Shown here piece after piece: positions 1-64,000 of a stretch of 64,000 bases of DNA. Below the pieces are notes generated by a model. The model saw only the letters and a program-made list of their open reading frames with translations, made no database searches and was not told where the DNA came from. The stretch is taken from NCBI RefSeq assembly GCF_013046825.1, contig NZ_CP053187.1, forward strand, positions 2,576,001 to 2,640,000, written 5' to 3'. Positions within the stretch are counted from its first letter, which is position 1; the number at the start of each line of letters is the position of its first letter. Position numbers and translations under genes: made by a program. Source of the stretch: Turicibacter sanguinis. Lineage in GTDB: Bacteria; Bacillota_I; Bacilli_A; MOL361; Turicibacteraceae.

Positions 1-1
1 G

Positions 2-1357
2 TTTAAAGACCACTTTAAGTCTAATGCCTCGTTTTATAAAGACTTGTGGATCATTGCATTGCCAATTGCTTTGCAACAGCTTGTCACCTCAAGTTTAAAC
101 ATGGTTGATACGCTAATGGTTGGTAAAGTCGGGGTTGATGCCGTAGCTGCTGTTGGGGTTTCAAATCAATATTATTTCTTACTAAATATGATTATGTTTG
201 GAATTTATAGTGGAGGAATGGTTTACTTCGCTCAGTACTGGGGAAAAAAAGATGTTAAAAGTATTCATCGCTTACTTGGATTTACCTTAGTACTAGGAGG
301 AATCTTATCCATCATTTTCGGCGGATTAGCCTTCTTTATTCCTGAAAAGATTATTAGTATTTTCACGCCGGATGTTGCGGTTCAATCGCTTGGGGCACAG
401 TATTTAAAAATTGCTTGTTTAAGCTATCCATTTATGATTTTATCATTTGGATATAGCATGGGCCTAAGAGCCGTGGAAAAACCAAAATTTTCGATGATCG
501 CCTCAATCATAGCATTGACGCTCAATACCATCTTAAACTACTTACTCATCTTCGGTGCATTTGGATTACCGCAACTTGGTGTAATTGGAGCCGCGATTGC
601 AACACTTGTTTCTCGTATCGTTGAGTTTATCCTCATCATGTTCTTTGCTTACTTTAAAACTGAGACGATGAATCCAAAACTTTCAGTCTTACTTTCATTT
701 AACAAAGAATTAATTTCAAAGCTAATCACTACTAGTTTACCTGTTGTCATCAATGAGTGTTTCTGGGGACTAGGGACAACGGCCTATTTAGTCATTTATG
801 GTCAGATTAATGTTGAGTCGATTTCAATCATGAATATTGTGACCTCAATTTTCAATATTTTCTTCATTGCTGCTATTGGCGTTGGAAATGCTTCAACCGT
901 GATGCTTGGAAAACAACTAGGTGCGGGTGAAAAGGATAAAACATATGATCATGCTATCCTTTTCTTAAAAACAGGTGTTGTTTTAGGGATTCTTTCGAGC
1001 CTTATTCTTATTGCTTGTATTCCACTGATTTTACCCATGTATCAAAATTTTGAATCGAGTACCTTAAAATTAATGGGGCAAGTCCTCGTTATCTTTGCAT
1101 TTGGCTTAACCTTCCGTTTCATTAACATCATTAATATTGTGGGGATCTTCAGAGCGGGAGGAGATACAAAGTATGCCATGATTCTTGAACTCGGAATCTT
1201 ATGGACCGTTGGGGTTTTAGGAGCCTTTATTGCAGTCAATCTCTTTAACGCGCCATTACTTATTGTGGCGATGATTGTTCAATTAGAAGAAATAGTCAAA
1301 GTGGTCATTGGAATATTTAGAGTTCGCTCAAAAAAATGGATTAATACCCTTGTTTAA
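2..1357 (+). CDS. MATE family multidrug/metabolite efflux transporter, 5'-partial
   Basis: A polytopic inner-membrane antiporter of the MATE family, expected to export cationic compounds using a Na+ or H+ gradient. The frame is open to the left edge of the window; a TTG at 44 is available, but the residues before it (KSNASFYKDL) read like the normal MATE amino end, so the true start probably lies just outside. About twelve hydrophobic segments are visible, with the typical early PIALQQLVTSSLNMVDTLMV region and a second half beginning near residue 240. An intrinsic terminator follows directly. The substrate cannot be deduced. A second MATE gene occurs at 48558-49946. Confidence 0.9.
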   Translation, partial: FKDHFKSNASFYKDLWIIALPIALQQLVTSSLNMVDTLMVGKVGVDAVAAVGVSNQYYFLLNMIMFGIYSGGMVYFAQYWGKKDVKSIHRLLGFTLVLGGILSIIFGGLAFFIPEKIISIFTPDVAVQSLGAQYLKIACLSYPFMILSFGYSMGLRAVEKPKFSMIASIIALTLNTILNYLLIFGAFGLPQLGVIGAAIATLVSRIVEFILIMFFAYFKTETMNPKLSVLLSFNKELISKLITTSLPVVINECFWGLGTTAYLVIYGQINVESISIMNIVTSIFNIFFIAAIGVGNASTVMLGKQLGAGEKDKTYDHAILFLKTGVVLGILSSLILIACIPLILPMYQNFESSTLKLMGQVLVIFAFGLTFRFINIINIVGIFRAGGDTKYAMILELGILWTVGVLGAFIAVNLFNAPLLIVAMIVQLEEIVKVVIGIFRVRSKKWINTLV

Positions 1358-1360
1358 TAA

Positions 1361-1393
1361 AAAAATCAGCCTTTTCAATAGGCTGATTTTTTT
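1361..1393 (+). terminator. Intrinsic terminator of the MATE gene
   Basis: The stem AAATCAGCC/GGCTGATTT is followed by a run of T, four bases after the MATE stop codon. Confidence 0.85.
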
Positions 1394-1463
1394 ATTAACG
1401 AAAATAATGAATAAGCAAAGTATTTAAATTTAAAAAAAGGGAAGGTCGTACTAAAGCAGATGA

Positions 1464-1494
1464 AGATTAAGTGAGGGTGAGTGAAACTTAATCT
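1464..1494. repeat. Unassigned 8-bp inverted repeat between two terminators
   Basis: AGATTAAG (1464-1471) and CTTAATCT (1487-1494) can form a hairpin with a 15-base loop that is C/U-rich on the - strand. It lies between the MATE terminator and the amidase terminator and has no T run, so it does not look like a terminator. No function can be assigned. Confidence 0.4.
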
Positions 1495-1500
1495 AAGAGA

Positions 1501-1535
1501 AAAAGCGGCCATCCCTCATCGGATGTGCCGCTTTT
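1501..1535 (-). terminator. Intrinsic terminator of the amidase gene
   Basis: On the - strand AAAAGCGGC pairs with GCCGCTTTT. The stem continues inside as CATCC/GGATG past a one-base bulge, and a T-rich tail follows. It starts six bases after the amidase stop codon. Confidence 0.85.
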
Positions 1536-1541
1536 AAAACA

Positions 1542-2720
1542 TTAAACGAGCATAAGATCACTGATATTAACCCATGAACCAGGAGTTGTTGCTGATTTTG
1601 AGATGTTTAGTGCGTGGGTTGCCCCCTCAACATATTTATAAACATAGTATGTTCCGACATTCACAGAAGTCGTGGCGATGGTTGTCGTTGAAGTCCCGTA
1701 TCCGTTAATTCGTTTAACCACTTCAACTTGATCTCCATGGTTAAAGGATTGCGTTGAAATGAAACTTACGTTTGTTTCATCAACCCAAGCTCCAGGAGCA
1801 ATTCCTGATTTCGAAAGATTGATTGAATGGGGACTTCCGTCACTTACTTTAAAAACGATGTACTTCCCACTAGCCAAAAGGCTCGATGCCACAGAACTAG
1901 TAGCTGCCTTATAACCTGAGGCAGCCGTATTTAACTGAACTTGATTCCCAACACTTAAACTTTTATTGTTTTTTTTTAGGTCAGTCGCATTAACCCAAGC
2001 TCCCGCTACCGTCCCTGTTTTTGAAATATTAACAGCATGTAGCCCATTAGAAGCTACTTTATAAACTTTGTAAGTTCCAGCACTAACAGAAGTTGAAGCT
2101 TTAGTTGCCAAAGATGTCGAGTACCCAGAAATAGTTTGTAAAACTTCAACGCTGTCTCCAACCGAAAAATTAACCGGTGTTAAGGGCGTACTTGGGGTAG
2201 TGGTTGATTCAGTTAATTTTTGATATTCTGTTTGAATCAAGACTCTAAACACCTCATTCCCATAGCGATCTAGAATATCATGTGGGCAATGTTTTCCACT
2301 CCGTGCTTGATGAGGTAAGACTTTTGCCATTGGAATATTGTAAGTTTTCATTAACGATGCAATGACTTTAGCACCATTTTCAATGGCTGCATTTCTTAAA
2401 CTAATGTCGCTACTTGTAGAGTAGGCCATTTCAATCCCAATTGACTTCATATTTCCTGCACCTGTTGAACCATCTCCAGCATGCCATGTTTGAACATTGA
2501 GTGGCAAGCATTCAATGGCCATTTGATCATCGACGACGATATGAAATCCAATGTACACATTATCAGTTCGATTATTCAAATAGTTTCGTTCATTTAATGC
2601 CGAAGCATTATTTGAGGTTTGATGGTAGGTAATCTCTGTTGGGGTAAAGCTTGTTCCATATTTATACTTTAGATTGTGTTGCGTTTGATCAAGATGCATG
2701 ACTTTGTACGTGTATGCCAT
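1542..2720 (-). CDS. N-acetylmuramoyl-L-alanine amidase (Amidase_2 fold) with three C-terminal repeats
   Basis: A 392-residue peptidoglycan hydrolase predicted to cut the bond between N-acetylmuramic acid and L-alanine. Residues 25-165 form the T7-lysozyme/PGRP-like domain; H33, H137 and C145 (in SGKHCPHDI) have the spacing of the zinc ligands. Residues about 185-392 are three similar units of about 65 residues, each ending in a GAWV- or GSWV-like motif, probably wall-binding. There is no signal peptide, which is the architecture of a phage endolysin, yet no holin or other phage gene is nearby. The start is well supported by AAGGAGG eleven bases upstream. It is a single-gene unit with its own terminator. 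Confidence 0.88.
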   Translation of the reverse strand: MAYTYKVMHLDQTQHNLKYKYGTSFTPTEITYHQTSNNASALNERNYLNNRTDNVYIGFHIVVDDQMAIECLPLNVQTWHAGDGSTGAGNMKSIGIEMAYSTSSDISLRNAAIENGAKVIASLMKTYNIPMAKVLPHQARSGKHCPHDILDRYGNEVFRVLIQTEYQKLTESTTTPSTPLTPVNFSVGDSVEVLQTISGYSTSLATKASTSVSAGTYKVYKVASNGLHAVNISKTGTVAGAWVNATDLKKNNKSLSVGNQVQLNTAASGYKAATSSVASSLLASGKYIVFKVSDGSPHSINLSKSGIAPGAWVDETNVSFISTQSFNHGDQVEVVKRINGYGTSTTTIATTSVNVGTYYVYKYVEGATHALNISKSATTPGSWVNISDLMLV

Positions 2721-2922
2721 ATATATTTACCTCCTTGTAACTTGCTCATTATAGTATATTTTAACTTCCTCAAAGAGGAAGGGATAAAGAACCGCTCATT
2801 GAATAAATACGCTGTTGCCCAAGTTTTGGAGTAATCATCTTTAAATTTTTTAAGATTATCTTCAGACTTCTCTTTTATACTTAATATCGTCAAAGCTTTA
2901 TATTTGAAGGGAGACAGTCAAA

Positions 2923-4791
2923 ATGAAATTAAATAACAAACATAAAGGAACCCTTTTCCTTGCCTTCTTAGCAACTATGGGGTTATCAGCATGCCAATCA
3001 AACAGTAATAACGATACAATAACGAACACTCAAGCAACTGATGAGACAAGCTCGTCACAAAGTTTAAGTACTCAATCAACAGTGTCAGCCAATGCGACGA
3101 TTCAGTTAAAACAAGATCAAACAACGGTTGAAGGAAATGGCGTGAGCATTGATGGAAATACCATTACAATTACATCAGGTGGAACGTATAACATTAGTGG
3201 AACATTAACTGATGGACAAATCATTGTAGATAGTTCAGATGAGTTAGATGTCGAGCTAGTATTAAATGGCGTCGAGATTACTTCCTCAAGTAGTGCACCT
3301 ATTTATGTCAAAAATGCTAAAAATGCAATCATTAACTTAGTGGAAGGAACAGAAAACATCGTCACTGATAGCGATTCATATGTTCTTGAAGATCCAACCA
3401 ATAATGAACCTAATGCTGCAATATTCAGTAAAGATGATCTAAAAATTAAAGGAACAGGATCATTAGTGGTGAATGCAAACTACGATCATGGAATTGTCAG
3501 CAAAGATGATTTGAAAATTAAAAATGGAAATATCACCGTAACATCAGTCGGTGATGGATTAAAAGGAAAAGATTCAATTGAAATTGAAGATGGAACCCTT
3601 ACCATTAATGCCGGTGGAGATGGATTACAATCAAGTAACTCCGAAGATCCAACACGTGGTTATATTACGATTGATGGTGGAACGTTAAACATTGTAGCGG
3701 GACTTGATGGAATTCAAGCGGAAACAAACGTTACGATTAATGGTGGAAGTTTTGATATTCAATCAGGGGGAGGAAGTACGAATAGTAGCTCATCAACAAA
3801 TACTAACATGATTTGGGGGCAATGGGGAGCACCCGCTAGCCAAACGACTACGGAAACAAGCTCATCAAGCGCCAAAGGAATCAAAGCAGTTGTTGATATT
3901 ACAATTAACGGCGGAACCTTTACCATTGACTCATCAGATGATTCGATTCACTCAAATGATTCAATCAATATTAATGGAGGAACCTTTGAAATTGCTTCTG
4001 GAGATGATGGGATTCATGCTGATACAACCCTTAATTTAAATGGGGGAGAGGTTAACATCACCCAATCATATGAGGGATTAGAAGCCACAACCATTAACGT
4101 TAACGATGGAAGTTATTATGTCGTATCAAAGGATGATGGAGTCAATGCTGCTGGAGGGAATGATGCCTCGGCTACTAGTGGACGTCCAGGTCAAAATAAT
4201 TTCTCTGCTTCTAATGGAATGATTTATTTAAATGGTGGATTACTTTATGTTGATGCATCAGGCGATGGATTAGATGCGAATGGATCCATTGAAATGAATG
4301 GTGGAACCGTGATTGTCAATGGACCGACAAATAGTGGAAATGGTGCTCTTGATTATGATGGAACTTTCAATATTAAAGGTGGAACATTAGTCGCTGCTGG
4401 AAGTTCTGGGATGGCGCAAACTCCAAGTTCAACTTCTTCGCAACCTATTTTAAGTATTGGAACCTCATTCTCTGAAGGAACGCTGATTAATATTAAGTCA
4501 GAAAATGGGGAAGATATCTTTACGTTTGCACCTGCTAAATCAGGACAATCCATTATCATTTCAACTCCTGCTTTAACATCAGGTACAACCTATACGGTTT
4601 CAAGTGGAGGAACGTCTTCTGGAGTCGTAACAGATGGAATTTATACTGAAGGTTCATACTCTGGTGGAACAGAAATTGGTAGTGTCACACTTTCAAACAC
4701 CATCACAACGATTGGGCAAACTCAAGGTTCAATGGGAGGAGCCGCTGGTATGGGCGGAATGGGTGGTAAAGGACAACGCCCGATGAATTAA
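2923..4791 (+). CDS. Carbohydrate-binding beta-helix lipoprotein (Cthe_2159-like)
   Basis: A 622-residue exported lipoprotein. The amino end is a lipoprotein signal with lipobox LSAC and lipidated Cys24, followed by a Ser/Thr/Asn-rich linker. The body carries many short repeats of the form ITINGGTF or LNLNGGEV alternating with DDGI/GDGL turns, the pattern of a right-handed parallel beta-helix as in Clostridium thermocellum Cthe_2159, which binds cellulose and polygalacturonate. The last 25 residues are rich in Met and Gly. Ligand binding is inferred from the family; the pectin genes at 50-64 kb make a polygalacturonate ligand plausible. GAAGGGAG precedes the ATG. The gene stands alone. Confidence 0.8.
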   Translation: MKLNNKHKGTLFLAFLATMGLSACQSNSNNDTITNTQATDETSSSQSLSTQSTVSANATIQLKQDQTTVEGNGVSIDGNTITITSGGTYNISGTLTDGQIIVDSSDELDVELVLNGVEITSSSSAPIYVKNAKNAIINLVEGTENIVTDSDSYVLEDPTNNEPNAAIFSKDDLKIKGTGSLVVNANYDHGIVSKDDLKIKNGNITVTSVGDGLKGKDSIEIEDGTLTINAGGDGLQSSNSEDPTRGYITIDGGTLNIVAGLDGIQAETNVTINGGSFDIQSGGGSTNSSSSTNTNMIWGQWGAPASQTTTETSSSSAKGIKAVVDITINGGTFTIDSSDDSIHSNDSININGGTFEIASGDDGIHADTTLNLNGGEVNITQSYEGLEATTINVNDGSYYVVSKDDGVNAAGGNDASATSGRPGQNNFSASNGMIYLNGGLLYVDASGDGLDANGSIEMNGGTVIVNGPTNSGNGALDYDGTFNIKGGTLVAAGSSGMAQTPSSTSSQPILSIGTSFSEGTLINIKSENGEDIFTFAPAKSGQSIIISTPALTSGTTYTVSSGGTSSGVVTDGIYTEGSYSGGTEIGSVTLSNTITTIGQTQGSMGGAAGMGGMGGKGQRPMN

Positions 4792-4795
4792 TCGC

Positions 4796-4826
4796 AAAAA
4801 AGACACAGATAATCTGTGTCTTTTTT
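4796..4826 (+). terminator. Intrinsic terminator
   Basis: AAAAGACACAGAT pairs with ATCTGTGTCTTTT around a single base and a T run follows, just after the beta-helix lipoprotein gene. Confidence 0.88.
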
Positions 4827-4895
4827 GTTCTATCTCCCTCGGCTCATTTCTATACTAAATTATAGATATTTATGCCATTCATTTAGGGGGAGACG

Positions 4896-5924
4896 ATGAG
4901 TTATCAAAATGATCAAGTGATTAAATGGGCCCTTAATACCATTAAACGAGAATATGCTGAAGATGTAAGTTTGTTATTACTCTACGGATCATATGAAAAC
5001 GGAACGTCAAATGACTTGTCAGATGTAGATTTATATTTTATTCCAAAAACAGAGCGTGCTTATGAATTAAGTCAAACATTTATTATAAAAGATATTGGTT
5101 ATGATTTATTTCCAATGAGCTGGCATCGAGTCGAGGAGATTGCAGACTTTAATGACCGTTTAACGCCTTGTGTTGGAGATGTAAAAATTTTATATGCAAA
5201 CTCGATTGAAGATGAGAGACGATTTAAGCATTTGCAATTAAAACTTCATAAACATTTAAGTGATCGAGCATTTATGTTAAGTAAAGCGAAGCAACAACTA
5301 ACAAAAGCCAAGAAAACAATGGGGGAACTAATCCTGGCAAATTCAACGTGTGAATCAAGACTTCATGCCGCCTCTATTATCTGTCAATTATCAGATTGTG
5401 TTGCTTTTTTTAATCAAACGTACTTTCATCGTGGTCTTAAAACACAGGTGGAAGATTTAAAACAAATGCGTAAGCTTCCGCTTCATTTTTTAGAGTTATA
5501 CGATTTTATTGTGACGACAACTTCTAATCGTGATCTTCAATTGGCTTGTATGGCGTTAATTAAAAGCACGGAATTTTTACTTAAACAACAGGATAATCAA
5601 AAACAAGACCTTGATTATGAAAAACTGATTGGGCGATACGAAGAGCTTTGTTCAAGCTTCAATAAAATTTATACACAGTGTCAGCTTCAAAATGCGGCAC
5701 TCGTCTATTTAAGTGCAGCACAAGTTCAAGTAGAACTTAACGAAATAACTGAAGACTTTCATTTTCCGAGATTTGACCTATTGTGTTATTTTGATGCTTC
5801 AAATCTTGAGAATTTTTCAATTGAAACCTTTAAAATTGAAAATCAATTCATTACTACTTTAAAGGAACACTCGATCCCAATTCGCTCATTTGCCACCATT
5901 GAAACGTTCCTTGAAACACAGTGA
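4896..5924 (+). CDS. Nucleotidyltransferase-domain protein
   Basis: A 342-residue cytoplasmic protein. Residues 20-50 contain the minimal nucleotidyltransferase signature LLLLYGSYENG followed by SDVDLYFI; G31-S32 and the acidic pair D43/D45 would bind the metal and nucleotide. The rest is mostly helical, as in aminoglycoside or small-substrate nucleotidyltransferases. It could transfer AMP to a small molecule, but the substrate is unknown, and resistance should not be assumed. A GGGGGAG ribosome binding site precedes the ATG. It is not obviously in an operon; the next gene has its own promoter. Confidence 0.7.
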   Translation: MSYQNDQVIKWALNTIKREYAEDVSLLLLYGSYENGTSNDLSDVDLYFIPKTERAYELSQTFIIKDIGYDLFPMSWHRVEEIADFNDRLTPCVGDVKILYANSIEDERRFKHLQLKLHKHLSDRAFMLSKAKQQLTKAKKTMGELILANSTCESRLHAASIICQLSDCVAFFNQTYFHRGLKTQVEDLKQMRKLPLHFLELYDFIVTTTSNRDLQLACMALIKSTEFLLKQQDNQKQDLDYEKLIGRYEELCSSFNKIYTQCQLQNAALVYLSAAQVQVELNEITEDFHFPRFDLLCYFDASNLENFSIETFKIENQFITTLKEHSIPIRSFATIETFLETQ

Positions 5925-5925
5925 T

Positions 5926-5954
5926 TTGCTAGAAGTTCATAAGTTGGGTATAAT
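5926..5954 (+). promoter_or_regulatory. Sigma-A type promoter of the zinc-ribbon gene
   Basis: TTGCTA (5926-5931), a 17-bp spacer and TATAAT (5949-5954) lie 34 bases upstream of the ATG at 5988, right after the preceding stop codon. Confidence 0.7.
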
Positions 5955-5987
5955 AAAGGAATAAAGATATATTGATAGGTGAGAATC

Positions 5988-6365
5988 ATGTTTTTTATAG
6001 GAATTTTTGGTATTGAAACAAAAGATCAAGAAATTGGACCGCTGACACCGATCAGTTGTAAAGGATGTCAACAAACGGTACCCATGACACTTTTTAAACA
6101 CTTTTATGTCTTTCACTTTTTCTTTATTCCACTGATCAAATGGAAGACAACCTACTATGTCGTTTGTTCAAATTGTCAAACCATTGCCATCATAGATAAA
6201 GAAAAAGGACAGGCCATTGAAGCGGGAGAACAGTCTAGTTTGACATTCTGGGACTTAGAACCCCTTCAGTCACAGATGTCTTCTGCTTTAACTCATTGCA
6301 AACACTGTGGTAAACAAATTGATCCAACTTATGACTATTGTCCTCACTGTGGAACACCACAATAA
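5988..6365 (+). CDS. Small zinc-ribbon protein
   Basis: A 125-residue protein with three CxxC pairs: C24/C27, C60/C63, and C104/C107 with C118/C121 as a C-terminal zinc ribbon (HCKHCGKQ to YCPHCGTP). Between them a short aromatic-hydrophobic stretch (about residues 38-50) may contact the membrane. A GTG at 5979 is in frame, but AGGTGAG sits just upstream of the ATG at 5988, so that start is preferred. The family resembles uncharacterised zinc-ribbon proteins of Bacillota; no enzymatic function is evident. It has its own promoter and shares a two-way terminator with the convergent HAD gene. Confidence 0.75.
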   Translation: MFFIGIFGIETKDQEIGPLTPISCKGCQQTVPMTLFKHFYVFHFFFIPLIKWKTTYYVVCSNCQTIAIIDKEKGQAIEAGEQSSLTFWDLEPLQSQMSSALTHCKHCGKQIDPTYDYCPHCGTPQ

Positions 6366-6388
6366 AAGCCAAGAAATCTTGGCTTTTT
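6364..6388. terminator. Bidirectional intrinsic terminator
   Basis: AAAGCCAAG and CTTGGCTTT flank a four-base loop. Flanking A and T runs serve the converging zinc-ribbon (+) and HAD (-) genes. Confidence 0.8.
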
Positions 6389-7218
6389 TATTTTTGATTT
6401 AACACAAAGTGTTCAATAGCGTTGGCAACACCACCTTCTTTGTTAGACGTGGTAATAAACTGAGCGGCCTGTTTAACATCCTCAGTTGCATTGCCCATGG
6501 CTACCCCAACCCCAGCAAATTGAATCATTGATAAATCATTTTCGCTATCGCCAATACACATCACTTCATCCGGTGTTAGATTAAAATACTTGGTTAACTG
6601 TTTGACAGCTTCACCTTTAGAGCTACCTTTTTTCATGACTTCAAAGTTGTTTTTCCAAGATGAAACAACTTCTAAATGAGGGCACTTCGCTTTAATTTCT
6701 GCTTTTACTTCATTTAAAATGTCTTGGTTAGGTGCCAAACAAACCCCTTTTAAAATTTGACCTTCATAGTGTCCGTAGATTTCATCTAAACTCGATAAGA
6801 CAACTAGTTGGATTTGTTCGTCTTCTTTTAACATTTTATTCAATTGTTTATAAAGATTCGTCTCTGGTAGTTCTTGCAAGGAGATAAGTCCAAAGTTAGC
6901 CGTTAAATAGGCGAGAAGCCCATGCTGTGTCGTAATCTCTAAAAAATCACGGACATCCTCAATCAATAGCGGATTTTCATAAATGGTTTCTCCATTTGTT
7001 CCCCCAATAAATGCTCCATTTGAGGCAATAATGGGCGTCGTTAACCCAATGGTTTTGGCATAGAGTCTGGCACAATTATAAACACGTCCTGTTGTAATTG
7101 CGACATGAACACCTTGCTTAACAGCCGCTTTAATGGCTGCTTGATCTACTTCACTCACTTGATGATCATCCATTAATAGGGTTCCATCCATATCAATACA
7201 AATTAATTTTATCGCCAT
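6388..7218 (-). CDS. Cof-type HAD-IIB family phosphatase
   Basis: A 276-residue cytoplasmic hydrolase. Motif I is DMDGTLL with nucleophile D9 and acid D11; motif II is TTGR near residue 43; motif III is a lysine near residue 201; motif IV is GDSENDLSM at 223-231. The large central insert is the C2B cap of Cof/YidA proteins, which dephosphorylate sugar phosphates, FMN or PLP. Length is normal for the family. The exact substrate cannot be read from sequence. It is transcribed alone, divergent from the K+ channel gene. Confidence 0.9.
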   Translation of the reverse strand: MAIKLICIDMDGTLLMDDHQVSEVDQAAIKAAVKQGVHVAITTGRVYNCARLYAKTIGLTTPIIASNGAFIGGTNGETIYENPLLIEDVRDFLEITTQHGLLAYLTANFGLISLQELPETNLYKQLNKMLKEDEQIQLVVLSSLDEIYGHYEGQILKGVCLAPNQDILNEVKAEIKAKCPHLEVVSSWKNNFEVMKKGSSKGEAVKQLTKYFNLTPDEVMCIGDSENDLSMIQFAGVGVAMGNATEDVKQAAQFITTSNKEGGVANAIEHFVLNQK

Positions 7219-7330
7219 GATTCTACCGTCCTTTACAAATAAATTTATTAGATTCTCCTTTAAATATTATTCAGTAAAACGGACACATTAAACCTCAAAA
7301 GGGTATTTTTTAATGAGAGGAGAAGATTCA

Positions 7331-8239
7331 ATGGGACAATTTTTACTAATTAGTTTAACGTTTCTTGTTATTTCGATTTTAATTTTTCGACATCGAACAC
7401 TTGATTTTGGCATTTTGAAGACGATTCGCCACCTTATTTTAGAGATTAATCGGATGTATCGACTCTTATTTCTTGAACGCTCTTTATTAACACGCTTCGT
7501 TCAAGGTGGATTTATTATTTTTGCACAGGTTTCAACGTTTGTGTCACTCGCAACAGGAATCTTTCGCCATCTTAGAGTTGATGCTTCTATCCTCCATTTT
7601 GAACCCCTGATTAAAGGAGGGATTGTCCTCTTTGCCTTTTTATTAGTTCACTATGCGATTGGTTATGTCCTATTACTAAGTAATAAAATTCATCTTTTCT
7701 TCTATCGTGTCGAAAATCAGAATCTTAAAATGGACTTTATCTTAAGTTATACGATGATTAGCACGTTTTTATTAGTCTTATTACTATTTCCAGACCAATT
7801 TGCTAAAAATATTTCCATTAGCTTGATTGGGATGGGGATTTGCTATTTCTTGAACTTAAAGACCTTGATGACGATGATGATTAATCCAACCTACGTCAAA
7901 TCTGTTCAACAACAGCAAACTTCTTTTTCAAGAATTATGATCGCTGCGATTTTAATTCTAATAATGCTCATTTTAAATCTCTATCTGATTGTCTGTTTAG
8001 TCTCTCATCTTCCACATGAAGCACCTGTTTTTTCCAATGCCAACAACTATTTTGATTTATTTTATTACACCATTATTACCTTTACAACCATTGGATATGG
8101 GGATATCACCCCCACCACGATGGCGGCTAAAACGATCTCATTGCTTATCTCAGTAACTAGTGTGATTTGTCTCAGTATCTTTTTAAGTACCATCCTATCT
8201 TATCGTGATCAAATTAACGATAACGAAGGCAATTCCTAA
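7331..8239 (+). CDS. Potassium channel family protein
   Basis: A 302-residue membrane protein. Several hydrophobic helices fill the first two thirds, and the carboxy end has a pore-loop region (about residues 240-290) with the K+ selectivity filter TIGYGD near residue 255, followed by a last helix. No RCK/TrkA_N domain follows, so gating is unclear. An in-frame ATG at 7313 exists, but AGAGGAG (7316-7322) lies eight bases before the ATG at 7331, so that start is preferred. It divergently faces the HAD gene. The long multi-helix amino half before the two-helix channel module is less usual. Confidence 0.82.
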   Translation: MGQFLLISLTFLVISILIFRHRTLDFGILKTIRHLILEINRMYRLLFLERSLLTRFVQGGFIIFAQVSTFVSLATGIFRHLRVDASILHFEPLIKGGIVLFAFLLVHYAIGYVLLLSNKIHLFFYRVENQNLKMDFILSYTMISTFLLVLLLFPDQFAKNISISLIGMGICYFLNLKTLMTMMINPTYVKSVQQQQTSFSRIMIAAILILIMLILNLYLIVCLVSHLPHEAPVFSNANNYFDLFYYTIITFTTIGYGDITPTTMAAKTISLLISVTSVICLSIFLSTILSYRDQINDNEGNS

Positions 8240-8333
8240 TCATAAAAAAAGGGGAAAAAAGCAAAAACAATGAGGATTTCAGGATATGATTAAATGAAAC
8301 GGGAAATTTGAATGATTTTATCAATATCACCTT

Positions 8334-8364
8334 AAACAGAGATCTAATAGAGCTCTGTTTTTTT
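8334..8364 (+). terminator. Intrinsic terminator downstream of the K+ channel gene
   Basis: AAACAGAG pairs with CTCTGTTT and an inner TCTA/TAGA extends the stem; a T run follows. It lies 95 bases after the channel stop codon, so the mRNA has a long 3' tail. Confidence 0.75.
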
Positions 8365-8451
8365 GACTGTAAAAGGCGAAATTTCATCTTTTTGGGTTAT
8401 TCAATCCCGCTGATTGTCATATATTAGTAGTAAAAAAGGGGGGATCAGACG

Positions 8452-9033
8452 ATGTTAGATCAAACCATGCTTCGAATCAAACGAAATATCAAAATCTGCC
8501 TGAGTGAAATTGAGGAAATGTTAGAAACGAGTGACAGTTTGCTTTTTAATAACAACATTGTCATTTTAGTTGATCGGCAGCTATATCATCAAGTAGAAGA
8601 CTGCCACAAGCAACTAGCAGAAGTCGGTGCAGATTTATATAAAATTTATGCAAATATTGATGAAGAATATACGTGGAATGTCCTTGAATTGACGATTTTA
8701 GGGCACGATTTAATTGAAAAAATGAATGACATGATTCAGATTATTGAGGACAAATGGACAGAATCTGATATTGATGTGAATAAATACCTTTTTGCCGAGG
8801 CAGCTCTAGACCGACTCGATAATGAAGAAGTCATCTTAGATATTGATGATTTAGAATATGTGGTTGACCATCCAAAGCATTACTGGATTTGTCTATATGT
8901 GGTCCACGAGAAAGAACACGAAATTTGTCATTATGCTTGTTTTAAAACAAAACGAGAAGCCTTAGTGTTCGCCATGCAAATGCAAAACTGTGGGAAAGAC
9001 TGTATTTTTAACCGATTTGAAATCAAAATATAG
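8452..9033 (+). CDS. Conserved-looking hypothetical acidic protein
   Basis: A 193-residue soluble acidic protein that I do not recognise. The first 120 residues look helical with heptad-like spacing (for example LSEIEEMLE and LIEKMNDMIQIIED). The last 55 residues form a compact region with H/C-containing strands, VVDHPKHYWICLYVVHEKEHE followed by ICHYACFKTKREA, which resembles small domains that read an amino-acid stretch per residue, but no family is claimed. AAGGGGGGATC gives a strong ribosome binding site before the ATG. It sits alone between two terminators. Confidence 0.6.
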   Translation: MLDQTMLRIKRNIKICLSEIEEMLETSDSLLFNNNIVILVDRQLYHQVEDCHKQLAEVGADLYKIYANIDEEYTWNVLELTILGHDLIEKMNDMIQIIEDKWTESDIDVNKYLFAEAALDRLDNEEVILDIDDLEYVVDHPKHYWICLYVVHEKEHEICHYACFKTKREALVFAMQMQNCGKDCIFNRFEIKI

Positions 9034-9197
9034 GCACCGGGGGATGACTCCGATTTAAGAAACGAGAGAATGAGCTACCTGAGTGAGGCAAACGCCATTC
9101 TTTAAACGGTGAAGAAGAGTGGCAGAACAGTTTGTAAAAAAATTAGGATGGGAGTTCTGTTAGACTCTGCTGTGATACTTAGTAAGCGGGAATAAAA
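9034..9197 (+). other. Structured 160-base 3' region, possible noncoding RNA
   Basis: No open frame is seen. Short helices are possible: GGC/GCC around 9087-9096 and CAGAAC near 9123 with GTTCTG near 9153. TTTAAACGGTG at 9101-9111 repeats the 3' arm of the following terminator and is complementary to its 5' arm. It may be a 3' UTR element of the 193-residue gene or a separate RNA; no promoter was found. Confidence 0.35.
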
Positions 9198-9225
9198 AAC
9201 ACACCGTTTAAACGGTGTGTTTTTT
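9198..9225. terminator. Bidirectional intrinsic terminator, perfect 12-bp palindrome arms
   Basis: AACACACCGTTT (9198-9209) and AAACGGTGTGTT (9210-9221) are perfect arms with an A run on the left and a T run on the right. It serves both the + strand gene and the convergent FUSC gene. Confidence 0.85.
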
Positions 9226-10135
9226 ATTGATTTAAATGGTCCGTTAAAGCATCAACTGTCACAGTCAACAATCTCAATTCTTCTAAAATCTTCTCGATAT
9301 GATAGTTAAAGATTGAATCAATAGGTTGCTCTAAGTGAACGTCTCCTTGACAACCATGATGGAAGAAATCAATGATTTGCAAACGATTTTTAATAGTTAA
9401 ATCGGTTTCCTCAACACTTAAACAAGCAATACATTTGGCATGAAAATAAATATCATGACAGGCTTCAATCGTAACTTTTAATTGATTTAAAGAAACGGGA
9501 TTTTTATCAAAGCGTCGATCCGCACAATAATTCTGATAAATCGTATTTAAACGACTTAATTCTGTATGTAAGCAGTTGACGTCTAAATCCTGATGAATGA
9601 GAATGTTTTTTACTAAGTTTTTCGTCATGTCTTCAATGGTTTCAATTTCCTTTGTTAGCGTTCCTAGGTAATTCGGTTGCGCAATCACATAGTTCACAAA
9701 AATCCCAACAATGATTCCAATCGATGTATCCGTCGTGCGTAAAATCGAATAGATTAATGGGTCTTGACCTTGAATTCCAATTAAAATAGAAACACAAACC
9801 GTCGAAGCAATGATAATCGATGAACTAATTTTAAATGAATTACAGCAAACAATCGTCATAATAACGGCTAGACCGATAAATAGTGGACTATGTAATTGAA
9901 GTTGAGCAAATAAAAAGCCAATGATCGCTCCCATAACCGTTCCGAGCAATCGATTTTTTCCTGCGACTAATGAACTTTTCATCGTATTTTGCAGTGCAAA
10001 AATCGTCCCAATGACAGCATAAAACACATTGCTAATTAAAAAAGTTTGTCCTAAGTAGAGTGTCAGGACAACGGCGATTCCTGTTTTTAAGGTCCTCATT
10101 CCAATATATCGTTTAATTAGACCTAACTGTCTCAT
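9224..10135 (-). CDS. FUSC/aromatic acid exporter (ArAE_1) family membrane protein
   Basis: A 303-residue protein. The amino half (to about residue 150) contains about five to six transmembrane helices with the GAIIGF and ISSSIIIAS type segments of FUSC proteins; the carboxy half is a soluble helical domain. Relatives are proposed exporters of aromatic acids or modulators of envelope compounds, mostly untested. The start is preceded by AAAGGGGAAC, and a promoter-like TTGCTT-18-TAAACT lies just upstream. It is monocistronic and convergent with the 193-residue gene. Confidence 0.8.
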   Translation of the reverse strand: MRQLGLIKRYIGMRTLKTGIAVVLTLYLGQTFLISNVFYAVIGTIFALQNTMKSSLVAGKNRLLGTVMGAIIGFLFAQLQLHSPLFIGLAVIMTIVCCNSFKISSSIIIASTVCVSILIGIQGQDPLIYSILRTTDTSIGIIVGIFVNYVIAQPNYLGTLTKEIETIEDMTKNLVKNILIHQDLDVNCLHTELSRLNTIYQNYCADRRFDKNPVSLNQLKVTIEACHDIYFHAKCIACLSVEETDLTIKNRLQIIDFFHHGCQGDVHLEQPIDSIFNYHIEKILEELRLLTVTVDALTDHLNQ

Positions 10136-10168
10136 AAGCTGTTCCCCTTTATTTTTTAAATCATCATT

Positions 10169-10198
10169 AGTTTAGCATGGCAAAAGACTGACAAGCAA
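10169..10198 (-). promoter_or_regulatory. Promoter candidate of the FUSC gene
   Basis: On the - strand TTGCTT (10198-10193), an 18-bp spacer and TAAACT (10174-10169) lie 34 bases before the start codon. Confidence 0.45.
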
Positions 10199-10303
10199 GA
10201 GAAGTTCCATTCAATTTTATTATTTCTTCTCATAGTTTATACAAATTTGACAAAACTACTAAAGATTAAAAAAATACTACCAAAAAGGAGCTGTCAGTGA
10301 GAT

Positions 10304-11179
10304 ATGACTAGACCAGATGCTTCATTTCCAAGCACTGCTAAACCTCAAACTCAAAATAAACAACCCGGAATTGAGTCGCAAATGGATCCGAAACCCATTT
10401 TTGAACATCCTGAATACAATAAATCGGGTGGGCGATTGGATCAAAAAGTAGCCATCATTACAGGAGGCGATTCTGGAATTGGTCGAGCCGTTTCAATTGC
10501 TTATGCAAAAGAAGGCGCAAAAGTCGTCATCGTTTACTATGATGAAGTAGAAGATGCAGAAGAAACAAAACGTATCATTGAGGCCCACCAAGGGGAATGT
10601 TTGCTAATTCAAGGAGATATCGCCGATCCTAAGTTTTGTGAAGCCGTCGTGTCAAAAACGATGTCTACCTTTAATCAAATTAATATTTTAGTGAATAATG
10701 CTGCAGTTCAATATCCTCAAAATGACTTAACTCTGATTAAAGATGAAGACTTACATAAAACATTCGCTGTCAATTTTTTTGGTCCCTTTTACTTAACACG
10801 CGCAGTTTTACCTCATTTAACCGAAGGAGACTGTATCATTAATACCACATCCATTACAGCGTATGAAGGGAATGAAACTTTAATCGATTATTCCTCTACT
10901 AAAGGGGCTTTAACAAGCTTCACGCGTTCGTTAGCGACAAATCTAGCGAAAAAGAAAATTAGAGTTAATGCTGTCGTACCAGGTCCAATTTGGACTCCTT
11001 TAATCCCAGCGTCATTTGATGCACAAAAAGTTTCGCAGCATGGCGCTAATACAGCTCTTGGTCGCATGGGACAACCTGTTGAATTTGGAGCAGCCTATGT
11101 CTTCTTAGCCTCAAATGATGCGTCTTATATGACAGGTGCCACGCTTCATATTAACGGTGGTAGCATTATCAATTGCTAA
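10304..11179 (+). CDS. Short-chain dehydrogenase/reductase, general-stress (YhdF/YhxC) type
   Basis: A 291-residue NAD(P)-dependent oxidoreductase. A 45-residue amino extension of the form PQTQNKQPG...PIFEHPEY, characteristic of the Bacillus general stress SDR subgroup, precedes the Rossmann fold with TGGDSGIGR at 53-61. NNAA and the catalytic Tyr195/Lys199 (YSSTK) follow. Substrates in the subgroup are poorly defined, so glucose dehydrogenase annotation should be avoided. AAAAGGAGCTG precedes the ATG. It has its own terminator. Confidence 0.88.
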   Translation: MTRPDASFPSTAKPQTQNKQPGIESQMDPKPIFEHPEYNKSGGRLDQKVAIITGGDSGIGRAVSIAYAKEGAKVVIVYYDEVEDAEETKRIIEAHQGECLLIQGDIADPKFCEAVVSKTMSTFNQINILVNNAAVQYPQNDLTLIKDEDLHKTFAVNFFGPFYLTRAVLPHLTEGDCIINTTSITAYEGNETLIDYSSTKGALTSFTRSLATNLAKKKIRVNAVVPGPIWTPLIPASFDAQKVSQHGANTALGRMGQPVEFGAAYVFLASNDASYMTGATLHINGGSIINC

Positions 11180-11205
11180 AACGATAGATGATCTATCGTT
11201 TTTTT
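11178..11205 (+). terminator. Intrinsic terminator of the SDR gene
   Basis: AAACGATAGAT pairs with ATCTATCGTTT around one base and is followed by a T run; it overlaps the stop codon end. Confidence 0.87.
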
Positions 11206-11225
11206 ATTTTCACAAGATAAAAAAA

Positions 11226-11239
11226 CGAACAAATGTTCA
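11226..11239. promoter_or_regulatory. LexA/DinR-like box 1 (13 of 14 positions)
   Basis: CGAACAAATGTTCA fits the Bacillus DinR consensus CGAACRNRYGTTYG except the last base. It lies 258 bases before asnB, just after the SDR terminator. Confidence 0.5.
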
Positions 11240-11373
11240 AAAGATAAAAAAGATACTTTTTTTAAAAATGAACATTAAAAGTGTGATTTTTTCCACATTT
11301 TAGATGATAAAACCATTAAAAAGGGCTTAACGATAGAATAGGGGTTAACTTTTCTCACCGCCCCAATAAAATA

Positions 11374-11387
11374 CGAACGAACGTTTG
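11374..11387. promoter_or_regulatory. LexA/DinR-like box 2 (14 of 14 positions)
   Basis: CGAACGAACGTTTG fits every position of CGAACRNRYGTTYG and lies 110 bases before the asnB start. It overlaps a possible -35 element TTGTCA (11385-11390). The rest of the 291-base gap (11206-11496) is AT-rich and holds no gene. Confidence 0.6.
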
Positions 11388-11496
11388 TCAGGAATTGTGA
11401 CGATAAACCAAGAATATTAACTCATGATTATTGTCATTTATTCATTCAATTCTCCGTATGATGTCACATAAATGTTAAAAAGATAAGGTGATTGTC

Positions 11497-13341
11497 ATGT
11501 GTGGGTTAGTTGCATTAATAAAACAAAAGCAAATCACCGTAAATGATTTAGCTTTTTCATATCAGGCTTTACAAAAAATGAAACATCGGGGACCTGATGA
11601 TCAAGATTTGTATTATAAAGACCACCTCATTCTTGGATTTAATCGATTAAGCATCATTGATTTAAAACAGGGGGTCCAACCGTTTCATCGTGATGACTAT
11701 AACTGTCATCTCGTCTTCAATGGCGAAATCTATAATTATCAAGAACTTCGAAATCAATTAGAAAAACTCGGTTTTTCCTTTGACACTCAATGTGAGGCGG
11801 AAGTCATTCTTTGTTTATATCACCTACTTGGAAAAGAATTCATTACACAGTTACGTGGCATGTTTTCACTCGTTTTATACGATGAACGAACAGAAGAGCT
11901 CATTGCTGTTCGGGATCGATTTGGAATTAAACCGTTGTATTATTATGTAGAAGATGATGTTTTATTCTTAACGTCAGAACTAAAACCTTTTAAACAATCT
12001 ACCATACCTGAGGCTAGTCTTGATTTTATTGCTTTACAGCATTACTTTACCTTTCAATATATCCCAGAACCTTTGACGTGTTTGAAAGATGTCAAAGTAT
12101 TAGAACCCGGAACTTATTTAACCTACCAACGAAATAAAGGGATTGAAATCAAAGCTTATAATACCATTCAATTAATTCCCCATCATCAAATCTCATCGTT
12201 ACATAAACATCAATTAGAAACCGTCATCAAAGAATCTGTTCGTGCTCACTTACAAAGCGATGTAGAGGTCGGATGCTTCTTATCAGGAGGGGTGGATTCG
12301 ACTATCATTACAGCTTGTGCTAATCAATATCATCCAAAAATTAAAGCCTTCACGATTGGCTTTCACGAAGCGGGATATAGTGAAATCGAGGCCGCACGTG
12401 AGACCGCCGATTTTTTAAATATTCCTTTATACAGCCGATTCATTACCGCTCAAGAATTTATCGAGGCAACCAAAACAGTCATTGATTATCTCGATAGCCC
12501 GGTTGCCGATCCCTCCGTAACAGCCATTTATTTAGTCGCTCAAGAAGCGCGTAAACAAGTTAAAGTCATTTTGTCAGGTGAGGGGGCAGATGAACTGTTT
12601 GGAGGTTATCGGATTTATCGTGAGCCTAAGTCACTTGAAGTCTTTAATTACTTATCACCTAATACGAAAAGAAGTTTACTCACGTTATCTCATTTGATTC
12701 CAACTGGAGTAAAAGGGAAGAGTTTCATCGAAAGAGGATGTATCCCCCTAAAGGACCGGTATGTTGGAAATGCCTTTGTCTTTAATGAACGTGAAAAACA
12801 ACAGTTGCTAAATTTTTATGATCAAAACTTTACGTTTAAAGACATTACCGCACCACTATTTGAACAAATTCAAGATTTAGATCCTGTCTCTCAAATGCAA
12901 ATGATTGATCTTCATACCTGGCTAAGAGGGGATATCTTGGTCAAATCAGATCGTCTATCGATGGCACATGCCTTAGAAGTACGTGTTCCATTTCTTGATC
13001 AAAAGGTCTTTCAACTAGCAAAGCAACTGACAACAAATGAAAAGATAGGGCAGAATCAAACGAAAGTTTTTTTGCGAGAAGCGTTTAAAGAGATGATTCC
13101 ACCTCATGTGTATGAGGCCAATAAAAAAGGGTATCCCGTTCCATTAAAGACCTGGCTCAAGAATGAACTGTATGATGAAGCCAAGCGCTTAATTTTATCC
13201 CCTCAGTGTGAGCATTTAATCAACCAAAAATCAGCACTTCGGTATCTTGATCAACATGCAACCGGGAAACACAATCACGCTCGTAAAATTTGGGCGTTGA
13301 TGACCTTTGTAATGTGGTACGAAAGTTGGAAAATAGAGTAA
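11497..13341 (+). CDS. asnB: Asparagine synthetase (glutamine-hydrolysing)
   Basis: A 614-residue cytoplasmic enzyme converting aspartate, glutamine and ATP to asparagine. The amino domain is a class II glutaminase with Cys2 as nucleophile (MCGLVALIK), RGPDDQ and FNGEIYNYQELR; the carboxy domain is the adenylating synthetase with SGGVDST near residue 265 and SGEGADELFGGY near 365. A GTG at 11488 is in frame, but AAGGTG lies nine bases before the ATG at 11497 and only that start puts Cys at position 2. L-asparaginase is encoded 2.3 kb downstream. Two LexA-like boxes lie upstream. Confidence 0.95.
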   Translation: MCGLVALIKQKQITVNDLAFSYQALQKMKHRGPDDQDLYYKDHLILGFNRLSIIDLKQGVQPFHRDDYNCHLVFNGEIYNYQELRNQLEKLGFSFDTQCEAEVILCLYHLLGKEFITQLRGMFSLVLYDERTEELIAVRDRFGIKPLYYYVEDDVLFLTSELKPFKQSTIPEASLDFIALQHYFTFQYIPEPLTCLKDVKVLEPGTYLTYQRNKGIEIKAYNTIQLIPHHQISSLHKHQLETVIKESVRAHLQSDVEVGCFLSGGVDSTIITACANQYHPKIKAFTIGFHEAGYSEIEAARETADFLNIPLYSRFITAQEFIEATKTVIDYLDSPVADPSVTAIYLVAQEARKQVKVILSGEGADELFGGYRIYREPKSLEVFNYLSPNTKRSLLTLSHLIPTGVKGKSFIERGCIPLKDRYVGNAFVFNEREKQQLLNFYDQNFTFKDITAPLFEQIQDLDPVSQMQMIDLHTWLRGDILVKSDRLSMAHALEVRVPFLDQKVFQLAKQLTTNEKIGQNQTKVFLREAFKEMIPPHVYEANKKGYPVPLKTWLKNELYDEAKRLILSPQCEHLINQKSALRYLDQHATGKHNHARKIWALMTFVMWYESWKIE

Positions 13342-13424
13342 ACCAAACTCGTCAAGTATAAAAAGGATATTTTCATGTTATAATAACTAAATAATACTCT
13401 TTTTATCTAATACTGGAGGCACTT

Positions 13425-14108
13425 ATGAAACCAAACTACTATTTTATTACTTTTACAGTGGCCATGTTAATCGTCACTTTATTAAACTTTTTAGTTGAAT
13501 TAAATGCTTATACACCTCCAGTTTCTGAATCTGATCAAGCCGTTATGGGACAAGTACAGGATGCGTTTAAAGTTGTCGATTATCCTATGACGTTAATTAC
13601 ACTTGAAGAACAATGTATTAATGAAGAATCCTATCAAGTCCCTTGTCATGCATTACAAGACGTCCAAAAGGGAGACATCTTAATTTCTAAATCAAGTCAT
13701 ACCTTGCTTTTTCGTCACGGTCATGCCGGGGTAGTGGTTGATGCAGAAGCGGGACTTGTCCTTGAATCACTTGGTTATGGTGAAACCTCAACGCTACAAC
13801 CCCTTTCTAAATGGGATTATTATCCGACTGTTAAAGTATTACGTTTAAAAGATGCCACGCCTGAGTTAATGGACCAAATCGTTGAAATTGCCCAAACACA
13901 GTTTTTAAATTTAGACTATAATGTGTTTGTCTCTAAAAAAGATTTAAGTGCCACGCATTGCTCTGATATTGTTTGGAAAATATTTAATGAAGTAGGGATT
14001 GATTTAGATAGTAATGGAGGACGGACAGTAACACCACAAGATATTGCAGCTAGTGAACTGTTATACGAAGTGGAATCATACGGATTTTCATCGGAAAGAG
14101 AATGGTAA
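13425..14108 (+). CDS. Membrane-anchored YiiX/NlpC-P60-like permuted papain hydrolase
   Basis: A 227-residue protein with an uncleaved-looking amino signal anchor (about residues 5-25) and an extracytoplasmic domain. HGHAGVVVD near residue 100 supplies the histidine and THCSDIVW near residue 184 the cysteine of the circularly permuted papain-like fold used by YiiX/YebB and NlpC/P60 relatives. KGDIL before the histidine is also typical. Substrates may be cell wall peptides or lipids; unproven. GGAGGC precedes the ATG. It follows asnB by 83 bases and is ended by a GC-rich terminator. Confidence 0.78.
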   Translation: MKPNYYFITFTVAMLIVTLLNFLVELNAYTPPVSESDQAVMGQVQDAFKVVDYPMTLITLEEQCINEESYQVPCHALQDVQKGDILISKSSHTLLFRHGHAGVVVDAEAGLVLESLGYGETSTLQPLSKWDYYPTVKVLRLKDATPELMDQIVEIAQTQFLNLDYNVFVSKKDLSATHCSDIVWKIFNEVGIDLDSNGGRTVTPQDIAASELLYEVESYGFSSEREW

Positions 14109-14118
14109 GATAACAAAT

Positions 14119-14146
14119 GAACGCGCTAACCTTAGCGCGCTTTTTA
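14119..14146 (+). terminator. Intrinsic terminator
   Basis: CGCGCTAA and TTAGCGCG form a GC-rich stem around CC, followed by CTTTTT. Confidence 0.87.
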
Positions 14147-14245
14147 TTGAAAATCTAAAAATTTATACTATTTTTCCATTTGTATGAATGCTGTATTCCT
14201 GTACAATAATAAGGTAGAAGTATTAAAAAAGAAGGGGCGTTAATC

Positions 14246-15625
14246 TTGCCATTAGCAGAATTTAAGTATATAGAAAAAGCGTTGGCTACACTGGATAAAA
14301 AAAGTGAGCAACTCCAAATTATTTCAACTTTATTACAAATAGAGTTCGAACAAATTGTTAACTTATATGATATTGAATATTTAAACATTACATCACGTGT
14401 TAAAAGCCACGATAGTTTAAAAGAAAAAATCTTACGTCAAGGATACTATAAAAAATATAATGATCCGATTCGTTTAATCTACCATCTATCTGATTTAATA
14501 GGGGTAAGAATTGAATGCCGTTTTGAACAAGATGAACGTGAAATTTATAAAATTCTCAGAAAACATTTCAATATCCGAAATGAAGAAGGGTATTACTACA
14601 ATGACATGAATCCAAATGTTAAATTGAGTTTAGATGGTCGACAACCACAAAAACAAAAAAATGGATTCAAAATTTATCGAATTGATGGCATCATCACCGA
14701 CACAAATACGGATTTACCATTTGAACTTCAAATCAAATCACTCGTTAATACCTTTTGGGGAGAAATTGAACATAAAATCATCTATAAAAACTATAGTTAC
14801 CTACTAGTGGATGACTTATTAAAAGAGATGATGCATTCGATTAAAAATAACTTGGCTTTACTCGATAAACAGTTATTAACTATTTATCGAAATGTTGAAC
14901 AAAATCAAACCGATGAAGATTACCAACGTAAAGGATTTGAAGATATGTTAGCGAAGATGTGCAACGATGTCTTTGCTAAAAAAATAAAAGCATCGATTGG
15001 CATGAATGTTAATATCAAAAAGGCCTGTCAAACCATTATGAAATATACCTTCTCGCCAACGGTTGGATTTGAATTAAATCAAAACACAGCTACCTTAATT
15101 AAAGCCCTCGAACGATTATCCGAAATTTCAAAACAAACCGTTCATTTCAATGTTCCAATCAAGTTTGAACGTGATCCGATATATACAACACAATTCCAAA
15201 AAATTGTAGGTCCTTATTTTATTGATGTCATGAATAAAGAATTTCATTGGAATTTATTCTTCATTATGTTATTTGAAATCGAACCTCAAGATAATGTTGG
15301 GGACTTTGAAAAGTTTATTGGTTTCTTAGAACAGGCTTATCAATCCTCACCGAGTGTCACACGTCTTAAAAAAGTGCTCTACTCACAACTTGAAGAACAT
15401 AGTGATGACATCATGGAACAAATTATGGTAACCTTAGCTAACAGTATTATTGCAACAGATGATATTGAATGTATTTATGAAGATAGTATTAGTGACGTTA
15501 CGAGTGTCATGATTGATGTCTTACGTGATATTACCTCACAAATTACAACGATTGACCAGTGGCGTGACCAGCAAGATGTCTTATTAACTGAATTAAGTGA
15601 CCGATTTAATGAAGCATTAGAATAG
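14246..15625 (+). CDS. RelA/SpoT-domain (small alarmone synthetase-like) protein
   Basis: A 459-residue protein. Residues about 40-210 match a RelA/SpoT nucleotide pyrophosphokinase domain: RVKSHDSLKEKI, DLIGVRIECRF, and FELQIKSL with TFWGEIEHKIIYK. This would make (p)ppGpp or a related alarmone from ATP and GTP/GDP. The usual YRSLH-like G-loop is replaced by KIYRIDG, so activity is not certain. No HD hydrolase or TGS/ACT domain is present; the carboxy 250 residues are helical and unrecognised. The start is TTG at 14246 with GAAGGGG seven bases upstream; no ATG is close. It is longer than usual for a small alarmone synthetase. Confidence 0.75.
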   Translation: MPLAEFKYIEKALATLDKKSEQLQIISTLLQIEFEQIVNLYDIEYLNITSRVKSHDSLKEKILRQGYYKKYNDPIRLIYHLSDLIGVRIECRFEQDEREIYKILRKHFNIRNEEGYYYNDMNPNVKLSLDGRQPQKQKNGFKIYRIDGIITDTNTDLPFELQIKSLVNTFWGEIEHKIIYKNYSYLLVDDLLKEMMHSIKNNLALLDKQLLTIYRNVEQNQTDEDYQRKGFEDMLAKMCNDVFAKKIKASIGMNVNIKKACQTIMKYTFSPTVGFELNQNTATLIKALERLSEISKQTVHFNVPIKFERDPIYTTQFQKIVGPYFIDVMNKEFHWNLFFIMLFEIEPQDNVGDFEKFIGFLEQAYQSSPSVTRLKKVLYSQLEEHSDDIMEQIMVTLANSIIATDDIECIYEDSISDVTSVMIDVLRDITSQITTIDQWRDQQDVLLTELSDRFNEALE

Positions 15626-15660
15626 AAAAAAAGCGCAATTTTTTAAATTGCGCTTTTTTT
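15626..15660. terminator. Bidirectional intrinsic terminator
   Basis: AAAAGCGCAATTT and AAATTGCGCTTTT with A and T runs on both sides serve the RelA-like gene (+) and the convergent asparaginase (-). Confidence 0.87.
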
Positions 15661-15661
15661 C

Positions 15662-16642
15662 TTAGTCAACAAAGTATGATTTTAATTCTTCTGTTGTTTT
15701 TGAAACAGTTAAAGCTAACATCAATTGGATGCGAGCTTTTTGACCATTTAAATTACTCGCTAAGATAGCCCCCATATCGCGAAGCTGGGCACCACCACCA
15801 AGATATCCATAAGATCCAAGCACTCGTCCTTGTAAACAACGTGAAACAATGACCACCGGAATCTTATTTTCTGTTGCGGCCTTTATACCTTCTAACATTA
15901 GCGGTGGAACATTTCCACGTCCCATCGCTTCAATGACAATCCCTTTAACGTTTTGGCTCACTAGGAAGTTAAGAATGGTTGAATCCATTCCAGAAACGGC
16001 TTTAAGCAAGTGAACATCTGATTCAATTTGATTTGTTTCAATGTGGGGAGTAGGGGCAGAGCTTTTATGATAATAAATCACTTCATCTTGATCAACAATT
16101 CCAATAGGACCAAATTCAGGTGATTTAAAGGTATCAAGACTCATCGTATGTGTTTTCGTCACTTCACGAGCTGTGTTGACTTCATTGTTTAAGACAACCA
16201 AAACACCTTTTCCACGAGAGTTTTCGTGAGCAGCCGTACAAATAGCTGCCGCTAGATTACTTGGTCCATCATATCCAAGTTCCGATCCATTACGCATCGC
16301 TCCAACTACAACAACTGGTTTTTCAGATGATAGCGTTAAATCTAATAAATACGCAGTTTCTTCTAAGTTATCCGTTCCGTGTGTCACAACAACTCCACAG
16401 ATATCCTCTTGTTTTAATTTATTTTCTACGACTTGTTTTAATTCCATCATTTTCTCAGGTGTCATATGAGGCCCTGGTAGAGCACCAAATTCAACAATAT
16501 CAAGTTCAGCAATTTGATCAATATTCGTAACCATTGACATGATATCTTGACTAGACATTGAAGGGATAGCCGCTTTTAAACGAGGATCAACTTTCATTGA
16601 AATAGTCCCACCGGTAAATACTACTGCCACTTTTTTCATCAT
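15662..16642 (-). CDS. ansA: L-asparaginase, type I-like
   Basis: A 326-residue cytoplasmic enzyme hydrolysing asparagine to aspartate and ammonia. FTGGTIS at residues 9-15 carries the catalytic threonine and HGTDN near residue 90 the second Thr/Asp pair. There is no signal peptide, so it is the intracellular form. GGAGGG lies six bases before ATGATG. A good promoter is found 36 bases upstream. It faces asnB, whose product it would degrade, across the RelA-like gene. Confidence 0.92.
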   Translation of the reverse strand: MMKKVAVVFTGGTISMKVDPRLKAAIPSMSSQDIMSMVTNIDQIAELDIVEFGALPGPHMTPEKMMELKQVVENKLKQEDICGVVVTHGTDNLEETAYLLDLTLSSEKPVVVVGAMRNGSELGYDGPSNLAAAICTAAHENSRGKGVLVVLNNEVNTAREVTKTHTMSLDTFKSPEFGPIGIVDQDEVIYYHKSSAPTPHIETNQIESDVHLLKAVSGMDSTILNFLVSQNVKGIVIEAMGRGNVPPLMLEGIKAATENKIPVVIVSRCLQGRVLGSYGYLGGGAQLRDMGAILASNLNGQKARIQLMLALTVSKTTEELKSYFVD

Positions 16643-16677
16643 AATAACCCTCCAAATTTCATTTTTCTACCTTTTTT

Positions 16678-16706
16678 ATTTTACTCATTCTCCCATAACG
16701 TTGCAA
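16678..16706 (-). promoter_or_regulatory. Sigma-A type promoter of ansA
   Basis: On the - strand TTGCAA (16706-16701), a 17-bp spacer and TAAAAT (16683-16678). Confidence 0.7.
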
Positions 16707-17030
16707 CCTTTATTCCAAATAATCCTCTACTAACAATAATCTGGATTCAGCGTGCCTAAACATTCTTATCTTGCAAAACTAATCGTGAGGTAACATCCTG
16801 TTTTCTAACAAATTTTAACCTGAACTTTTTATTTAGACGTGTCAATATCATAAGACTCCATCATTTTAATCGTTAAAGTTCATTAAAGCGTAGCAATCTA
16901 TATCATAAGCTATTGTCATTTTAAAAAGACGATACTAAGTCACCTTACGCTTAATAACAGAATTTAGATTGACTGAATCAACTTTCATTCTAGCGAAATA
17001 ATTGAGAAGCGAAGTAAAGAGGAGAGGGAA
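16707..17030. other. Gene-poor 320-base gap between ansA and hutP
   Basis: No convincing gene. On the - strand a 31-codon frame (16851 to 16756, MILTRLNKKFRLK...) has GGAG five bases before its ATG, but there is no promoter or terminator and it may be chance. No repeat was noticed. Confidence 0.4.
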
Positions 17031-17059
17031 TAAAAAAAACTCTCCGCTATGAAGAGTTT
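17031..17059 (-). terminator. Intrinsic terminator of the hutP-family gene
   Basis: On the - strand AAACTCT and AGAGTTT enclose a nine-base loop and are followed by a T run, seven bases after the stop codon. Confidence 0.8.
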
Positions 17060-17065
17060 AGATTA

Positions 17066-17491
17066 CTATATATTATCCGGCACAGAACGATGAGCTAATC
17101 CAATCACAACATCATCTAAATGCAATAATCCAATACTTAAGAAAATACAAACGGTTAAATGTTCACGATGACGTGCAATTGCAATCTTTCCACCAGCATT
17201 TAATCCATTTGCTTTCATCGACACTTGCATGATCGCATCTCTGGCAGCACCTGCTACTGCACCATCTAAAACCATGCATTCTTTAGTAATGCCCGTTTTT
17301 CGAGAAGCAATAATGGCACGTTCAATAATTTTTGGGATTGATTGAATTAAATTTCCACCTACATCAACTGCCGTAGCATTAATTCCATGTTCTTTTAATT
17401 GCTTGACAAGCTGATCTTCTTCATTTCTAGACGAAGTCATCGCCACTTTAACTGCCGCTTTAGTCACATCTAAACTTGTAAATTGATTCAT
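17066..17491 (-). CDS. HutP-family RNA-binding antitermination protein
   Basis: A 141-residue cytoplasmic protein matching HutP, the histidine- and Mg2+-dependent antiterminator of Bacillus hut operons. The conserved carboxy region ARHREHLTV...IGLLHLDDVVIGLAHRS contains H108, H111 and H124, corresponding to the metal/histidine-binding residues. No hut catabolic gene is nearby; the closest neighbours are the ABC importer genes upstream, whose leader has a terminator. AAGGAGG precedes the ATG. It is probably transcribed separately because a long terminator-like hairpin lies at 17602-17654. The control target is inferred, not shown. Confidence 0.85.
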   Translation of the reverse strand: MNQFTSLDVTKAAVKVAMTSSRNEEDQLVKQLKEHGINATAVDVGGNLIQSIPKIIERAIIASRKTGITKECMVLDGAVAGAARDAIMQVSMKANGLNAGGKIAIARHREHLTVCIFLSIGLLHLDDVVIGLAHRSVPDNI

Positions 17492-17601
17492 CTACTTAAC
17501 CTCCTTACCACTCTTAATAAGGTTACACCTTTTTTTTGTAAAATTCAAAGGAAAAATCGTGTTTTTTTATTAGGTTTTAATCCTATTATGCTCAAAAAGA
17601 A

Positions 17602-17654
17602 AAAGGGATAGTCATCTAAGCGCCCTAAAAGGTTTAACTCAAGACTCTCCCTTT
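17602..17654 (-). terminator. Long terminator hairpin after the ABC importer operon
   Basis: On the - strand AAAGGGAGAGTC pairs with GACTATCCCTTT with one mismatch, enclosing an inner CCTTTTAGG hairpin, then a TTTTTCTTTTT tract. Confidence 0.7.
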
Positions 17655-17660
17655 AAAAAA

Positions 17661-18452
17661 TTATGAAAATAATAGTTCATCACTGATTTGACCACCAATA
17701 TTTTGTTCAAATTGATGTAATAATTTTTCAGGTGTTAATTGTTTTTTCTCATCACCTGAAATATCTAATACAACATGGCCATCATGTAGCATGATTAATC
17801 GATTACCATAAGTAATCGCCTGACTTAAATTATGTGTAATCATTAAGGTGGTAATATTTGAAGTTGTAACGATTTGATTCGTCAATTCCATAATTTTTGC
17901 TGATGTTTTAGGGTCCAGTGCCGCTGTATGCTCATCAAGTAACAACAATTCTGGTTTAACGAGTGTTGCCATTAATAATGATAACGCTTGTCGTTGCCCA
18001 CCTGATAATAGCCCAACAGGGGAGTGCATTTGCTTTTCTAGGCCTAATTCTAATGGGGTAACAAGTTCTTTAAATAACTTTAAATCCTTTTTAGATTCTA
18101 AAAAAGATAATCCAAATCGTTTCCCTTTATTTTTAGCTAATGATAAATTTTGAGCAATCGTCATAGAAGGAGAGGTTCCCATCGTTGGATTTTGAAATAC
18201 CCGACTAATGAACCTTGTTCTTTCATATTCAACTGTATGTGTTAAATCTTCTTGATTTAAGAAAATTGTGCCACTATCAGCAGAAATTGAGCCTGATATT
18301 AAATTTAATAATGTGGATTTTCCGGCGCCATTACTTCCGATGATGGTCACAAATTCACCATCTAAAACCGTCAAGTTTAAAGAATCAAAGATTCTTTTTT
18401 CATTAACTGTGTTCGGATAAAAAGTTTTGCTCAGTTGTTGGATCCTTAACAT
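17661..18452 (-). CDS. ABC importer ATP-binding protein (TrpZ-like class)
   Basis: A 263-residue ATPase. Walker A is GSNGAGKST (39-47), the signature LLSGGQRQ (148-155) and Walker B with LLLDEHTAALD (170-180). It would energise the membrane permease encoded just upstream; the two frames overlap by 50 bases, implying translational coupling. The partner set (ABC_sub_bind lipoprotein, BPD_transp_2 permease, this ATPase) is the class that includes streptococcal TrpXYZ; substrates are often amino acids. Third and last gene of the importer operon. Confidence 0.92.
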   Translation of the reverse strand: MLRIQQLSKTFYPNTVNEKRIFDSLNLTVLDGEFVTIIGSNGAGKSTLLNLISGSISADSGTIFLNQEDLTHTVEYERTRFISRVFQNPTMGTSPSMTIAQNLSLAKNKGKRFGLSFLESKKDLKLFKELVTPLELGLEKQMHSPVGLLSGGQRQALSLLMATLVKPELLLLDEHTAALDPKTSAKIMELTNQIVTTSNITTLMITHNLSQAITYGNRLIMLHDGHVVLDISGDEKKQLTPEKLLHQFEQNIGGQISDELLFS

Positions 18453-19326
18453 CTCTTATCCCACCTTTCATTTCATGTTTTTTAAAGAGAGTAACTTTAA
18501 AATGATAATGATTTAAAGCTAGAGCCAGTGTCACAATAGCAGCACTTAGTAATTTTAAATCATTAGGTGGAAATCCAAATTGCAAAGCAAGAGCTGTACA
18601 ACCCTGATACAAAATAGCACCAATAATGGCCGTGGTTGTTGGAAGAATCCAAGATGATTTTTTAAATATCGCTTCTCCGAAGATAACAGCCGCTAATCCA
18701 ATGACAATCGTTCCAGTTCCCATGGTGACATCAGCATACCCTTGATATTGAGCACTTAAAGAACCAGCTAATCCAACTAACCCATTAGAAATCATTAAAC
18801 AAACAATCTTCACAAAACCGATATGAACACCGAGTGTCGTGACTAATTGAGGGTTATCTCCTGTTGCTTTGACCATAAATCCAAATTTTGTTTTCAAAAA
18901 CAAATCAACCAATAACTTCACCACCATGACCACAAGAACAATCGTAAGCAGGGTAGGGAGGGATGTTGAAAAAAGATGTTTTTGATTAAAGAGTGCAATA
19001 TTCGCACGATTCCCCATCACTCTTAAGTTAATAGAGTACAATCCACTCATCACTAATATTCCTGAAAGAAGGTTCGTGATTTTCAATTTCACATGTAAGA
19101 GCCCTGTCACAGCTCCTGCTAACATGCCTCCAATAAATGAAATGAAGATGGCAACAGAAGCATTTATCCCTTGGGTTAAAAGTAGGGCAGTGATTGAAGC
19201 GCCTAGTGGAAACGTCCCTTCAACTGATAAATCTGCAAAATCCAAAACTTTATAGGTTAAGTAAACACCGAGTGCTAAAATTCCAAAAATCAAACCTTGT
19301 TCTAAAACGGTTAGTAGAACGGTCAT
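18403..19326 (-). CDS. ABC importer permease (BPD_transp_2 family)
   Basis: A 307-residue integral membrane protein with about eight to nine hydrophobic helices, beginning FGILALGVYLTYKVLDFADL as in the permeases paired with ABC_sub_bind proteins. A GTG at 19335 is in frame but overlaps the ribosome binding site; AAGGTG six bases before the ATG at 19326 favours the latter, which lies one base after the stop codon of the binding-protein gene. It would form the channel of the importer. Confidence 0.9.
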   Translation of the reverse strand: MTVLLTVLEQGLIFGILALGVYLTYKVLDFADLSVEGTFPLGASITALLLTQGINASVAIFISFIGGMLAGAVTGLLHVKLKITNLLSGILVMSGLYSINLRVMGNRANIALFNQKHLFSTSLPTLLTIVLVVMVVKLLVDLFLKTKFGFMVKATGDNPQLVTTLGVHIGFVKIVCLMISNGLVGLAGSLSAQYQGYADVTMGTGTIVIGLAAVIFGEAIFKKSSWILPTTTAIIGAILYQGCTALALQFGFPPNDLKLLSAAIVTLALALNHYHFKVTLFKKHEMKGGIRDVKDPTTEQNFLSEHS

Positions 19327-19327
19327 A

Positions 19328-20314
19328 CTAGTCACCTTCTACAATTTCAGCTTCACTTAAAATATCCTCAGGAATCACAAGTCCAATCGCATCTGCATTC
19401 TGTTGATTTACAATTAACGTTGTATTCTCAAGCGTATTAATGGACATAGTGCTCGGATCTTTTCCTTCTAATACTTCGACTGCCATTAATCCAGTCTCAT
19501 ATCCTAACTGGTAATAATCGATTCCTTCTGTGGCAACTCCACCTGCAGTTGCCATTCCTTCTTCACCCGTAATGACAGGTACCTTTTTCTCCACGCAAGC
19601 ATTCCATAACACCGGCATCGCACTGGCTACTAAATTATCCGTTGGGGCATACATCACGTCAATTTTATCAATAATTGATGAAACAGCAATTGGAATATCA
19701 TTCACAGAAGTTATCCCCACTTCTACAATCTCATATCCTAAAGATTTAGCAGCTTCTTTTGCCATTGAGACTTGGACTTGTGAGTTCACTTCACTTGTTG
19801 TATAGATGACACCAATTGTTTTAGCATTCGGTACAAGTTCTTTAATTAAGTTCATTTGTTTTTCAACAGGTGTTAAATCACTCGTTCCTGTTACATTAGT
19901 TCCCGTGACATCCCAATCTTTAACAAGTTCAGCTGAAACAGGATCAGTTACAGCTGTAATGACGATTGGAATCTCTTGCGTTGCATTATAAGCAGCCTGA
20001 GCAGCTCCTGTTGCAATGGCAAAAATCATATCCACCTGATTTGATACAAATTGTTTAGCAATTGTTTGTGTCGTCGCCATATCTCCTTGAGCATTTTTTA
20101 AATCAAATTTAATATTTTCACCATCCACATAACCTTCAGCTTCTAGTGCTGCCACAAATCCTTCATAAGAGGCATCCAGTGCAGCATGTTCCATATACTG
20201 TAAAACTCCAATCGTTTTAACGTCTGAATTTTCTTGCTTACTGCATCCTACGAGAAAGCTACCACAAAAAACAATCCCAATCCCTAAAATGTTCAACCAT
20301 TTACTAGCTTTCAT
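19328..20314 (-). CDS. ABC importer substrate-binding lipoprotein (ABC_sub_bind family)
   Basis: A 328-residue exported lipoprotein. The signal peptide ends at lipobox LVGC with Cys24, followed by the mature domain starting KTIGVLQYMEHAALD, typical of the TrpX-like ABC_sub_bind family. Upstream in-frame residues exist, but GAAGGAATGAT immediately precedes the ATG at 20314 and only this start gives a signal peptide. First gene of the importer operon, preceded by a strong promoter and a 230-base leader containing an intrinsic terminator. The ligand is probably an amino acid or similar small molecule; not provable here. Confidence 0.9.
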   Translation of the reverse strand: MKASKWLNILGIGIVFCGSFLVGCSKQENSDVKTIGVLQYMEHAALDASYEGFVAALEAEGYVDGENIKFDLKNAQGDMATTQTIAKQFVSNQVDMIFAIATGAAQAAYNATQEIPIVITAVTDPVSAELVKDWDVTGTNVTGTSDLTPVEKQMNLIKELVPNAKTIGVIYTTSEVNSQVQVSMAKEAAKSLGYEIVEVGITSVNDIPIAVSSIIDKIDVMYAPTDNLVASAMPVLWNACVEKKVPVITGEEGMATAGGVATEGIDYYQLGYETGLMAVEVLEGKDPSTMSINTLENTTLIVNQQNADAIGLVIPEDILSEAEIVEGD

Positions 20315-20370
20315 ACCATCATTCCTTCCTTTTTCCTTCCTTATGCAATTCAACTGATAACTGATTAGAA

Positions 20371-20393
20371 AAACTCTCCATCTTGGAGAGTTT
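20371..20393 (-). terminator. Leader terminator inside the 5' UTR of the ABC importer operon
   Basis: On the - strand AAACTCTCC and GGAGAGTTT around a five-base loop, followed by TTTTTC. It lies 57 bases before the first start codon and downstream of the promoter, so it must be bypassed for expression. Confidence 0.8.
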
Positions 20394-20507
20394 GTGAGTC
20401 TAATAGAGTACTCGAGATTCCATGTAATCAATCATAATCTCACAAACCTTCTATTGGGTTATTCTAATCATCCTACTAGATAAATTCCCCTTGAATTTAT
20501 CACCCAA
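20390..20507 (-). promoter_or_regulatory. Structured leader with antiterminator candidate, UAG-rich
   Basis: On the - strand GTTTGTGAG (20447-20439) pairs perfectly with CTCACAAAC (20398-20390), which overlaps the 5' arm of the terminator by four bases, so the two folds compete. Further upstream GATAAATTC/GAATTTATC (20479-20501) is a perfect 9-bp hairpin closed by TTGGGT/ACCCAA (20507-20502 with 20459-20454). Five UAG triplets occur at 20478-20451 and 20402-20400. It is not a T-box: no GGTGG-type antiterminator bulge was found. Confidence 0.6.
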
Positions 20508-20547
20508 AACACCAATATGTGGAAATATCGTGCCCTGAATTATGATT

Positions 20548-20576
20548 ATTATATGACCGATGCCTAGAAAAGTCAA
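20548..20576 (-). promoter_or_regulatory. Strong sigma-A promoter of the ABC importer operon
   Basis: On the - strand TTGACT (20576-20571), a 17-bp spacer and TATAAT (20553-20548). Transcription would start near 20541. Confidence 0.85.
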
Positions 20577-20619
20577 ACCATTTAAAAGTTAATTTTTTCC
20601 ATTTTTTTTAAAAAACAAA

Positions 20620-20733
20620 TAAAAAAAACACTGTAGCAGTGTCTTTTCAAATACAATATAGATACAACATAAATAGAGGTATGAGAAAGAGAAGAAAGGT
20701 GAGCTCTAAGTTGTAATGTCTAAGTTGGGCTCA
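20620..20733 (-). ncRNA. Candidate small RNA B (about 113 nt)
   Basis: It starts about 6 bases after a promoter (TTGTAT-18-CATAAT). A 5' hairpin closed by TGAGC/GCTCA is followed by a C/U-rich tract (CACCTTTCTTCTCTTTCTC) and a terminator ACACTG-CTA-CAGTGT with eight T. The layout copies candidate RNA A directly upstream. No open frame longer than seven codons is present. Confidence 0.6.
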
Positions 20734-20738
20734 ATCAT

Positions 20739-20768
20739 ATTATGGTTTGAATTTAAAATTATATACAA
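20739..20768 (-). promoter_or_regulatory. Promoter of candidate small RNA B
   Basis: On the - strand TTGTAT (20768-20763), an 18-bp spacer and CATAAT (20744-20739). Confidence 0.55.
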
Positions 20769-20791
20769 TAAATCATCATAATATTTAAAAA

Positions 20792-20868
20792 AATAAAAAA
20801 ACACCATTGCCGGTCAATGGTGTTTTAGGAATGTAGGTAAAGATAAGGAGTGTGAGCACAACTGGCTC
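20792..20868 (-). ncRNA. Candidate small RNA A (about 77 nt)
   Basis: It follows a near-consensus promoter. The 5' hairpin is TGAGC-CAGTTGT-GCTCA, then a pyrimidine tract with CACTCCTTATCTTTACCT, complementary to Shine-Dalgarno sequences, then terminator ACACCATTG/CAATGGTGT with a T run. It lies downstream of the Rieske oxidoreductase gene, whose mRNA may end at the same terminator, so processing from that 3' UTR is an alternative. Confidence 0.65.
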
Positions 20869-20874
20869 ATTACT

Positions 20875-20904
20875 ATTATACTTTTAAAAGATTAAGAGTT
20901 TCAA
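20875..20904 (-). promoter_or_regulatory. Promoter of candidate small RNA A
   Basis: On the - strand TTGAAA (20904-20899), an 18-bp spacer and TATAAT (20880-20875). Confidence 0.75.
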
Positions 20905-21040
20905 GACATAACAGACAACAAACCTTGATTGCTGTTTTATCCCTCCTTTCTTTCGATTTTCTTTGACAAAATACCTTGAATTCTTTTGCTAAAACAGTAA
21001 GAACTCTATTCCAATCTTAACAAGATGTAGTATTTTGTAG

Positions 21041-22567
21041 TTAATCATCTGATCTAAAAATATTAGGATTCATTTTATTATGATGACAACTTAATGCTTG
21101 ATGAGCAGGTCCTTCTATTACCTCTCCCGTATAAGAAAATCGTGATCCATGACAAGGACAATCCCATGTTCGTTCAGCCGTATTAAAAGCTAGCTCACAC
21201 CCTAGATGAGGACAGGTGATATCAACTAGATAAAGAAGCCCTTCTTTATCTTTATACAAACCATAATTTCCTTCGTTAGTGGCTATAATGGTTGCTTCAT
21301 CAACACCTAATTCTACGTTTTTCTCACCTAATTTTAACTTACCTTTTATGTATTCAAACGCTACCTTTGAATTGTAAGCGATTAAATTCTTAATTGCCAT
21401 TTTAGAGTTTAAACGGCTTGGAGAGAATAGGGCAGTATACGGACTATCCATCCCTCTAATCAATTGATTTAAAAGAAGAGCCGCCGCGGTTCCATTACTC
21501 ATTCCCCATTTACAATATCCAGTTGCAACGAATTGATTTAAACAATCTTTATGAAGTCTCCCTATATAAGGCATATGATCAATCGAGACAACATCTTGTG
21601 TTGACCACTCATATGAAATAGCATCCGTTTGAAACTTTTCTTTTGCAAAGTTAATCAAGGCTTCATAATTTTCATTCGTATCTTTCACGGTACCTGGACG
21701 ATGATTTTCACCTCCAATTAAAAGAAAATTTTGATACGTCCGAATGGAGCGTGTTGGCGATTCATACGAAATATACATTCCATGGGGTAGGGAAGAAGCA
21801 TTCTCAACCGCTATCAAATAGGAATGACTCATCTCAATTTTAGAAAAGAGAAGCGATCCATCATCATAAAATGGAAAATGACAGGCTTGAACCACACGCT
21901 TAGCGTTAACCTTATATCCATTAGATGTGATGATTGAGGAACTTTGATCCTCATTGAAAACCATCTCACAGGCTGTTGTATGCTCATAGATCGAAATATT
22001 AGAATACTCAGCTAGTGCCTTTAATAAACCGACTAAATACTTTAATGGATGAAACTGTGCCTGATTTTTAAATGCAATGGCCTTTTCAATTGGAAAGGGG
22101 AGATCGAGCGATTCTACCAGTTCACAATCCATGTTTAGTGAACGACAGGCTTCATATTCTGCCTCAAATTTTGATAAGTTTGATGCCTCTTGGGTAAAGA
22201 CATAGTGGGGGAGTCTTACAAAATCACAATCAATCTTTAAATCATGTATCGTTTTCGCCACAAAATCAATGGCTTCTTGCTGTGATTCATAATATAGCTT
22301 TGCACCATCATAACCAACATTTTGAATTAAATCCTGATAAATTAACCCTTGACCAGCAGTTAATTTCGCCGTTGTATAAGCAGTTGTCCCATGAATAACT
22401 TGGTCTGAATCAATCAATGCAATCTTTAAGCCAGAATCACGTAACAAATAAGCCAACGTAATCCCAGTTATTCCGGCACCCACAATACAAACATCAACAG
22501 ATAGATCTTCACATAGCGAATGATAACTAGGAACGACCGTCGTATCTAACCAAAGTGGAACTTTCAT
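21041..22567 (-). CDS. FAD-dependent oxidoreductase with C-terminal Rieske [2Fe-2S] domain
   Basis: A 508-residue cytoplasmic enzyme. The amino end has the FAD-binding GxGxxG-type motif (VGAGITG, about residues 29-35) of the DAO family. The carboxy end is a Rieske domain: C452/H454 (CPH) and C470/H473 (CPCH) would ligate the iron-sulfur cluster. DAO-Rieske fusions are widespread, function mostly unknown; they may oxidise an amine or other small molecule and pass electrons to the cluster. AGGAGG precedes the ATG. The gene sits immediately beside the dif site, which is in its upstream region. Confidence 0.88.
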   Translation of the reverse strand: MKVPLWLDTTVVPSYHSLCEDLSVDVCIVGAGITGITLAYLLRDSGLKIALIDSDQVIHGTTAYTTAKLTAGQGLIYQDLIQNVGYDGAKLYYESQQEAIDFVAKTIHDLKIDCDFVRLPHYVFTQEASNLSKFEAEYEACRSLNMDCELVESLDLPFPIEKAIAFKNQAQFHPLKYLVGLLKALAEYSNISIYEHTTACEMVFNEDQSSSIITSNGYKVNAKRVVQACHFPFYDDGSLLFSKIEMSHSYLIAVENASSLPHGMYISYESPTRSIRTYQNFLLIGGENHRPGTVKDTNENYEALINFAKEKFQTDAISYEWSTQDVVSIDHMPYIGRLHKDCLNQFVATGYCKWGMSNGTAAALLLNQLIRGMDSPYTALFSPSRLNSKMAIKNLIAYNSKVAFEYIKGKLKLGEKNVELGVDEATIIATNEGNYGLYKDKEGLLYLVDITCPHLGCELAFNTAERTWDCPCHGSRFSYTGEVIEGPAHQALSCHHNKMNPNIFRSDD

Positions 22568-22647
22568 TTTAAAACCTCCTAAAATAGACTCAATATAGTT
22601 TGGAATTCAAAAAAGGAAACTATGTATATCTTTTATTTTTATCATTA

Positions 22648-22678
<31 letters not shown>

Positions 22679-22738
22679 GGTGGTTGATAAAAAAGCTAAC
22701 TAGCCGTGCCCTTTCACAAACTCTTTTACCTAAAAATT

Positions 22739-22770
22739 AAAAACCCAGACACATTAGGTCTGGGTTTTTA
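22739..22770 (-). terminator. Intrinsic terminator of the small winged-helix gene
   Basis: AAACCCAGAC pairs with GTCTGGGTTT; an A run on the left gives the T tract on the - strand. It separates that gene from dif. Confidence 0.85.
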
Positions 22771-22776
22771 ATTTTT

Positions 22777-22953
22777 TTATTTAGGTTGCCAATAACATCT
22801 TTTTGGGGAAACAATTTTTTCTTCAGCTTTTAATTGTTTCATCGCTTTTTCGACGTCTTTCTTTTCAAGACCTGTTAACTCTACAATTTTACCATTGTTA
22901 AGAGGTTCTCCAGCATTTTTCATCGCTTCAAGAATTTTTTCTGTATTTTCCAT
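22777..22953 (-). CDS. Small winged-helix domain protein
   Basis: A 58-residue protein consisting of a single helix-turn-helix/winged-helix unit: a helix (EKILEAMKNAG), GKIVELTGLEKKDVEKAMKQLKAEEKI as the recognition portion, and a short wing ending CYWQP. It could bind DNA, but such stand-alone domains also occur in proteins of unknown function. A GTG at 22962 lies in the ribosome binding site; AGGAGGTG supports the ATG at 22953. Nearest gene to dif on the right side. Confidence 0.7.
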   Translation of the reverse strand: MENTEKILEAMKNAGEPLNNGKIVELTGLEKKDVEKAMKQLKAEEKIVSPKRCYWQPK

Positions 22954-23088
22954 GCTTAGCACCTCCTGTCTTCATTTATAATGACACTATCATAATTCAT
23001 CTACCTAATATTGTCAAATAATAGGATAAAATATAACGTTTTTTAATCAGTCTTCGTTTTTAGAACCCTTAAAGACAGCGAAATTCGA

Positions 23089-23310
23089 TTATTTAGATAA
23101 CTGATCGATATAAGTTTTAATCAGCTGCTTGACTTCTATTTCCGTGAAACCAAGTTGTTCAAAACCGCCAAACTCACAATTAACACTCCCTTTAATACTT
23201 TTAAAAAGATCATTCACTAAATATTTTGACTTAGTGTACGTAACTCCATCTTCAAGTCGATAGTTATATTGTAATTCAATCTCTTTTAAAAGATAGGTCT
23301 TCTCATTCAT
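23089..23310 (-). CDS. Small hypothetical protein
   Basis: A 73-residue acidic protein not recognised. It contains alternating strands (YLLKEIELQYNY) and a terminal helix (EIEVKQLIKTYIDQL). GAAGGAGAG lies seven bases before the ATG, which makes translation likely. It is flanked by the winged-helix gene and the exporter pair, without clear promoters. Confidence 0.55.
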   Translation of the reverse strand: MNEKTYLLKEIELQYNYRLEDGVTYTKSKYLVNDLFKSIKGSVNCEFGGFEQLGFTEIEVKQLIKTYIDQLSK

Positions 23311-23431
23311 TTTAATCTCTCCTTCTAATACCGATTCATTATCGTTTTCATCTTTCTATTATAGCAAATCGCCCCTATTTCGCTGACTTTTTTTATCAGA
23401 CTAATCAAAACTAATCTTTCATCCTGAAGCG

Positions 23432-23878
23432 TTAATACTTAAACTTTTTTCTTAACGATTTTAAATAGTAAAAGAAAATGGATACTAATATAATCGAAAC
23501 GGCTATCCCTATTCCTGTACTAAATGTATTATGAAGATGACTTGAAAACTCAGGTTCATCATTTAAAATAAAAGCTCTCATCGCATAATAAAGACTTCCT
23601 CCGGGTACTAATGGAATAACAGATGGCACTAAAAAGACAATAGCAGGAGATTTTAAAACACGGGCAAAGATTTCTGAATAAGCGGTTGCAAAAATTCCTG
23701 CAATTAAGTTACTTAAAAAAGCATCTTGATGAATAGAAAAGAGCCATAAATAAATGGTAATCGTAACCATTCCCCCAATCGTACCATAAATCAGTCTATC
23801 TTTCCTTACTCGAAAAAGGAGTGCAAACCCTAAACTCTCAATGGTTGCACTGATGATTAAAATCATATTTTCTTTCAT
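23432..23878 (-). CDS. ThrE-type exporter, small (YjjB-like) subunit
   Basis: A 148-residue membrane protein with four to five hydrophobic helices, corresponding to the carboxy half of the threonine/serine exporter ThrE or to E. coli YjjB. The segment SPAIVFLVPSVIPLVPGGSLYYAM is typical of the family. Its ATG at 23878 overlaps the TGA of the preceding gene as ATGA, and GGGAGGTC lies just upstream, so the start further upstream (23923) is rejected. It would work with the YjjP-like subunit as a two-part exporter of dicarboxylate or amino acid metabolites. Confidence 0.85.
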   Translation of the reverse strand: MKENMILIISATIESLGFALLFRVRKDRLIYGTIGGMVTITIYLWLFSIHQDAFLSNLIAGIFATAYSEIFARVLKSPAIVFLVPSVIPLVPGGSLYYAMRAFILNDEPEFSSHLHNTFSTGIGIAVSIILVSIFFYYLKSLRKKFKY

Positions 23879-24651
23879 TGTAATAGACCTCCCATAAAGT
23901 ATAATGCTAATGAAAATCCACACGCAATGGCTGACGCAACTAAAATTGACTCAAAAAATCGCATTAAGCCAGCTAATAAATCTCTAGATAAAATCTCTCT
24001 AAAAGCTGTCATTATTCCAAGACCCGGGATTAAAACCATAATATCTCCAATCATTATCTTATCAATGTTTTTTCCAATCCCTAACTTAACTAATAAAATC
24101 GTCAGCATTCCAGCGAGCATGGAACACAATACCATATATAAGACCTGATTCATGTAATCTTTTTTAAAATAATTATCTAAGTAAAAAATAAAAGCTGCCA
24201 CGATGGCAGATGGAACCATGTCGATGACTTCTCCTCCAAAGTAAATACAAGAACTTGTCGCAATAAGAATACAACCCAAGCAGACAGAAAAATTGATTGG
24301 AGGGCGAGATTGTTCCAATTCATTAATTTTTTCTCGAACTTCTATACAATTTGGTGCTGTCTCGCAAATCAGACGAGATAACGTATTCACGCCTTCTAAC
24401 CCTTCAAGATTTGTACCATAAGAATATATTCGCCTCGTTTGCGTAATAATGTCACCATCAGTTGTTTGGATGGTCGCAATAATTAATGATCTGATCGCAA
24501 AAACATCAATTCGTTTAACTCCATATGCTTTGCAAATCCTAATAATAGAATCTTCAACACGTCCAATCTCTGCACCACATTTTGTTAGCTTCTCGCCAAT
24601 ATCTAATGCAAGCATTAAAACTTGCTGTGGATGATTCTTTTCTTCATTCAT
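23875..24651 (-). CDS. ThrE-type exporter, large (YjjP-like) subunit
   Basis: A 258-residue protein corresponding to the amino half of ThrE or to YjjP. A soluble amino part (CGAEIGRVEDSIIRI and RIDVFAIRSLIIATI) is followed by about five membrane helices from residue 125. The GAEIGRVEDSI motif is conserved in the family. The start at 24651 is chosen because TAGGAG lies nine bases upstream; the longer frame to 24747 has none. Overlapping stop/start with the YjjB-like gene shows coupled translation. Confidence 0.85.
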   Translation of the reverse strand: MNEEKNHPQQVLMLALDIGEKLTKCGAEIGRVEDSIIRICKAYGVKRIDVFAIRSLIIATIQTTDGDIITQTRRIYSYGTNLEGLEGVNTLSRLICETAPNCIEVREKINELEQSRPPINFSVCLGCILIATSSCIYFGGEVIDMVPSAIVAAFIFYLDNYFKKDYMNQVLYMVLCSMLAGMLTILLVKLGIGKNIDKIMIGDIMVLIPGLGIMTAFREILSRDLLAGLMRFFESILVASAIACGFSLALYFMGGLLQ

Positions 24652-24772
24652 GACGACAACTCCTACTGTTAACTCTTCAATCTTAAACAAATGTTTTGTT
24701 AATCTTAACGTTCTATTATTAGTATTGACACAAAAATGGTGAATCATAACTAATTTTTACTAAGTCAGACTT

Positions 24773-24839
24773 TAAATGGCCTAAATTTATTTAACAAAAA
24801 AACCTATTAAATAAATTTAAGCCATTTACTTAATAGGTT
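24773..24839 (-). terminator. Interleaved terminator and 20-bp inverted repeat between NSS and ThrE genes
   Basis: On the - strand AACCTATTAA (24839-24830) pairs with TTAATAGGTT (24810-24801) followed by TTTTTTT, an intrinsic terminator for the NSS gene. Its loop also contains one arm of a second inverted repeat, 24828-24809 with 24792-24773, 20 bp with one G-U-type mismatch. The two stems cannot form at once without a knot. Confidence 0.7.
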
Positions 24840-24943
24840 ATTCATGTCACTTTCTAAGCTCGTTTTATCATTTCTATTAGGAAAATAAATGTTTTTTAGT
24901 TGTGATGTTTCAAGATAGACTTTCCTCTCTTAGTAAACCTAGC

Positions 24944-26440
24944 TTAACTAACTGTGGCTTTATCCTCATTTTTACCTTTCACCAAACTTATTCCAATACC
25001 AAAAATAACGGTTAATAGGACAATCCCCCATCCCCCAGCAATTAGATTAGATACTGGATAACCATCATATGGTGTTGTTAAATTTGTGATTAAATAGGTC
25101 ACACTAATAAATAAGAAGATAACTGGGCAAAGGTATTTGATGCAGGCACTCCACCACTTTCCATATTTAAAATCGGTATTACTGTTGAGATAGTCGCGGA
25201 TGTTATCCGCTCCAAATACCCATCCTAAAGCTAAACATTCAACGAATCCAATCGCAATTAAATTAAAGTCATTCACAAAGTGATCCACAACATCTAACCA
25301 ATAAAGTCCAGCCCGCGTCGCAAAAATTAGACTCGATGCAAATCCAATCACACATACCCATAACGTTGTTTTGGATTTATTCCATCCAAATTTATCAACC
25401 ACCGCTGTAATAATAGCTTCAACAATCGAAAAGGCAGAATCAATTGCAAGGGTAAATAACATGATGAAAAAAACAAGAGAAAATAAAATGACTACCAAAC
25501 GGCCACCTGGCATTTGAGCTAACGCCTCAGGATACGTTACAAAAGCTAGCATAATCCCCGTATGCTTCATTTGTGAAATCGGTGTTCCACTGACTGCTGA
25601 TAAGTATCCAAGTGTCCCAAAGGCTGCGATTCCGGATAAAAAGCTAATTCCCGCATCTGCAAACCCAATGATCATCGCATCTTTTGTTACTTCTGCCTCT
25701 TTGTTTAAATAACTACCGTAGGCCACCATAATAGAAAATAAGATACTCAAACTAAAGAATATTTGACCGTAAGCTGCCGCCCACACATTAATATCTAGTA
25801 ATGCTGACCAATCTGGAACTAAGTAATAACTCAAACCGTCAAATGCTCCCGGTAAAGTCATCGCACGAATAATTAAGAAAACAAGTAAAATAACAGGTAA
25901 AATAACGGTATACTTCACGACTTTCCCGACTGATGTGACTCCGTGACGGATACAATACCAAATGCAAACCCAAGCAAAAATAAGTGCTAAAAACACCACA
26001 GGACTAAAACCACCGAAATCAAACATTCCACTCGAAACCTGTAATACATCCCCCGTAAAGATATCAGCTGCCCCTTTTTCAATCCAAGGTGACTTAAATG
26101 ACAGCGCCACATACTCAATGACCCATGCGACGACCACTGAATAATACGCACAAATACAAAATGCTGTTCCGACTCCCCACCAACCAATCCATTCAAACTT
26201 TTTATTCATTTTTGCAAAAGCACTTGGAGCACCAGACTGATATTTCTTCCCGATAGATAACTCAAGTGCTAATAATGGAATTCCAGCTGTTAGTAACGCC
26301 ACAAAATAAGGAATTAAGAAGGCACCTCCCCCATTTGCATACGCAATCCCCGGAAATCGCCAAGCATTTCCAAGTCCAACTGCCGAACCAATGGCAGCCA
26401 TAATAAAAGTACTTCTTGAACTCCATTGTTGTCTTGCCAT
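24944..26440 (-). CDS. NSS family sodium-dependent transporter
   Basis: A 498-residue integral membrane symporter with about twelve helices. Helix 1 contains the signature AAIGSAVGLGNAWRFP that lines the Na+ and substrate sites of the LeuT/SERT family, and YYSVVVAWV occurs in helix 3. It would import an amino acid or biogenic amine with Na+. Turicibacter sanguinis is reported to encode an NSS protein that takes up serotonin; whether this gene is its counterpart cannot be decided here. AGGGGGGATGAG precedes the ATG. It has its own promoter. Confidence 0.92.
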   Translation of the reverse strand: MARQQWSSRSTFIMAAIGSAVGLGNAWRFPGIAYANGGGAFLIPYFVALLTAGIPLLALELSIGKKYQSGAPSAFAKMNKKFEWIGWWGVGTAFCICAYYSVVVAWVIEYVALSFKSPWIEKGAADIFTGDVLQVSSGMFDFGGFSPVVFLALIFAWVCIWYCIRHGVTSVGKVVKYTVILPVILLVFLIIRAMTLPGAFDGLSYYLVPDWSALLDINVWAAAYGQIFFSLSILFSIMVAYGSYLNKEAEVTKDAMIIGFADAGISFLSGIAAFGTLGYLSAVSGTPISQMKHTGIMLAFVTYPEALAQMPGGRLVVILFSLVFFIMLFTLAIDSAFSIVEAIITAVVDKFGWNKSKTTLWVCVIGFASSLIFATRAGLYWLDVVDHFVNDFNLIAIGFVECLALGWVFGADNIRDYLNSNTDFKYGKWWSACIKYLCPVIFLFISVTYLITNLTTPYDGYPVSNLIAGGWGIVLLTVIFGIGISLVKGKNEDKATVS

Positions 26441-26542
26441 ACACTCATCCCCCCTGATTTCTAATCTATAATTAACTCTTCTTGATCATGATTTCCCCTT
26501 CATAATCAAACAATTAATTACCAATAATTGTAATTAAATGTT

Positions 26543-26570
26543 ATTCTAACATATCTCATCAAAAACACAA
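26543..26570 (-). promoter_or_regulatory. Promoter of the NSS transporter gene
   Basis: On the - strand TTGTGT (26570-26565), a 16-bp spacer and TAGAAT (26548-26543), 103 bases before the ATG. The leader also contains ACAATTA/TAATTGT inverted repeats. The 317-base gap 26441-26757 holds no gene. Confidence 0.6.
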
Positions 26571-26598
26571 GACACATTTTAGACATATTTATAAAAGA

Positions 26599-26639
26599 AA
26601 AAAATCGCTTTTCTCTAAAAAATAGAAAAGCGATTTTTA
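26599..26639 (-). terminator. Intrinsic terminator downstream of msrB
   Basis: AAAAATCGCTTTTCT pairs with AGAAAAGCGATTTTT around a nine-base loop. It lies about 120 bases past the msrB stop codon and just upstream of the NSS promoter. Confidence 0.85.
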
Positions 26640-26757
26640 AATAAAATTTGAGAAACTCAAAGAATGATGCACACTTTATTCATGAAATAGCCTATGTACG
26701 AGAGTGCACTAAACAGACATGATTAAGATACTGTTACAAAAATCGAAGCAAATGAAT

Positions 26758-27198
26758 CTACAATAATTCGATGTACTGTCCATATCCCGCTTCTTTCATG
26801 TTTGATTTTGGAATAAAACGTAAGGCAGCTGAATTAATACAATATCGTAAACCACCCGATGATAAGGGTCCATCATTAAACACATGACCTAAATGAGAAT
26901 CTGCTTTTTGACTTCGCACCTCAATTCGATGCATCTGATGGGACCAATCGGCTTTCTCCTTAATCATACTCCGATGAATGGGCTTTGAAAAGGCAGGCCA
27001 CCCACAGCCCGAATGAAATTTATCACGTGATAAAAAGAGGGGTTCCCCACTCACAACATCAACATAAATTCCTTCTTCAAAATGTTGATCATATTCATTA
27101 GTAAATGGAGGCTCGGTTCCATTATTTTGTGTCACTTCATATTGCATCGGAGTTAATCTAGCTCTTAACTCGTCTTGAGTTGGTTTTTGATACTTCAT
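26758..27198 (-). CDS. msrB: Peptide-methionine (R)-S-oxide reductase
   Basis: A 146-residue cytoplasmic enzyme repairing methionine-R-sulfoxide in proteins. [11 protein letters not shown] (63-73), HLGHVFNDG (102-110) and [11 protein letters not shown] with catalytic Cys120 are the family core. The two CxxC zinc pairs seen in many MsrB are absent, which places it with the zinc-free form. No MsrA domain is fused. It has its own terminator and is followed by the NSS gene. Confidence 0.95.
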
Positions 27199-27280
27199 CT
27201 AACATTACACCACCTATAAAAAATTCATATGCTTTATTATCGCCCAATCAGTGAGTCCCTAATCTGTAAGTAGCTGAAAA

Positions 27281-27308
27281 TAAAAACAGAGGGATTAAAC
27301 ATCCCTCT
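27281..27308 (-). terminator. Intrinsic terminator of the rRNA methyltransferase gene
   Basis: On the - strand AGAGGGA and TCCCTCT enclose a seven-base loop followed by GTTTTTATTTT; it begins within the stop codon. Confidence 0.8.
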
Positions 27309-28140
27309 AGCGACCTACCTGGTTTCGATAAACTAATATAGCAAACTCAATTTCTGTATCAAGTGTTTGAACTGAGTTTAACTTCATTTGATCTTCTCGG
27401 CCTGTTTTATAATAATACGGTGTCATCATAAATAAGCTAACGATATCATGATTATTTGTAAGATGCATCATCTCTTTAATATCATGTCTTTCAATTAACT
27501 CAAAACCATCTACCTCTAAATTCTCAATGACATTTTCATAAGGCGTGTCATATACCGCTTTTTTTAACGACCATAAATGTTTCTCGAGTGGAATGACTTT
27601 AATTAAAAGTCCATATTCTTTTAACGCACGTTGACATTCCTCACCTAAAAACGGAGCAAAAATAGAAATGATGATGTCACATGATTGATCCGCGACTGGT
27701 AAATCAGCAATACTTGCCACTGCTAATTCAATCTTTTTATTACGTTTGGCTGCATAATCAACGGCACACTTTGAAATATCAATCCCAAGCATCTTAATGT
27801 GCAAAGACTGCTCCGTTAAATGCTTTAGTATATGATCCGTATACCAGCCCTCACCACAACCAGCATCTAAGATTACATCCTGATCTTTGGCATACTTGTT
27901 TACAACATCTTGCAGTTTTTCACGTAAAACATTGTAATAACCTGATTCTAAAAATTCTTTTCGGGCCTGAACCATTAATTTATCGTCACCATGACGCTTT
28001 TTTTTCGTTTGTTGTGACATTAAAAGATTAATGTATCCACTCTTTGCTCTATCAAAGTTATGTCCCTTGTGACATTTATAGCTTCTTTCTTCTACTACTA
28101 ATTGGGTTTGACAAAGCGGACATATAAAATTACTGATCAT
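27307..28140 (-). CDS. RlmA-type 23S rRNA (guanine-N1)-methyltransferase
   Basis: A 277-residue SAM-dependent methyltransferase. An amino-terminal zinc ribbon (CPLC...CHKGH, about residues 7-27) is followed by KSGYINLL and a Rossmann methyltransferase core with DAGCGEGWYTDHI near residue 95. This is the architecture of RlmA, which methylates G745 or G748 of 23S rRNA; in Gram-positives RlmA(II) contributes to tylosin tolerance. Which guanine is modified cannot be read. A good promoter lies 39 bases upstream. Confidence 0.87.
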   Translation of the reverse strand: MISNFICPLCQTQLVVEERSYKCHKGHNFDRAKSGYINLLMSQQTKKKRHGDDKLMVQARKEFLESGYYNVLREKLQDVVNKYAKDQDVILDAGCGEGWYTDHILKHLTEQSLHIKMLGIDISKCAVDYAAKRNKKIELAVASIADLPVADQSCDIIISIFAPFLGEECQRALKEYGLLIKVIPLEKHLWSLKKAVYDTPYENVIENLEVDGFELIERHDIKEMMHLTNNHDIVSLFMMTPYYYKTGREDQMKLNSVQTLDTEIEFAILVYRNQVGR

Positions 28141-28178
28141 GATCCATGAACCTCACTTCATAACTATATTTTTATCTT

Positions 28179-28208
28179 ATTATATCATAACTGACGTAAA
28201 ATGATTAA
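28179..28208 (-). promoter_or_regulatory. Promoter candidate of the rRNA methyltransferase gene
   Basis: On the - strand TTAATC (28208-28203), an 18-bp spacer and TATAAT (28184-28179). Confidence 0.55.
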
Positions 28209-28259
28209 ATTGACTATTCATTAAAGATTCTGTTTAATTCTGGTCATTTTTGAAGAATT

Positions 28260-29120
28260 TTAATTATTTCCATGGTGATGATTTATTTCAAAATTAAACC
28301 ACACCTTAGCTCGTTGGTTCCAAACTTCATTTTCAATCAATCCATCATGAAAATCAGTTGCTTCAAATGAGCGTAAGAAATTAATATTGGCATTAAATCC
28401 TTCTTCAATCGACTGTACAATTAAACGAGCCCATATCGGTGCCACTTCATAAAGCGAGCTCTTGTGCATCGTTTGTTTAAAATCCTCAACTGAATACAAT
28501 GCAATATGATGACTAGCTTGCCACTTGCCATTTTCAAAACTTAAGATAGCATACTCAGCCCCACTCCACTGATTAAAATGGACTCCCGCTGCACCTGGAT
28601 TTAACACCAGTGTCTGATTCACTTCTTTTTTCCAAGGTCGATGCGAATGTCCACAAACGAGTACTTCAGTTTGACAAGCTTGAACTGCTTCTAATAAACG
28701 ATCTTGTTCTTTATCCTCATATAAGTGCTCACTAATATGAAAGGGTGATCCATGTACAATCCTGATACACCCACACTTCCCACATGACCTCACACACGAA
28801 TCAGATAACCCTTTAATATACTCCACATTTTCTTTCGTTAACGTTTTCGCCGTCCATACGACACTTGCCATCTGTTCATAGTTTCTCCAGTGTTGGTTCT
28901 CACCTTTTAAATAACTCAAAACATAATCTTCACGATTTCCTTTGATCACCGTTGCATTCAGGGTCTTAATATAATCTAAAACCTCATTAGGTTGCGAACA
29001 GTCTGCGATTAAATCGCCTGCAATGATATAATCACTGATTCCTGCTTTATTTAAGTCGCGAATAATCGCCTTCAAGGCATGTAAATTCCCATGAATATCT
29101 GCTATCACACCTATTCTCAT
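28260..29120 (-). CDS. Metallophosphoesterase family protein
   Basis: A 286-residue calcineurin-like phosphoesterase. Metal-binding motifs appear in order: ADIHGN (7-12), GDLIAD near 40, GNRE near 61, VHGSP near 126 and CGHSHRP near 158. Two-metal hydrolysis of a phosphomono- or diester is expected; the substrate is unknown. An unusual Cys cluster CVRSCGKCGC (about 110-119) is inserted before the VHGSP motif and could bind an extra metal. Its TATAAT-like -10 sits next to the upstream terminator. Confidence 0.85.
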   Translation of the reverse strand: MRIGVIADIHGNLHALKAIIRDLNKAGISDYIIAGDLIADCSQPNEVLDYIKTLNATVIKGNREDYVLSYLKGENQHWRNYEQMASVVWTAKTLTKENVEYIKGLSDSCVRSCGKCGCIRIVHGSPFHISEHLYEDKEQDRLLEAVQACQTEVLVCGHSHRPWKKEVNQTLVLNPGAAGVHFNQWSGAEYAILSFENGKWQASHHIALYSVEDFKQTMHKSSLYEVAPIWARLIVQSIEEGFNANINFLRSFEATDFHDGLIENEVWNQRAKVWFNFEINHHHGNN

Positions 29121-29154
29121 TTGACAATCCCCTTTCTAAGGCTTTTATTATATC

Positions 29155-29187
29155 AAAAAAGAGTCATAATTAAAAAATTACGACTCT
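29155..29187. terminator. Intrinsic terminator of the lipoprotein gene
   Basis: On the - strand AAAAGAGTCGTAA and TTATGACTCTTTT pair with one wobble and are followed by a T run. The T run merges with the promoter of the phosphoesterase gene. Confidence 0.8.
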
Positions 29188-29198
29188 TTTTTCTTATT

Positions 29199-30359
29199 TT
29201 ATTGCGATTCCAAATTGGTTAACACTAATCGAGCGATGGTAAATGCCATATTCATATCGCTTTCATCGTGATTGGTCAATAAAATAACGGATACTTTATC
29301 TTCTTTATGATGCAAAAGCATGGAATGCCATCCAATCAAGTTACCAGGATGGGAAATCGTATTCTCAAGATACATATCAACGTACCACCCATAACCGTAA
29401 TCCTTATTGCCAATTTTAGAATACGGTGTAGACATCATCTTAAAACTTTCCTCAGAAATCAACTCATTTTTAGCAAGCGCTCGATCATACTTAAACAAAT
29501 CCATAACGGTTGAATGCAAACCACCTGAAGCATATCCAAACGAAGGATTCAAAATCTTCGCATTATAACCCTCTGCAATATTTCCATTATAAGCGGTTGC
29601 CATATTATCTAGTGGCACCGCATCCATATTTAATCCTGAATCTGTCATCTCGCAAGGCTCTAAGATATTAAGTCGAACATAATCAGCATAAGACATTCCT
29701 GTAATTTGCTCAATAATGGCCCCCAGAAGATCATAACCTAAATTTGAATAAATCGCATAGACTCCTGGTTCTTCATAATACAGATTATTTTCCTTAAAAG
29801 CATCTGCAATCACCTGATCAAGCGTCGTCGCCTGATTATAATTCGTCAAATCATCGCCTGAATAAAGAGCCGAGGTGTGGGTTAGCAATTGATGGATGGT
29901 AATTTCTTCTCCATGGGGTAACGTTGGAAAATACGTATCAATCGTTTGCTCAAGAGTCAATTGCCCACTTTCGACTAATTGTAAAATGCTAACAGCCACA
30001 AATGACTTTGAGACCGAAGCAATCTGAAACTTTTTATCAATTGTCATCGGTTCATGATTTTCAACATTAGCTAACCCATAACCTTTAACTAAAATTAAAT
30101 CATCACCTGTTGAGACTAACGCTACTCCATTGAATAACTGCTCTTGCAAATAAGCATCAATTGATTTTGCAACGGTCTCATAATCCTTTGAAATTATTTC
30201 CGTCACGATTTCCTCTTCGACTGTTTCTTCTTGAGATGCTATATCTATAACATCACTCTCTTCTAGTGATGACTCCATTTTAAACTCTTCATGTCCACTT
30301 TTTTGACAACCACTCAATAATGCAGTAACGATTGCCACTGCCAAAGCTCTTTTATTCAT
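29199..30359 (-). CDS. Serine beta-lactamase-fold lipoprotein (class C / esterase family)
   Basis: A 386-residue exported lipoprotein. The signal peptide ends at LLSGC with Cys18; an acidic linker (EESDVIDIASQEETVEEEI) follows. The catalytic domain has S115-x-x-K118 (SVSK) and Y204-x-N206 (YSN), and HPGNLIGW supplies the third motif in place of KTG. Such proteins are D-Ala-D-Ala carboxypeptidases or esterases; beta-lactam resistance is not implied. It is a single gene with its own terminator. Confidence 0.88.
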   Translation of the reverse strand: MNKRALAVAIVTALLSGCQKSGHEEFKMESSLEESDVIDIASQEETVEEEIVTEIISKDYETVAKSIDAYLQEQLFNGVALVSTGDDLILVKGYGLANVENHEPMTIDKKFQIASVSKSFVAVSILQLVESGQLTLEQTIDTYFPTLPHGEEITIHQLLTHTSALYSGDDLTNYNQATTLDQVIADAFKENNLYYEEPGVYAIYSNLGYDLLGAIIEQITGMSYADYVRLNILEPCEMTDSGLNMDAVPLDNMATAYNGNIAEGYNAKILNPSFGYASGGLHSTVMDLFKYDRALAKNELISEESFKMMSTPYSKIGNKDYGYGWYVDMYLENTISHPGNLIGWHSMLLHHKEDKVSVILLTNHDESDMNMAFTIARLVLTNLESQ

Positions 30360-30550
30360 AAATCCTCCCTTAAAACATCGACCCTATTCCTTCTAAACTC
30401 TAATATCCTCCCTTCGTTACTAGTTTATCATACGATTCAAAAAATTCATCTCTTTTCTGTCGATAATTGTCATTTTTGTACAATAATTTTATATCCCTTC
30501 CACAAATCTTTCTCACTATAGGATAGATCTTTAGATGACTGAATTCACAT

Positions 30551-30580
30551 AAAAAAATAAAGATGAACAGACTCATCTTT
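30551..30580 (-). terminator. Intrinsic terminator
   Basis: On the - strand AAAGATGA and TCATCTTT with a six-base loop and a long T tract follow the 165-residue hypothetical gene. Confidence 0.78.
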
Positions 30581-30593
30581 ACCTTTTTGTCTT

Positions 30594-31091
30594 TTAATAT
30601 CCAAGTTGATGTTTAAATCGATTCACAATTTCAGAGCCTTTATAAACGGATAAATACTTTTCAAATAATAAACGATAACATGGTAACTTAGACTCATTTA
30701 AATCAAATGATAAATGAATCTCATTTGGGTCGACTTGAAAATTAACACCTTTATCATAACCATTTTCAATACCCAATGCATACGTTCCCCAATCAGAATA
30801 AACATAGCATTGATTTTGTAAAATATCGTCATCACTAATCGGTAATAAGTTTCCATTATCATCAAGTGTTGCTTTCACATTTTCAATCGGATTTATGAAA
30901 TCAACATAAATATGCTTAATCTCACAATCTGCATTGACAACTTTGAATTGAATCTCATTATGATTTACTTCTTGTACCTCTAAACAGACATGATCATTTT
31001 GATAATACTTTCCTTCATGTGTCAGAGTTTGAATCCCTTCTTCACTTTCAATTGAAACTGATTTAAGATAATTAAATAACTTGTAAATCAT
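30594..31091 (-). CDS. Hypothetical protein
   Basis: A 165-residue soluble acidic protein not recognised. It is strand-rich (YQNDHVCLEVQEV, IQFKVVNADCEIKHIYVDF) and contains YVYSDWGTYALGIENGYDKG, which resembles a sugar- or ligand-binding turn, but no family is claimed. The longer frame begins at 31157, but GAGGTGA lies six bases before the ATG at 31091. It is monocistronic with a terminator. Confidence 0.55.
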   Translation of the reverse strand: MIYKLFNYLKSVSIESEEGIQTLTHEGKYYQNDHVCLEVQEVNHNEIQFKVVNADCEIKHIYVDFINPIENVKATLDDNGNLLPISDDDILQNQCYVYSDWGTYALGIENGYDKGVNFQVDPNEIHLSFDLNESKLPCYRLLFEKYLSVYKGSEIVNRFKHQLGY

Positions 31092-31262
31092 GACTTTCAC
31101 CTCAGCAATTTTGTATTTCTGAAGGATTACATAGTTTAATGAATAGCATGAGTCCATACAGCTACTTTCACGACCACCATTATCAGTTTGAAATAGATTT
31201 CAATTCTAATCCTATATGGCTTATTATATGTCTGGTAAAAGTAGAATATTCTTTCTATAAAA

Positions 31263-31290
31263 TGAAAAGTAGCGCAATGCGCTACTTTTT
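31263..31290 (-). terminator. Intrinsic terminator of the polyamine operon
   Basis: On the - strand AAAAGTAGCGC and GCGCTACTTTT enclose three bases; a short T-rich tail follows, 14 bases after the metK stop. Confidence 0.82.
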
Positions 31291-31303
31291 AAAATTAAAT
31301 GTG

Positions 31304-32464
31304 TTAAACAGCTAATGGAATCACTCGCTCCCATGGAAAATGCGGTTGGCCAAAGTGTCCATACGCTGCTGTTTCTTTAAAAATCGGTTGACGTAACTCT
31401 AACATCTCGATAATCCCTTGAGGATGTAGTTTGAAGTTTTCCTTAATAATAGAAACTAATTTTTCGGTTGAAACTTTAGCTGTCCCAAAGTCTTCAATTA
31501 AGATTGAAGTAGGTTCTGCAACTCCAATAGCATAAGATAATTGAATTTCACATTTATCAGCCAGTCCATTTGCAACAAGATTCTTTGCAATAAAACGTGC
31601 CATATAGGCTGCACAGCGATCGACTTTTGTTGAATCTTTTCCTGAGAAAGCTCCCCCTCCATGGCGGGCATAGCCACCATATGTATCAACTATAATTTTA
31701 CGTCCTGTTAAACCAGCATCCCCATCAGGTCCTCCAACGACAAAACGTCCTGTAGGATTAATAAATAAACGTGTTTTTTCATCCATTAACGTTGTCTCAA
31801 TAATTGGAGAAATAACATGCTCTTTTAAATCAGTAACGATTTGAGCATGAGACACTTCTTCATCATGTTGAGTTGAAATGACAATCGTATCAATACGAAC
31901 TGGCTGATTTTGTTCATCATATTCAACCGTTACTTGTGTTTTACCATCTGGTCTTAAATATGAAAGTGTTCCATTTTTACGAACTTCACTTAAACGTTTA
32001 GCCAGTTTATGTGCCAACGAAATCGGTAATGGCATAAATTCTTCTGTTTCACGGCAAGCATATCCAAACATTAACCCTTGATCTCCAGCTCCAATCACGG
32101 CTTCTTGCTCATCGAATTCTCGTGCTTCAAGTGATTCATTAACCCCTTGTGCGATATCTGGTGATTGAGCATTTAACTCAACCATGACACGACAGTTATT
32201 AGCATCTAATCCAATCTCTTTTGCTATGTAGCCAATTTCACGAATCGTTTCACGAACAACAGATTCAAAATCAACACTTGCCGTTGTTGTAATTTCCCCT
32301 GTTACTAACACTAAATCTTTAGATGCAACGGTTTCGCAAGCCACGCGAGCCATTGGATCTTGTGCTACGATGGCATCTAAAATAGCATCTGAAATCTGAT
32401 CACAAACTTTATCCGGATGCCCTTCTGTAACTGATTCTGATGTAAATAATTTACGCTGTTTCAT
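31304..32464 (-). CDS. metK: S-adenosylmethionine synthetase
   Basis: A 386-residue cytoplasmic enzyme making SAM from methionine and [19 protein letters not shown] near the amino end, [12 protein letters not shown] near residue 118 and GGHGAFSGKD-like [17 protein letters not shown] are family motifs. It is the last gene of the spe operon and overlaps speB by 14 bases, so SAM supply is coupled to spermidine synthesis through speD. Whether it is the only metK is unknown. Confidence 0.96.
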
Positions 32465-33356
32465 CGATGATTTCTTCCTCTCTTTTTTTACTTGATACTA
32501 ATAAAGCAAGTTCCCTTAATACTTTACATGCCACTAACGTTGAGACATTCGATTGATCATAATGCGGACTTAACTCAACCAAGTCGGCTCCTACTAACTC
32601 AACCTCTGCGTTCTTAAGTGCCGTAAACACTGTTTCTAGCTCACGATAAGTAATGCCTCCCGCTTCTGGAGTTCCTGTTCCAGGGAAAATGGATGGATCT
32701 AACACATCTAAATCAAGTGTGACATACACTGGACATCCTTTTAAAGACTTCAGAACTTTAGCGACACTGTGAACCGTAAACGGCTCCATATAAGTATGGT
32801 AATCTTTTAATGCAAAATTAAACTCTTCCTTTGTTCCCGAACGAATTCCAAATTGAAAAATATGTCCATCCCCAAGTAAATCATGTATACGACGAATGAC
32901 TGTCGCATGGGATAACGTCTCATTATGATACGTCTGACGCAAGTCTGTATGAGCATCAAAGTGAAGCACATGAATATCTTGATACTTTTCAAAAAGAGCC
33001 TCCATGACTGGAAGAGTAACCAAATGCTCTCCTCCAATCATCAACGGCTTTTTCCCTGCTTCTAATACTTCTTTTGTCACTTCTTTAATTTCTTCTAGAC
33101 ATTTTATTGTATTACCATTCGATAAATTGACATCCCCTAAATCACAAATCTTGAAGTCTTCTAAATCTAAATCAAGCAATGGACTGTAGGTCTCGATTCC
33201 TTCTGATTCACATCGAAGTTGTCCAGCCGCAAAACGTGTTCCAGGACGATAAGAGGTCGTTCCATCAAAAGGAGCCCCAAAGACAACCACTTCTGCTTCT
33301 TCAAAACTGACATCCATTGCCATAAACGTTGCACGATTACTTAATCGTTTTTGCAT
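32451..33356 (-). CDS. speB: Agmatinase
   Basis: A 301-residue ureohydrolase converting agmatine to putrescine and urea. Mn-binding motifs are [10 protein letters not shown] (about 98-107), [10 protein letters not shown] (about 122) and [22 protein letters not shown] (about 210-231). It overlaps both neighbours: its start lies 20 bases inside speE and its end 14 bases inside metK. Context makes agmatinase much more likely than arginase or formimidoylglutamase. Confidence 0.92.
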
Positions 33357-34200
33357 CTTCTAACATCTCCTTCACATAAGTTGGGAGCATAAATGACCCC
33401 ATATGTAAATCTGTATTATAATACTTCGTTTTCAACCCTAAAGCTTGCCATTTATCTACTTTAGCATCTAGAAGTGGATCAAGCGTTTTAGAAGCAAAGC
33501 CAAATAACCAATGCCCTGATGGATAAGTTGGAATATGTGCTTGATACACTTTAGAAATTGGGAAAATTCGATGAATCTTCTCATGTGCTCGCTTCATTTC
33601 ATGTGCATTATGAGCAAAATATGGACTTTCATTTTGATTCACTAAAATTCCATCTTTTGATAAAATACGATAGCAATTTTCATAGAATTCAGTTGTAAAT
33701 AACCCTTCTCCAGGTCCAATTGGATCCGTTGAATCCACAATAATTAAATCATAAGTTCCTGATGTAGCGTTTGCTACCCATGCCACTCCATCTTCAAAGT
33801 ATAAGTTCACTCGCTCATCCTCTAATTTAGAGGCCGTAATCGGTAAATATTCTTGTGAGGCTCGAACAACTAGCTCATCAATTTCAACCATATCAATCTT
33901 TTCGATTTGAGAATATCGTGTTAGTTCACGAACGGTTCCACCGTCACCGCCGCCGATTACTAGCACCTTTTTAATGGCTGGATTCACACACATTGGGGTA
34001 TGTACAATGCAGTCATGATAAATAAATTCATCTTTCTCATTGACCATCATTAATCCATCTAACGTTAAAAATGTACCGAGTTCTTCACTTTTAAATACAT
34101 CAACTTGCTGAAAATCTGATTTCTTTGAAAATAATTGCTTCTCAACCTTTACTGAGAAACGTACCTTATTTGTCCATTCTTCTGTATACCAAAACTCCAT
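33337..34200 (-). CDS. speE: Spermidine synthase
   Basis: A 287-residue aminopropyltransferase making spermidine from putrescine and decarboxylated SAM. The nucleotide-binding motif VLVIGGGDGGTVRE (about 85-98) and the catalytic region DLIIVDSTDPIGPGEGLF (about 152-169) are clear. AAGGAGAG precedes the ATG. It is the third gene of the operon, overlapping speB. Confidence 0.95.
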   Translation of the reverse strand: MEFWYTEEWTNKVRFSVKVEKQLFSKKSDFQQVDVFKSEELGTFLTLDGLMMVNEKDEFIYHDCIVHTPMCVNPAIKKVLVIGGGDGGTVRELTRYSQIEKIDMVEIDELVVRASQEYLPITASKLEDERVNLYFEDGVAWVANATSGTYDLIIVDSTDPIGPGEGLFTTEFYENCYRILSKDGILVNQNESPYFAHNAHEMKRAHEKIHRIFPISKVYQAHIPTYPSGHWLFGFASKTLDPLLDAKVDKWQALGLKTKYYNTDLHMGSFMLPTYVKEMLEDAKTIK

Positions 34201-34226
34201 CTTGATCTCTCCTTATCTTTGTGACG

Positions 34227-34649
34227 CTATCCAGCTTGTTCGACTGGTTTATGTGTAATTAATCCTAAATCTTCTTTACTATGTTTCTGAATTTTAGAGG
34301 TTAATCCTCTTGGAATTTCAATTGATTCACTAAATTCTGCTTTTAATAAGTCTTCTAAATATTCAAAACTCTTCCATGGATCAATATCGCCACATGTAAA
34401 GAAATCCGCTGAAGCAAATCCATACTCCGGCCAAGTATGAATCGTTAAATGAGATTCTGCTACGATAACAGCACCACTTACGCCCCATGGATTAAAATGA
34501 TGGAAAACCGATTCAACAATCGTTGCTTTTGCTTCAATGGCTGCCTCATTCATTGATTTTTCAATATACATTGGATTCTTTAATACTTCTTTATCGCAAT
34601 TATAGTATTCAACTAAAATATGGCGACCTAATGTTTCAACTTTATGCAT
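34227..34649 (-). CDS. speD: S-adenosylmethionine decarboxylase proenzyme
   Basis: A 140-residue class 1B proenzyme supplying the aminopropyl donor. Self-cleavage should occur before Ser66 in VIVAESHLTIHTWPE, turning the serine into the pyruvoyl cofactor; the conserved FFTCGDIDPW follows. Length is slightly longer than the Bacillus enzyme because of a short carboxy tail. AAGGAG lies upstream. It sits between speA and speE. Confidence 0.95.
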   Translation of the reverse strand: MHKVETLGRHILVEYYNCDKEVLKNPMYIEKSMNEAAIEAKATIVESVFHHFNPWGVSGAVIVAESHLTIHTWPEYGFASADFFTCGDIDPWKSFEYLEDLLKAEFSESIEIPRGLTSKIQKHSKEDLGLITHKPVEQAG

Positions 34650-34670
34650 CTTTTAGGACTCCTTTTTTGT

Positions 34671-36161
34671 TTATTTAATGACTAAAATGTGATCTAAATT
34701 TTTATCCGTTTGATCCGTTAAAAAAGCACCACTTTTAATTAACTGTTTTAAGGTTCGAATGACTTCATTTGTAATTAGTTCACCTGGTGCAATAATTGGA
34801 ACCCCTGGGGGATAGGCTAAAATAGATTCTCCCGAAATTTTCCCTGATGATTCTTCAAGAAGAACTAACTCTTTCTCGCTAAAATAAGCATCACGAGGTG
34901 AGAGTTTAACTTCTGGTTCAATTTGTCGAGTAGGAATTAAATGACTTGTTTTAGCCTTCGTATAACGTTTAGATAACAAACGAAAAGCTTCAATTAAACG
35001 CTCAATATTTCGCTTAGAATCCCCTAAACTAATAATAGCTAAGACGTTATTTAAATCCGCCATTTCAAGTTGGATGGAAAATTCCTTCCACAACAAATCG
35101 TATACTTCAAAACCAGTCATCCCAAGTCCGGCAACATGGATTCCAAGTTTGGTCACATCAAATGGACGTTTAGAATCCTGAGGTTGAATGGTTTGAATTC
35201 CTGGAATTTGATTGAGTTGTTCTCTCGCATAATGACTTAAGTTAATGACATGACTTAATCGTTTGTTGCCATGTAAGACTAAATTTTGTCTCGCTCCATC
35301 TAAGCTTCCCATAAGTAAGTATGATGCGGATGTGGACTGGAGCATATTAATGACTTGTTGAACTTTCATGACATCCACTCGACTCGAATTGACAAGCATG
35401 GCTGATGCCTGTGTGAGTGCCCCACCTGTTTTATGGAGACTGACACAGGAAATATCTGCCCCAAGCTCCATCGCTGATGGAGGCAATCCCTCGTGAAACG
35501 GAAAATGCGCACCATGCGCTTCATCGACTAACACTAAAACATTTCGCTCATGACTGATCGTAATAATGGTCTTCAAGTCCGTCACAAATCCATAATACGT
35601 TGGATTGAGCAAAAAGACGGCTTTAATTTCTTCATCGCTCATTAATGCTTTTTTTATCTCCTGTGGATCCACATTGGCTGAAATTCCTTCTTTACTTCTA
35701 AACTCAGTCGGTAAATAAACAGGAATCGCACCACACAAAATCAATCCGTTAAGTGCAGACTTATGAATATTACGTGGTAATAAGACTTTATCACCTGGTT
35801 TTAAAACAGACATTAACATGCAATGAATCGCAGACGTTGTCCCATTTGTCATAAAAAAAGCAGCATCTGATTGATAGGCATCAGCAAGTAGAGCTTGTGA
35901 TGCGGCAATGACCCCCTTTGGGTTAGAGACATTGTCTAGAAGTGGCAATGAATTGACATCTAATTTCATCAGCTCCGTTCCAAAATAGTCTCTTAGTACT
36001 TTCACCCCAACGCCTCGCTTGTGTCCTGGTACATCAAAAGCAGCAATATCTTTCTCACCATATTGTTTAAGAGCGTTAAGCAGTGGCAACTTTTGATGAT
36101 GAGTTTTTTGAAATGCCAATTCTCTGTTCTCTCTCAATTCTTTTGCACTTAGTTGCAACAC
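34671..36161 (-). CDS. speA: Arginine decarboxylase (Orn/Lys/Arg decarboxylase family, PLP)
   Basis: A 496-residue fold-I PLP enzyme making agmatine from arginine. PGHKRG near residue 45, DEAHGAHF near 212 and SLHKTGGALTQ with the PLP lysine near 240 identify the family. Arginine specificity is inferred from the agmatinase downstream. The longer frame starting at TTG 36179 includes its own Shine-Dalgarno (AAAGGAGGG); the start is more likely the GTG at 36161 or the TTG directly after it. First gene of the spe operon, after a 226-base leader. Confidence 0.88.
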   Translation of the reverse strand: MLQLSAKELRENRELAFQKTHHQKLPLLNALKQYGEKDIAAFDVPGHKRGVGVKVLRDYFGTELMKLDVNSLPLLDNVSNPKGVIAASQALLADAYQSDAAFFMTNGTTSAIHCMLMSVLKPGDKVLLPRNIHKSALNGLILCGAIPVYLPTEFRSKEGISANVDPQEIKKALMSDEEIKAVFLLNPTYYGFVTDLKTIITISHERNVLVLVDEAHGAHFPFHEGLPPSAMELGADISCVSLHKTGGALTQASAMLVNSSRVDVMKVQQVINMLQSTSASYLLMGSLDGARQNLVLHGNKRLSHVINLSHYAREQLNQIPGIQTIQPQDSKRPFDVTKLGIHVAGLGMTGFEVYDLLWKEFSIQLEMADLNNVLAIISLGDSKRNIERLIEAFRLLSKRYTKAKTSHLIPTRQIEPEVKLSPRDAYFSEKELVLLEESSGKISGESILAYPPGVPIIAPGELITNEVIRTLKQLIKSGAFLTDQTDKNLDHILVIK

Positions 36162-36422
36162 CTTTTTCCCTCCTTTCAATTAAAAATCTAAGAATATAAC
36201 ACGTTTTGTTTAGTATTTATAAACTTTTTGGGTAAAAAAATATATTTTTTTCCAAAAAAACAATAAATTAAACAACAAACAAAAAATATAAATACCCTAA
36301 AAAATACCTTCTAATCGGTGATTTTGATACCAATTATTGTTTTTTAAAGCATTTATACATCGATTAAATCCAACTTTCAGTTGAATTACGATTAGTTTAT
36401 TATATAAATTTAATAAAATCAA
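36162..36422 (-). promoter_or_regulatory. AT-rich promoter and long leader of the polyamine operon
   Basis: TTGATT (36422-36417), a 17-bp spacer and TAAACT (36399-36394) on the - strand are the best promoter found. The following 226-base leader has a CAACT-GAA-AGTTG hairpin and long A/T stretches but no clear terminator. A regulatory leader is possible; no known riboswitch class was recognised. Nothing else is seen in 36423-36518. Confidence 0.4.
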
Positions 36423-36518
36423 TACTTTTTTTGATATTTTTCTCACTTTTTACCTCAAGTAATAGAATACTAAACTTTTTGTTGTATTCAATTTTCACAA
36501 CTAACACTATACGTAAAC

Positions 36519-36549
36519 AAAAAAATCACCGCTATTTAAGCGGTGATTT
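36519..36549 (-). terminator. Intrinsic terminator of the RHH/coiled-coil gene
   Basis: On the - strand AAATCACCGC and GCGGTGATTT enclose an eight-base loop and precede TTTTTTG. It lies about 100 bases after the stop codon. Confidence 0.82.
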
Positions 36550-36649
36550 ACACAGGCCAACCCTCTTTACAACATACATTTGTTCATCACATAAAGTGAC
36601 AAATACATTAATTCGTTCATTTTCTTCTATCACTAGTGCTGATATCAAA

Positions 36650-37504
36650 CTAGTCTAGGCTGGCATTTTTTTGTTTTAAAACTTCTACTAAATCCTGTTT
36701 TTCTTTTGATAACTCTTCAATTTGCTTTCGTGCCTTTTCATTCACTTCTTCAAGTTCTATAGCAGCCTGCTTCTTCATTTCCAATTGCATTTCACTCAAG
36801 GCTAACTGATGATTTCGTCTCTCGAATTCAAACTCCTGTTGAAGCGTTTGGATTGCTATTCTTTTCTCTTCTTCCATCTTCACTTTCAAATTTTGTTGTT
36901 CTTCTATCTCTTTTTGTAACTGGAATTCTTGGCGTTTAATTAACGCTTCTTGATCCTGAACCAACGCCTTTAACTTCACCGACTCCTCAAGCACCTGATT
37001 TGCCGCTTCTATTTTAGCTTGCGAATCAGCAAATACTTTCTCTAACTGACTATTTTTATCTTTTAATAACTGATTTAACTCACGAATATTCTCTTGCTCC
37101 TCTTTTAAGACACCAAAATCCTGAGACATCTTCTTGAGTTTATCCTTTAAACCCTGTAATTCTTTATCTTTTTGCTCTATAATCTCCAATTTTTCGTTTA
37201 GAGCCGCAATTTCTTCCTCTTGTTTATGTCTTAAGATTGATTCCTTATTTTTAATCTCTAATTCACGCACTTGAGTTCGCTCAAACATATTAATATAAAT
37301 ATCATTCATACGTTTTGTAATTCGTTGTAATTCTTCTAAGTCTTGATTAAACTGAGTGGATCCATCTCTAATTTGCGCTAACTCAAACTGTGACACCATG
37401 ACTTCCATTAATTCTTTGTTATTAATCCCATTTTCTTGCGCTAAAACGAGAAACTTCTGCTTTAATTCCTCATCAATTCGCACACTTAATACTGCATCTG
37501 CCAT
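36650..37504 (-). CDS. Ribbon-helix-helix-like DNA-binding protein with long coiled coil
   Basis: A 284-residue protein. The first 45 residues (LSVRIDEELKQKFLVLAQENGINNKELMEVMV) have the strand-helix-turn-helix pattern of ribbon-helix-helix repressors. From about residue 75 to the end it is an almost unbroken heptad-rich coiled coil full of E, K, Q and L. A DNA-binding head with a long coil recalls KfrA of plasmids and MatP of the E. coli terminus, without claimed homology. AAAAAGGTGAAG precedes the ATG, a TATAAT lies about 35 bases further up, and a phased GTATAC array starts 90 bases upstream. Confidence 0.7.
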   Translation of the reverse strand: MADAVLSVRIDEELKQKFLVLAQENGINNKELMEVMVSQFELAQIRDGSTQFNQDLEELQRITKRMNDIYINMFERTQVRELEIKNKESILRHKQEEEIAALNEKLEIIEQKDKELQGLKDKLKKMSQDFGVLKEEQENIRELNQLLKDKNSQLEKVFADSQAKIEAANQVLEESVKLKALVQDQEALIKRQEFQLQKEIEEQQNLKVKMEEEKRIAIQTLQQEFEFERRNHQLALSEMQLEMKKQAAIELEEVNEKARKQIEELSKEKQDLVEVLKQKNASLD

Positions 37505-37593
37505 CTATCTTCACCTTTTTCCATCGCACTTTTTTCTTTATTATACCCTATTTTTTTATTTTTTGCTACCACCCCTATTCCATGTGCACAAAA

Positions 37594-37662
37594 GTATACA
37601 TAAGTATACAAACTCATACACCGACGTAAATAACGTGTTTACAATAGTATACGAAAGTATAC
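37594..37662. repeat. Helically phased GTATAC array (operator or centromere-like)
   Basis: Perfect GTATAC hexamers start at 37594, 37604, 37647 and 37657; degenerate copies TCATAC at 37614 and GTTTAC at 37637 extend each group. Within each group spacing is exactly 10 bp, one helical turn; the groups are 23 bp apart. The two halves mirror each other. It lies just upstream of the RHH/coiled-coil gene promoter. Confidence 0.75.
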
Positions 37663-38458
37663 ACAAAAACTACGATAAGTTTATATTCAATATAACTTTT
37701 ATTATATTGAATATAAAAAAATAGCAAAAAAAATAAAAACAGAAAAAGGGATGAAAGAAAAAAATAAAGAGACCACAAAAGAAGAACAAGAAAAAAGCGA
37801 AGAGATGAGTTAAAATATGGAAATTTATTATTTACTTATAAAGAAATAGCATGAGGGATAAAAAATGCAGTCAAATAGTGATAGTTTAAGTCCTATGTTA
37901 ACATTGGAGAAAAAACGACTAAACAATTCCGATCATGATGATGAAAATTGCAAAAATCGAATTTCGAAGCGACGTGTTATTTAACTCATAAAATTATAAA
38001 GATACACTCAAAATACTTGCTGAATAAAAGCTTGTTATGTTTGGATACAAGAAGCTAAGCTACTCATTTAGAATTACTGTCACACGTGAATCCTAATAAC
38101 AAAGAAAATAGATGCGTTATAAAACAATTAAAATTCATTTAGAATAAAAACGAGTTAGTGTTCGACGCTAAAAAAACAAAAGAAAAGGATGAATAACTAC
38201 ATAAGTGACGTGAGAATACCGTTGATAGTCCCAAATCTGATTGTAAAAACAAATCGAAAACTCCTAGCTATTCCCTTAAGCGCTCAAGATAAACATTGTC
38301 TTCTTTTGAGCAAAAAGAAGCAATCTCACTCAAAATCTTCACAGCCCCGGGCGTATCACTTCTATGCAAAAATAAGTTAGAACTTCCGAACTATAAAAAA
38401 ATCCTAATTCTCTATCGCCCCTCCTACTTCAAGCAGTCACATTTTTGAACAGTAAGCT
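37663..38458. other. Gene-poor 800-base stretch
   Basis: Very AT-rich DNA beside the GTATAC array. It holds one plausible 39-codon frame (37865-37984). A 63-codon frame at 38189-38380 has only a GAAAAGG directly against its ATG and a composition unlike neighbouring proteins, so it is not called. No repeat, terminator or RNA gene was recognised in the rest. Confidence 0.45.
37865..37984 (+). CDS. Possible 39-residue small protein
   Basis: A short frame, MQSNSDSLSPMLTLEKK and so on to SKRRVI, with GAGGGATAAAAA directly upstream giving a well-placed ribosome binding site. It is polar and ends in a basic patch. No promoter or terminator is clear and no family is recognised. It may be chance. Confidence 0.3.
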   Translation: MQSNSDSLSPMLTLEKKRLNNSDHDDENCKNRISKRRVI

Positions 38459-38494
38459 AAAAAGGAGACCCTTATAAAAAAGCGTCTCCTTTTT
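38458..38494 (-). terminator. Intrinsic terminator
   Basis: On the - strand AAAAGGAGAC and GTCTCCTTTT flank the loop and T residues follow, just after the 60-residue hypothetical gene. Confidence 0.83.
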
Positions 38495-38497
38495 CTT

Positions 38498-38680
38498 CTA
38501 ATAATTCTTAGGAAGATTAAATTCTAAAACATCATACCCTTGTTCTCTCATTTGTGCTAACAATTCTTCAAGATTAGCTGCTTTAAGATATCTAAAATCT
38601 GATTTTAATTTACTTTCATTAACAATCCAAATTTCATCATGAGGATAGTAATGATCAATAATTTTAAAATGCCGCTCCAT
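38498..38680 (-). CDS. Small hypothetical protein
   Basis: A 60-residue protein, not recognised, with two strands (HFKIIDHYY, EIWIVNES) and a helix (NLEELLAQMREQGY). GGATGAGGAG lies directly before the ATG and the preceding gene ends 15 bases away, so it is probably the second gene of a two-gene operon with 38696-39211. Confidence 0.55.
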   Translation of the reverse strand: MERHFKIIDHYYPHDEIWIVNESKLKSDFRYLKAANLEELLAQMREQGYDVLEFNLPKNY

Positions 38681-38695
38681 CTCCTCATCCCCCCT

Positions 38696-39211
38696 TTAAA
38701 AAGTAGCAACCAGAACTGAAATATTAAATCCTGAATCATCATAATCTCCCCATGATTCCCAAACAACGTCTTTATCCTGAATCACTTGATGGCGGTGTCT
38801 TGAATACTCGTCAATCAATAAAGAAATCCCTTCTTTCGTTTTTCCTGAGTGAACTAAACTCTGAACTTTTCTAATATTCTCTGTCAGTTGCGTAACCAAT
38901 ACACGAGGTAAATGGTGTGAGCATACATCTTGACGTAATTTTGATGGTTCTAATAAGATACGAATCACTAACTCCGCCTGAGCTCTCCCACTAAATAATT
39001 CTTTGTAATTAGTTCCTTGAGTCACCAAAACTAATTCATTCTCTTTGTGTTCATAACATCCCTTTTCAAGAGGATAATCTTGATACAATTCAAAAGGAAG
39101 TCCCTTTTCTTCGATTAAACGCTTCATCTTTTTTTGTAAAATCCAAGTGACATCACGGCTAACCATAAATTCATATTTAGGATATTCCTGTTTGATTTCC
39201 TCTAATGCCAT
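38696..39211 (-). CDS. Hypothetical protein
   Basis: A 171-residue soluble protein, not recognised. It has an amino helix (ALEEIKQEYPKYEF), a central strand-rich part (ENELVLVTQGTNY) and a helix near ENIRKVQSLVHSGKTKEGISLLIDEY. The longer frame to 39247 lacks a ribosome binding site; CCAGGAG precedes the ATG at 39211. Upstream partner of the 60-residue gene. Confidence 0.55.
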   Translation of the reverse strand: MALEEIKQEYPKYEFMVSRDVTWILQKKMKRLIEEKGLPFELYQDYPLEKGCYEHKENELVLVTQGTNYKELFSGRAQAELVIRILLEPSKLRQDVCSHHLPRVLVTQLTENIRKVQSLVHSGKTKEGISLLIDEYSRHRHQVIQDKDVVWESWGDYDDSGFNISVLVATF

Positions 39212-39323
39212 AAAAAAAATCTCCTGGCCAATCATCACACACATCACCCTTATTCCTAAATCCCTCCTAATACATCCTATTCAAAACGAAAGAGGAATAT
39301 TTCAATAAATTAAAACGTTTTCT

Positions 39324-40034
39324 CTATTTTTCTGTGATTCGCTTCATATAATCCATCATCAGACCAATTAATAAGATAACGCCACAACACGTTATAAAAA
39401 TTGACGCATGATTCAAATGATTCATTGCAATCCCAATCGATGCCCAAATAATGACAGACGGATAAATAAAGTCCTGTTGTGTTGACAAAATAGTAATTGC
39501 GATAAATCCAATAAACATTAAAAGAAAAATTGTCCAAAACGTCTCAGATAATCCGAATAATTCAACACCCCAACGACTCTTTAACACAATCAAAGTTTCA
39601 ATCAAACTAGCAATTGAAATCCAACTTAAATAAACGGATAATGGCACTCTAAAAAAAGATGATTTGCTAGTGGCATGTCGGCAAGAGATATAACTGAATA
39701 CAGTCATTAATAAAGAACCTATGATACAAAAAACTGCAATTGGTTGACCAACCAACAACGATCCTCCAGCAAAGCAAAATACTAACGGGATAAAGCGACT
39801 CACTTTTTGATATGCAACATCGTATTCAGTAGACTTAAAGCCAAATCTTATAATCCAAATCCCAAATAATAAATAGATGATAATCCAAATCAAAAACGCG
39901 TAAGGTGCTGGGGTAATAAGCGGTTGAGCTCCCGCTACACTGAAGGCTGTTTTTCCATTAATAAAAAAAGAACAAACTAATAAAAATACATAACTAACCA
40001 CATTAAAAAAAGTAAAAATAAATTTCTTATTCAT
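39324..40034 (-). CDS. TspO/MBR-related tryptophan-rich membrane protein
   Basis: A 236-residue integral membrane protein with about seven hydrophobic segments. TPAPYAFLIWIIIYLLFGIW resembles the PxPxxFxxVWxxxY signature in TspO-like tryptophan-rich sensory proteins; the extra length matches a divergent group in Bacillota. Function may involve tetrapyrrole or lipid binding; unproven. ATGGGATG-like bases and GGAGAGAA precede the ATG. No operon partner. Confidence 0.6.
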   Translation of the reverse strand: MNKKFIFTFFNVVSYVFLLVCSFFINGKTAFSVAGAQPLITPAPYAFLIWIIIYLLFGIWIIRFGFKSTEYDVAYQKVSRFIPLVFCFAGGSLLVGQPIAVFCIIGSLLMTVFSYISCRHATSKSSFFRVPLSVYLSWISIASLIETLIVLKSRWGVELFGLSETFWTIFLLMFIGFIAITILSTQQDFIYPSVIIWASIGIAMNHLNHASIFITCCGVILLIGLMMDYMKRITEK

Positions 40035-40280
40035 CCCATTCTCTCCTATTTCATAAGACTTATACTTAAGCTTATGTTAAAACCTATCAAAGTCGAACTG
40101 ATTTATAAAAAAATGACAACATAAATGAATAAATCTAAGAGTTGATAGATCATATAATCTACACAATATCTTTTACTTAAAGGTAGCGCTCATCTAAGAG
40201 TTTATCTCTCACTTAGCTTTCTGTTAACAACTTTATTCATTTGAAGAATGACTTATTCTTTTTTATTATCCTCTAACATG

Positions 40281-40319
40281 AAAAAAAGATAATTCCTGTT
40301 GAATACAGAAATTATCTTT
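40281..40319 (-). terminator. Intrinsic terminator of the Cys/His-rich protein gene
   Basis: On the - strand AAAGATAATTTCTGT and ACAGGAATTATCTTT pair with one mismatch and are followed by TTTTTC. The rest of the gap 40035-40379 holds the upstream region of the TspO-like gene and no gene. Confidence 0.82.
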
Positions 40320-40379
40320 ACTAAATGGCGCTTATATCATGTTTTTAATAAGAGAACCTATTTTGATAACTTAAGATTT

Positions 40380-40979
40380 TTAATCGACTGATAAAGAAAC
40401 ATCGTCTATATTTACTGCCTCGATGCCGGCATTACCATATACGAATCTCACTTCTATTTGTTCAGTGCCAGCAGGTGCTTGCGAAGTAATACCACGATAA
40501 TATGAGAAAATACTTTCACCTGTTGGAAGATCCCCACTTCTTATCGGAATTGTTAACCCAACTACATTAGAAGGTAAAAAAGTTACAGTAGCAGTTAGTG
40601 GTCCGCCAGTCCCCTGAGCGTTAGCAAAGAATGAAAACTCATAGTAACATCGACTATCATCAGAAACGTCTACTGTCTGTGTTAAAGTAGTATTACCTGA
40701 TAATCTAACAGCTGATTGTCCTGAGTGAACTCGCCCCTGGGAAATTTGGCTAGCAGTTGTACCAGTAACAGTCCAATCAGTTGGAACCTCTGCTGCTGTA
40801 AAAGATTCAAATCCTGGATTATCTAATAACTCTCCTGAAGATTGACATTCACAGTTTCTAGTTGGTTCTTGTGATTCGTGTTTACAGCGGCAATGACAAT
40901 CGCGATCATGATGATTGTGTTCATGACAATCGCGATCCATTCCATCATTTCCTGTTTGAACAATAAAGTAATTTGGCAT
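40380..40979 (-). CDS. Cys/His-rich protein with C-terminal jelly-roll (NTTRR-F1/CBM-like) domain
   Basis: A 199-residue protein without signal peptide. Residues 14-46 are a Cys/His cluster, DRDCHEHNHHDRDCHCRCKH, then ECQSS. From about residue 50, LLDNPGFESF...PTDWTVTG begins a beta-sandwich of the type found in carbohydrate-binding modules and NTTRR-F1 domains of spore surface proteins in Bacillus and Clostridia. A spore-coat or exosporium role is therefore possible. Upstream, AATATAGTA resembles a sigma-K -10 element. Own terminator. Confidence 0.6.
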   Translation of the reverse strand: MPNYFIVQTGNDGMDRDCHEHNHHDRDCHCRCKHESQEPTRNCECQSSGELLDNPGFESFTAAEVPTDWTVTGTTASQISQGRVHSGQSAVRLSGNTTLTQTVDVSDDSRCYYEFSFFANAQGTGGPLTATVTFLPSNVVGLTIPIRSGDLPTGESIFSYYRGITSQAPAGTEQIEVRFVYGNAGIEAVNIDDVSLSVD

Positions 40980-41133
40980 TGTAACACCTCGTTTTAAATT
41001 TTTACTTTCAAGCTTAGATTCATAAGCTAAGATACTATATTCAAAGAAACTATCTGGTGTATAGACATAATCATTTACTTTAAGATTTTTTTATTTTAAG
41101 CTAATTTCCTATATTCGAAGAACCTATTTGAAG

Positions 41134-41182
41134 TAAAAAAACTCGTAGCAAATAAACTTCAAATTCGTCTATTTGCTACGAG
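41134..41182 (-). terminator. Intrinsic terminator of the recombinase gene
   Basis: On the - strand CTCGTAGCAAATA and TATTTGCTACGAG form a perfect 13-bp stem followed by TTTTTTT. Confidence 0.85.
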
Positions 41183-41241
41183 CCTATAAGATAAAAGGAC
41201 TACAACATAAATTTTATCGAACCTTATTTTCATTGTAAAAA

Positions 41242-42222
41242 TTAAAATAAATCATCAATATGAATATAGTCCCCTGCATTATCTTTTAATTTATCTATCG
41301 AATGGACGTATCGATTGGTTGTCGCTATATTTTGATGAGCCGCAAAATCTCGAACTTTTTCAATACTTGCCCCACCTGTAATAGCAAGGGTAATTGCCGT
41401 ATGCCGAGTTGAATGAACTTTTAAATGTTTATCTATCCCAGCCTTTTTACAAGTTGATTTCAACATATAATTCAAAGAGCTTGGATCAAGTTTCTCATTA
41501 TTCCTTTTATTACGAGAGTGGCCAATAAATAAATATGATTCTGCATCCTGGATCATATCACGATTAGTGCGCTCGATATATTCTTCAATCAACCGCTTCA
41601 GACTCGACTGAATTTTTACCATATCTTTTTTATTTCCTTTTCGCATGACATGAATGACATCATACTCACCATATGTCGTAATATCTTTTAATTTAATATT
41701 AATCATTTCAGATTTACGAAGTGCAGTCGTAAGTGCTAAGACGATAATGGTTTTATTACGAAGTTCCACAATTTTTCTTGTATCAAAGATTGAGATCAGT
41801 CGTTGACACTCATCCTGAGTTAAAAACTCTGTTTCCTTATTATTCACCTTTGGCTTTTCATCTTTCAAATTTCCAAACGGGTTAAAATAAAGTAATGATT
41901 TTCCCGTTCGATTATCTTGATATTTTAATAGCCACTTATACAAAGAGCTCAGTGAAGAGACCTTGCGATTGATCGTAGCAGAAGCACATCCTTTTCCTTT
42001 TAAATCAAGTAAATAATGTTCGACATCAAACATATTAACTGCTATGATTTGTTCTAATTGAATCTGTTCAATATAATCAACTTGAAAAAAATCCAAAATG
42101 TCTCTTTCATATGAAATCGCAGTGTAGTGACTACTGCTTGCTTTTAAATTTAAAAAGTGACGAATAAAGTGTACTTTTTGAGATTCGCCGACGGCTCTAT
42201 TTTGTGATAAAACTATCTCCAT
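41242..42222 (-). CDS. Tyrosine recombinase (XerC/XerD-like integrase)
   Basis: A 326-residue site-specific recombinase. The amino SAM-like domain (about 1-110) precedes the catalytic domain with Arg in TTALRKSEM, HSTRHTAIT (H-x-x-R), the late histidine in AAHQNIATT and the tyrosine in NRYVHS. Start choice: the ATG at 42222 fits GGTGAG just upstream; ATG 42234 is also possible, while the frame to 42315 has no support. It lies 19 kb from dif but no attachment site or mobile element is seen beside it. It could be XerC or XerD or an orphan integrase. Confidence 0.85.
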   Translation of the reverse strand: MEIVLSQNRAVGESQKVHFIRHFLNLKASSSHYTAISYERDILDFFQVDYIEQIQLEQIIAVNMFDVEHYLLDLKGKGCASATINRKVSSLSSLYKWLLKYQDNRTGKSLLYFNPFGNLKDEKPKVNNKETEFLTQDECQRLISIFDTRKIVELRNKTIIVLALTTALRKSEMINIKLKDITTYGEYDVIHVMRKGNKKDMVKIQSSLKRLIEEYIERTNRDMIQDAESYLFIGHSRNKRNNEKLDPSSLNYMLKSTCKKAGIDKHLKVHSTRHTAITLAITGGASIEKVRDFAAHQNIATTNRYVHSIDKLKDNAGDYIHIDDLF

Positions 42223-42322
42223 TCTACTCACCATTCTCCTGTTTATTCCACATTTAATCATATCACAACTTAAAAATTTTTGGATAATAAAAAATAAAAT
42301 ACCACAAATAACCACTCATCAT

Positions 42323-43120
42323 TTAGAATGATTTAATCTTAAAAATTTGTTTGGCATTTAACCCCATTAATTTTTCGTAATCCGTATGACTTAAAGAATT
42401 TTTCAGGTCATAAAAATAATCTTGATAAATACGCTTTCCAAGAGTCTCCAATCCATCAATCGGATTATCACTTCCGAACATGATTTTATCCACTCCACAA
42501 ACTTTGATGGCTTTAAGGGTATCTTTTGCATTAACCCAAGTTGTATCACCATAAAGATTCGGTAACTTTGAAATCAGTTTAATCGCTAATTCATGATCCG
42601 TTCCGAGCCCTAAATGCACCATCACAAAATTCAAATCAGGATATCGCTTGGCTACCTCATAAACATGTAACGGTGTTGAATACGGATCGTTTGCGGTATG
42701 AGTCACAATTGGAAGCTGATATTTTCGTGCCAACTCAAAATAAGGAATCATCCGTTTATCATCAAATGCCACCCTTGAATGATAAGGATGAACTTTTAAA
42801 CCATAGATAACCGCTCGATTTTCTTCAATCAATGCCTCTAAAGAGGCATCAACCGCTTCAAGCAACGGTTTCACCCAGATTAAAGCACCTAATCGATTGG
42901 GATGCTGCTTTACAAACTTCAATACTCTCTCATTACTCTTTAGTTGTGAATGTTGAGAGCAACTTGGAATGAGTACTTGTTCATGATCAACTTCTGAAGA
43001 TTCAACATTCGAAACTAAGCAAAAATCAATCGCATATCGTTCCATTGAATCTAGTAATACGGTTTCTGAGAGCTTAAAATTTAACATTTCCCCTATATGA
43101 GCATGCGAATCAATAATCAT
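42323..43120 (-). CDS. Amidohydrolase family TIM-barrel protein
   Basis: A 265-residue predicted metal-dependent hydrolase or decarboxylase. DSHAHIG near the amino end, GLKVHPYHS near 150, THTAND near 177 and MFGSDNP near 230 supply the histidine and aspartate ligands. It belongs to the amidohydrolase_2 group with varied substrates. Close spacing to the recombinase gene (100 bases) does not prove an operon. Confidence 0.82.
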   Translation of the reverse strand: MIIDSHAHIGEMLNFKLSETVLLDSMERYAIDFCLVSNVESSEVDHEQVLIPSCSQHSQLKSNERVLKFVKQHPNRLGALIWVKPLLEAVDASLEALIEENRAVIYGLKVHPYHSRVAFDDKRMIPYFELARKYQLPIVTHTANDPYSTPLHVYEVAKRYPDLNFVMVHLGLGTDHELAIKLISKLPNLYGDTTWVNAKDTLKAIKVCGVDKIMFGSDNPIDGLETLGKRIYQDYFYDLKNSLSHTDYEKLMGLNAKQIFKIKSF

Positions 43121-43263
43121 ACTTCCACCTCGTTTTATTTGATGGACTTATTATACAATAAAAACAGAGATGGGTCACCTCTTGAAATATGAGAAAGAAC
43201 GGTTTAAAAATGCACCTTAAATCCTAAATAACAAAACAAACAATATCCTTATATAATATAGAA

Positions 43264-43292
43264 AGAAAAAAAGCTTCCAAATAGAAGCTTTT
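43264..43292 (-). terminator. Intrinsic terminator of the DUF308 gene
   Basis: On the - strand AAAAGCTTC and GAAGCTTTT flank a five- to six-base loop and a T run follows; it overlaps the stop codon. Confidence 0.8.
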
Positions 43293-43797
43293 AAAACGTA
43301 TCTTTAAGTTTTATTCCTAGATAAATTTCACCAACCGCTGTGACAATAAGAGCCGTTCCAATCAAATACGGTGCTGTCATTAGTACTGTGAACGGTTGAA
43401 AGACCACAATGACACCAAATAAAATTAAAATCACATTATAAACTGTATAAGCATTTAACCCAAAATATCCTCTAGTCAATGACATCAATAACAAATAAAT
43501 ACCACGAACTAAGACCCAAATTCCGTAAGAGAAAATTAAAATATTAATCGTTGATAAGGGATAGAGCCATAAAACTAAGCCAAATAAGATATTAATGATT
43601 CCATTAAAAATAAAGAACCATCTTTCTTCCCGTCCACTTGTCCGAATAATCGTTGAAATGCCCACAATTACAAATAGTACGGCAATAATCGTGCTCATAC
43701 TCATAATCGTTTCTATTGGGAAGATAAAGAACAAGATTCCAAGAACCCCAAAAATAATCCCTTCTATCACAAACATTTTTTCTAAAAATGATGACAT
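43291..43797 (-). CDS. DUF308/HdeD-like membrane protein
   Basis: A 168-residue protein with six hydrophobic helices in three pairs, as in HdeD-like proteins (GILFFIFPIETIMSMSTIIAVL; NILFGLVLWLYP). Some relatives aid acid tolerance; the function here is unknown. A TTG one codon before the ATG at 43797 is less likely because GGAGG is well placed for the ATG. It is only 15 bases from the disrupted azoreductase gene, so both may be cotranscribed. Confidence 0.78.
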   Translation of the reverse strand: MSSFLEKMFVIEGIIFGVLGILFFIFPIETIMSMSTIIAVLFVIVGISTIIRTSGREERWFFIFNGIINILFGLVLWLYPLSTINILIFSYGIWVLVRGIYLLLMSLTRGYFGLNAYTVYNVILILFGVIVVFQPFTVLMTAPYLIGTALIVTAVGEIYLGIKLKDTF

Positions 43798-43812
43798 CAA
43801 AAATCCTCCTTC

Positions 43813-44475
43813 TTATTTAAACGCCTCACATCGATGTGCCACTTCACCACTTGCTTTTGCTAACGCAAGTTCAATGCCACTATCATCAATTTCAGTTCCC
43901 TGAATGAGTAACGGTTCAATACACTCAATTCCTAAAAAACGAAAAACATCATAAAGATACGTAATTCCATGATTGACACGAGTTCAAACGAACGGAATAC
44001 TCATACTTTTAAATGGGTAAATATCAGCAGATGATTGAATATAAATTGCCTTTCGTTTTTTAGTATGAAGTAGGCCTTTTACCCCTTTAGGAGAAATAGA
44101 AATCGTTTGGTCATTTAAAATCAAACAATCTAGGTATTGCTTTAATTTATAAGGGAATGATAACGTCCACATCGGTGCTGCAATGACATAGCGATCGGCA
44201 CTCTTAAATTGGTCACACAGTTGTTGCATCCGATTGACAATGTTTTGATCTTGCTCACTTAACTGTCTAAATCGGTCGCCATTAACAAGGGTAGCGCGTG
44301 ATAAAAAATGGTGATCATTTGGTTGTGGAATAGCATCATGAAAAACATTAATTTCTTCAATCACATACTCAGGATGCTGCTCTAAAAAACAATTTAAGAA
44401 AATACGTGCACCTCGTTGACAACTCGATAAAGATTCCGGCTTCGAACTTGCAACAATATACAATAACTTTTTCAT
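43813..44475 (-). pseudogene. FMN-dependent NADH-azoreductase interrupted by an in-frame TGA
   Basis: The frame has 220 codons with one internal stop, TGA at 43986-43984 (codon 164). Before it a flavodoxin-fold azoreductase is clear (LLYIVASSKPES, AAPMWTLSFPYKLKQYLDCLILN); after it the same frame continues TRVNHGITYLYDVFRFLGIE and ends normally with TAA at 43813, matching the carboxy end of AzoR proteins. A single base change from GGA to TGA explains it. As TGA is a normal stop in neighbouring genes (for example 5922), recoding is unlikely. The product would lose about 57 residues. Confidence 0.75.
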
Positions 44476-44558
44476 AGAAAAGACACTCCTTATGATATAC
44501 CTATTTTTAGTATGTCTCGTTTTTTCACCCTTATAACCTTAATTTATAAAAAGTTGTA

Positions 44559-44589
44559 TTGAAACGATTCAACGTGTAATGGGTTACAC
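44559..44589. promoter_or_regulatory. Two adjacent inverted repeats upstream of pullulanase
   Basis: TTGAA-ACGA-TTCAA (44559-44572), LacI/CcpA-operator-like with a shorter centre, and GTGTAA-TGGG-TTACAC (44574-44589) lie side by side, 12-40 bases upstream of the likely -35 element. They look like a repressor or activator site pair for sugar control. Confidence 0.5.
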
Positions 44590-44601
44590 TCTTAAAAGCC
44601 C

Positions 44602-44630
44602 TTTCTTATCCTGATTTTCTTCGCTATAAT
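44602..44630 (+). promoter_or_regulatory. Promoter candidate of pullulanase gene
   Basis: TTTCTT (44602-44607), a 17-bp spacer and a perfect TATAAT (44625-44630), 32 bases before the ATG. The weak -35 suggests activator dependence. Confidence 0.55.
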
Positions 44631-44662
44631 GAAAACAACAGTATGATAAGGGGGATTTAGAC

Positions 44663-46798
44663 ATGAGAAAGATGCAAACATTCGAAGCTTATGTGGATCA
44701 ATATGAAACAATTACCGTTTATTTAAAAAAGACGTTTTATAATGGGGAAAGCTCTACTTTCCGTTTAAAAGATGAAAATTCAGCCTCAGTTGAATTAGAA
44801 ATCCTTGAAAAAGTTGAAGATGGAGATTACGTTAAATACTTATTAAAATCTCCAAGCTTAACATTTGGTGGAGAGTATCGTGTGGCAGATGACCATAATT
44901 TACAAACGCCTTTACAATTTGGATATGTCGTCCGTACAAAAGAATTCGATGAAGAATTCTACTACGCGGGTGATGATTTAGGAACAACATACACAAAAGA
45001 AGCGACAATCTTTAAAGTATGGGCACCGATTGCAAATCGTGTAAAAGTGGATATCAAAGTTAAGGGTGATTATCAAACTTATGATTTATCACGTGAAGAA
45101 AATGGAGTATGGACTGCAACCGTTAAAGGTGACTTAGAATTAGCCTCATATGTTTACCTCGTTAAAGTTAATGGAACATGGAATGAGGCAACTGATCCAT
45201 ATGCCATTGCGTCAACTCCAAATCATAAACGTACAGTGATCGTCGATCCTGAAAAAATTAAAATTGACTCTAATCGCGAGATGGCACCAAAAGTACAGTC
45301 ATATACCGATGCAATTATTTATGAAATGCACGTTCGTGACTTCTCAGTTCATAAAAATTCAGGAATTAAAAATGTGGGTAAATTCTTAGGAGTTGTTGAG
45401 GAAGGAACTCGCACAAGCCGTGGGACTTTAACCGGTCTTGATTATTTAGTTGACTTAGGTGTTACACATATTCAGTTATTACCGACTTACGATTTTGGAT
45501 CAGTCGATGAATTAAATCAATTCGAAACTTATAACTGGGGGTATGATCCAGTTCAATACAACGTCCCAGAAGGTTCTTACGCAACAGATGTTTTAAATCC
45601 TTATTCACGCATCATTGAAATGAAACAAATGATTGCTAAACTTCATGAAAAAGGATTCCGTGTCACAATGGATGTTGTTTACAATCATATGTTTGATGCC
45701 GGATCATCAGCCTTTGAAAATATTGTGCCTAACTACTACTTCCGCCTAGGTGAAAATGGTGAAGTTTCAAATGGTTCATGGTGCGGAAATGACGTTGACT
45801 CGTTACGTCCAATGTGCCGTAAATTCATTATTGACTCAACAAAAATGTGGATTCGTGATTATGGATTTGACGGATTCCGCTTTGACTTAATGGGAATTTT
45901 GGATATCGATACGATGAACCAACTAACAGAAGAATGCCAGGCGATTGATTCATCTGTCATGGTATATGGTGAAGGATGGAATATGCCAACATTAATGGAT
46001 GATGAATTAAAAGCGATGATGTTCAATAATGAAAAAATGCCAAAAATTGCGCACTTTAATGACCAATTCGGACGTGGAATTAAAGGATCACCTTTTGAAA
46101 CAGAAATGTCTGATATTGGATACGGTCTTGGATACACAGGAGAAATTAATCGTGCGATGAACGTCATAGCGGGATCATGCACTTCTATTGGAACAAAACC
46201 AGTCTTTAAAGAACCAACCATGACGTTAAACTACGTTGAGTGTCATGATAACATGACACTATTTGATAAAATTATGTTATCAAATAAATGCGAATCATTA
46301 GAAACTCGATTAAAACGTCAAAAAATGATTACCGCTTTAATCTTAGTCTCTCAAGGGATTGCCTTCTTACATGCCGGTCAAGAATTTAACCGTACAAAAG
46401 ACGGAGACCATAATTCTTATACGTCACCTGATAGTGTGAATAAACTAGATTGGGACCGCAAAGACGAATACATTGAAACAGTCGAATTCGTAAAAGGATT
46501 CATCAAATTACGTAAAGAATTAAAAGCTCTTCGCTTAAACACAGCAGAAGAAATAAAAAAACACGTGACTGTACGTAGTCTTGAAAATCGTGTGATTGAA
46601 TACACGATTTCTAATGTACAAGCTTATGGACCATACGAAGAAATTAAAGTATTCATGAACCCAACACATACCTCAATTGATATCAAACTAAAAGATGATT
46701 ATCAATTAATTGCCAATCAGGCTGGTGTCCTAACGGAACAAAACTCAGTCAATGAATTAACAGTTGATTCAATTGAATTAGTTGTTTTAGCAAAATAA
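44663..46798 (+). CDS. pulA: Pullulanase type I
   Basis: A 711-residue glycoside hydrolase of family 13 cutting alpha-1,6 branches of glycogen or starch-derived dextrins. An amino-terminal beta-domain and CBM48 precede the barrel with YNWGYDP near residue 293, the nucleophile aspartate in GFRFDLMGILD near 410, VYGEGW with the acid/base Glu near 437 and YVECHDNMTL near 525. No signal peptide: cytoplasmic, so probably glycogen or imported dextrin debranching. AAGGGGG precedes the ATG. It has its own terminator and inverted-repeat operator region. Confidence 0.94.
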   Translation: MRKMQTFEAYVDQYETITVYLKKTFYNGESSTFRLKDENSASVELEILEKVEDGDYVKYLLKSPSLTFGGEYRVADDHNLQTPLQFGYVVRTKEFDEEFYYAGDDLGTTYTKEATIFKVWAPIANRVKVDIKVKGDYQTYDLSREENGVWTATVKGDLELASYVYLVKVNGTWNEATDPYAIASTPNHKRTVIVDPEKIKIDSNREMAPKVQSYTDAIIYEMHVRDFSVHKNSGIKNVGKFLGVVEEGTRTSRGTLTGLDYLVDLGVTHIQLLPTYDFGSVDELNQFETYNWGYDPVQYNVPEGSYATDVLNPYSRIIEMKQMIAKLHEKGFRVTMDVVYNHMFDAGSSAFENIVPNYYFRLGENGEVSNGSWCGNDVDSLRPMCRKFIIDSTKMWIRDYGFDGFRFDLMGILDIDTMNQLTEECQAIDSSVMVYGEGWNMPTLMDDELKAMMFNNEKMPKIAHFNDQFGRGIKGSPFETEMSDIGYGLGYTGEINRAMNVIAGSCTSIGTKPVFKEPTMTLNYVECHDNMTLFDKIMLSNKCESLETRLKRQKMITALILVSQGIAFLHAGQEFNRTKDGDHNSYTSPDSVNKLDWDRKDEYIETVEFVKGFIKLRKELKALRLNTAEEIKKHVTVRSLENRVIEYTISNVQAYGPYEEIKVFMNPTHTSIDIKLKDDYQLIANQAGVLTEQNSVNELTVDSIELVVLAK

Positions 46799-46801
46799 AA
46801 C

Positions 46802-46839
46802 AAAAGCCTTTAGGTCTTATGAAAACCTAAAGGCTTTTT
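46802..46839 (+). terminator. Intrinsic terminator of pulA
   Basis: AAAGCCTTTAGGT and ACCTAAAGGCTTT with nine-base loop and T run. Confidence 0.87.
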
Positions 46840-47283
46840 AAATATTCGTTAAGAGACTCTGACCGTAACGGTGACAGGGAAAAACCCGCTTCAATTAGTT
46901 TAGTTTTACTCAATCGGCTATTGAGTGGCCTCTTGACTTTTGCCCCCTATTCGGTTGTTGAAATTTTTAATAAACTAGCACTGACTTCAGTTAGTTCAAC
47001 TATTTGAGCGGGAAACTCATATCAATCGCAATATTGTTTTTATAAGATTATTCCCACTCTTACTAAAAACCCATGAAATGCAGATAATACCGAATTTATC
47101 TAATATCTCTTGAACATCTGGTTCCTCTTTTAATTTATTAGCGCCGTACACATGAATCTGATTCTTGTGGCATTTCAAATTACTTTAAAGTAATATTCGG
47201 TTTCTTCTGCTTTGTTTACTACTGAATATGTTAAACAATGAATAATTTCGTTACCTATTTACACCTGTTACTACAATTATCAT
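46827..47283 (-). pseudogene. Decayed rfbD (dTDP-4-dehydrorhamnose reductase) remnant
   Basis: The stretch after rfbB contains recognisable RmlD/RfbD pieces in broken frames. It starts at ATG 47283 (MIIVVTGVN, overlapping the rfbB stop as ATGA), soon hits TAA, then KAEETEYYFK, YGANKLKEEPDVQEILDKF with CISWVFSKSGNN, and the carboxy end GAKVKRPLNSRLSKTKL with IEAGF and EYLKSL. Several stops and frameshifts are present and the total is 457 bases, about half of a normal rfbD. The gap would otherwise appear empty. It converges on the pulA terminator. Confidence 0.75.
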
Positions 47284-48287
47284 TTAAAATTACCATACTT
47301 TTGATACTCACCACGTTCAATGTGATCACACCAATCCTGATGAGATAAATACCACTCAATCGTTTCTTGAATCCCATCATCAAATGAATGAACGGGATAC
47401 CAACCAAGTTCAGTCTGAATTTTCGTTGGATCAATCGCATAACGTTGATCATGTCCCAATCGATCTTCAACAAATGATAATTGATTCTCTGAAATATTCA
47501 ATGCCCGCATAATCGTCATCACCACTTCTAAATTTGTTCGTTCATTATGCCCACCAACATTATAGACTTCACCCAAACGCCCCTTTTGTAAAATTAAATC
47601 AATGGCCTGACAATGATCCTCAACATGTAACCAATCACGGACCTGACACCCCGTTCCATAAACAGGTAATTTCTCTCCTTTAAGCCCACAGCGAATCATT
47701 AATGGGATGAGCTTTTCAGGAAACTGATAGGGTCCATAATTATTTGAGCAGCGGGAAATCGTCACTGGTAAACCAAATGTCCGGTAGTAAGCGAGTACAA
47801 GTAAATCAGCTGATGCTTTAGAAGCAGAATAAGGACTTGACGTATGAAGTGGAGATGATTCTGTAAAAAGCAAATCTGGTCGATCAAGTGGGAGATCTCC
47901 GTATACTTCATCTGTTGAAACTTGATGAAATCGACTAACCTTATACTCCCGACTTGCATCCATCAACACTTGTGTTCCTAAAATATTCGTTTTTAAAAAG
48001 AGGTCCGGTTGTGTAATCGAACGATCGACATGAGACTCAGCCGCAAAGTTTACCACCACATCAAATTGCTCTTTTTCAAATAATGAAAAAATAAACTCTC
48101 GATCGGTAATATCGCCTTTTACAAATTGGTAATTTAGATTGCTTTCAAACTTCTGGCAATTTTCCAAATTACCTGCATACGTTAAAGCATCTAAATTCAC
48201 AACAGTGTCTTTTGGATATTTTTTCAATCTATAATTAATAAAGTTTGAGCCAATAAAACCTGCTCCACCTGTTACTAGTAGTTTCAT
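47280..48287 (-). CDS. rfbB: dTDP-glucose 4,6-dehydratase
   Basis: A 335-residue extended SDR converting dTDP-glucose to the 4-keto-6-deoxy sugar. TGGAGFIGSN (6-15) is the NAD site, FAAESHVDRSI near 83 and YSASKASADLL with catalytic Tyr/Lys near 160 are typical, as is ISRCSNNYGPYQFPEKLIPL. AAGGAG supports the ATG at 48287, not the longer frame. It would feed dTDP-L-rhamnose synthesis, but the next gene (rfbD) is degraded and rfbA/rfbC are not in the window. Confidence 0.93.
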   Translation of the reverse strand: MKLLVTGGAGFIGSNFINYRLKKYPKDTVVNLDALTYAGNLENCQKFESNLNYQFVKGDITDREFIFSLFEKEQFDVVVNFAAESHVDRSITQPDLFLKTNILGTQVLMDASREYKVSRFHQVSTDEVYGDLPLDRPDLLFTESSPLHTSSPYSASKASADLLVLAYYRTFGLPVTISRCSNNYGPYQFPEKLIPLMIRCGLKGEKLPVYGTGCQVRDWLHVEDHCQAIDLILQKGRLGEVYNVGGHNERTNLEVVMTIMRALNISENQLSFVEDRLGHDQRYAIDPTKIQTELGWYPVHSFDDGIQETIEWYLSHQDWCDHIERGEYQKYGNFK

Positions 48288-48494
48288 TGCTTCAACTCCT
48301 TCCATAATTTTTGATCTCTCTCTTTTTCTAGTAAAAGAAATGTCCATTCCTTCTTTCGATCCCTCAGATTATAACAATCTGTCCGTCAACAGCTTTCCTA
48401 TTATCTCATGAAATTGAAATAAGTGTTTTATTTATTGAGTTAAAGGTTGATTTTCTTTGAAAACAATCTCTCCGTCTATTTTATTATTTTTCCA

Positions 48495-48545
48495 ACAAAA
48501 AAACTATCAAACCGATAACATTTTATCTTGATTGATAGTCTTTTT
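48495..48545 (-). terminator. Intrinsic terminator of the second MATE gene
   Basis: On the - strand ACTATCAA and TTGATAGT enclose a 21-base loop and a T run follows, 13 bases after the stop codon. Confidence 0.65.
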
Positions 48546-48557
48546 TATATTATTTGT

Positions 48558-49946
48558 CTAAGTAGCCTGAATTTTTAGTTTTTCTTTTGTTTCTTCATCA
48601 TCTGTCAATCGATGAGATAACCATTTGTCTCCACGAAGGCGAATCATATATAGCGTTCCTCTTACTGCCCAATCGACAAACATGGCAATGAAGATACCGT
48701 ATACGCCCCATTTTAAGACAACACCGAATAAATATCCAAGTCCTACGCGGAAGACCCACATACCGGTAATCGCTGTTTTCATTGTATACTTTCCATCTCC
48801 TGCTCCTTTTAGCCCCCCTGGTAAAACAAATGAAAAGGCCCAAATCGGTGTCGCTAAGGCATTAAGTTGAATTAATTTAGTTGCATAATCCATCACAGCT
48901 TCATGATCAGTGTAGAGCGCGACAAGATACCACGCGGTTGGAATCGATAAAGCACCTAAAATAACAAGACATATGGTGGCGAAGCGGGTAATATAGCTTA
49001 AACTTTTTCGAGCCTCATCATATTCCGCTCGCCCAATTTCTTGTCCAATAATCGTTGTCGAGACAGTAGTTAGAGCATTCCCCGGAATATTGATTAAGTT
49101 AATAATGGAATTTGCAATGGAATTCGAAGACATGGCAATAGCTCCCATTCCCCCAATAAACACTTGTGTCAGTAGCTTTCCTAAATGAAAAATAATGGAT
49201 TCAACTCCTGCTGGCACCCCAACATAAAAAATTTGCCTTAAAAATTTAAAATTTGGTTTATAGTGATGCAGTTTCTCTAGTTTGAGCACCTTTTTCCCAC
49301 TCATTAAGATCCATAGGACATAACTAGCCCCGATAGCACGGGCAAGCGAAATTCCAAGAGCTGCACCGATAATTCCCCATTCAAAGACATATAGAAATAA
49401 ATAGGTTAATCCAATATTAAAAATGTTAGCAATAACATTGCTAATAGCAGCAGTTTTTGTATCTCCTGCCCCACGTAATACTCCATTAGCAATTAAGGTA
49501 ATTGCCATAAATGGGAAACTTAATAAGACAATTCCAAAATATTTAATTCCATATTCCATAACCTGTGGTTCAACACTGTTATAAATCAACCTAATGAGTG
49601 GCGCATTAAATATAAATAAGAATATGGTAATCAAAATTGAAATGAAAGTTGCAGACATTACCCCTTGTTTTGCTGCTTCATTTGCTTTTTGACAATCTCC
49701 TCGCCCCATATACTGTGCAACAACAACAGTTCCCCCAATCGCTAATGCTGTAAATACAGAAATAAACAAGTAACTAAACGAGTCAATCATTGAAATCGCT
49801 GACACAACATTAATTCCTTCTTGACCTTTTAAATTAGAAGAAAGCATGGTGTTCATCATTCCCATCGTAGTGGTTAAAATCTGTTCAATCAAAATGGGAA
49901 TTCCGAGTAGCATGATTTCTTTTTTTAATCGTTTCATATCCTTCAC
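48558..49946 (-). CDS. MATE family efflux transporter (second)
   Basis: A 462-residue twelve-helix antiporter; RLKKEIMLLGIPILIEQILTT starts the first bundle and GVPAGVESIIFHLGKL the second. GTG at 49946 is used with GGTGGG upstream; an ATG nine bases later is possible. It differs in sequence from the MATE at the left edge and is not a recent duplicate. Substrate unknown. Its upstream neighbour is the terminator of the galacturonate island. Confidence 0.9.
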   Translation of the reverse strand: MKDMKRLKKEIMLLGIPILIEQILTTTMGMMNTMLSSNLKGQEGINVVSAISMIDSFSYLFISVFTALAIGGTVVVAQYMGRGDCQKANEAAKQGVMSATFISILITIFLFIFNAPLIRLIYNSVEPQVMEYGIKYFGIVLLSFPFMAITLIANGVLRGAGDTKTAAISNVIANIFNIGLTYLFLYVFEWGIIGAALGISLARAIGASYVLWILMSGKKVLKLEKLHHYKPNFKFLRQIFYVGVPAGVESIIFHLGKLLTQVFIGGMGAIAMSSNSIANSIINLINIPGNALTTVSTTIIGQEIGRAEYDEARKSLSYITRFATICLVILGALSIPTAWYLVALYTDHEAVMDYATKLIQLNALATPIWAFSFVLPGGLKGAGDGKYTMKTAITGMWVFRVGLGYLFGVVLKWGVYGIFIAMFVDWAVRGTLYMIRLRGDKWLSHRLTDDEETKEKLKIQAT

Positions 49947-50075
49947 TTACACCCACCTCGAGTCCTAAAACCTGATATTCATGAGCTATTATAAAGTGAT
50001 TCTTCATCAAATTATACGAGCTAATGCCACCTATTTTAAAATAAAATACGACATTTCAACATATGATGGTTTCAT

Positions 50076-50105
50076 TAAAAAGAGCACGCTTGGCGTGCCC
50101 TTTTG
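50076..50105 (-). terminator. Intrinsic terminator closing the galacturonate island
   Basis: On the - strand AGGGCACGC-CAA-GCGTGCTCT followed by TTTTTAAT, twelve bases after the kduD stop. Confidence 0.83.
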
Positions 50106-50116
50106 CTTATTATAAA

Positions 50117-50878
50117 TTATCGTGCTAACCATCCACCATCAACAGCGATTGTATATCCATTGATATAGTCACTTGCTGAGCTTGCTAAGAATACAACTGG
50201 TCCTTTTAAGTCTTCAGGTGTTCCCCAACGATCAGCAGGAATACGATCTAAAATTTCTGTACTTCGTTTTTCATCAGCACGTAATTGTGCTGTATTATCA
50301 GTTGCCATATATCCTGGTGCAATTGCATTAATATTGATTCCGTATTTAGCCCATTCATTTGCCATGGCCATTGTGATTCCTTTGATTCCTGATTTACTTG
50401 CTGTATAAGAAGGAACACGAATTCCACCTTGGAATGATAACATTGAGGCAATGTTAATGATTTTTCCACCCGTTTGTTGTTTAATAAATTGGTTTGCCAT
50501 AGCTTGGCAGAAGAAGAAGACTGTTTTTAAGTTGATATTCATCACATCATCCCAGTTTTGTTCTGAGAAATCAACTGCATCTTCACGACGAATAATCCCA
50601 GCGTTGTTAACTAAGATATCAACATGTCCAAATTCAGCTACCGCTGCATCAATAATTCCTTGAACTGGATCAATTGACATTAAGTTTGCTTGAATAGGTA
50701 AACAACGACGACCTGTTGCTTCAATTGCTTCTTTAACTTCATCTAAAGCTCCTAACCCAACTGCTACAATATCAGCTCCTGCTTCTGCTAATCCTAAAGC
50801 CATTCCACGTCCTAACCCTACTCCTGCTCCTGTTACGATTGCTACTTTACCTGATAAATTGAATTGTTCTAAAATCAT
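50117..50878 (-). CDS. kduD: 2-deoxy-D-gluconate 3-dehydrogenase / DKII reductase
   Basis: A 253-residue SDR. TGAGVGLGRGMA (16-27), NNAG near 92 and YTASKSG with catalytic Tyr/Lys near 157 are present. With KduI it reduces 2,5-diketo-3-deoxygluconate to 2-keto-3-deoxygluconate using NAD(P)H. Naming rests on strong KduD resemblance and on kduI, kdgK and eda immediately upstream. Last gene of the island. Confidence 0.88.
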   Translation of the reverse strand: MILEQFNLSGKVAIVTGAGVGLGRGMALGLAEAGADIVAVGLGALDEVKEAIEATGRRCLPIQANLMSIDPVQGIIDAAVAEFGHVDILVNNAGIIRREDAVDFSEQNWDDVMNINLKTVFFFCQAMANQFIKQQTGGKIINIASMLSFQGGIRVPSYTASKSGIKGITMAMANEWAKYGININAIAPGYMATDNTAQLRADEKRSTEILDRIPADRWGTPEDLKGPVVFLASSASDYINGYTIAVDGGWLAR

Positions 50879-50903
50879 GACTTTTCCCCTTTTCCTTTTA
50901 TAA

Positions 50904-51914
50904 TTATCGTTTCATTCCAACTGATCCATTACACAGATCTTTAATATCACTGTCATTGGCAATTAAAACATCACCATTAATCGTATGTTTTAAAACACCA
51001 CTTGCTAATCCATACTCAACCGCTTCAACATAGTTTTGCTCTTCTAAATTTAAAACATTCATTAACCCTGCAACGAAAGCATCTCCTGCTCCAACACGAT
51101 CCACAATTTCAAAGGTATATTTTTTCGTATAGTGTACAAGCCCCTCAGCTGTGTAACAATACGCACTTAAACTATTTTGATGAGTTGAATGCTGCTCACG
51201 CATGGTTCCAAAAATACATTTACAGTTTGAATGATTCATAAAGTGTGTGAAAACACCTTGGCGGTGCGCTTCAACCGTCGCATATTCTTCACCGGTTGTA
51301 TATCCACCAATGGTTTCAATATCGTATAAACTTGCAAACACGATATGAACATATGGCAACACTTGACGAATCGCTTGAGCAGCTTCTTCAACTGTCCATA
51401 GTTTAGCACGGTAATTAAAATCAAAACTAATGATCAGTCCTAAATCAAATGCTTTCTTTACTAAATCAATAGTGAAATTTTTAAGGTCTTCCCCAAGTGC
51501 AAGTGTAATTCCACTGACGTGTAAGTGTGTGCGATCCTTTAAAATGTCAGTGAGACTTAATTCATCATATTTGATATTCGCAATCGCTGAGTGTTTACGA
51601 TTGTACACGACATTTGAAGAACGAATGGAGTGCCCAACTTCAACATAATAGGTTCCTAAAATATCACCACCCATAATCGTAGGTGATAAATCAATTCCAT
51701 ACTGACGAAGCGAGCGGTATGCTGCCACTCCTAATGGATTATTTGGAAGCTTTGTAGCGAACCTTACATCATGTCCAAAATTCGCTAAAGCAATCGCAAT
51801 ATTTGCTTCACTTCCACCATAAGTCACATTCAATGAAGTGCATTGTTCTAATTTATCATGGTTTGGAGGGGTTAAACGTTGCATAATCTCCCCTAAGGTT
51901 ACAAACTTTTTCAT
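50904..51914 (-). CDS. kdgK: 2-keto-3-deoxygluconate kinase (PfkB family)
   Basis: A 336-residue sugar kinase phosphorylating KDG to KDPG. GGSEANIAIALANFG near residue 33 and DRVGAGDAFVAGLM near 266, with the catalytic aspartate in GAGD, define the PfkB family; the eda neighbour twelve bases upstream fixes the substrate. GATAGGGGGATAT-like bases precede the ATG. Middle of the kduI-eda-kdgK-kduD run. Confidence 0.9.
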   Translation of the reverse strand: MKKFVTLGEIMQRLTPPNHDKLEQCTSLNVTYGGSEANIAIALANFGHDVRFATKLPNNPLGVAAYRSLRQYGIDLSPTIMGGDILGTYYVEVGHSIRSSNVVYNRKHSAIANIKYDELSLTDILKDRTHLHVSGITLALGEDLKNFTIDLVKKAFDLGLIISFDFNYRAKLWTVEEAAQAIRQVLPYVHIVFASLYDIETIGGYTTGEEYATVEAHRQGVFTHFMNHSNCKCIFGTMREQHSTHQNSLSAYCYTAEGLVHYTKKYTFEIVDRVGAGDAFVAGLMNVLNLEEQNYVEAVEYGLASGVLKHTINGDVLIANDSDIKDLCNGSVGMKR

Positions 51915-51926
51915 GATATCCCCCTA

Positions 51927-52565
51927 TTATCGACGAGCTTCAGCTACTTTTTGAACGAATTGTTTAGCAAGCTCTGTTACACCTGCATAATCACCATGTT
52001 TAGCTGGTGCTGTTAAGTCGCTACCTACTCCAACTGCTACACAACCATTTTTAATCCAACGATCAACATTATCTAAGCTCACTCCACCTGTTGGCATAAT
52101 GTTTGCTTGTGGAAGTGGTCCTTTAACTGCTTTAACAAAGTCTGGTCCATAAGCACTTCCTGGGAATACTTTAACAATATCTACTCCAGCTTCCATAGCT
52201 GTAATGATTTCAGTAATTGTCATACATCCAGCCATGTAAGGAACTTGATATCTGTTACATAATTTAGCTGTTTCTAAATCGAACCCTGGAGATACGATAT
52301 ATTTTGATCCTGCTAAAATTGCAATACGAGCTGTTTCACTATCTAGAACCGTCCCCGCTCCGATTAACATCTCATCTCCAAATTCTTTAACTAATGTTTT
52401 AATGACTTCATCTGCATTTGGAACTGTGAAAGTTAATTCGATGGCATTAATTCCACCTGCTAAACATGCTTTTGAAATTTCAATTCCTTGTTGTGCATTT
52501 TCTGCACGAACCACGGCAACTACCCCTGTATCTGTTAAGGATTTGATTACTTCGAATTTTTTCAT
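51927..52565 (-). CDS. eda: 2-keto-3-deoxy-6-phosphogluconate aldolase
   Basis: A 212-residue class I aldolase splitting KDPG into pyruvate and glyceraldehyde-3-phosphate. VVAVVRAENA near the amino end, IELTFTVPNA near 40, GAGTVLD near 70, SPGF near 91 and VKVFPGSAYGPDF near 132 (Schiff-base lysine) match Eda. The ATG at 52565 has GAGGTG five bases upstream and is preferred over the one twelve bases earlier. Confidence 0.93.
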   Translation of the reverse strand: MKKFEVIKSLTDTGVVAVVRAENAQQGIEISKACLAGGINAIELTFTVPNADEVIKTLVKEFGDEMLIGAGTVLDSETARIAILAGSKYIVSPGFDLETAKLCNRYQVPYMAGCMTITEIITAMEAGVDIVKVFPGSAYGPDFVKAVKGPLPQANIMPTGGVSLDNVDRWIKNGCVAVGVGSDLTAPAKHGDYAGVTELAKQFVQKVAEARR

Positions 52566-52589
52566 AAGGCACCTCATTTATCCTGTTTA

Positions 52590-53426
52590 TTATTTTAAAT
52601 CTTTCATAGCAACATGATCCATGTCATCAAATGTGATATTTTCTCCACACATTCCCCAGATGAATGTATAACGGCTTGTTCCAACGCCAGAGTGAATTGA
52701 CCAACTTGGTGAAATAACCGCTTGTTCATTACGTACGACTAAGTGACGTGTTTCTTGTGGCTGTCCCATAAAATGGAACACATTGCTGTTTTCATCTAAA
52801 TCAAAGTAAAAATAAACTTCCATACGACGCTCATGCGTATGACATGGCATCGTATTCCACATATTATTTGGCGCTAAAATGGTCATTCCCATTACTAACT
52901 GACAAGATTGACAAACAGCTGGGTGAACATATTGATTAATCGTACGTTTATTTGATTCAGCATCTGATCCTAAGTGTACTTTATTCGCCTTTTCTAATGT
53001 AATTAAAGTATGAGGATAATGATGGTGAGCCGGTGCACTATTAAAATAAAACTTAGCGGGTTGCTCTTGATTAATTGACTCAAATGTAATCTCTTTAACC
53101 CCTAGCCCAATATATAGTCCATCTTGATAATTTAATTCAAATACTTCGCCATCGATGACAATACGTCCAGATCCCCCAATGTTGATAATTCCACCTTCAC
53201 GACGTTCAAAGAATGAATCAACTCCCATGTCTTTTCCAGCTACTAGTGTTAATTGCTGCTCAACAGGCATGATCCCACCAGCAATGATACGATCGTTGTG
53301 AGAATAAGTTAACTGGACTTCATCCGCAACGAATACCTTTTCAATTAAGAAATGTTCACGTAATTCTTCTGTTGTATAATGTTTTACATCATTTGGATGA
53401 TTTGAATAACGAGTTTCTAATTTCAT
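52590..53426 (-). CDS. kduI: 5-dehydro-4-deoxy-D-glucuronate isomerase
   Basis: A 278-residue cupin-type isomerase acting on the unsaturated uronate produced by pectate lyase/GH105 action (DKI to DKII). The metal site is visible as [16 protein letters not shown] (about 195-210), and the family sequence [18 protein letters not shown] near the end is intact. It sits between the IclR regulator and eda, spaced 24 bases from each. Confidence 0.95.
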
Positions 53427-53450
53427 TTTTAATTCCCCTTTTTGATAAAA

Positions 53451-54200
53451 TTATCCCTGATAGCCAAGTAGCCTTGATATTTTATAAGCAGCTTCTTTTA
53501 CAAGTTGTGCATCTTGTTCAACATCGTAACCCTCTTTATACAGGCTAACGATTCCGATTGAAGATGACACCACGCCATTATAATCAAAGATTGGTGCAGC
53601 AATCGCCATCGTATGCTCCTCATGTTCACGGCATGAAATTGCATACCCTTTAACTTTAACTTGCTGAAGTTCACTTTTTAAAGCAACCTTAGATGTAATG
53701 GTATGCTCAGTTAAAGGTAGTAATTGTAATTTCCTGATTAATTCCTCATGATGAGGTGAAAACGCTAAAATTGCTTTTCCAATGGCCGTTGAATGTAAAT
53801 AAGTTTCATCCCCAATCTCTGGCGTTGCAATGATTCGCTTAGTTGGCTCATGTTTCAGCGTAAATATTAATTTACCATTATTCTCTTTTGCAATAAAAGC
53901 GGTATGTCCTGTCTGTAAGCTTAATTGTCTTAAGATTGGATTCGCTGAGTTTAAAAGTAATGAAGTCTTCGAATAAGCAATTCCAATGGCGTATGCTTTG
54001 ACACCAATGGCATAAGTTTTTAAACGATGTTCTTTAATATATAGCATGTTTAACTCAACTAATGTTTCTAAAATATCAAAGGCACTTGTTTTTGGCATTT
54101 CAAGGCGTGTTGCTATATCATTTAATGTCAACTCTTCAGAGGATGACGCAATTAATTCAAGTATTTCAATGGTTCGTTTAGCTGTTCGATTTATTTTCAT
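53451..54200 (-). CDS. IclR family transcriptional regulator (KdgR-like)
   Basis: A 249-residue repressor. An amino winged helix (RTAKRTIEILELIASSSEELTLNDIATRLEMPKTSAFDILE) is followed by the IclR effector domain with the typical AIGKAIL and SCREHEEHTMAIAAPIFD stretches. By position inside the galacturonate island it is likely the KDG-responsive regulator of these genes. Candidate TATAACA sites lie at 55084-55153, two genes upstream. It is embedded within the operon, so autoregulation is plausible. Confidence 0.88.
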   Translation of the reverse strand: MKINRTAKRTIEILELIASSSEELTLNDIATRLEMPKTSAFDILETLVELNMLYIKEHRLKTYAIGVKAYAIGIAYSKTSLLLNSANPILRQLSLQTGHTAFIAKENNGKLIFTLKHEPTKRIIATPEIGDETYLHSTAIGKAILAFSPHHEELIRKLQLLPLTEHTITSKVALKSELQQVKVKGYAISCREHEEHTMAIAAPIFDYNGVVSSSIGIVSLYKEGYDVEQDAQLVKEAAYKISRLLGYQG

Positions 54201-54227
54201 AAACTCTCCTACGTCCTTTAATAATAT

Positions 54228-55064
54228 TTAAGACTGAAGGAGCTCCAATAAATACTGTTGACTATAAGAAATATCTTCACCCACGACTCCTTCAAAAATA
54301 ATCGTTGGTTCTTGATCTAATTCTTCTAATTTTGAAAGAAGATATTTATAATCGAGTAATCCTTTTCCTGGTGCTACCTGTCTTATTTGTTGATTTTCGA
54401 CCATAAAATCTTTGGCATGAACAATTCGAATCTTATCATGAAATAATTCAACCATTTCATCAATTAATCGATGTTGATTTTTATAATTCTCATTCGACAA
54501 TAAATTGAATAAGTCAAACGTTACCACGGTATTTGGATGATTCAATTCATCAATTAAACGTTTTAAACGACGTGGAGTTGAAATCACATGTTGATACGCC
54601 GGTTCAATGGCAAGATAAGTATTAGATTCTTTTGCAACCTCTAAAAGTTGTGAAAAAACACGTTTCACTTCTAAAAAAGCTTCTTCACTACCATTTGATT
54701 CATGGAATGTCCACTGATCATCATTATAAGATCCCGTTTCCGTTCCAACTAACGTCGTGTTAAAACAATGAGCTTTTCTTAAATGATTTTTAAAGTTTTC
54801 AACGGAATCTTTTACTTTTTCCTTGTCACTATGAATGGGATTAAAATAGGCTCCAAGCATGGCAACTTCGACATGACTCTCATTTAAAAAGAGACTTAAC
54901 TCCTCAACTAACTCTTCATCTAAAATCTTAGGCATTTGCGTTTGATATTCAATCGCCTTATTTAAAACTAGCTGAATAGAATGAAACCCTTTCTCTACCA
55001 ATGAATCAACTAAATCCTTAGGTGGTAATGTTCCAATATCATGAGCTCGAATTCCTAATTTCAT
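54228..55064 (-). CDS. Sugar phosphate isomerase/epimerase-like protein (AP_endonuc_2 fold)
   Basis: A 278-residue TIM-barrel with metal ligands in the pattern of xylose isomerase-like proteins: GTETGSYN near 94, LAIEPAYQHV near 145, TFDLFNLL near 180 and HAKDF near 215. It probably interconverts a keto-sugar acid or its phosphate. The in-frame GTG at 55076 is part of the GGAGGTG ribosome binding site; the ATG at 55064 is the start. Location between uxaA and the regulator suggests a uronate-pathway epimerase role. Confidence 0.75.
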   Translation of the reverse strand: MKLGIRAHDIGTLPPKDLVDSLVEKGFHSIQLVLNKAIEYQTQMPKILDEELVEELSLFLNESHVEVAMLGAYFNPIHSDKEKVKDSVENFKNHLRKAHCFNTTLVGTETGSYNDDQWTFHESNGSEEAFLEVKRVFSQLLEVAKESNTYLAIEPAYQHVISTPRRLKRLIDELNHPNTVVTFDLFNLLSNENYKNQHRLIDEMVELFHDKIRIVHAKDFMVENQQIRQVAPGKGLLDYKYLLSKLEELDQEPTIIFEGVVGEDISYSQQYLLELLQS

Positions 55065-55083
55065 CGTCTTAATCACCTCCTAT

Positions 55084-55153
55084 TATAACATTTTATAACA
55101 CCTAAATTAATGAAGTTTTAACATATTTAAGTGTCTTTTTATGGATTGTTATA
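55084..55153. promoter_or_regulatory. TATAACA repeat region, candidate operator
   Basis: TATAACA occurs at 55084-55090 and 55094-55100, exactly 10 bp apart, and inverted (TGTTATA) at 55147-55153. This is the only sizeable gap in the distal part of the island and overlaps the ribosome binding region of the epimerase gene and the uxaA stop. It may be an IclR-family operator and internal promoter (TATAAT within it on the - strand). Confidence 0.45.
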
Positions 55154-56636
55154 ATGTTACACCTGATTTCCAAATATCAATTTCACGGTGTCCATTAAAT
55201 TCATTATTTGTCCATTTTCCACTACATACATCGCAAATATAATTAATAAAATCTTCAACGACCTCTTCTGTCGTTGATGCGGTTAACATAGCACCCGCAT
55301 CAAAGTCAATCCAATGTTTTTTCTTATTGGCTAAGTCAGAATTAGTCGCTACTTTTACCGTTGGAATAAATCCACCGAATGGGGTTCCACGCCCAGTCGT
55401 AAATAAGGCTAAATGACATCCGGCACTTCCAAGAGCTGTCACTGCCACTAAGTCATTTCCTGGCCCTTGAAGTAAATTTAAGCCATTATGTTCTAAACGA
55501 TCCGTATATCTCAAAACATCGACCACTTCAGATGTTCCTGCTTTTTGGGTGCATCCTAATGATTTATCTTCAAGTGTGGTAATTCCACCCGCCTTATTTC
55601 CAGGACTTGGATTTTCATAACACACTTGATGGTTTCGTTCATAATACCCTTTAAAATCATTGATTAAATGGACAATTTTATCAAACGTTGCCTCATCTTT
55701 AGCACGATTCATTAAAATCGTTTCAGCTCCAAACATTTCTGGAACCTCCGTTAAAACAGTTGTTCCCCCACTTTTTACTAAATAATCAGAGAAATATCCA
55801 AGTAAAGGATTTGCCGTAATTCCTGAGAATCCATCACTTCCTCCACATTTTAACCCAACACGTAAGTTACGAAGTAAAGAAGTCGCACGATAATCTTGTT
55901 TCATGACCTCATATAACTCATGAAGAATTTTGACACCTGCTTCAATCTCATCTTCAACATCTTGAGCAACTAAGAAGCGTACTCGTTCTTCATCATACTC
56001 ACCCATTGTTTCTTTAAATGTTGAAACTTGATTATTTTCACATCCAAGTCCAAGTACTAAAACTCCACCTGCATTCGGATGTTTAGCAATATTTTGTAAG
56101 ATTTTACGAGTTGTCTCATGGTCATCCCCCATCTGAGAACATCCAAATGGATGGGCATATGAGAATACACCATCAATCGTTAGATTATCAACTTCTTTTA
56201 AGAAACGATCTTTGATAATTTCAGCTGTCTTATTAACGCATCCAACAGTTGGAATAATCCATAATTCATTACGAATTCCAATATCCCAATTTTTACGATG
56301 ATAAACGCGAATTTCACGATCCATTAACAATTTATCAGCACGTTTTGATTTAGGCTGGTACTCATAAGATAAACAATCATTTAAATTCGTTTTCACATTC
56401 TGAGTATGAACATGAGTTCCCACTTCAATGAATTGGGTTGCATGTCCAATCGCAAAACCGTATTTGACAACATCTTGATTTTCTTCAATCTTTTTGATGG
56501 CTAATTTATGTCCTTTTTTGATTTCTTCTTTTACAACGATTGAGTGCTCATCAATCGTTAGTTCGTCACCTGGTTGTAAATTAACCAAGGCAACGACTAC
56601 ATTATCATCTTCATGTAATTTAATAAACGGTCTCAT
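55149..56636 (-). CDS. uxaA: Altronate dehydratase
   Basis: A 495-residue enzyme dehydrating altronate to 2-keto-3-deoxygluconate. An amino SAF domain (about 1-85; INLQPGDE... region) precedes the D-galactarate dehydratase/altronate hydrolase domain with GCSQMGDDHE near 170, GLKCGGSDGFSG near 277 and GNKAGGITTLEDKSLGC near 360. Two adjacent ATG codons are possible; the second fits the GGTGGGG spacing better. Confidence 0.93.
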   Translation of the reverse strand: MRPFIKLHEDDNVVVALVNLQPGDELTIDEHSIVVKEEIKKGHKLAIKKIEENQDVVKYGFAIGHATQFIEVGTHVHTQNVKTNLNDCLSYEYQPKSKRADKLLMDREIRVYHRKNWDIGIRNELWIIPTVGCVNKTAEIIKDRFLKEVDNLTIDGVFSYAHPFGCSQMGDDHETTRKILQNIAKHPNAGGVLVLGLGCENNQVSTFKETMGEYDEERVRFLVAQDVEDEIEAGVKILHELYEVMKQDYRATSLLRNLRVGLKCGGSDGFSGITANPLLGYFSDYLVKSGGTTVLTEVPEMFGAETILMNRAKDEATFDKIVHLINDFKGYYERNHQVCYENPSPGNKAGGITTLEDKSLGCTQKAGTSEVVDVLRYTDRLEHNGLNLLQGPGNDLVAVTALGSAGCHLALFTTGRGTPFGGFIPTVKVATNSDLANKKKHWIDFDAGAMLTASTTEEVVEDFINYICDVCSGKWTNNEFNGHREIDIWKSGVTL

Positions 56637-56649
56637 CATATCCCCACCA

Positions 56650-58107
56650 CTAACAAACTTTTTTTAATGCAGTTTCCATTCCATCACTTAAGATGTCTTC
56701 AACAATCGCTGTTAATTCATCAGTTAAGTTTGGAATCTCATTTAAATTCATTTCCCAATGATCTTCCATTCCTAAAAATTCAGTCACGACATCACGAACC
56801 GTTGCAGTTCCTGCTTCATAACGATTCCAAACATTTCGATAGAATTCTAAGAAATCTGCCTCATCTTGAAGCGCAATGACCTCAGTCCCTCGTTTTCCAC
56901 GGAAGAACACTAATAAACTTGCCAATGAGAATTCAATGTGTGTTGGGAATTTCCCAAAGCGTTCAACATAATCCAATGCTGTGGGTAATAAACGACTTTT
57001 GAATTTTGAAGTTGAATTTAAAGCAATTGACATTAATTCGTGGCGGACACGAGGATTATTAAATCGGTCATAAACTTCTTTGGCAAACTGACGTAACTCA
57101 TCAGCAGTTAAATAGCGTTCCGTTGCCGGAATCATCTCATCTTCTACCGTATGATTTAAGAAAGTTAACATTAAGTCATCGTTCATTGTTTCTCCAACTG
57201 TATCAATCCCATATAAGTAAGAAACAGGAACCATTAACGTATGCAGTCCATTTAAAATACGGACTTTGCGGATTTTGTAAGGTTTAATATCTTTCACAAA
57301 TAAGATATTTAAGTTGGCTTCTGCTCCTTTTAAAACAGAAGAAATACCATTTCGATCCTCAATCACCCATAAATGGAAGACTTCACCTAGTACCATATTT
57401 TTATCTAAATAACCAAATTGGTTTGTAAATTCTTCAATACGTTTAGCAGGATATCCCGGAACAATACGATCAACTAATGTATTGGTGAAGGTATTCGCTT
57501 CGTCTAACCATGTCATAAATCCTTCTTCAAGGTGATGAACTTCTGCTAAACGTTTCACACAACGATGTAACTCGTCTCCATTATTATCAATTAATTCGCA
57601 TGGAACAATGTATAATCCTTTTGTCAGATCTCCATTGAAATGACGATAGCGATGAAGTAAGAAGGCTAACACTTTACCAGGGAATGTTTTAGGTGGTGTT
57701 GCTTCAATCGAATCTGATTCATCTAACACAATTCCGGCTTCAGTTGTGTTTGAAATCATTAATTCTAAGGTTTCAACTTCAGCTAATTGTAAATAAGCTT
57801 CAAAATTCATATATGGATCAATAAATTCACTAATACTATCAATAATTTGTGATTTTGAAACGAATTCATTATTTTGAACCCCTTCTTGAATCACCGTATA
57901 TAATCCATTTTGTTCCGCTAATTCTTTCACACGTCCAAAAGGTTGTGGTTGGACAACGGCAATATTTCCATTATATACTCCAGCGTCATTTAATTCTTGA
58001 ATCATCCAATCGACGAATGCTCTTAAGAAGTTTCCTTCTCCAAATTGAACAATTTTTATCGGTCTTTCTTTTCTATTTGGTAAAATTTCATTATTTAATG
58101 CTTTCAT
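56650..58107 (-). CDS. uxaB: Tagaturonate reductase (altronate oxidoreductase)
   Basis: A 485-residue mannitol-dehydrogenase-like enzyme reducing tagaturonate to altronate with NADH. IVQFGEGNFLRAFVDWMIQ (about 19-37) is the family's nucleotide-binding start; VRILNGLHTLMVPVSYLYG near 280 carries the catalytic region. Position between uxaC and uxaA fixes it as UxaB, not UxuB. The TTG fifteen bases upstream lies before GTGGGGGTC, so the ATG at 58107 is used. Confidence 0.92.
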   Translation of the reverse strand: MKALNNEILPNRKERPIKIVQFGEGNFLRAFVDWMIQELNDAGVYNGNIAVVQPQPFGRVKELAEQNGLYTVIQEGVQNNEFVSKSQIIDSISEFIDPYMNFEAYLQLAEVETLELMISNTTEAGIVLDESDSIEATPPKTFPGKVLAFLLHRYRHFNGDLTKGLYIVPCELIDNNGDELHRCVKRLAEVHHLEEGFMTWLDEANTFTNTLVDRIVPGYPAKRIEEFTNQFGYLDKNMVLGEVFHLWVIEDRNGISSVLKGAEANLNILFVKDIKPYKIRKVRILNGLHTLMVPVSYLYGIDTVGETMNDDLMLTFLNHTVEDEMIPATERYLTADELRQFAKEVYDRFNNPRVRHELMSIALNSTSKFKSRLLPTALDYVERFGKFPTHIEFSLASLLVFFRGKRGTEVIALQDEADFLEFYRNVWNRYEAGTATVRDVVTEFLGMEDHWEMNLNEIPNLTDELTAIVEDILSDGMETALKKVC

Positions 58108-58126
58108 TATTGACCCCCACAAACAA

Positions 58127-59536
58127 TTATTTATCTAAATTAAAGAATGATTTTGCATTGTTATAGCAAATATCTTCTACAATTTGTCCTAAGAACTCTA
58201 CATCATTTGGATATTCCCCATTTTCAACATATTCCCCTAATAATTGACATAATAGACGTCGGAAATATTCATGACGAGGGAATGATAAGAAACTTCTTGA
58301 ATCTGTTAACATCCCAACAAATTTTGCTAATACACCGTTTGCTGCTAACGCGCGCATTTGATCATTCATTCCATCTTTATGATCGTTAAACCACCATCCA
58401 GATCCAAACTGAATTTTACCTGGTGTCACACCATCTTGGAAACATTGCATTAAAGTGACGACTTTATGATTATCGCTTGGATTTAAATCGTAAATAATCG
58501 TTTTTGGTAATGCGCCTTTTAAATTTAAACTATTTAAGAATTTAGATAATTTTTGTGTATCTAAAGAGTTATTGATTGAATCATATCCTGTATCTGGCCC
58601 TAATTTTTCAAGCATTGTCGTATTATTATTACGTTGTGCTCCAATATGAAATTGCATCACCCAACCACGGTTATGGTATTGTTCCCCAAGGAATAAATAA
58701 AGTTGTGTTTTGTATTTCTCAACTTCTTCTTTTGTTAAAGTCGCACCAGACATCGCTTTTTTAAAGATTTCAGCAGCTTCTTCAACTGTTGAATCGGTAA
58801 ATGCTAAAACATCTACCCCGTTATCGCAGGCTTTACATCCACACTCAACGAAGAAATCCATACGCTCTTCTAATGCTTTAAATAAATCAGATAACTCATG
58901 AATGTCATATCCAACTACTTGACTTAACGTTTGAACCCAAGCGGTAAACCAGCTTAATTCAATATTAACCGCTTTATCAGGTCGGAAAGTTGGTAAAATT
59001 TGAGCTTTACAAGTTCCTTCTTCTTTAATTAACTGATGATATTTTAAATCATCACATGGATCATCCGTTGTACAAATGACTTCGACATTCATCATATCGA
59101 TTAATCCACGTACTCGGAAATCTTCCGTTGCTAATAAACGATTACATTCTTCATAAATTTCTTTGGCTGATTTTGCACTCAACGGTGTTTTGATGTTGAA
59201 GTAACGTTGTAATTCTAAATGTGTCCAGTGATAAAGTGGATTTCCAATTAAATATGGCATCGAACTAGCCCATGCGTTAAATTTTTCTTCTCCTGATACC
59301 TCTTTTCCAGTGATAATTGATTCGTTCACGCCAAGAGCACGCATCGCACGCCACTTATAATGATCTCCTCCAAGCCATACTTCTGAAATATTTGAGAATT
59401 TATTATTTTCATAAATTTCTTTTGCACTTAAATGACTATGAAAATCAATAATTGGCATTTTTTTAGCATGTTGGTGATATAAAACTTTAGCCGTTTCATT
59501 TTGAAGTAAGAAATCTTCTGTTAAAAATCCTTTCAT
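58127..59536 (-). CDS. uxaC: Glucuronate/galacturonate isomerase
   Basis: A 469-residue amidohydrolase-superfamily isomerase converting galacturonate to tagaturonate (and glucuronate to fructuronate). PIIDFHSHLSAKEI near residue 29, CTTDDPCDDLKYH near 150 and GWVMQFHIGAQRNNNT near 290 are typical UxaC elements. AAGGATATG-like bases precede the ATG. It is 19 bases from uxaB and seven from the RDD gene. Confidence 0.95.
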   Translation of the reverse strand: MKGFLTEDFLLQNETAKVLYHQHAKKMPIIDFHSHLSAKEIYENNKFSNISEVWLGGDHYKWRAMRALGVNESIITGKEVSGEEKFNAWASSMPYLIGNPLYHWTHLELQRYFNIKTPLSAKSAKEIYEECNRLLATEDFRVRGLIDMMNVEVICTTDDPCDDLKYHQLIKEEGTCKAQILPTFRPDKAVNIELSWFTAWVQTLSQVVGYDIHELSDLFKALEERMDFFVECGCKACDNGVDVLAFTDSTVEEAAEIFKKAMSGATLTKEEVEKYKTQLYLFLGEQYHNRGWVMQFHIGAQRNNNTTMLEKLGPDTGYDSINNSLDTQKLSKFLNSLNLKGALPKTIIYDLNPSDNHKVVTLMQCFQDGVTPGKIQFGSGWWFNDHKDGMNDQMRALAANGVLAKFVGMLTDSRSFLSFPRHEYFRRLLCQLLGEYVENGEYPNDVEFLGQIVEDICYNNAKSFFNLDK

Positions 59537-59542
59537 ATCCTT

Positions 59543-59944
59543 TTATCCCCTTTTTAATTTTAATTCAACTTTCGAGTTTGTAATCACCTCATGCAATCCT
59601 GGTTTTCTTGCAAAAATCGGTAAACAAACTAAATAGCAAGAGAAAACTTTTGAGACGTATTCGCGTGTAAACATCGCAAAATAATTTAAATCGGATTCAT
59701 CATTTGTCACGACTTTACAAAAGACCATTGTTTTTCCAATTGTTGTACGTTCTAACCAAAATAATGATTGAAGCGCAATTGGAATTAATACAATGATACA
59801 CAGCTCACTAATCGTTAATAATGTAAATGACTCCTCAAACATCCCATTGAGTTGTCCGGCAAGAAATATTCCGAGTGCAGTTCCTCCAATCAGAACAAAA
59901 ATATCAATAATTTCAGCAATAATTCTCCTTAATAACACCGTCAA
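59543..59944 (-). CDS. RDD family membrane protein
   Basis: A 133-residue protein with three hydrophobic helices. RRIIAEIIDIFVLIGGTALG holds the Arg and Asp of the RDD signature, and RTTIGKTMVFCKVV is the second conserved piece. RDD proteins are poorly understood membrane proteins. The start is uncertain: TTG 59944 and GTG 59938 follow AAGGTGG, while AAGGAG lies inside the frame. It overlaps the GH28 gene by 32 bases, so it is translated with the pectin genes; a role with the transporter is possible. Confidence 0.75.
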   Translation of the reverse strand: MTVLLRRIIAEIIDIFVLIGGTALGIFLAGQLNGMFEESFTLLTISELCIIVLIPIALQSLFWLERTTIGKTMVFCKVVTNDESDLNYFAMFTREYVSKVFSCYLVCLPIFARKPGLHEVITNSKVELKLKRG

Positions 59945-61493
59945 CTACCACCTTTTTAACATTTTGAATTTGCATTGGATCGCCAATCACATTTTCAAAC
60001 GTTACATTTTCTAAATTTACTTCAATTATATTGTTTAAAACCATCCCATTTTGACAATAATTAGGAATATCATCCATCATAGCAGGAACTCCTGGCTCTG
60101 CCTCTGTTGTGAAATGGAAAACACAATCTTTTAAACTTAACCGTTCAATCGCTTTCTCTGGTAAGCCATAAAAATAAGCCGCTGCAATTTCTGAATGACG
60201 ACATTTAATATCTTCAAAACAAAAATCACGGATATCTGGTGTTCGATAATCGACCGGTAAAGTTTCCTTCGTCTTAACATATTCACTATGACCATCTGGA
60301 TCACAGAAATAGAAACAGTTTACCACTAATGGAGTTAGTACCTTCTCCATCTCGATGTGACGGAATGTGACATCTTCAACAATTGCAACCTCTCCACGTC
60401 CACGGCGTGTCTTAATTCGAAGCCCACGATCTGTTTCGTTAAATAAACATTGCTCCACTAGAATATGCTTAACACCTCCAGCCATTTCGCTTCCAATAAC
60501 AACTGCACCATGACCAAAGTTCATACTACAATTTCGAATCGTAATATATTCTGAAGCTCGTTTTAAACGACTTCCTAAATAAATTTTTCCAGATTTGATG
60601 GCAATACAGTCATCCCCAACTGAGAAATGAACCCCAAGAATTAAAACACGATGACAAGATTCAGGATCTAATCCATCCGTATTCGGTGAATCTTTGGGAT
60701 TAATAATTTTTAAATCAATAAACTTCAAATCATCCGAGAATAAGGGATGAACAGTCCAAGAGGGAGAATTTTGTAAGGTAATCCCTTGAACGTTGACATG
60801 ATGAGAATGAATAATTTGAAATAAACGTGGACGCCAAGCCACATTTCTTACCTTTGGAAAGTCCCACCATCCAATAGATCCATTTCCATCTAATACACCT
60901 TCACCAATTAAATTAACATTTGAAACATTAACCCCTTGAATCAATGCTGTAAACGTATCGAGTGGATTCCCTTCCCATGAACCTAAATAATACTCTTCAT
61001 GATTTGAATTTTTGGTATATCCAGGTAATATTGCACCACTTTCAAATGAGGCACTATATAATAAGGTTGCTCCTTTTTCTAATTCTAACGTTAAGTTAGA
61101 TTTTAAGAAAATCGTTTTAGTCACATAAGTCCCTTTTGGAATAAAAACTCGCCCATCATCAGGACAAGACATAATTGCGGCTTGAATAGCTAACGTATCA
61201 TCAGTTATCCCGTCACCTTTAGCATTAAAGTGCTTAACATTTAAACAAATACTTTCTTTTTTTGTATATACCTCTTTTGATAGAGATTCACCTGTTTCTT
61301 CATTGATAATCGTGACCATATACGCAGTACTTGGTTGTAACCGATAAATAGAATAAACATTTTGGACTAAATGCTCATCAATTATTTCATCATTTAATTT
61401 TAAGGTATACGGTTGACTTGATTTAAAACATGATTGATTTTCAAGTTCTAGTGTTAAACTTGAGGATGTTTGTAAAACAATATTAAAGTTCAT
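59913..61493 (-). CDS. Glycoside hydrolase family 28 (polygalacturonase-like), cytoplasmic
   Basis: A 526-residue enzyme predicted to cut galacturonide bonds. An amino beta-domain (about 1-85) is followed by a right-handed beta-helix with FNAKGDGITDDTLAIQ near 85, NTDGLDPES near 268, GDDCIAIKSG near 291, FGHGAVVIGSEM near 320 and RIKTRRGRG near 350, the GH28 catalytic residues. No signal peptide, so it should act on imported oligogalacturonides, like exo-acting members. Its start overlaps the end of the GH105 gene; ATG 61493 or 61496 fit GGTGG. Confidence 0.9.
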   Translation of the reverse strand: MNFNIVLQTSSSLTLELENQSCFKSSQPYTLKLNDEIIDEHLVQNVYSIYRLQPSTAYMVTIINEETGESLSKEVYTKKESICLNVKHFNAKGDGITDDTLAIQAAIMSCPDDGRVFIPKGTYVTKTIFLKSNLTLELEKGATLLYSASFESGAILPGYTKNSNHEEYYLGSWEGNPLDTFTALIQGVNVSNVNLIGEGVLDGNGSIGWWDFPKVRNVAWRPRLFQIIHSHHVNVQGITLQNSPSWTVHPLFSDDLKFIDLKIINPKDSPNTDGLDPESCHRVLILGVHFSVGDDCIAIKSGKIYLGSRLKRASEYITIRNCSMNFGHGAVVIGSEMAGGVKHILVEQCLFNETDRGLRIKTRRGRGEVAIVEDVTFRHIEMEKVLTPLVVNCFYFCDPDGHSEYVKTKETLPVDYRTPDIRDFCFEDIKCRHSEIAAAYFYGLPEKAIERLSLKDCVFHFTTEAEPGVPAMMDDIPNYCQNGMVLNNIIEVNLENVTFENVIGDPMQIQNVKKVVVDGVIKENYC

Positions 61494-62592
61494 CATTTCC
61501 ACCAACCATTAAATATTCTGCATAGGCCATCATCAGTGGTCCAATTCCTTTTGCTTCATCCGGCACCACTTTTTCTGAAATGTAATACTCAAAACTTCCA
61601 TCGCGTACAACACCATTAAAACTTCCAAGTCCCGCTACTTCACAAATTCCACCAATATGATACCCAGCTTCGTCCTCATATCCATACACTTCTAAAATTC
61701 CTTTTAATGATTTAATTGCCTTTTCTTTATATGATTCATCTAAAATATCCAAACGAACCCCTTTTAAAATTGAATAAATCACCATTGCAGTTCCTGAAAC
61801 TTCTAAATAATTTCCTTCACGATCCATCGCATCAATCACTTGATACCATAATCCTGTTTTTTCATCCTGATAAGGTAAAATATCATCGATACTCTCAACA
61901 AACATGTCAATTAATCCCTTATAATATTCAAAAATTGTTTCGCTCATTTTATCGATCGAATCAATTAATGCCATTAATAGCCATCCTTCTGCACGTAGCC
62001 AGTAATTTTTAGACAATCCCGTTTCTTCATCACACCAGAACATTGATTTCGACTCATCCCATGCATGATAATATAATCCGCATTCTTTATTACGGTGTGT
62101 TTTATACACTTCCATGAATTGTTTATAAATATCTTCATACTGTTGTTTTCCATTAAATACCGTTTCATATTCGGTAAAAAACGGTAATGCCATGTACAGC
62201 CCATCTAACCATACTTGATGTGGGTATCGATTTTTATGCCAGAAGTTACCACTATTTGTTCTAGGATGTGTTCTTAATTGATCCATTTGATGTTCGATGG
62301 CTACTTTATATCGCTCATCATTTGTTTTTTCATAAGCAAAGAATAAAACTTTTCCAGCATTTACGTGATCAATGTTATATTCTGATGAATTATACCCTTT
62401 TAAATTCCCCTCTTGATCCACGAATTCATTTAAATAAGCTTGTATATAATCCCAATAAAACTCATCATTTGTTGCGATATATAAGTCTTGTGCTCCCTTT
62501 AAAATGACACCATCTTCATAGCACCAAAATCCCTTATATGGTTTAAACTGATTAATATAAGATTTAAAATATGTTTCTAATTGCTTCAACAT
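61483..62592 (-). CDS. Unsaturated rhamnogalacturonyl hydrolase (GH105-like, YteR type)
   Basis: A 369-residue (alpha/alpha)6-barrel enzyme releasing unsaturated galacturonate from pectin fragments. Typical parts are YNIDHVNAGKVLFFAY near 78, PHQVWLDGLYMALPF near 125 with the catalytic aspartate, and NYWLRAEGWLLMAL near 195. No signal peptide. The product isomerises to DKI, the substrate of KduI. GGAGG supports the ATG at 62592. It precedes and overlaps the GH28 gene by 11 bases. Confidence 0.88.
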   Translation of the reverse strand: MLKQLETYFKSYINQFKPYKGFWCYEDGVILKGAQDLYIATNDEFYWDYIQAYLNEFVDQEGNLKGYNSSEYNIDHVNAGKVLFFAYEKTNDERYKVAIEHQMDQLRTHPRTNSGNFWHKNRYPHQVWLDGLYMALPFFTEYETVFNGKQQYEDIYKQFMEVYKTHRNKECGLYYHAWDESKSMFWCDEETGLSKNYWLRAEGWLLMALIDSIDKMSETIFEYYKGLIDMFVESIDDILPYQDEKTGLWYQVIDAMDREGNYLEVSGTAMVIYSILKGVRLDILDESYKEKAIKSLKGILEVYGYEDEAGYHIGGICEVAGLGSFNGVVRDGSFEYYISEKVVPDEAKGIGPLMMAYAEYLMVGGNDEL

Positions 62593-62666
62593 CCTCACAT
62601 CCTCCAACTTTAGATAACCCTGGTTTGTTTTTTTGTGAAACTTTTCTTTTTATTCTAATAAAAGAT

Positions 62667-62698
62667 AAATAACTAATGACCGAAGTCATTAGTTATTT
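62667..62698 (-). terminator. Intrinsic terminator with UUCG tetraloop after the ABC permeases
   Basis: On the - strand AAATAACTAATGAC-TTCG-GTCATTAGTTATTT, a C(UUCG)G-capped 14-bp stem with a T-rich tail. It lies 13 bases after the permease stop, separating transporter and enzyme genes; partial read-through would set their ratio. Confidence 0.8.
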
Positions 62699-62710
62699 AT
62701 GGTTAATAAA

Positions 62711-63571
62711 CTATTCTTTTGAACCTGTTGATGCAATACCGTCAATGAAATATCCTTGTGCACAATAGAATAAGATAATTGAAGGGATAATTGACATTAA
62801 TGACATTGCGAAAATATTTCGATATTGAACAGCTGAATCTGTGTTATCCATTGCTAAACGCATCGCAATTGATAATGGATACTTGTCAATACTTGAAATA
62901 TAAATTAACGGTCCTTGGAAATCATTCATTCCCCACATAAATGTTAATAATGCTACCGTAACAATTGTTGGTTTCATCACTGGAATTAAGATGTGAACTA
63001 ATGTTTGGAATGAGTTACATCCATCCATTTTAGCTGCTTCATCTAACTCTTTAGGAATGGTACGCATAAATTGAATTAACATGAAAACAAAGAATGAGTT
63101 AGTTGCAAATGCACTATCTAACCATAAAGGAATATGTGTATCTAATAAATTAAGATCACGCCAGAATAAGTATAGAGGAATACGGAAAATAACATCTGGC
63201 ATTAATAAAGTCCCAATTACCATCACAAATACAAACTTTTTAAATTTAAAGCTACGGCGTGTTAAAACATAAGCCGTTAAAATGCTTGAAACAACTGTGA
63301 AAATTGTTCTTGGAATTAAATATTTCATTGAGTTCATGAAATAATATCCTAAGTTAAATGGTGTATTTGTTTTCCATCCATTTACGATTGATTCCCAACC
63401 ATTTTGAATATCTTTTGGCCAGAATGCTGCTGACGTAAAGATTTCTGTGTTTGTTTTAAAGATTGCTCCTACAAGCCAAAGCAAAGGGTACATCATGAAG
63501 AATCCAACGATTGCGAGGACCATGAAACGTACTGTTGCATTGATTTTTTGTTTTGAAAGACCTTTCACCAT
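62711..63571 (-). CDS. ABC carbohydrate permease (MalG-type)
   Basis: A 286-residue membrane protein with six helices. The EAA loop, ELDEAAKMDGCNSFQTLVHILIP near 190, contacts the ATPase. Family CUT1 members import oligosaccharides; here oligogalacturonides or rhamnogalacturonan pieces are likely. ATG 63571 has AAGGAG at good distance. It is ten bases from the partner permease. Confidence 0.9.
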   Translation of the reverse strand: MVKGLSKQKINATVRFMVLAIVGFFMMYPLLWLVGAIFKTNTEIFTSAAFWPKDIQNGWESIVNGWKTNTPFNLGYYFMNSMKYLIPRTIFTVVSSILTAYVLTRRSFKFKKFVFVMVIGTLLMPDVIFRIPLYLFWRDLNLLDTHIPLWLDSAFATNSFFVFMLIQFMRTIPKELDEAAKMDGCNSFQTLVHILIPVMKPTIVTVALLTFMWGMNDFQGPLIYISSIDKYPLSIAMRLAMDNTDSAVQYRNIFAMSLMSIIPSIILFYCAQGYFIDGIASTGSKE

Positions 63572-63581
63572 ACTCATCTCC

Positions 63582-64000
63582 TTAATCGTTATAATGTACC
63601 CAATAATTTGAGCTTCTGAATACTACCGCTGTTAATGCCATAATGATAATGAACATTACCCAAGATGCGGCAGAGGCATATCCCATTTTAAAACTACTAA
63701 ACGCATTTCGGTAAATGAAAAGGTTTAATAAGTAAGTTGAGTTTAATGGACCTCCATCAGAAATTAAGTAAGCTGAGTTGAACTCTTGGAAAGACTTAAC
63801 TAATAATTGAACCGCGTTAAATAAAATAACTGGTGTAATGGATGGAACGGTAATCGCAAAGAATGAACGCCATTTTCCTGCTCCATCAATTGAAGCTGCT
63901 TCATATAAAGATTGTGGAACATTTTGAAGTGCTGATAAGAAGATTAACATAACTGATCCAAACTGCCATGCTTTTAATAAACTTAAAACAATAATCGCAT
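63582..64000 (-). CDS. ABC carbohydrate permease (MalF-type), 5'-partial
   Basis: The frame runs off the right edge of the window, so only the carboxy 138 residues are seen. The EAA loop (YEAASIDGAGKWRSFFAITVP) and following helices are intact. The usual lipoprotein binding protein gene is expected further right. Partner of the MalG-type permease. An internal ATG at 63950 is not the true start. Confidence 0.9.
   Translation of the reverse strand, partial: AIIVLSLLKAWQFGSVMLIFLSALQNVPQSLYEAASIDGAGKWRSFFAITVPSITPVILFNAVQLLVKSFQEFNSAYLISDGGPLNSTYLLNLFIYRNAFSSFKMGYASAASWVMFIIIMALTAVVFRSSNYWVHYND

Follow-up and report, generated by a model that had tools for sequence, protein, structure and literature searches.

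Two predicted small RNA genes, one of them very strongly conserved, downstream of an oxidoreductase gene in Turicibacter

Introduction

The Cia-dependent csRNAs of streptococci, several of which occur per genome, consist of two stem-loops separated by an unpaired and highly similar middle part that is complementary to Shine-Dalgarno (SD) sequences (PMC3091779, PMC4507080). The complementarity of this unpaired region extends to SD sequences and start codons, and it carries the nonamer [A/C]UCCUAAA[A/C] (PMC3091779). In Bacillales, RoxS/RsaE and the sponge RNA RosA/RsaI use C-rich single-stranded regions to pair with SD sequences (PMC8216469, PMC5419742). Gram-positive small RNAs (sRNAs) can also pair with each other, as RosA does with RoxS in B. 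subtilis (PMC8216469).

No study of small RNAs in Turicibacter turned up in a literature search among open-licence papers. Here we analyze two consecutive minus-strand units of Turicibacter sanguinis, RNA1 and RNA2, that had been noticed from the letters of the DNA alone. Judging by sequence signals and conservation, RNA1 is a real and very strongly conserved sRNA gene and RNA2 a less conserved neighbour, each with a predicted transcript.

Materials and methods

The window, i.e. the whole stretch of DNA that was analyzed, comprises 64,000 nucleotides (bases 2,576,001-2,640,000) from the single contig of a 3.0 Mb genome (G000). The comparison set consisted of this genome and four other Turicibacter species (G001-G004), five species in total, and was complemented by three genomes from two other genera of the same family (G005-G007). 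As background for SD complementarity, 464 kb of the genome (the window and 20 stretches amounting to 400 kb) supplied 366 predicted start regions, with mid-gene regions as control. The names murG and mnmG were assigned from protein sequence, not by family search. Genome searches were carried out with an RNA1 covariance model that had its terminator helix 2 columns off; a corrected model led to the same five loci among the compared sequences, and apart from the search for distant structural relatives the shift has no bearing on the conclusions.

Architecture of the two units

On the minus strand of the window, the gene for a FAD/Rieske oxidoreductase is followed by RNA1, then RNA2, and then the gene for a TrpX-like ABC substrate-binding protein. 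The oxidoreductase gene and the parts of RNA1 are located as follows.

21041-22567, minus strand: FAD/Rieske oxidoreductase, with DAO and Rieske domains
20875..20904, minus strand: RNA1 promoter TTGAAA-N18-TATAAT, matching 11 of 12 consensus positions
20869 to about 20795, minus strand: RNA1, a small RNA with a predicted length of about 75-80 nt, 107-113 bits in five of five Turicibacter genomes
20853..20869, minus strand: RNA1 5' hairpin TGAGC-loop-GCTCA, arms at 20869-20865 and 20857-20853
20827..20852, minus strand: RNA1 C/U-rich linker with CTCCTT anti-SD core, invariant and unpaired in predicted folds
20798..20826, minus strand: RNA1 intrinsic terminator stem-loop followed by a T run, stem and loop invariant in five species

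The RNA1 promoter boxes, TTGAA(A/C/G) and TATAAT, are kept in all five species, with a spacer of 17 in the four relatives versus 18 in the window. The loop of the 5' hairpin has 7 nt in the window and 9 nt in G002 and G003, and the stem is predicted with pair probabilities of 0.72-0.99 in the window (0.72-1.0 across all five species). The linker is unpaired in the predicted folds of every species, the whole unit folds better than shuffled sequences (z = -4.1), and a scan of the region returned two terminator-like sites, compared with 0.2 from shuffles. RNA1 is thus built as originally claimed, with its own promoter, a TGAGC/GCTCA 5' hairpin, an unpaired C/U-rich linker and an intrinsic terminator. 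The corresponding parts of RNA2 are listed below.

20739..20768, minus strand: RNA2 promoter TTGTAT-N18-CATAAT (-35 at 20768-20763, -10 at 20744-20739), weak consensus, boxes conserved
20733 to about 20615, minus strand: RNA2, a small RNA with a predicted length of about 110-118 nt, 119-142 bits in four of five Turicibacter genomes
20700..20733, minus strand: RNA2 5' arms TGAGC/GCTCA (20733-20729 and 20704-20700, invariant in four species) with a 24-nt loop
20665..20699, minus strand: RNA2 CU-rich tract CCTTTCTTCTCTTTCTCATACCTC, conserved in G000, G001 and G004, shortened in G002
20622..20648, minus strand: RNA2 intrinsic terminator (GAAAAGACACTG...CAGTGTTTTTTT), found by the terminator scan, 97.9% of cells paired across four species

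The -35 box of RNA2 has only three of six consensus matches, which is why the promoter scan did not list it; TGTATA and CCATA(A/C)TA do not change across four species, in contrast to the spacer between them. The 5' hairpin is weak, since five pairs have to enclose 22-24 nt across species. It forms in the predicted folds of three relatives (probability about 0.25-0.99), and is missing from the minimum-energy fold of the window's copy (stem probability about 0). The design that had been proposed for RNA2 therefore stands for promoter, arms, CU tract and terminator, but not for the 5' hairpin of the window copy.

Genomic context

RNA1 lies downstream of the FAD/Rieske oxidoreductase gene in all five Turicibacter species. 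The gene after RNA2 is hutP in G001, G002 and G004, and hutP directly follows RNA1 in G003, which has no RNA2. The constant place of RNA1 after the oxidoreductase gene, and that of RNA2 upstream of hutP in three genomes and of the TrpX-like ABC gene in the window, would fit signals that are not independent RNAs at all, but, in the case of RNA1, 3' UTR elements or terminators of the oxidoreductase gene and, in that of RNA2, leader elements of the gene that follows. Several findings speak against this explanation, which we consider very improbable. Each RNA has conserved promoter boxes of its own. The approximately 190 nt between the oxidoreductase stop codon and RNA1 have diverged between species apart from short boxes. 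The gene after RNA2 changes from species to species, RNA2 closes with a strong terminator, and in G004 transposase-like ORFs separate RNA1 from RNA2 by about 2.6 kb. In particular, the conserved promoter of RNA1 and the diverged DNA before it make it unlikely that the signal comes only from the oxidoreductase 3' UTR, an objection that the original prediction had raised against itself.

The locus has other features of its own. The RNA-binding antiterminator gene hutP adjoins it in relatives (L022 6804-7229, L025 6196-6645, L024 6905-7330) and is absent from it in the window genome. A motif, (A)TCTACAAAAT, directly 3' of the oxidoreductase stop codon (about 21040-21030 of the window; L022-L025) is nearly invariant in the five species amid diverged DNA. 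Another box, similar to TTTTTNGTGTCG(A/G)AA, is shared by G001-G004 (L022-L025) and missing from the window; it lies upstream of the RNA1 promoter, at a distance of about 100-140 nt, and is possibly a regulator site. Upstream of the TrpX-like gene (window 20548-20365, minus strand), a strong promoter, TTGACT-N17-TATAAT, precedes a leader of about 150 nt. It contains a terminator (CTCTCCAAGATGGAGAG and a T run), can pair alternatively as TTTGTGAG/CTCACAAA, and may encode a short leader peptide, MIDYMESRVLY. This leader looks like an attenuator; against Rfam, it gave a weak Phe_leader match with an E-value of only 1. The pair of units had also been placed near the replication terminus. In about the first 16 kb of the window, GC skew is about 0, and further on it is about -0.17 (change at window 12000-16000), a local shift that is consistent, and only consistent, with a terminus nearby.

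Conservation and distribution

Sequence signals, conservation, restriction to the genus and the failure to detect Hfq are what can be seen directly, and among these conservation weighs most. RNA1 has 66 consecutive positions that are invariant across five species. This block extends from the 5' hairpin loop as far as the T run, and within the hairpin only loop bases vary. In the adjacent oxidoreductase gene, identity between species at four-fold synonymous sites is 25-47%, which is near saturation, and the longest stretch of DNA without change measures 8 nt (five-species comparison, with only the C-terminal part of the gene aligned for G002). As 66 consecutive positions remain identical where synonymous sites are saturated, RNA1 is under very strong selection. 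RNA2 is conserved less strictly but clearly, in its arms, CU tract, terminator and -35 and -10 boxes. RNA1 is present in five of five Turicibacter genomes and RNA2 in four, G003 being the exception. The conservation in relatives, on which the original prediction had made itself depend, was thus found, and it speaks well for two separate small RNA genes.

There is no covariation for RNA1 (five species) or RNA2 (four species), and the arms never vary in either. A conserved open reading frame is lacking in RNA1, because a loop indel of 2 nt between species breaks any frame; coding potential can therefore be dismissed, in agreement with the initial remark that no open frame fits.

BLAST searches in 60 relatives returned short AT-rich matches only and no homologues outside Turicibacter, and the covariance models for RNA1 and RNA2 had no match in G005-G007. 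An exact 19-mer search across 84,980 species, in which records near the window genome may be hidden, led to Turicibacter UBA7094 and otherwise only to two matches in Bacteroidota. The latter are without hairpin or terminator and were discarded as chance, as was the single match in IMG/VR. Weak matches of the RNA2 model at genome positions 283594 and 881837 (E 0.04-0.07) were rejected as well, being due to terminator likeness only.

The RNA2 model also recovers RNA1, at full length and on the right strand (29.0 bits, E 0.004 in the window; 27.8 bits, E 0.007 in G003). This gives weak support to the suggestion that the two are divergent duplicates, and RNA1 and RNA2 are probably related by ancient descent.

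Complementarity to Shine-Dalgarno sequences

The core of the RNA1 linker, CACUCCUUA, is complementary to SD sites. Complements of 9 nt to the linker occur in 11 of the 366 start regions and in no mid-CDS region; for 8 nt the counts are 25 versus 4, and for 7 nt 65 versus 17. Much of this enrichment is a matter of composition, since composition-matched shuffled linkers also match start regions often: 4.3 times on average with 9 nt (p=0.054), 15.4 times with 8 nt (p=0.128) and 47.4 times with 7 nt (p=0.146). The CUCCUUA core matches start regions about as well as 7-mers of the 16S anti-SD. Complements of the RNA2 tract in the sampled start regions are not above shuffles (p=0.38-0.74). The proposal that both tracts act on SD sequences is accordingly plausible for RNA1, where the 9-nt result is marginal, and, with base composition taken into account, weak for RNA2.

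Two SD sites carry the RNA1 anti-SD complement in four genomes each, those of murG (G000, G001, G003 and G004) and mnmG (G000, G001, G002 and G004). These genes are candidate RNA1 targets in the sense of leads; they are statistically unsupported, since SD sites are frequently conserved in any case and exist in many variants, of which TAAGGAGTG is one. In a control for TAAGGAGTG, TG followed TAAGGAG in 7 of 100 G004 sites listed. In four species (L131, L091, L076, L080), the conserved AATAAGGAGTG of murG is immediately preceded by a small hairpin of the GACT..AGTC type, the sequence of which differs.

Long complements to RNA1 are found at a flavodoxin-like gene (window 43990-44475) and at a gene near window 33339-34200 that resembles spermidine synthase by the look of its sequence only. 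The flavodoxin-like gene has the best RNA1 duplex, equalled by 0 of 200 shuffles. It was rejected as a conserved target, as a close copy exists in G000 only and relatives are at most 43% identical. None of the targets with long complementarity (15-19 nt) is conserved between species.

Hfq was not detected in four near-complete Turicibacter genomes, with a positive control in B. subtilis. Pairing between RNA1 and mRNAs would therefore be Hfq-independent, as is usual for sRNAs of Firmicutes.

In RNA1, the terminator stem and loop are just as free of change as the linker. This is more than anti-SD action, or any sRNA that works through a seed, would need, and it counts against a pure anti-SD role. 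Together with the marginal enrichment over shuffles, this could mean that linker and terminator form one protein-binding surface, and that RNA1 is a structural RNA or a sequestering or decoy RNA for a protein rather than an antisense molecule. We judge this unlikely: fold prediction gives two hairpins joined by an open single strand and no long duplex, Rfam has no match of any class, and the linker core is an exact SD complement.

Pairing between RNA1 and RNA2

The 5' end of RNA2, UGAGCACAAC, is the reverse complement of GUUGUGCUCA in RNA1, at 10 of 10 positions in G001 and G004 and at 9 of 10 in G000 and G002. Predicted RNA1-RNA2 duplexes have energies of -16 to -21 kcal/mol in these four genomes, which are all that carry both RNAs. 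This is suggestive of RNAs that act on each other, with pairing leading to titration or destabilisation much as for RosA and RoxS. The two could then be a built-in regulator/counter-regulator pair, in which the hairpins open into a UGAGCACAAC/GUUGUGCUCA heteroduplex and the two anti-SD RNAs control each other's stability. When the RNA2 loop was shuffled and the arms were kept, duplexes as strong arose in only 1.2% (G001), 1.2% (G004) and 5.3% (G002) of cases. However, the shared arms permit strand swapping by themselves, and in the window's own copy one position is mismatched and the duplex does not stand out from shuffles (18%). Moreover, G003 retains an unchanged RNA1 without any RNA2, and the pairing would leave the anti-SD linker uncovered. 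Both mutual action and the counter-regulator model built on it thus seem decidedly improbable.

Discussion

Rfam has no family match for RNA1 or RNA2 at gathering level and nothing credible up to E 10, including any Firmicutes sRNA family, which bears out the original statement that no described family has this hairpin. Of what makes a trans-acting sRNA in general, the sequences show own promoter, intrinsic terminator, no open frame, and a conserved unpaired tract; a discrete transcript and mRNA targets are predicted. On our best reading of the sequences, the generic kind is known and the family new.

The csRNAs come closest in design, since RNA1, too, is predicted in five species to fold into two stem-loops with an unpaired anti-SD region between them. 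RNA1 has UUCCUAAAA, which matches the csRNA nonamer at 8 of 9 positions, whereas RNA2 has no nonamer. In RNA1 this piece sits at the 3' end of the linker beside the terminator, and not after the first stem-loop as in csRNAs. The CiaR repeat that defines csRNAs (NTTAAG/TTTAAG-N5-TTTAAG, 10 nt before the -10 box) is absent from the RNA1 and RNA2 promoters of all species. The absence of CiaR repeats and the position of the nonamer-like piece put RNA1 outside the family, and csRNAs are streptococcal, whereas RNA1 belongs to another genus, has no Rfam match and no known dependence on CiaRH. By this comparison, RNA1 would be csRNA-like in its working, but it is not a csRNA.

Likewise, neither tract has a CCC run such as the C-rich (CCC-type) regions of RoxS/RsaE have, and the RoxS/RsaE covariance model matches neither RNA up to E 10. 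When RosA pairs with its partner, the C-rich region of the latter is covered; for RNA2, by contrast, pairing would be limited to the RNA1 hairpin.

The LhrC/sibling sRNAs of Listeria are several RNAs that resemble each other and combine CU-rich anti-SD tracts with a terminator, and RNA1 and RNA2 share this description. Unlike them, RNA1 and RNA2 have no UCCC motifs and no Rfam match, and there are just two diverged copies.

The best reading by analogy is that RNA1 is an anti-SD repressor of csRNA/RoxS design and a member of neither family. For the pair as a whole, we favour, with some reserve, independently transcribed, genus-specific Turicibacter sRNAs, of which RNA1 would block SDs with its linker and RNA2 would have targets of its own. 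Transcription, mRNA pairing, repression and the identity of targets are what we infer in the following model. RNA1 would start at the 5' hairpin, which may protect the 5' end, and would end at the terminator hairpin, so that the invariant 26-nt linker stays single-stranded between the two. Via CACUCCUUA(UCUUU), the linker would pair with the SD regions of several mRNAs, block ribosome binding and promote mRNA decay without Hfq. RNA2, with a similar layout and a different CU tract, would act on its own set of targets.

Turicibacter is a common gut commensal. Being under very strong selection, RNA1 recommends itself as a first sRNA to be studied in this genus, and it would offer a clean case of post-transcriptional regulation in a Gram-positive in which Hfq went undetected. 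If RNA1 is an anti-Shine-Dalgarno regulator, the csRNA/RoxS design would have arisen separately in another lineage of Bacilli.

Follow-up and report, generated by a model that had tools for sequence, protein, structure and literature searches.

A putative ribbon-helix-helix and coiled-coil protein of a plasmid family on the Turicibacter chromosome, and a possible second recombination site near dif

We have analysed a window, the whole stretch of 64,000 nucleotides, from the 3.0-Mb, single-contig genome of Turicibacter sanguinis, and we tentatively propose that Turicibacter-like chromosomes hold a second system of site-specific recombination, located 15-19 kb away from a normal dif site. This system would comprise a third Xer-like tyrosine recombinase (TR3), a core site and an accessory protein with a putative ribbon-helix-helix (RHH) head and a long coil, and it would be cer-like and stand beside XerCD/dif. 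The RHH-coil protein, judged from sequence, is a chromosomal member of an unnamed plasmid family, which we define here by an RHH head, a long coil and a GTNNAC array, and the locus is vertically inherited on the chromosome. We read the 36-bp inverted repeat next to the array as a recombination site because of the rigid geometry between array and repeat, the core-site features of the repeat and the intact, co-occurring TR3 gene nearby. The gene of the RHH-coil protein has the following features.

36650..37504, minus strand: gene of the RHH-coiled-coil protein, 284 aa, with the head at about residues 1-45 and the helix at residues 49-283 (open reading frame, RHH_1 and RelB matches, helix prediction, homologues in relatives)
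37540..37545, minus strand: TATAAT -10-like box of this gene, found in 6/6 genomes, with a GTWWAC 53-55 bp away in all six

A sequence-only reading of this DNA had described an RHH head joined to a coil of about 200 residues. The coil stands, but it is longer, since an AlphaFold model predicts one helix over residues 49-283. The RHH head is supported by sequence profiles, whereas its ribbon was not seen in structure models. The RHH_1 profile of Pfam matched the head of the window protein alone with an E-value of 0.0012 and 19.2 bits, below the cut-off of 20.5, and among the heads of the family RHH_1 was matched by 7 of 9 (best E 0.00034) and RelB by 5 of 9 (best 6.4e-5). AlphaFold was run on monomers, once with the whole protein and once with the head, and neither model contains a ribbon strand; the confidence for the head was low (pLDDT of about 42-57 in the first model, a mean of 64 in the second). 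Considering that the ribbon of RHH proteins arises only in dimers, monomer models without a ribbon do not decide on the RHH fold. We regard this fold as a strong lead, supported weakly but consistently by sequence profiles that score below the curated cut-off. A KfrA profile was not among the Pfam or NCBIfam matches of the protein, and searches of solved structures returned coil or chance matches only. A phage origin was rejected, as no homologue of the head occurs in the phages and viral contigs searched. No good -35 element lies at the usual spacing from the -10 box, and the promoter list is empty at this place.

Homologues of the RHH-coil protein were found in 6 of the 40 genomes searched, its own included; these are all five genomes of the genus and one of three other genomes of the family. 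The same six were the only ones with the gene among 395 genomes of the class. Identity to the window protein is 31-46% over the full length and 55-72% in the heads. The polyamine gene cluster that adjoins the RHH-coil gene was not seen at L043 and L044 (genome G003) and L045 (G002), where the RHH-coil gene is kept.

The upstream region of the gene carries an array of hexamers, listed here with their slots relative to the inverted repeat; none of these sites is assigned a strand.

37584..37589: GTGCAC, an outer site of the sequence-only reading, poor and not conserved in relatives
37594..37599: GTATAC, slot -87, doublet, exact site
37604..37609: GTATAC, slot -77, doublet, exact site
37614..37619: TCATAC, an outer site of the sequence-only reading, poor and not conserved in relatives
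37626..37631: degenerate hexamer GTAAAT, slot -55; ATTTAC or ATATAC in the four other genomes of the genus
37637..37642: GTTTAC, slot -44, triplet, array site
37647..37652: GTATAC, slot -34, triplet, exact site
37657..37662: GTATAC, slot -24, triplet, exact site

The array had been read as six hexamers in two mirrored triplets at exact 10-bp spacing. The 10-bp spacing is correct, but the number and the mirror symmetry are not, as the array consists of a triplet (37637/37647/37657) and a doublet (37594/37604), each at 10 bp, with 33 bp between them. An operator-like phased array is nonetheless real: the 220 bp upstream of the gene hold five GTWWAC against a mean of 0.53, and none of 2000 dinucleotide shuffles reached five. 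Across the 64-kb window GTATAC is mildly enriched (14 against 8.3, a count reached by 7 of 100 shuffles), and the signal of the array is the clustering of hexamers, not their abundance in the window. The array is also kept beside the gene in relatives, with GTWWAC at slots -87, -77, -44, -34 and -24 (-23 in two) in 5/5 genomes of the genus and a poorer site at -55. Pairwise identity between these genomes is 79-100% in the sites and 97-100% in the repeat arms; it is 28-51% in the columns between sites, which is about that of unrelated AT-rich sequence and indicates almost complete divergence. In the genome from the sister genus, G006, the array is down to two GTWWAC, which is not above chance (173 of 2000 shuffles); one of them keeps the spacing to the promoter and none keeps the spacing to the inverted repeat.

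The suggested kinship with plasmid maintenance proteins was borne out, as homologues of the head occur on Bacillota plasmids, mostly together with GTTAAC arrays. A tblastn search with the head against plasmids gave E-values of 2e-8 to 2e-7 for three homologues and 2e-2 for a fourth. These proteins of 264-328 residues belong to Caldicellulosiruptor, Sporosarcina and Psychrobacillus and, weakly, to Aeromonas (L067, E 0.02); further homologues, from Lysinibacillus and Paenibacillus, were reached via the first ones. We examined 11 plasmid loci, namely 10 of the 14 second-round records and H4 of the first search; the records left out, H10, H11, H12 and H17, are three more of Paenibacillus larvae and one more of P. 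urinalis. GTNNAC sites lie upstream in 9 of the 11, two of which have two sites only. At eight loci, two to six copies of GTTAAC precede the start within 220 bp, and a ninth locus carries eight GTNNAC; L077 has GTNNAC and no GTTAAC. For L067 and L074, the loci with two sites each, at least as many GTNNAC arose in 170 and 55 of 2000 shuffles and at least as many GTTAAC in 14 and 2. The array is absent from L078 and from L080, whose frame is also broken. Six of the 11 loci share a layout in which sites spanning 18-19 bp are followed by one site 29-30 bp further, and the chromosomal triplet-33-doublet resembles this triplet-gap-site layout. Because the plasmid homologues of the head come with this similar GTTAAC layout, we assigned the RHH-coil protein to the plasmid family. 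In several plasmid homologues the array lies between a TATAAT-like box and the ATG, and a first site directly behind the box suits autorepression. Taken with these plasmid arrays and the example of KfrA given below, the hexamer array upstream of the RHH-coil gene very probably serves its product as operator.

Some plasmid and chromosomal neighbourhoods carry further elements. On pHD05 (L077) a 9,9,30 site layout occurs twice before the gene and a 32-bp perfect palindrome lies further upstream (2630-2661, 2825-2970), and a ParM gene lies downstream of the family gene. In G006 (L047, contig C203, 14961-16208) a ParR-like open reading frame and the pieces of a broken ParM-like gene, spread over several frames, adjoin the RHH-coil homologue; both were recognised by eye. 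An inverted repeat like the 36-bp element was not found beside the plasmid homologues.

The family has a KfrA-like design but not the KfrA fold, as the head of KfrA is not known to be RHH. Like KfrA of RA3 and R751, its members combine a DNA-binding head, a long coil and a repeated operator at the own promoter in a context of plasmid maintenance; unlike KfrA, the Turicibacter protein is encoded on a chromosome and its locus is linked to an inverted repeat. In the portion of the RA3 study available (PMC7783346), five 9-nt repeats, TGTATTGTA, surround the promoter of kfrA, and without them binding and autorepression do not reach full strength; the RHH-coil family has GTNNAC instead. An excerpt of another report describes filaments of KfrA on its operator (PMC7821693). 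The proteins RacA, pSK1 Par and RocS are similar in that a single protein with a DNA-binding head and a coil handles DNA segregation; according to part of PMC11500499, their head is a winged helix of the MerR type, in contrast to the RHH head here.

Next to the array lies an element that the sequence-only reading did not contain.

37681..37716, no strand: inverted repeat TTATATTCAATATAA-CTTTTA-TTATATTGAATATAA, with 15-bp arms and a 6-bp asymmetric centre; candidate recombinase core site (6/6 genomes, conservation, rare arm)

In an unprejudiced scan of the 64-kb window for noncoding stretches with at least 29 of 34 bases conserved in three relatives, only three elements passed: the present repeat, which is conserved as well as dif, dif itself, and 20789-20866. 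None of 2000 shuffles of the local region produced two perfectly paired 15-bp arms separated by 6 bp. Perfect 14-bp inverted repeats are not rare in the window and are mostly terminator-like; the 36-bp repeat is set apart by its conservation and uniqueness. It occurs as a single copy in each of the six genomes, and its arm 15-mer is virtually confined to the locus, with one extra copy in G001 only. The centres are CTTTTA, CTTTCA, CTTTAA and CTTACA, none of them palindromic in any of the six genomes. In G006 the arms carry matching changes, one at position 3 and one at the base paired with it in the opposite arm. At up to 3 mismatches the repeat was found in 9 of 395 class genomes; the three matches outside the family are counted as chance because they lie inside open frames. 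None was found in the viral contigs searched. With its 15-6-15 build, asymmetric centre and one copy per genome, the repeat looks like a core site of the Xer type; for archaeal dif, the part of PMC5357621 available gives 11-bp arms and a 6-bp centre. A hairpin telomere at the end of a linear chromosome was rejected, since the repeat lies inside single contigs in four complete genomes.

Other conserved elements were also observed in the window. The element at 20789-20866, with 34/34 bases matched in three relatives and an inverted repeat CACCATTG/CAATGGTG, is the best-conserved noncoding element of the window, and the stretch gaaaaaagcgaagagatgagttaaaatatggaa at about 37790-37824, upstream of the 36-bp repeat, is alike in four genomes of the genus. 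Scanning the window with Rfam and for tRNA genes yielded no matches. The protein encoded at 40380-40979 shows a weak NTTRR-F1 match and is perhaps a surface or spore protein.

The recombinase gene and dif, which frame the repeat, are as follows.

41242..42315, minus strand: TR3, third Xer-like tyrosine recombinase, probable start 42222 (326 aa); PF00589 with E 1.1e-29, and PF02899
22648..22675, minus strand: XerCD dif site, with 0 mismatches to what we take to be the dif consensus

TR3, which was likewise missing from the sequence-only reading, reached 134 of 335 bits with the XerC profile and 126 of 330 bits with the XerD profile, well below the cut-offs. Its catalytic residues R, K, HxxR, H and Y are kept in 6/6 genomes, and within the genus it shows 76-81% identity, compared with 72-76% for XerD and 68-72% for XerC. 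At E<=1e-40 TR3 occurs in 6 of 395 class genomes, and exactly these six also hold the RHH-coil gene and the repeat of the family. The third genus of the family is represented by two genomes, one of them only 75% complete, and both lack TR3, the RHH-coil gene and the repeat. This co-occurrence is weak as independent evidence because it concerns one clade and perhaps one evolutionary event. In the four complete genomes TR3 and the repeat are 3.5, 1.8, 2.2 and 8.2 kb apart. No close plasmid relative of TR3 was found by tblastn at E<=1e-20.

Elsewhere the genome encodes XerD, which passes its cut-off, together with a XerC-like protein that scores 324.2 of 335.15 bits over a partial stretch. With canonical XerC, XerD and dif in place, a second system is not required for resolving dimers. 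The dif site is about 14 kb from the near end of the RHH-coil gene and 15.0 kb from the inverted repeat. In each of the four complete genomes of the genus it is found opposite dnaA, at a distance of 49.7-52.0% of the genome. The distance of 15 kb to dif given by the sequence-only reading is right, but a special link to the terminus was discarded: the gene order around dif is largely common to the four complete genomes, so the closeness is inherited synteny and does not count as independent evidence.

In the proposed working of the locus, RHH dimers would, with high likelihood, bind cooperatively to the phased GTWWAC hexamers and so coat one face of the DNA, and the coil would join the hexamer-bound dimers. 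Binding at the array probably regulates the own gene of the RHH-coil protein, and autoregulation, which had been offered as the ordinary alternative, is likely at least as a part of the function. TR3 would bind each arm of the repeat and exchange strands in the 6-bp centre; that TR3 recombines the repeat has a chance that we put slightly short of even. That the repeat is its core site, with the RHH-coil array as accessory, we consider a real possibility, somewhat under even chances. The array would then be an accessory sequence that sets when, and between which sites, recombination occurs, as ArgR and PepA do at plasmid cer. The single site at the terminus would serve sister or dimeric chromosomes beside XerCD/dif.

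Among known systems, ColE1 cer employs ArgR and PepA as accessory proteins of XerCD recombination. It is similar in that a core site adjoins accessory DNA, as described in part of PMC5357621, and differs in being a plasmid site with other proteins, while the accessory role in Turicibacter is one that we infer. In the systems XerS/difSL, XerH/difH, XerA/dif and XerL/dif a single tyrosine recombinase acts on a terminus site whose inverted arms flank a short centre and which is often close to the recombinase gene, in the parts of PMC5357621 and PMC9765430 available; the former names linkage between recombinase and site as a possible hallmark of single-recombinase systems. Two features of such systems are found here, an intact Xer-like recombinase and one inverted-arm candidate site in the terminus with a 6-bp centre near the TR3 gene. 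In contrast to those systems, XerCD/dif is also present, the arms are longer and nearly perfect, and an accessory array is attached. The genome gives no sign that TR3 has replaced XerCD, as XerD, the XerC-like protein and dif are present.

The main rival of the recombination-site reading is a purely transcriptional control region without recombination. Here the RHH-coil protein would regulate itself via the array, and the repeat, fixed in phase with the array, would contain a promoter or serve another, dimeric regulator as its operator. We hold this to be somewhat less likely than the recombination site, and several observations suit it. The spacing between the -10 box and the array, 53-55 bp in 6/6 genomes, is almost as rigid as that to the repeat, as in a plain promoter region; this and G006, which keeps the repeat but not the array, speak against a recombination site. 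The presence of canonical XerC, XerD and dif, the co-occurrence with TR3 in one clade only, the plasmid homologues without such a repeat and the lack of a tblastn match to TR3 at E<=1e-20 among plasmids also count against it. Several plasmid arrays sit past a TATAAT-like box and before the ATG, as in KfrA of RA3. Each 15-bp arm is itself a 7-1-7 palindrome, mutated copies excepted, a shape better fitted to binding by a dimeric repressor than by a single recombinase monomer, and the arms are 21 bp, or two turns, apart. Nevertheless, the arms with their C/G centre are oppositely oriented in 6/6 genomes, and in G006 the symmetry between arms (14/15) exceeds that within arms. With the arm nowhere else apart from the extra copy in G001, such a regulator would have a single target, and a Pfam scan of seven genes of the window revealed no regulator.

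Alternatively, array and repeat may form one centromere-like or anchoring segregation site. The RHH-coil protein would bridge or position this site, as KfrA or pSK1 Par do for plasmids, and the recombinase would be unrelated. The plasmid relatives of the family, the head-plus-coil design shared with KfrA and RacA/Par/RocS, the ParM gene on pHD05 and the broken ParM gene with the ParR-like frame in G006 are in its favour. However, there is a single site, near the terminus and not the origin, the ParM neighbours are two cases in 17 loci read, and the scan of seven window genes with Pfam found no ParA or ParM motor gene; a partition system of the ParG/omega type, with a motor gene beside that of the DNA-binding protein, was not found there. 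We hold the centromere-like explanation to be improbable. A MatP-like terminus organiser working at dispersed sites, also suggested earlier, is very improbable. MatP has an RHH fold with a coil and acts in the terminus region, which the head, coil and position of the present protein recall, but matS sites are dispersed, while the Turicibacter locus has a single array at its own gene. Genome-wide, GTWWAC pairs at 10-bp spacing are clustered only at the RHH-coil gene and are elsewhere scattered singles at about the control frequency; in G000 they occur at seven places, three of them at the RHH-coil gene, and the reversed-pattern control occurs at three.

In the literature searched, no pairing of an XerCD/dif chromosome with a second, accessory-controlled terminus site was found. 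A search on Turicibacter with XerC and recombinase found no paper, and the word Turicibacter was absent among the matches listed for chromosome segregation and ribbon-helix-helix. If the recombination-site reading is true, a chromosome with complete XerCD/dif keeps a second, independent recombination site at its terminus, controlled by an accessory protein that belongs to a plasmid family. Should the repeat prove to be an operator only, an unnamed plasmid family has still been defined by its RHH head, coil and GTNNAC triplet-gap-site operator, with a member kept stably on a chromosome. This chromosomal member makes a KfrA-like function testable in Gram-positive bacteria.
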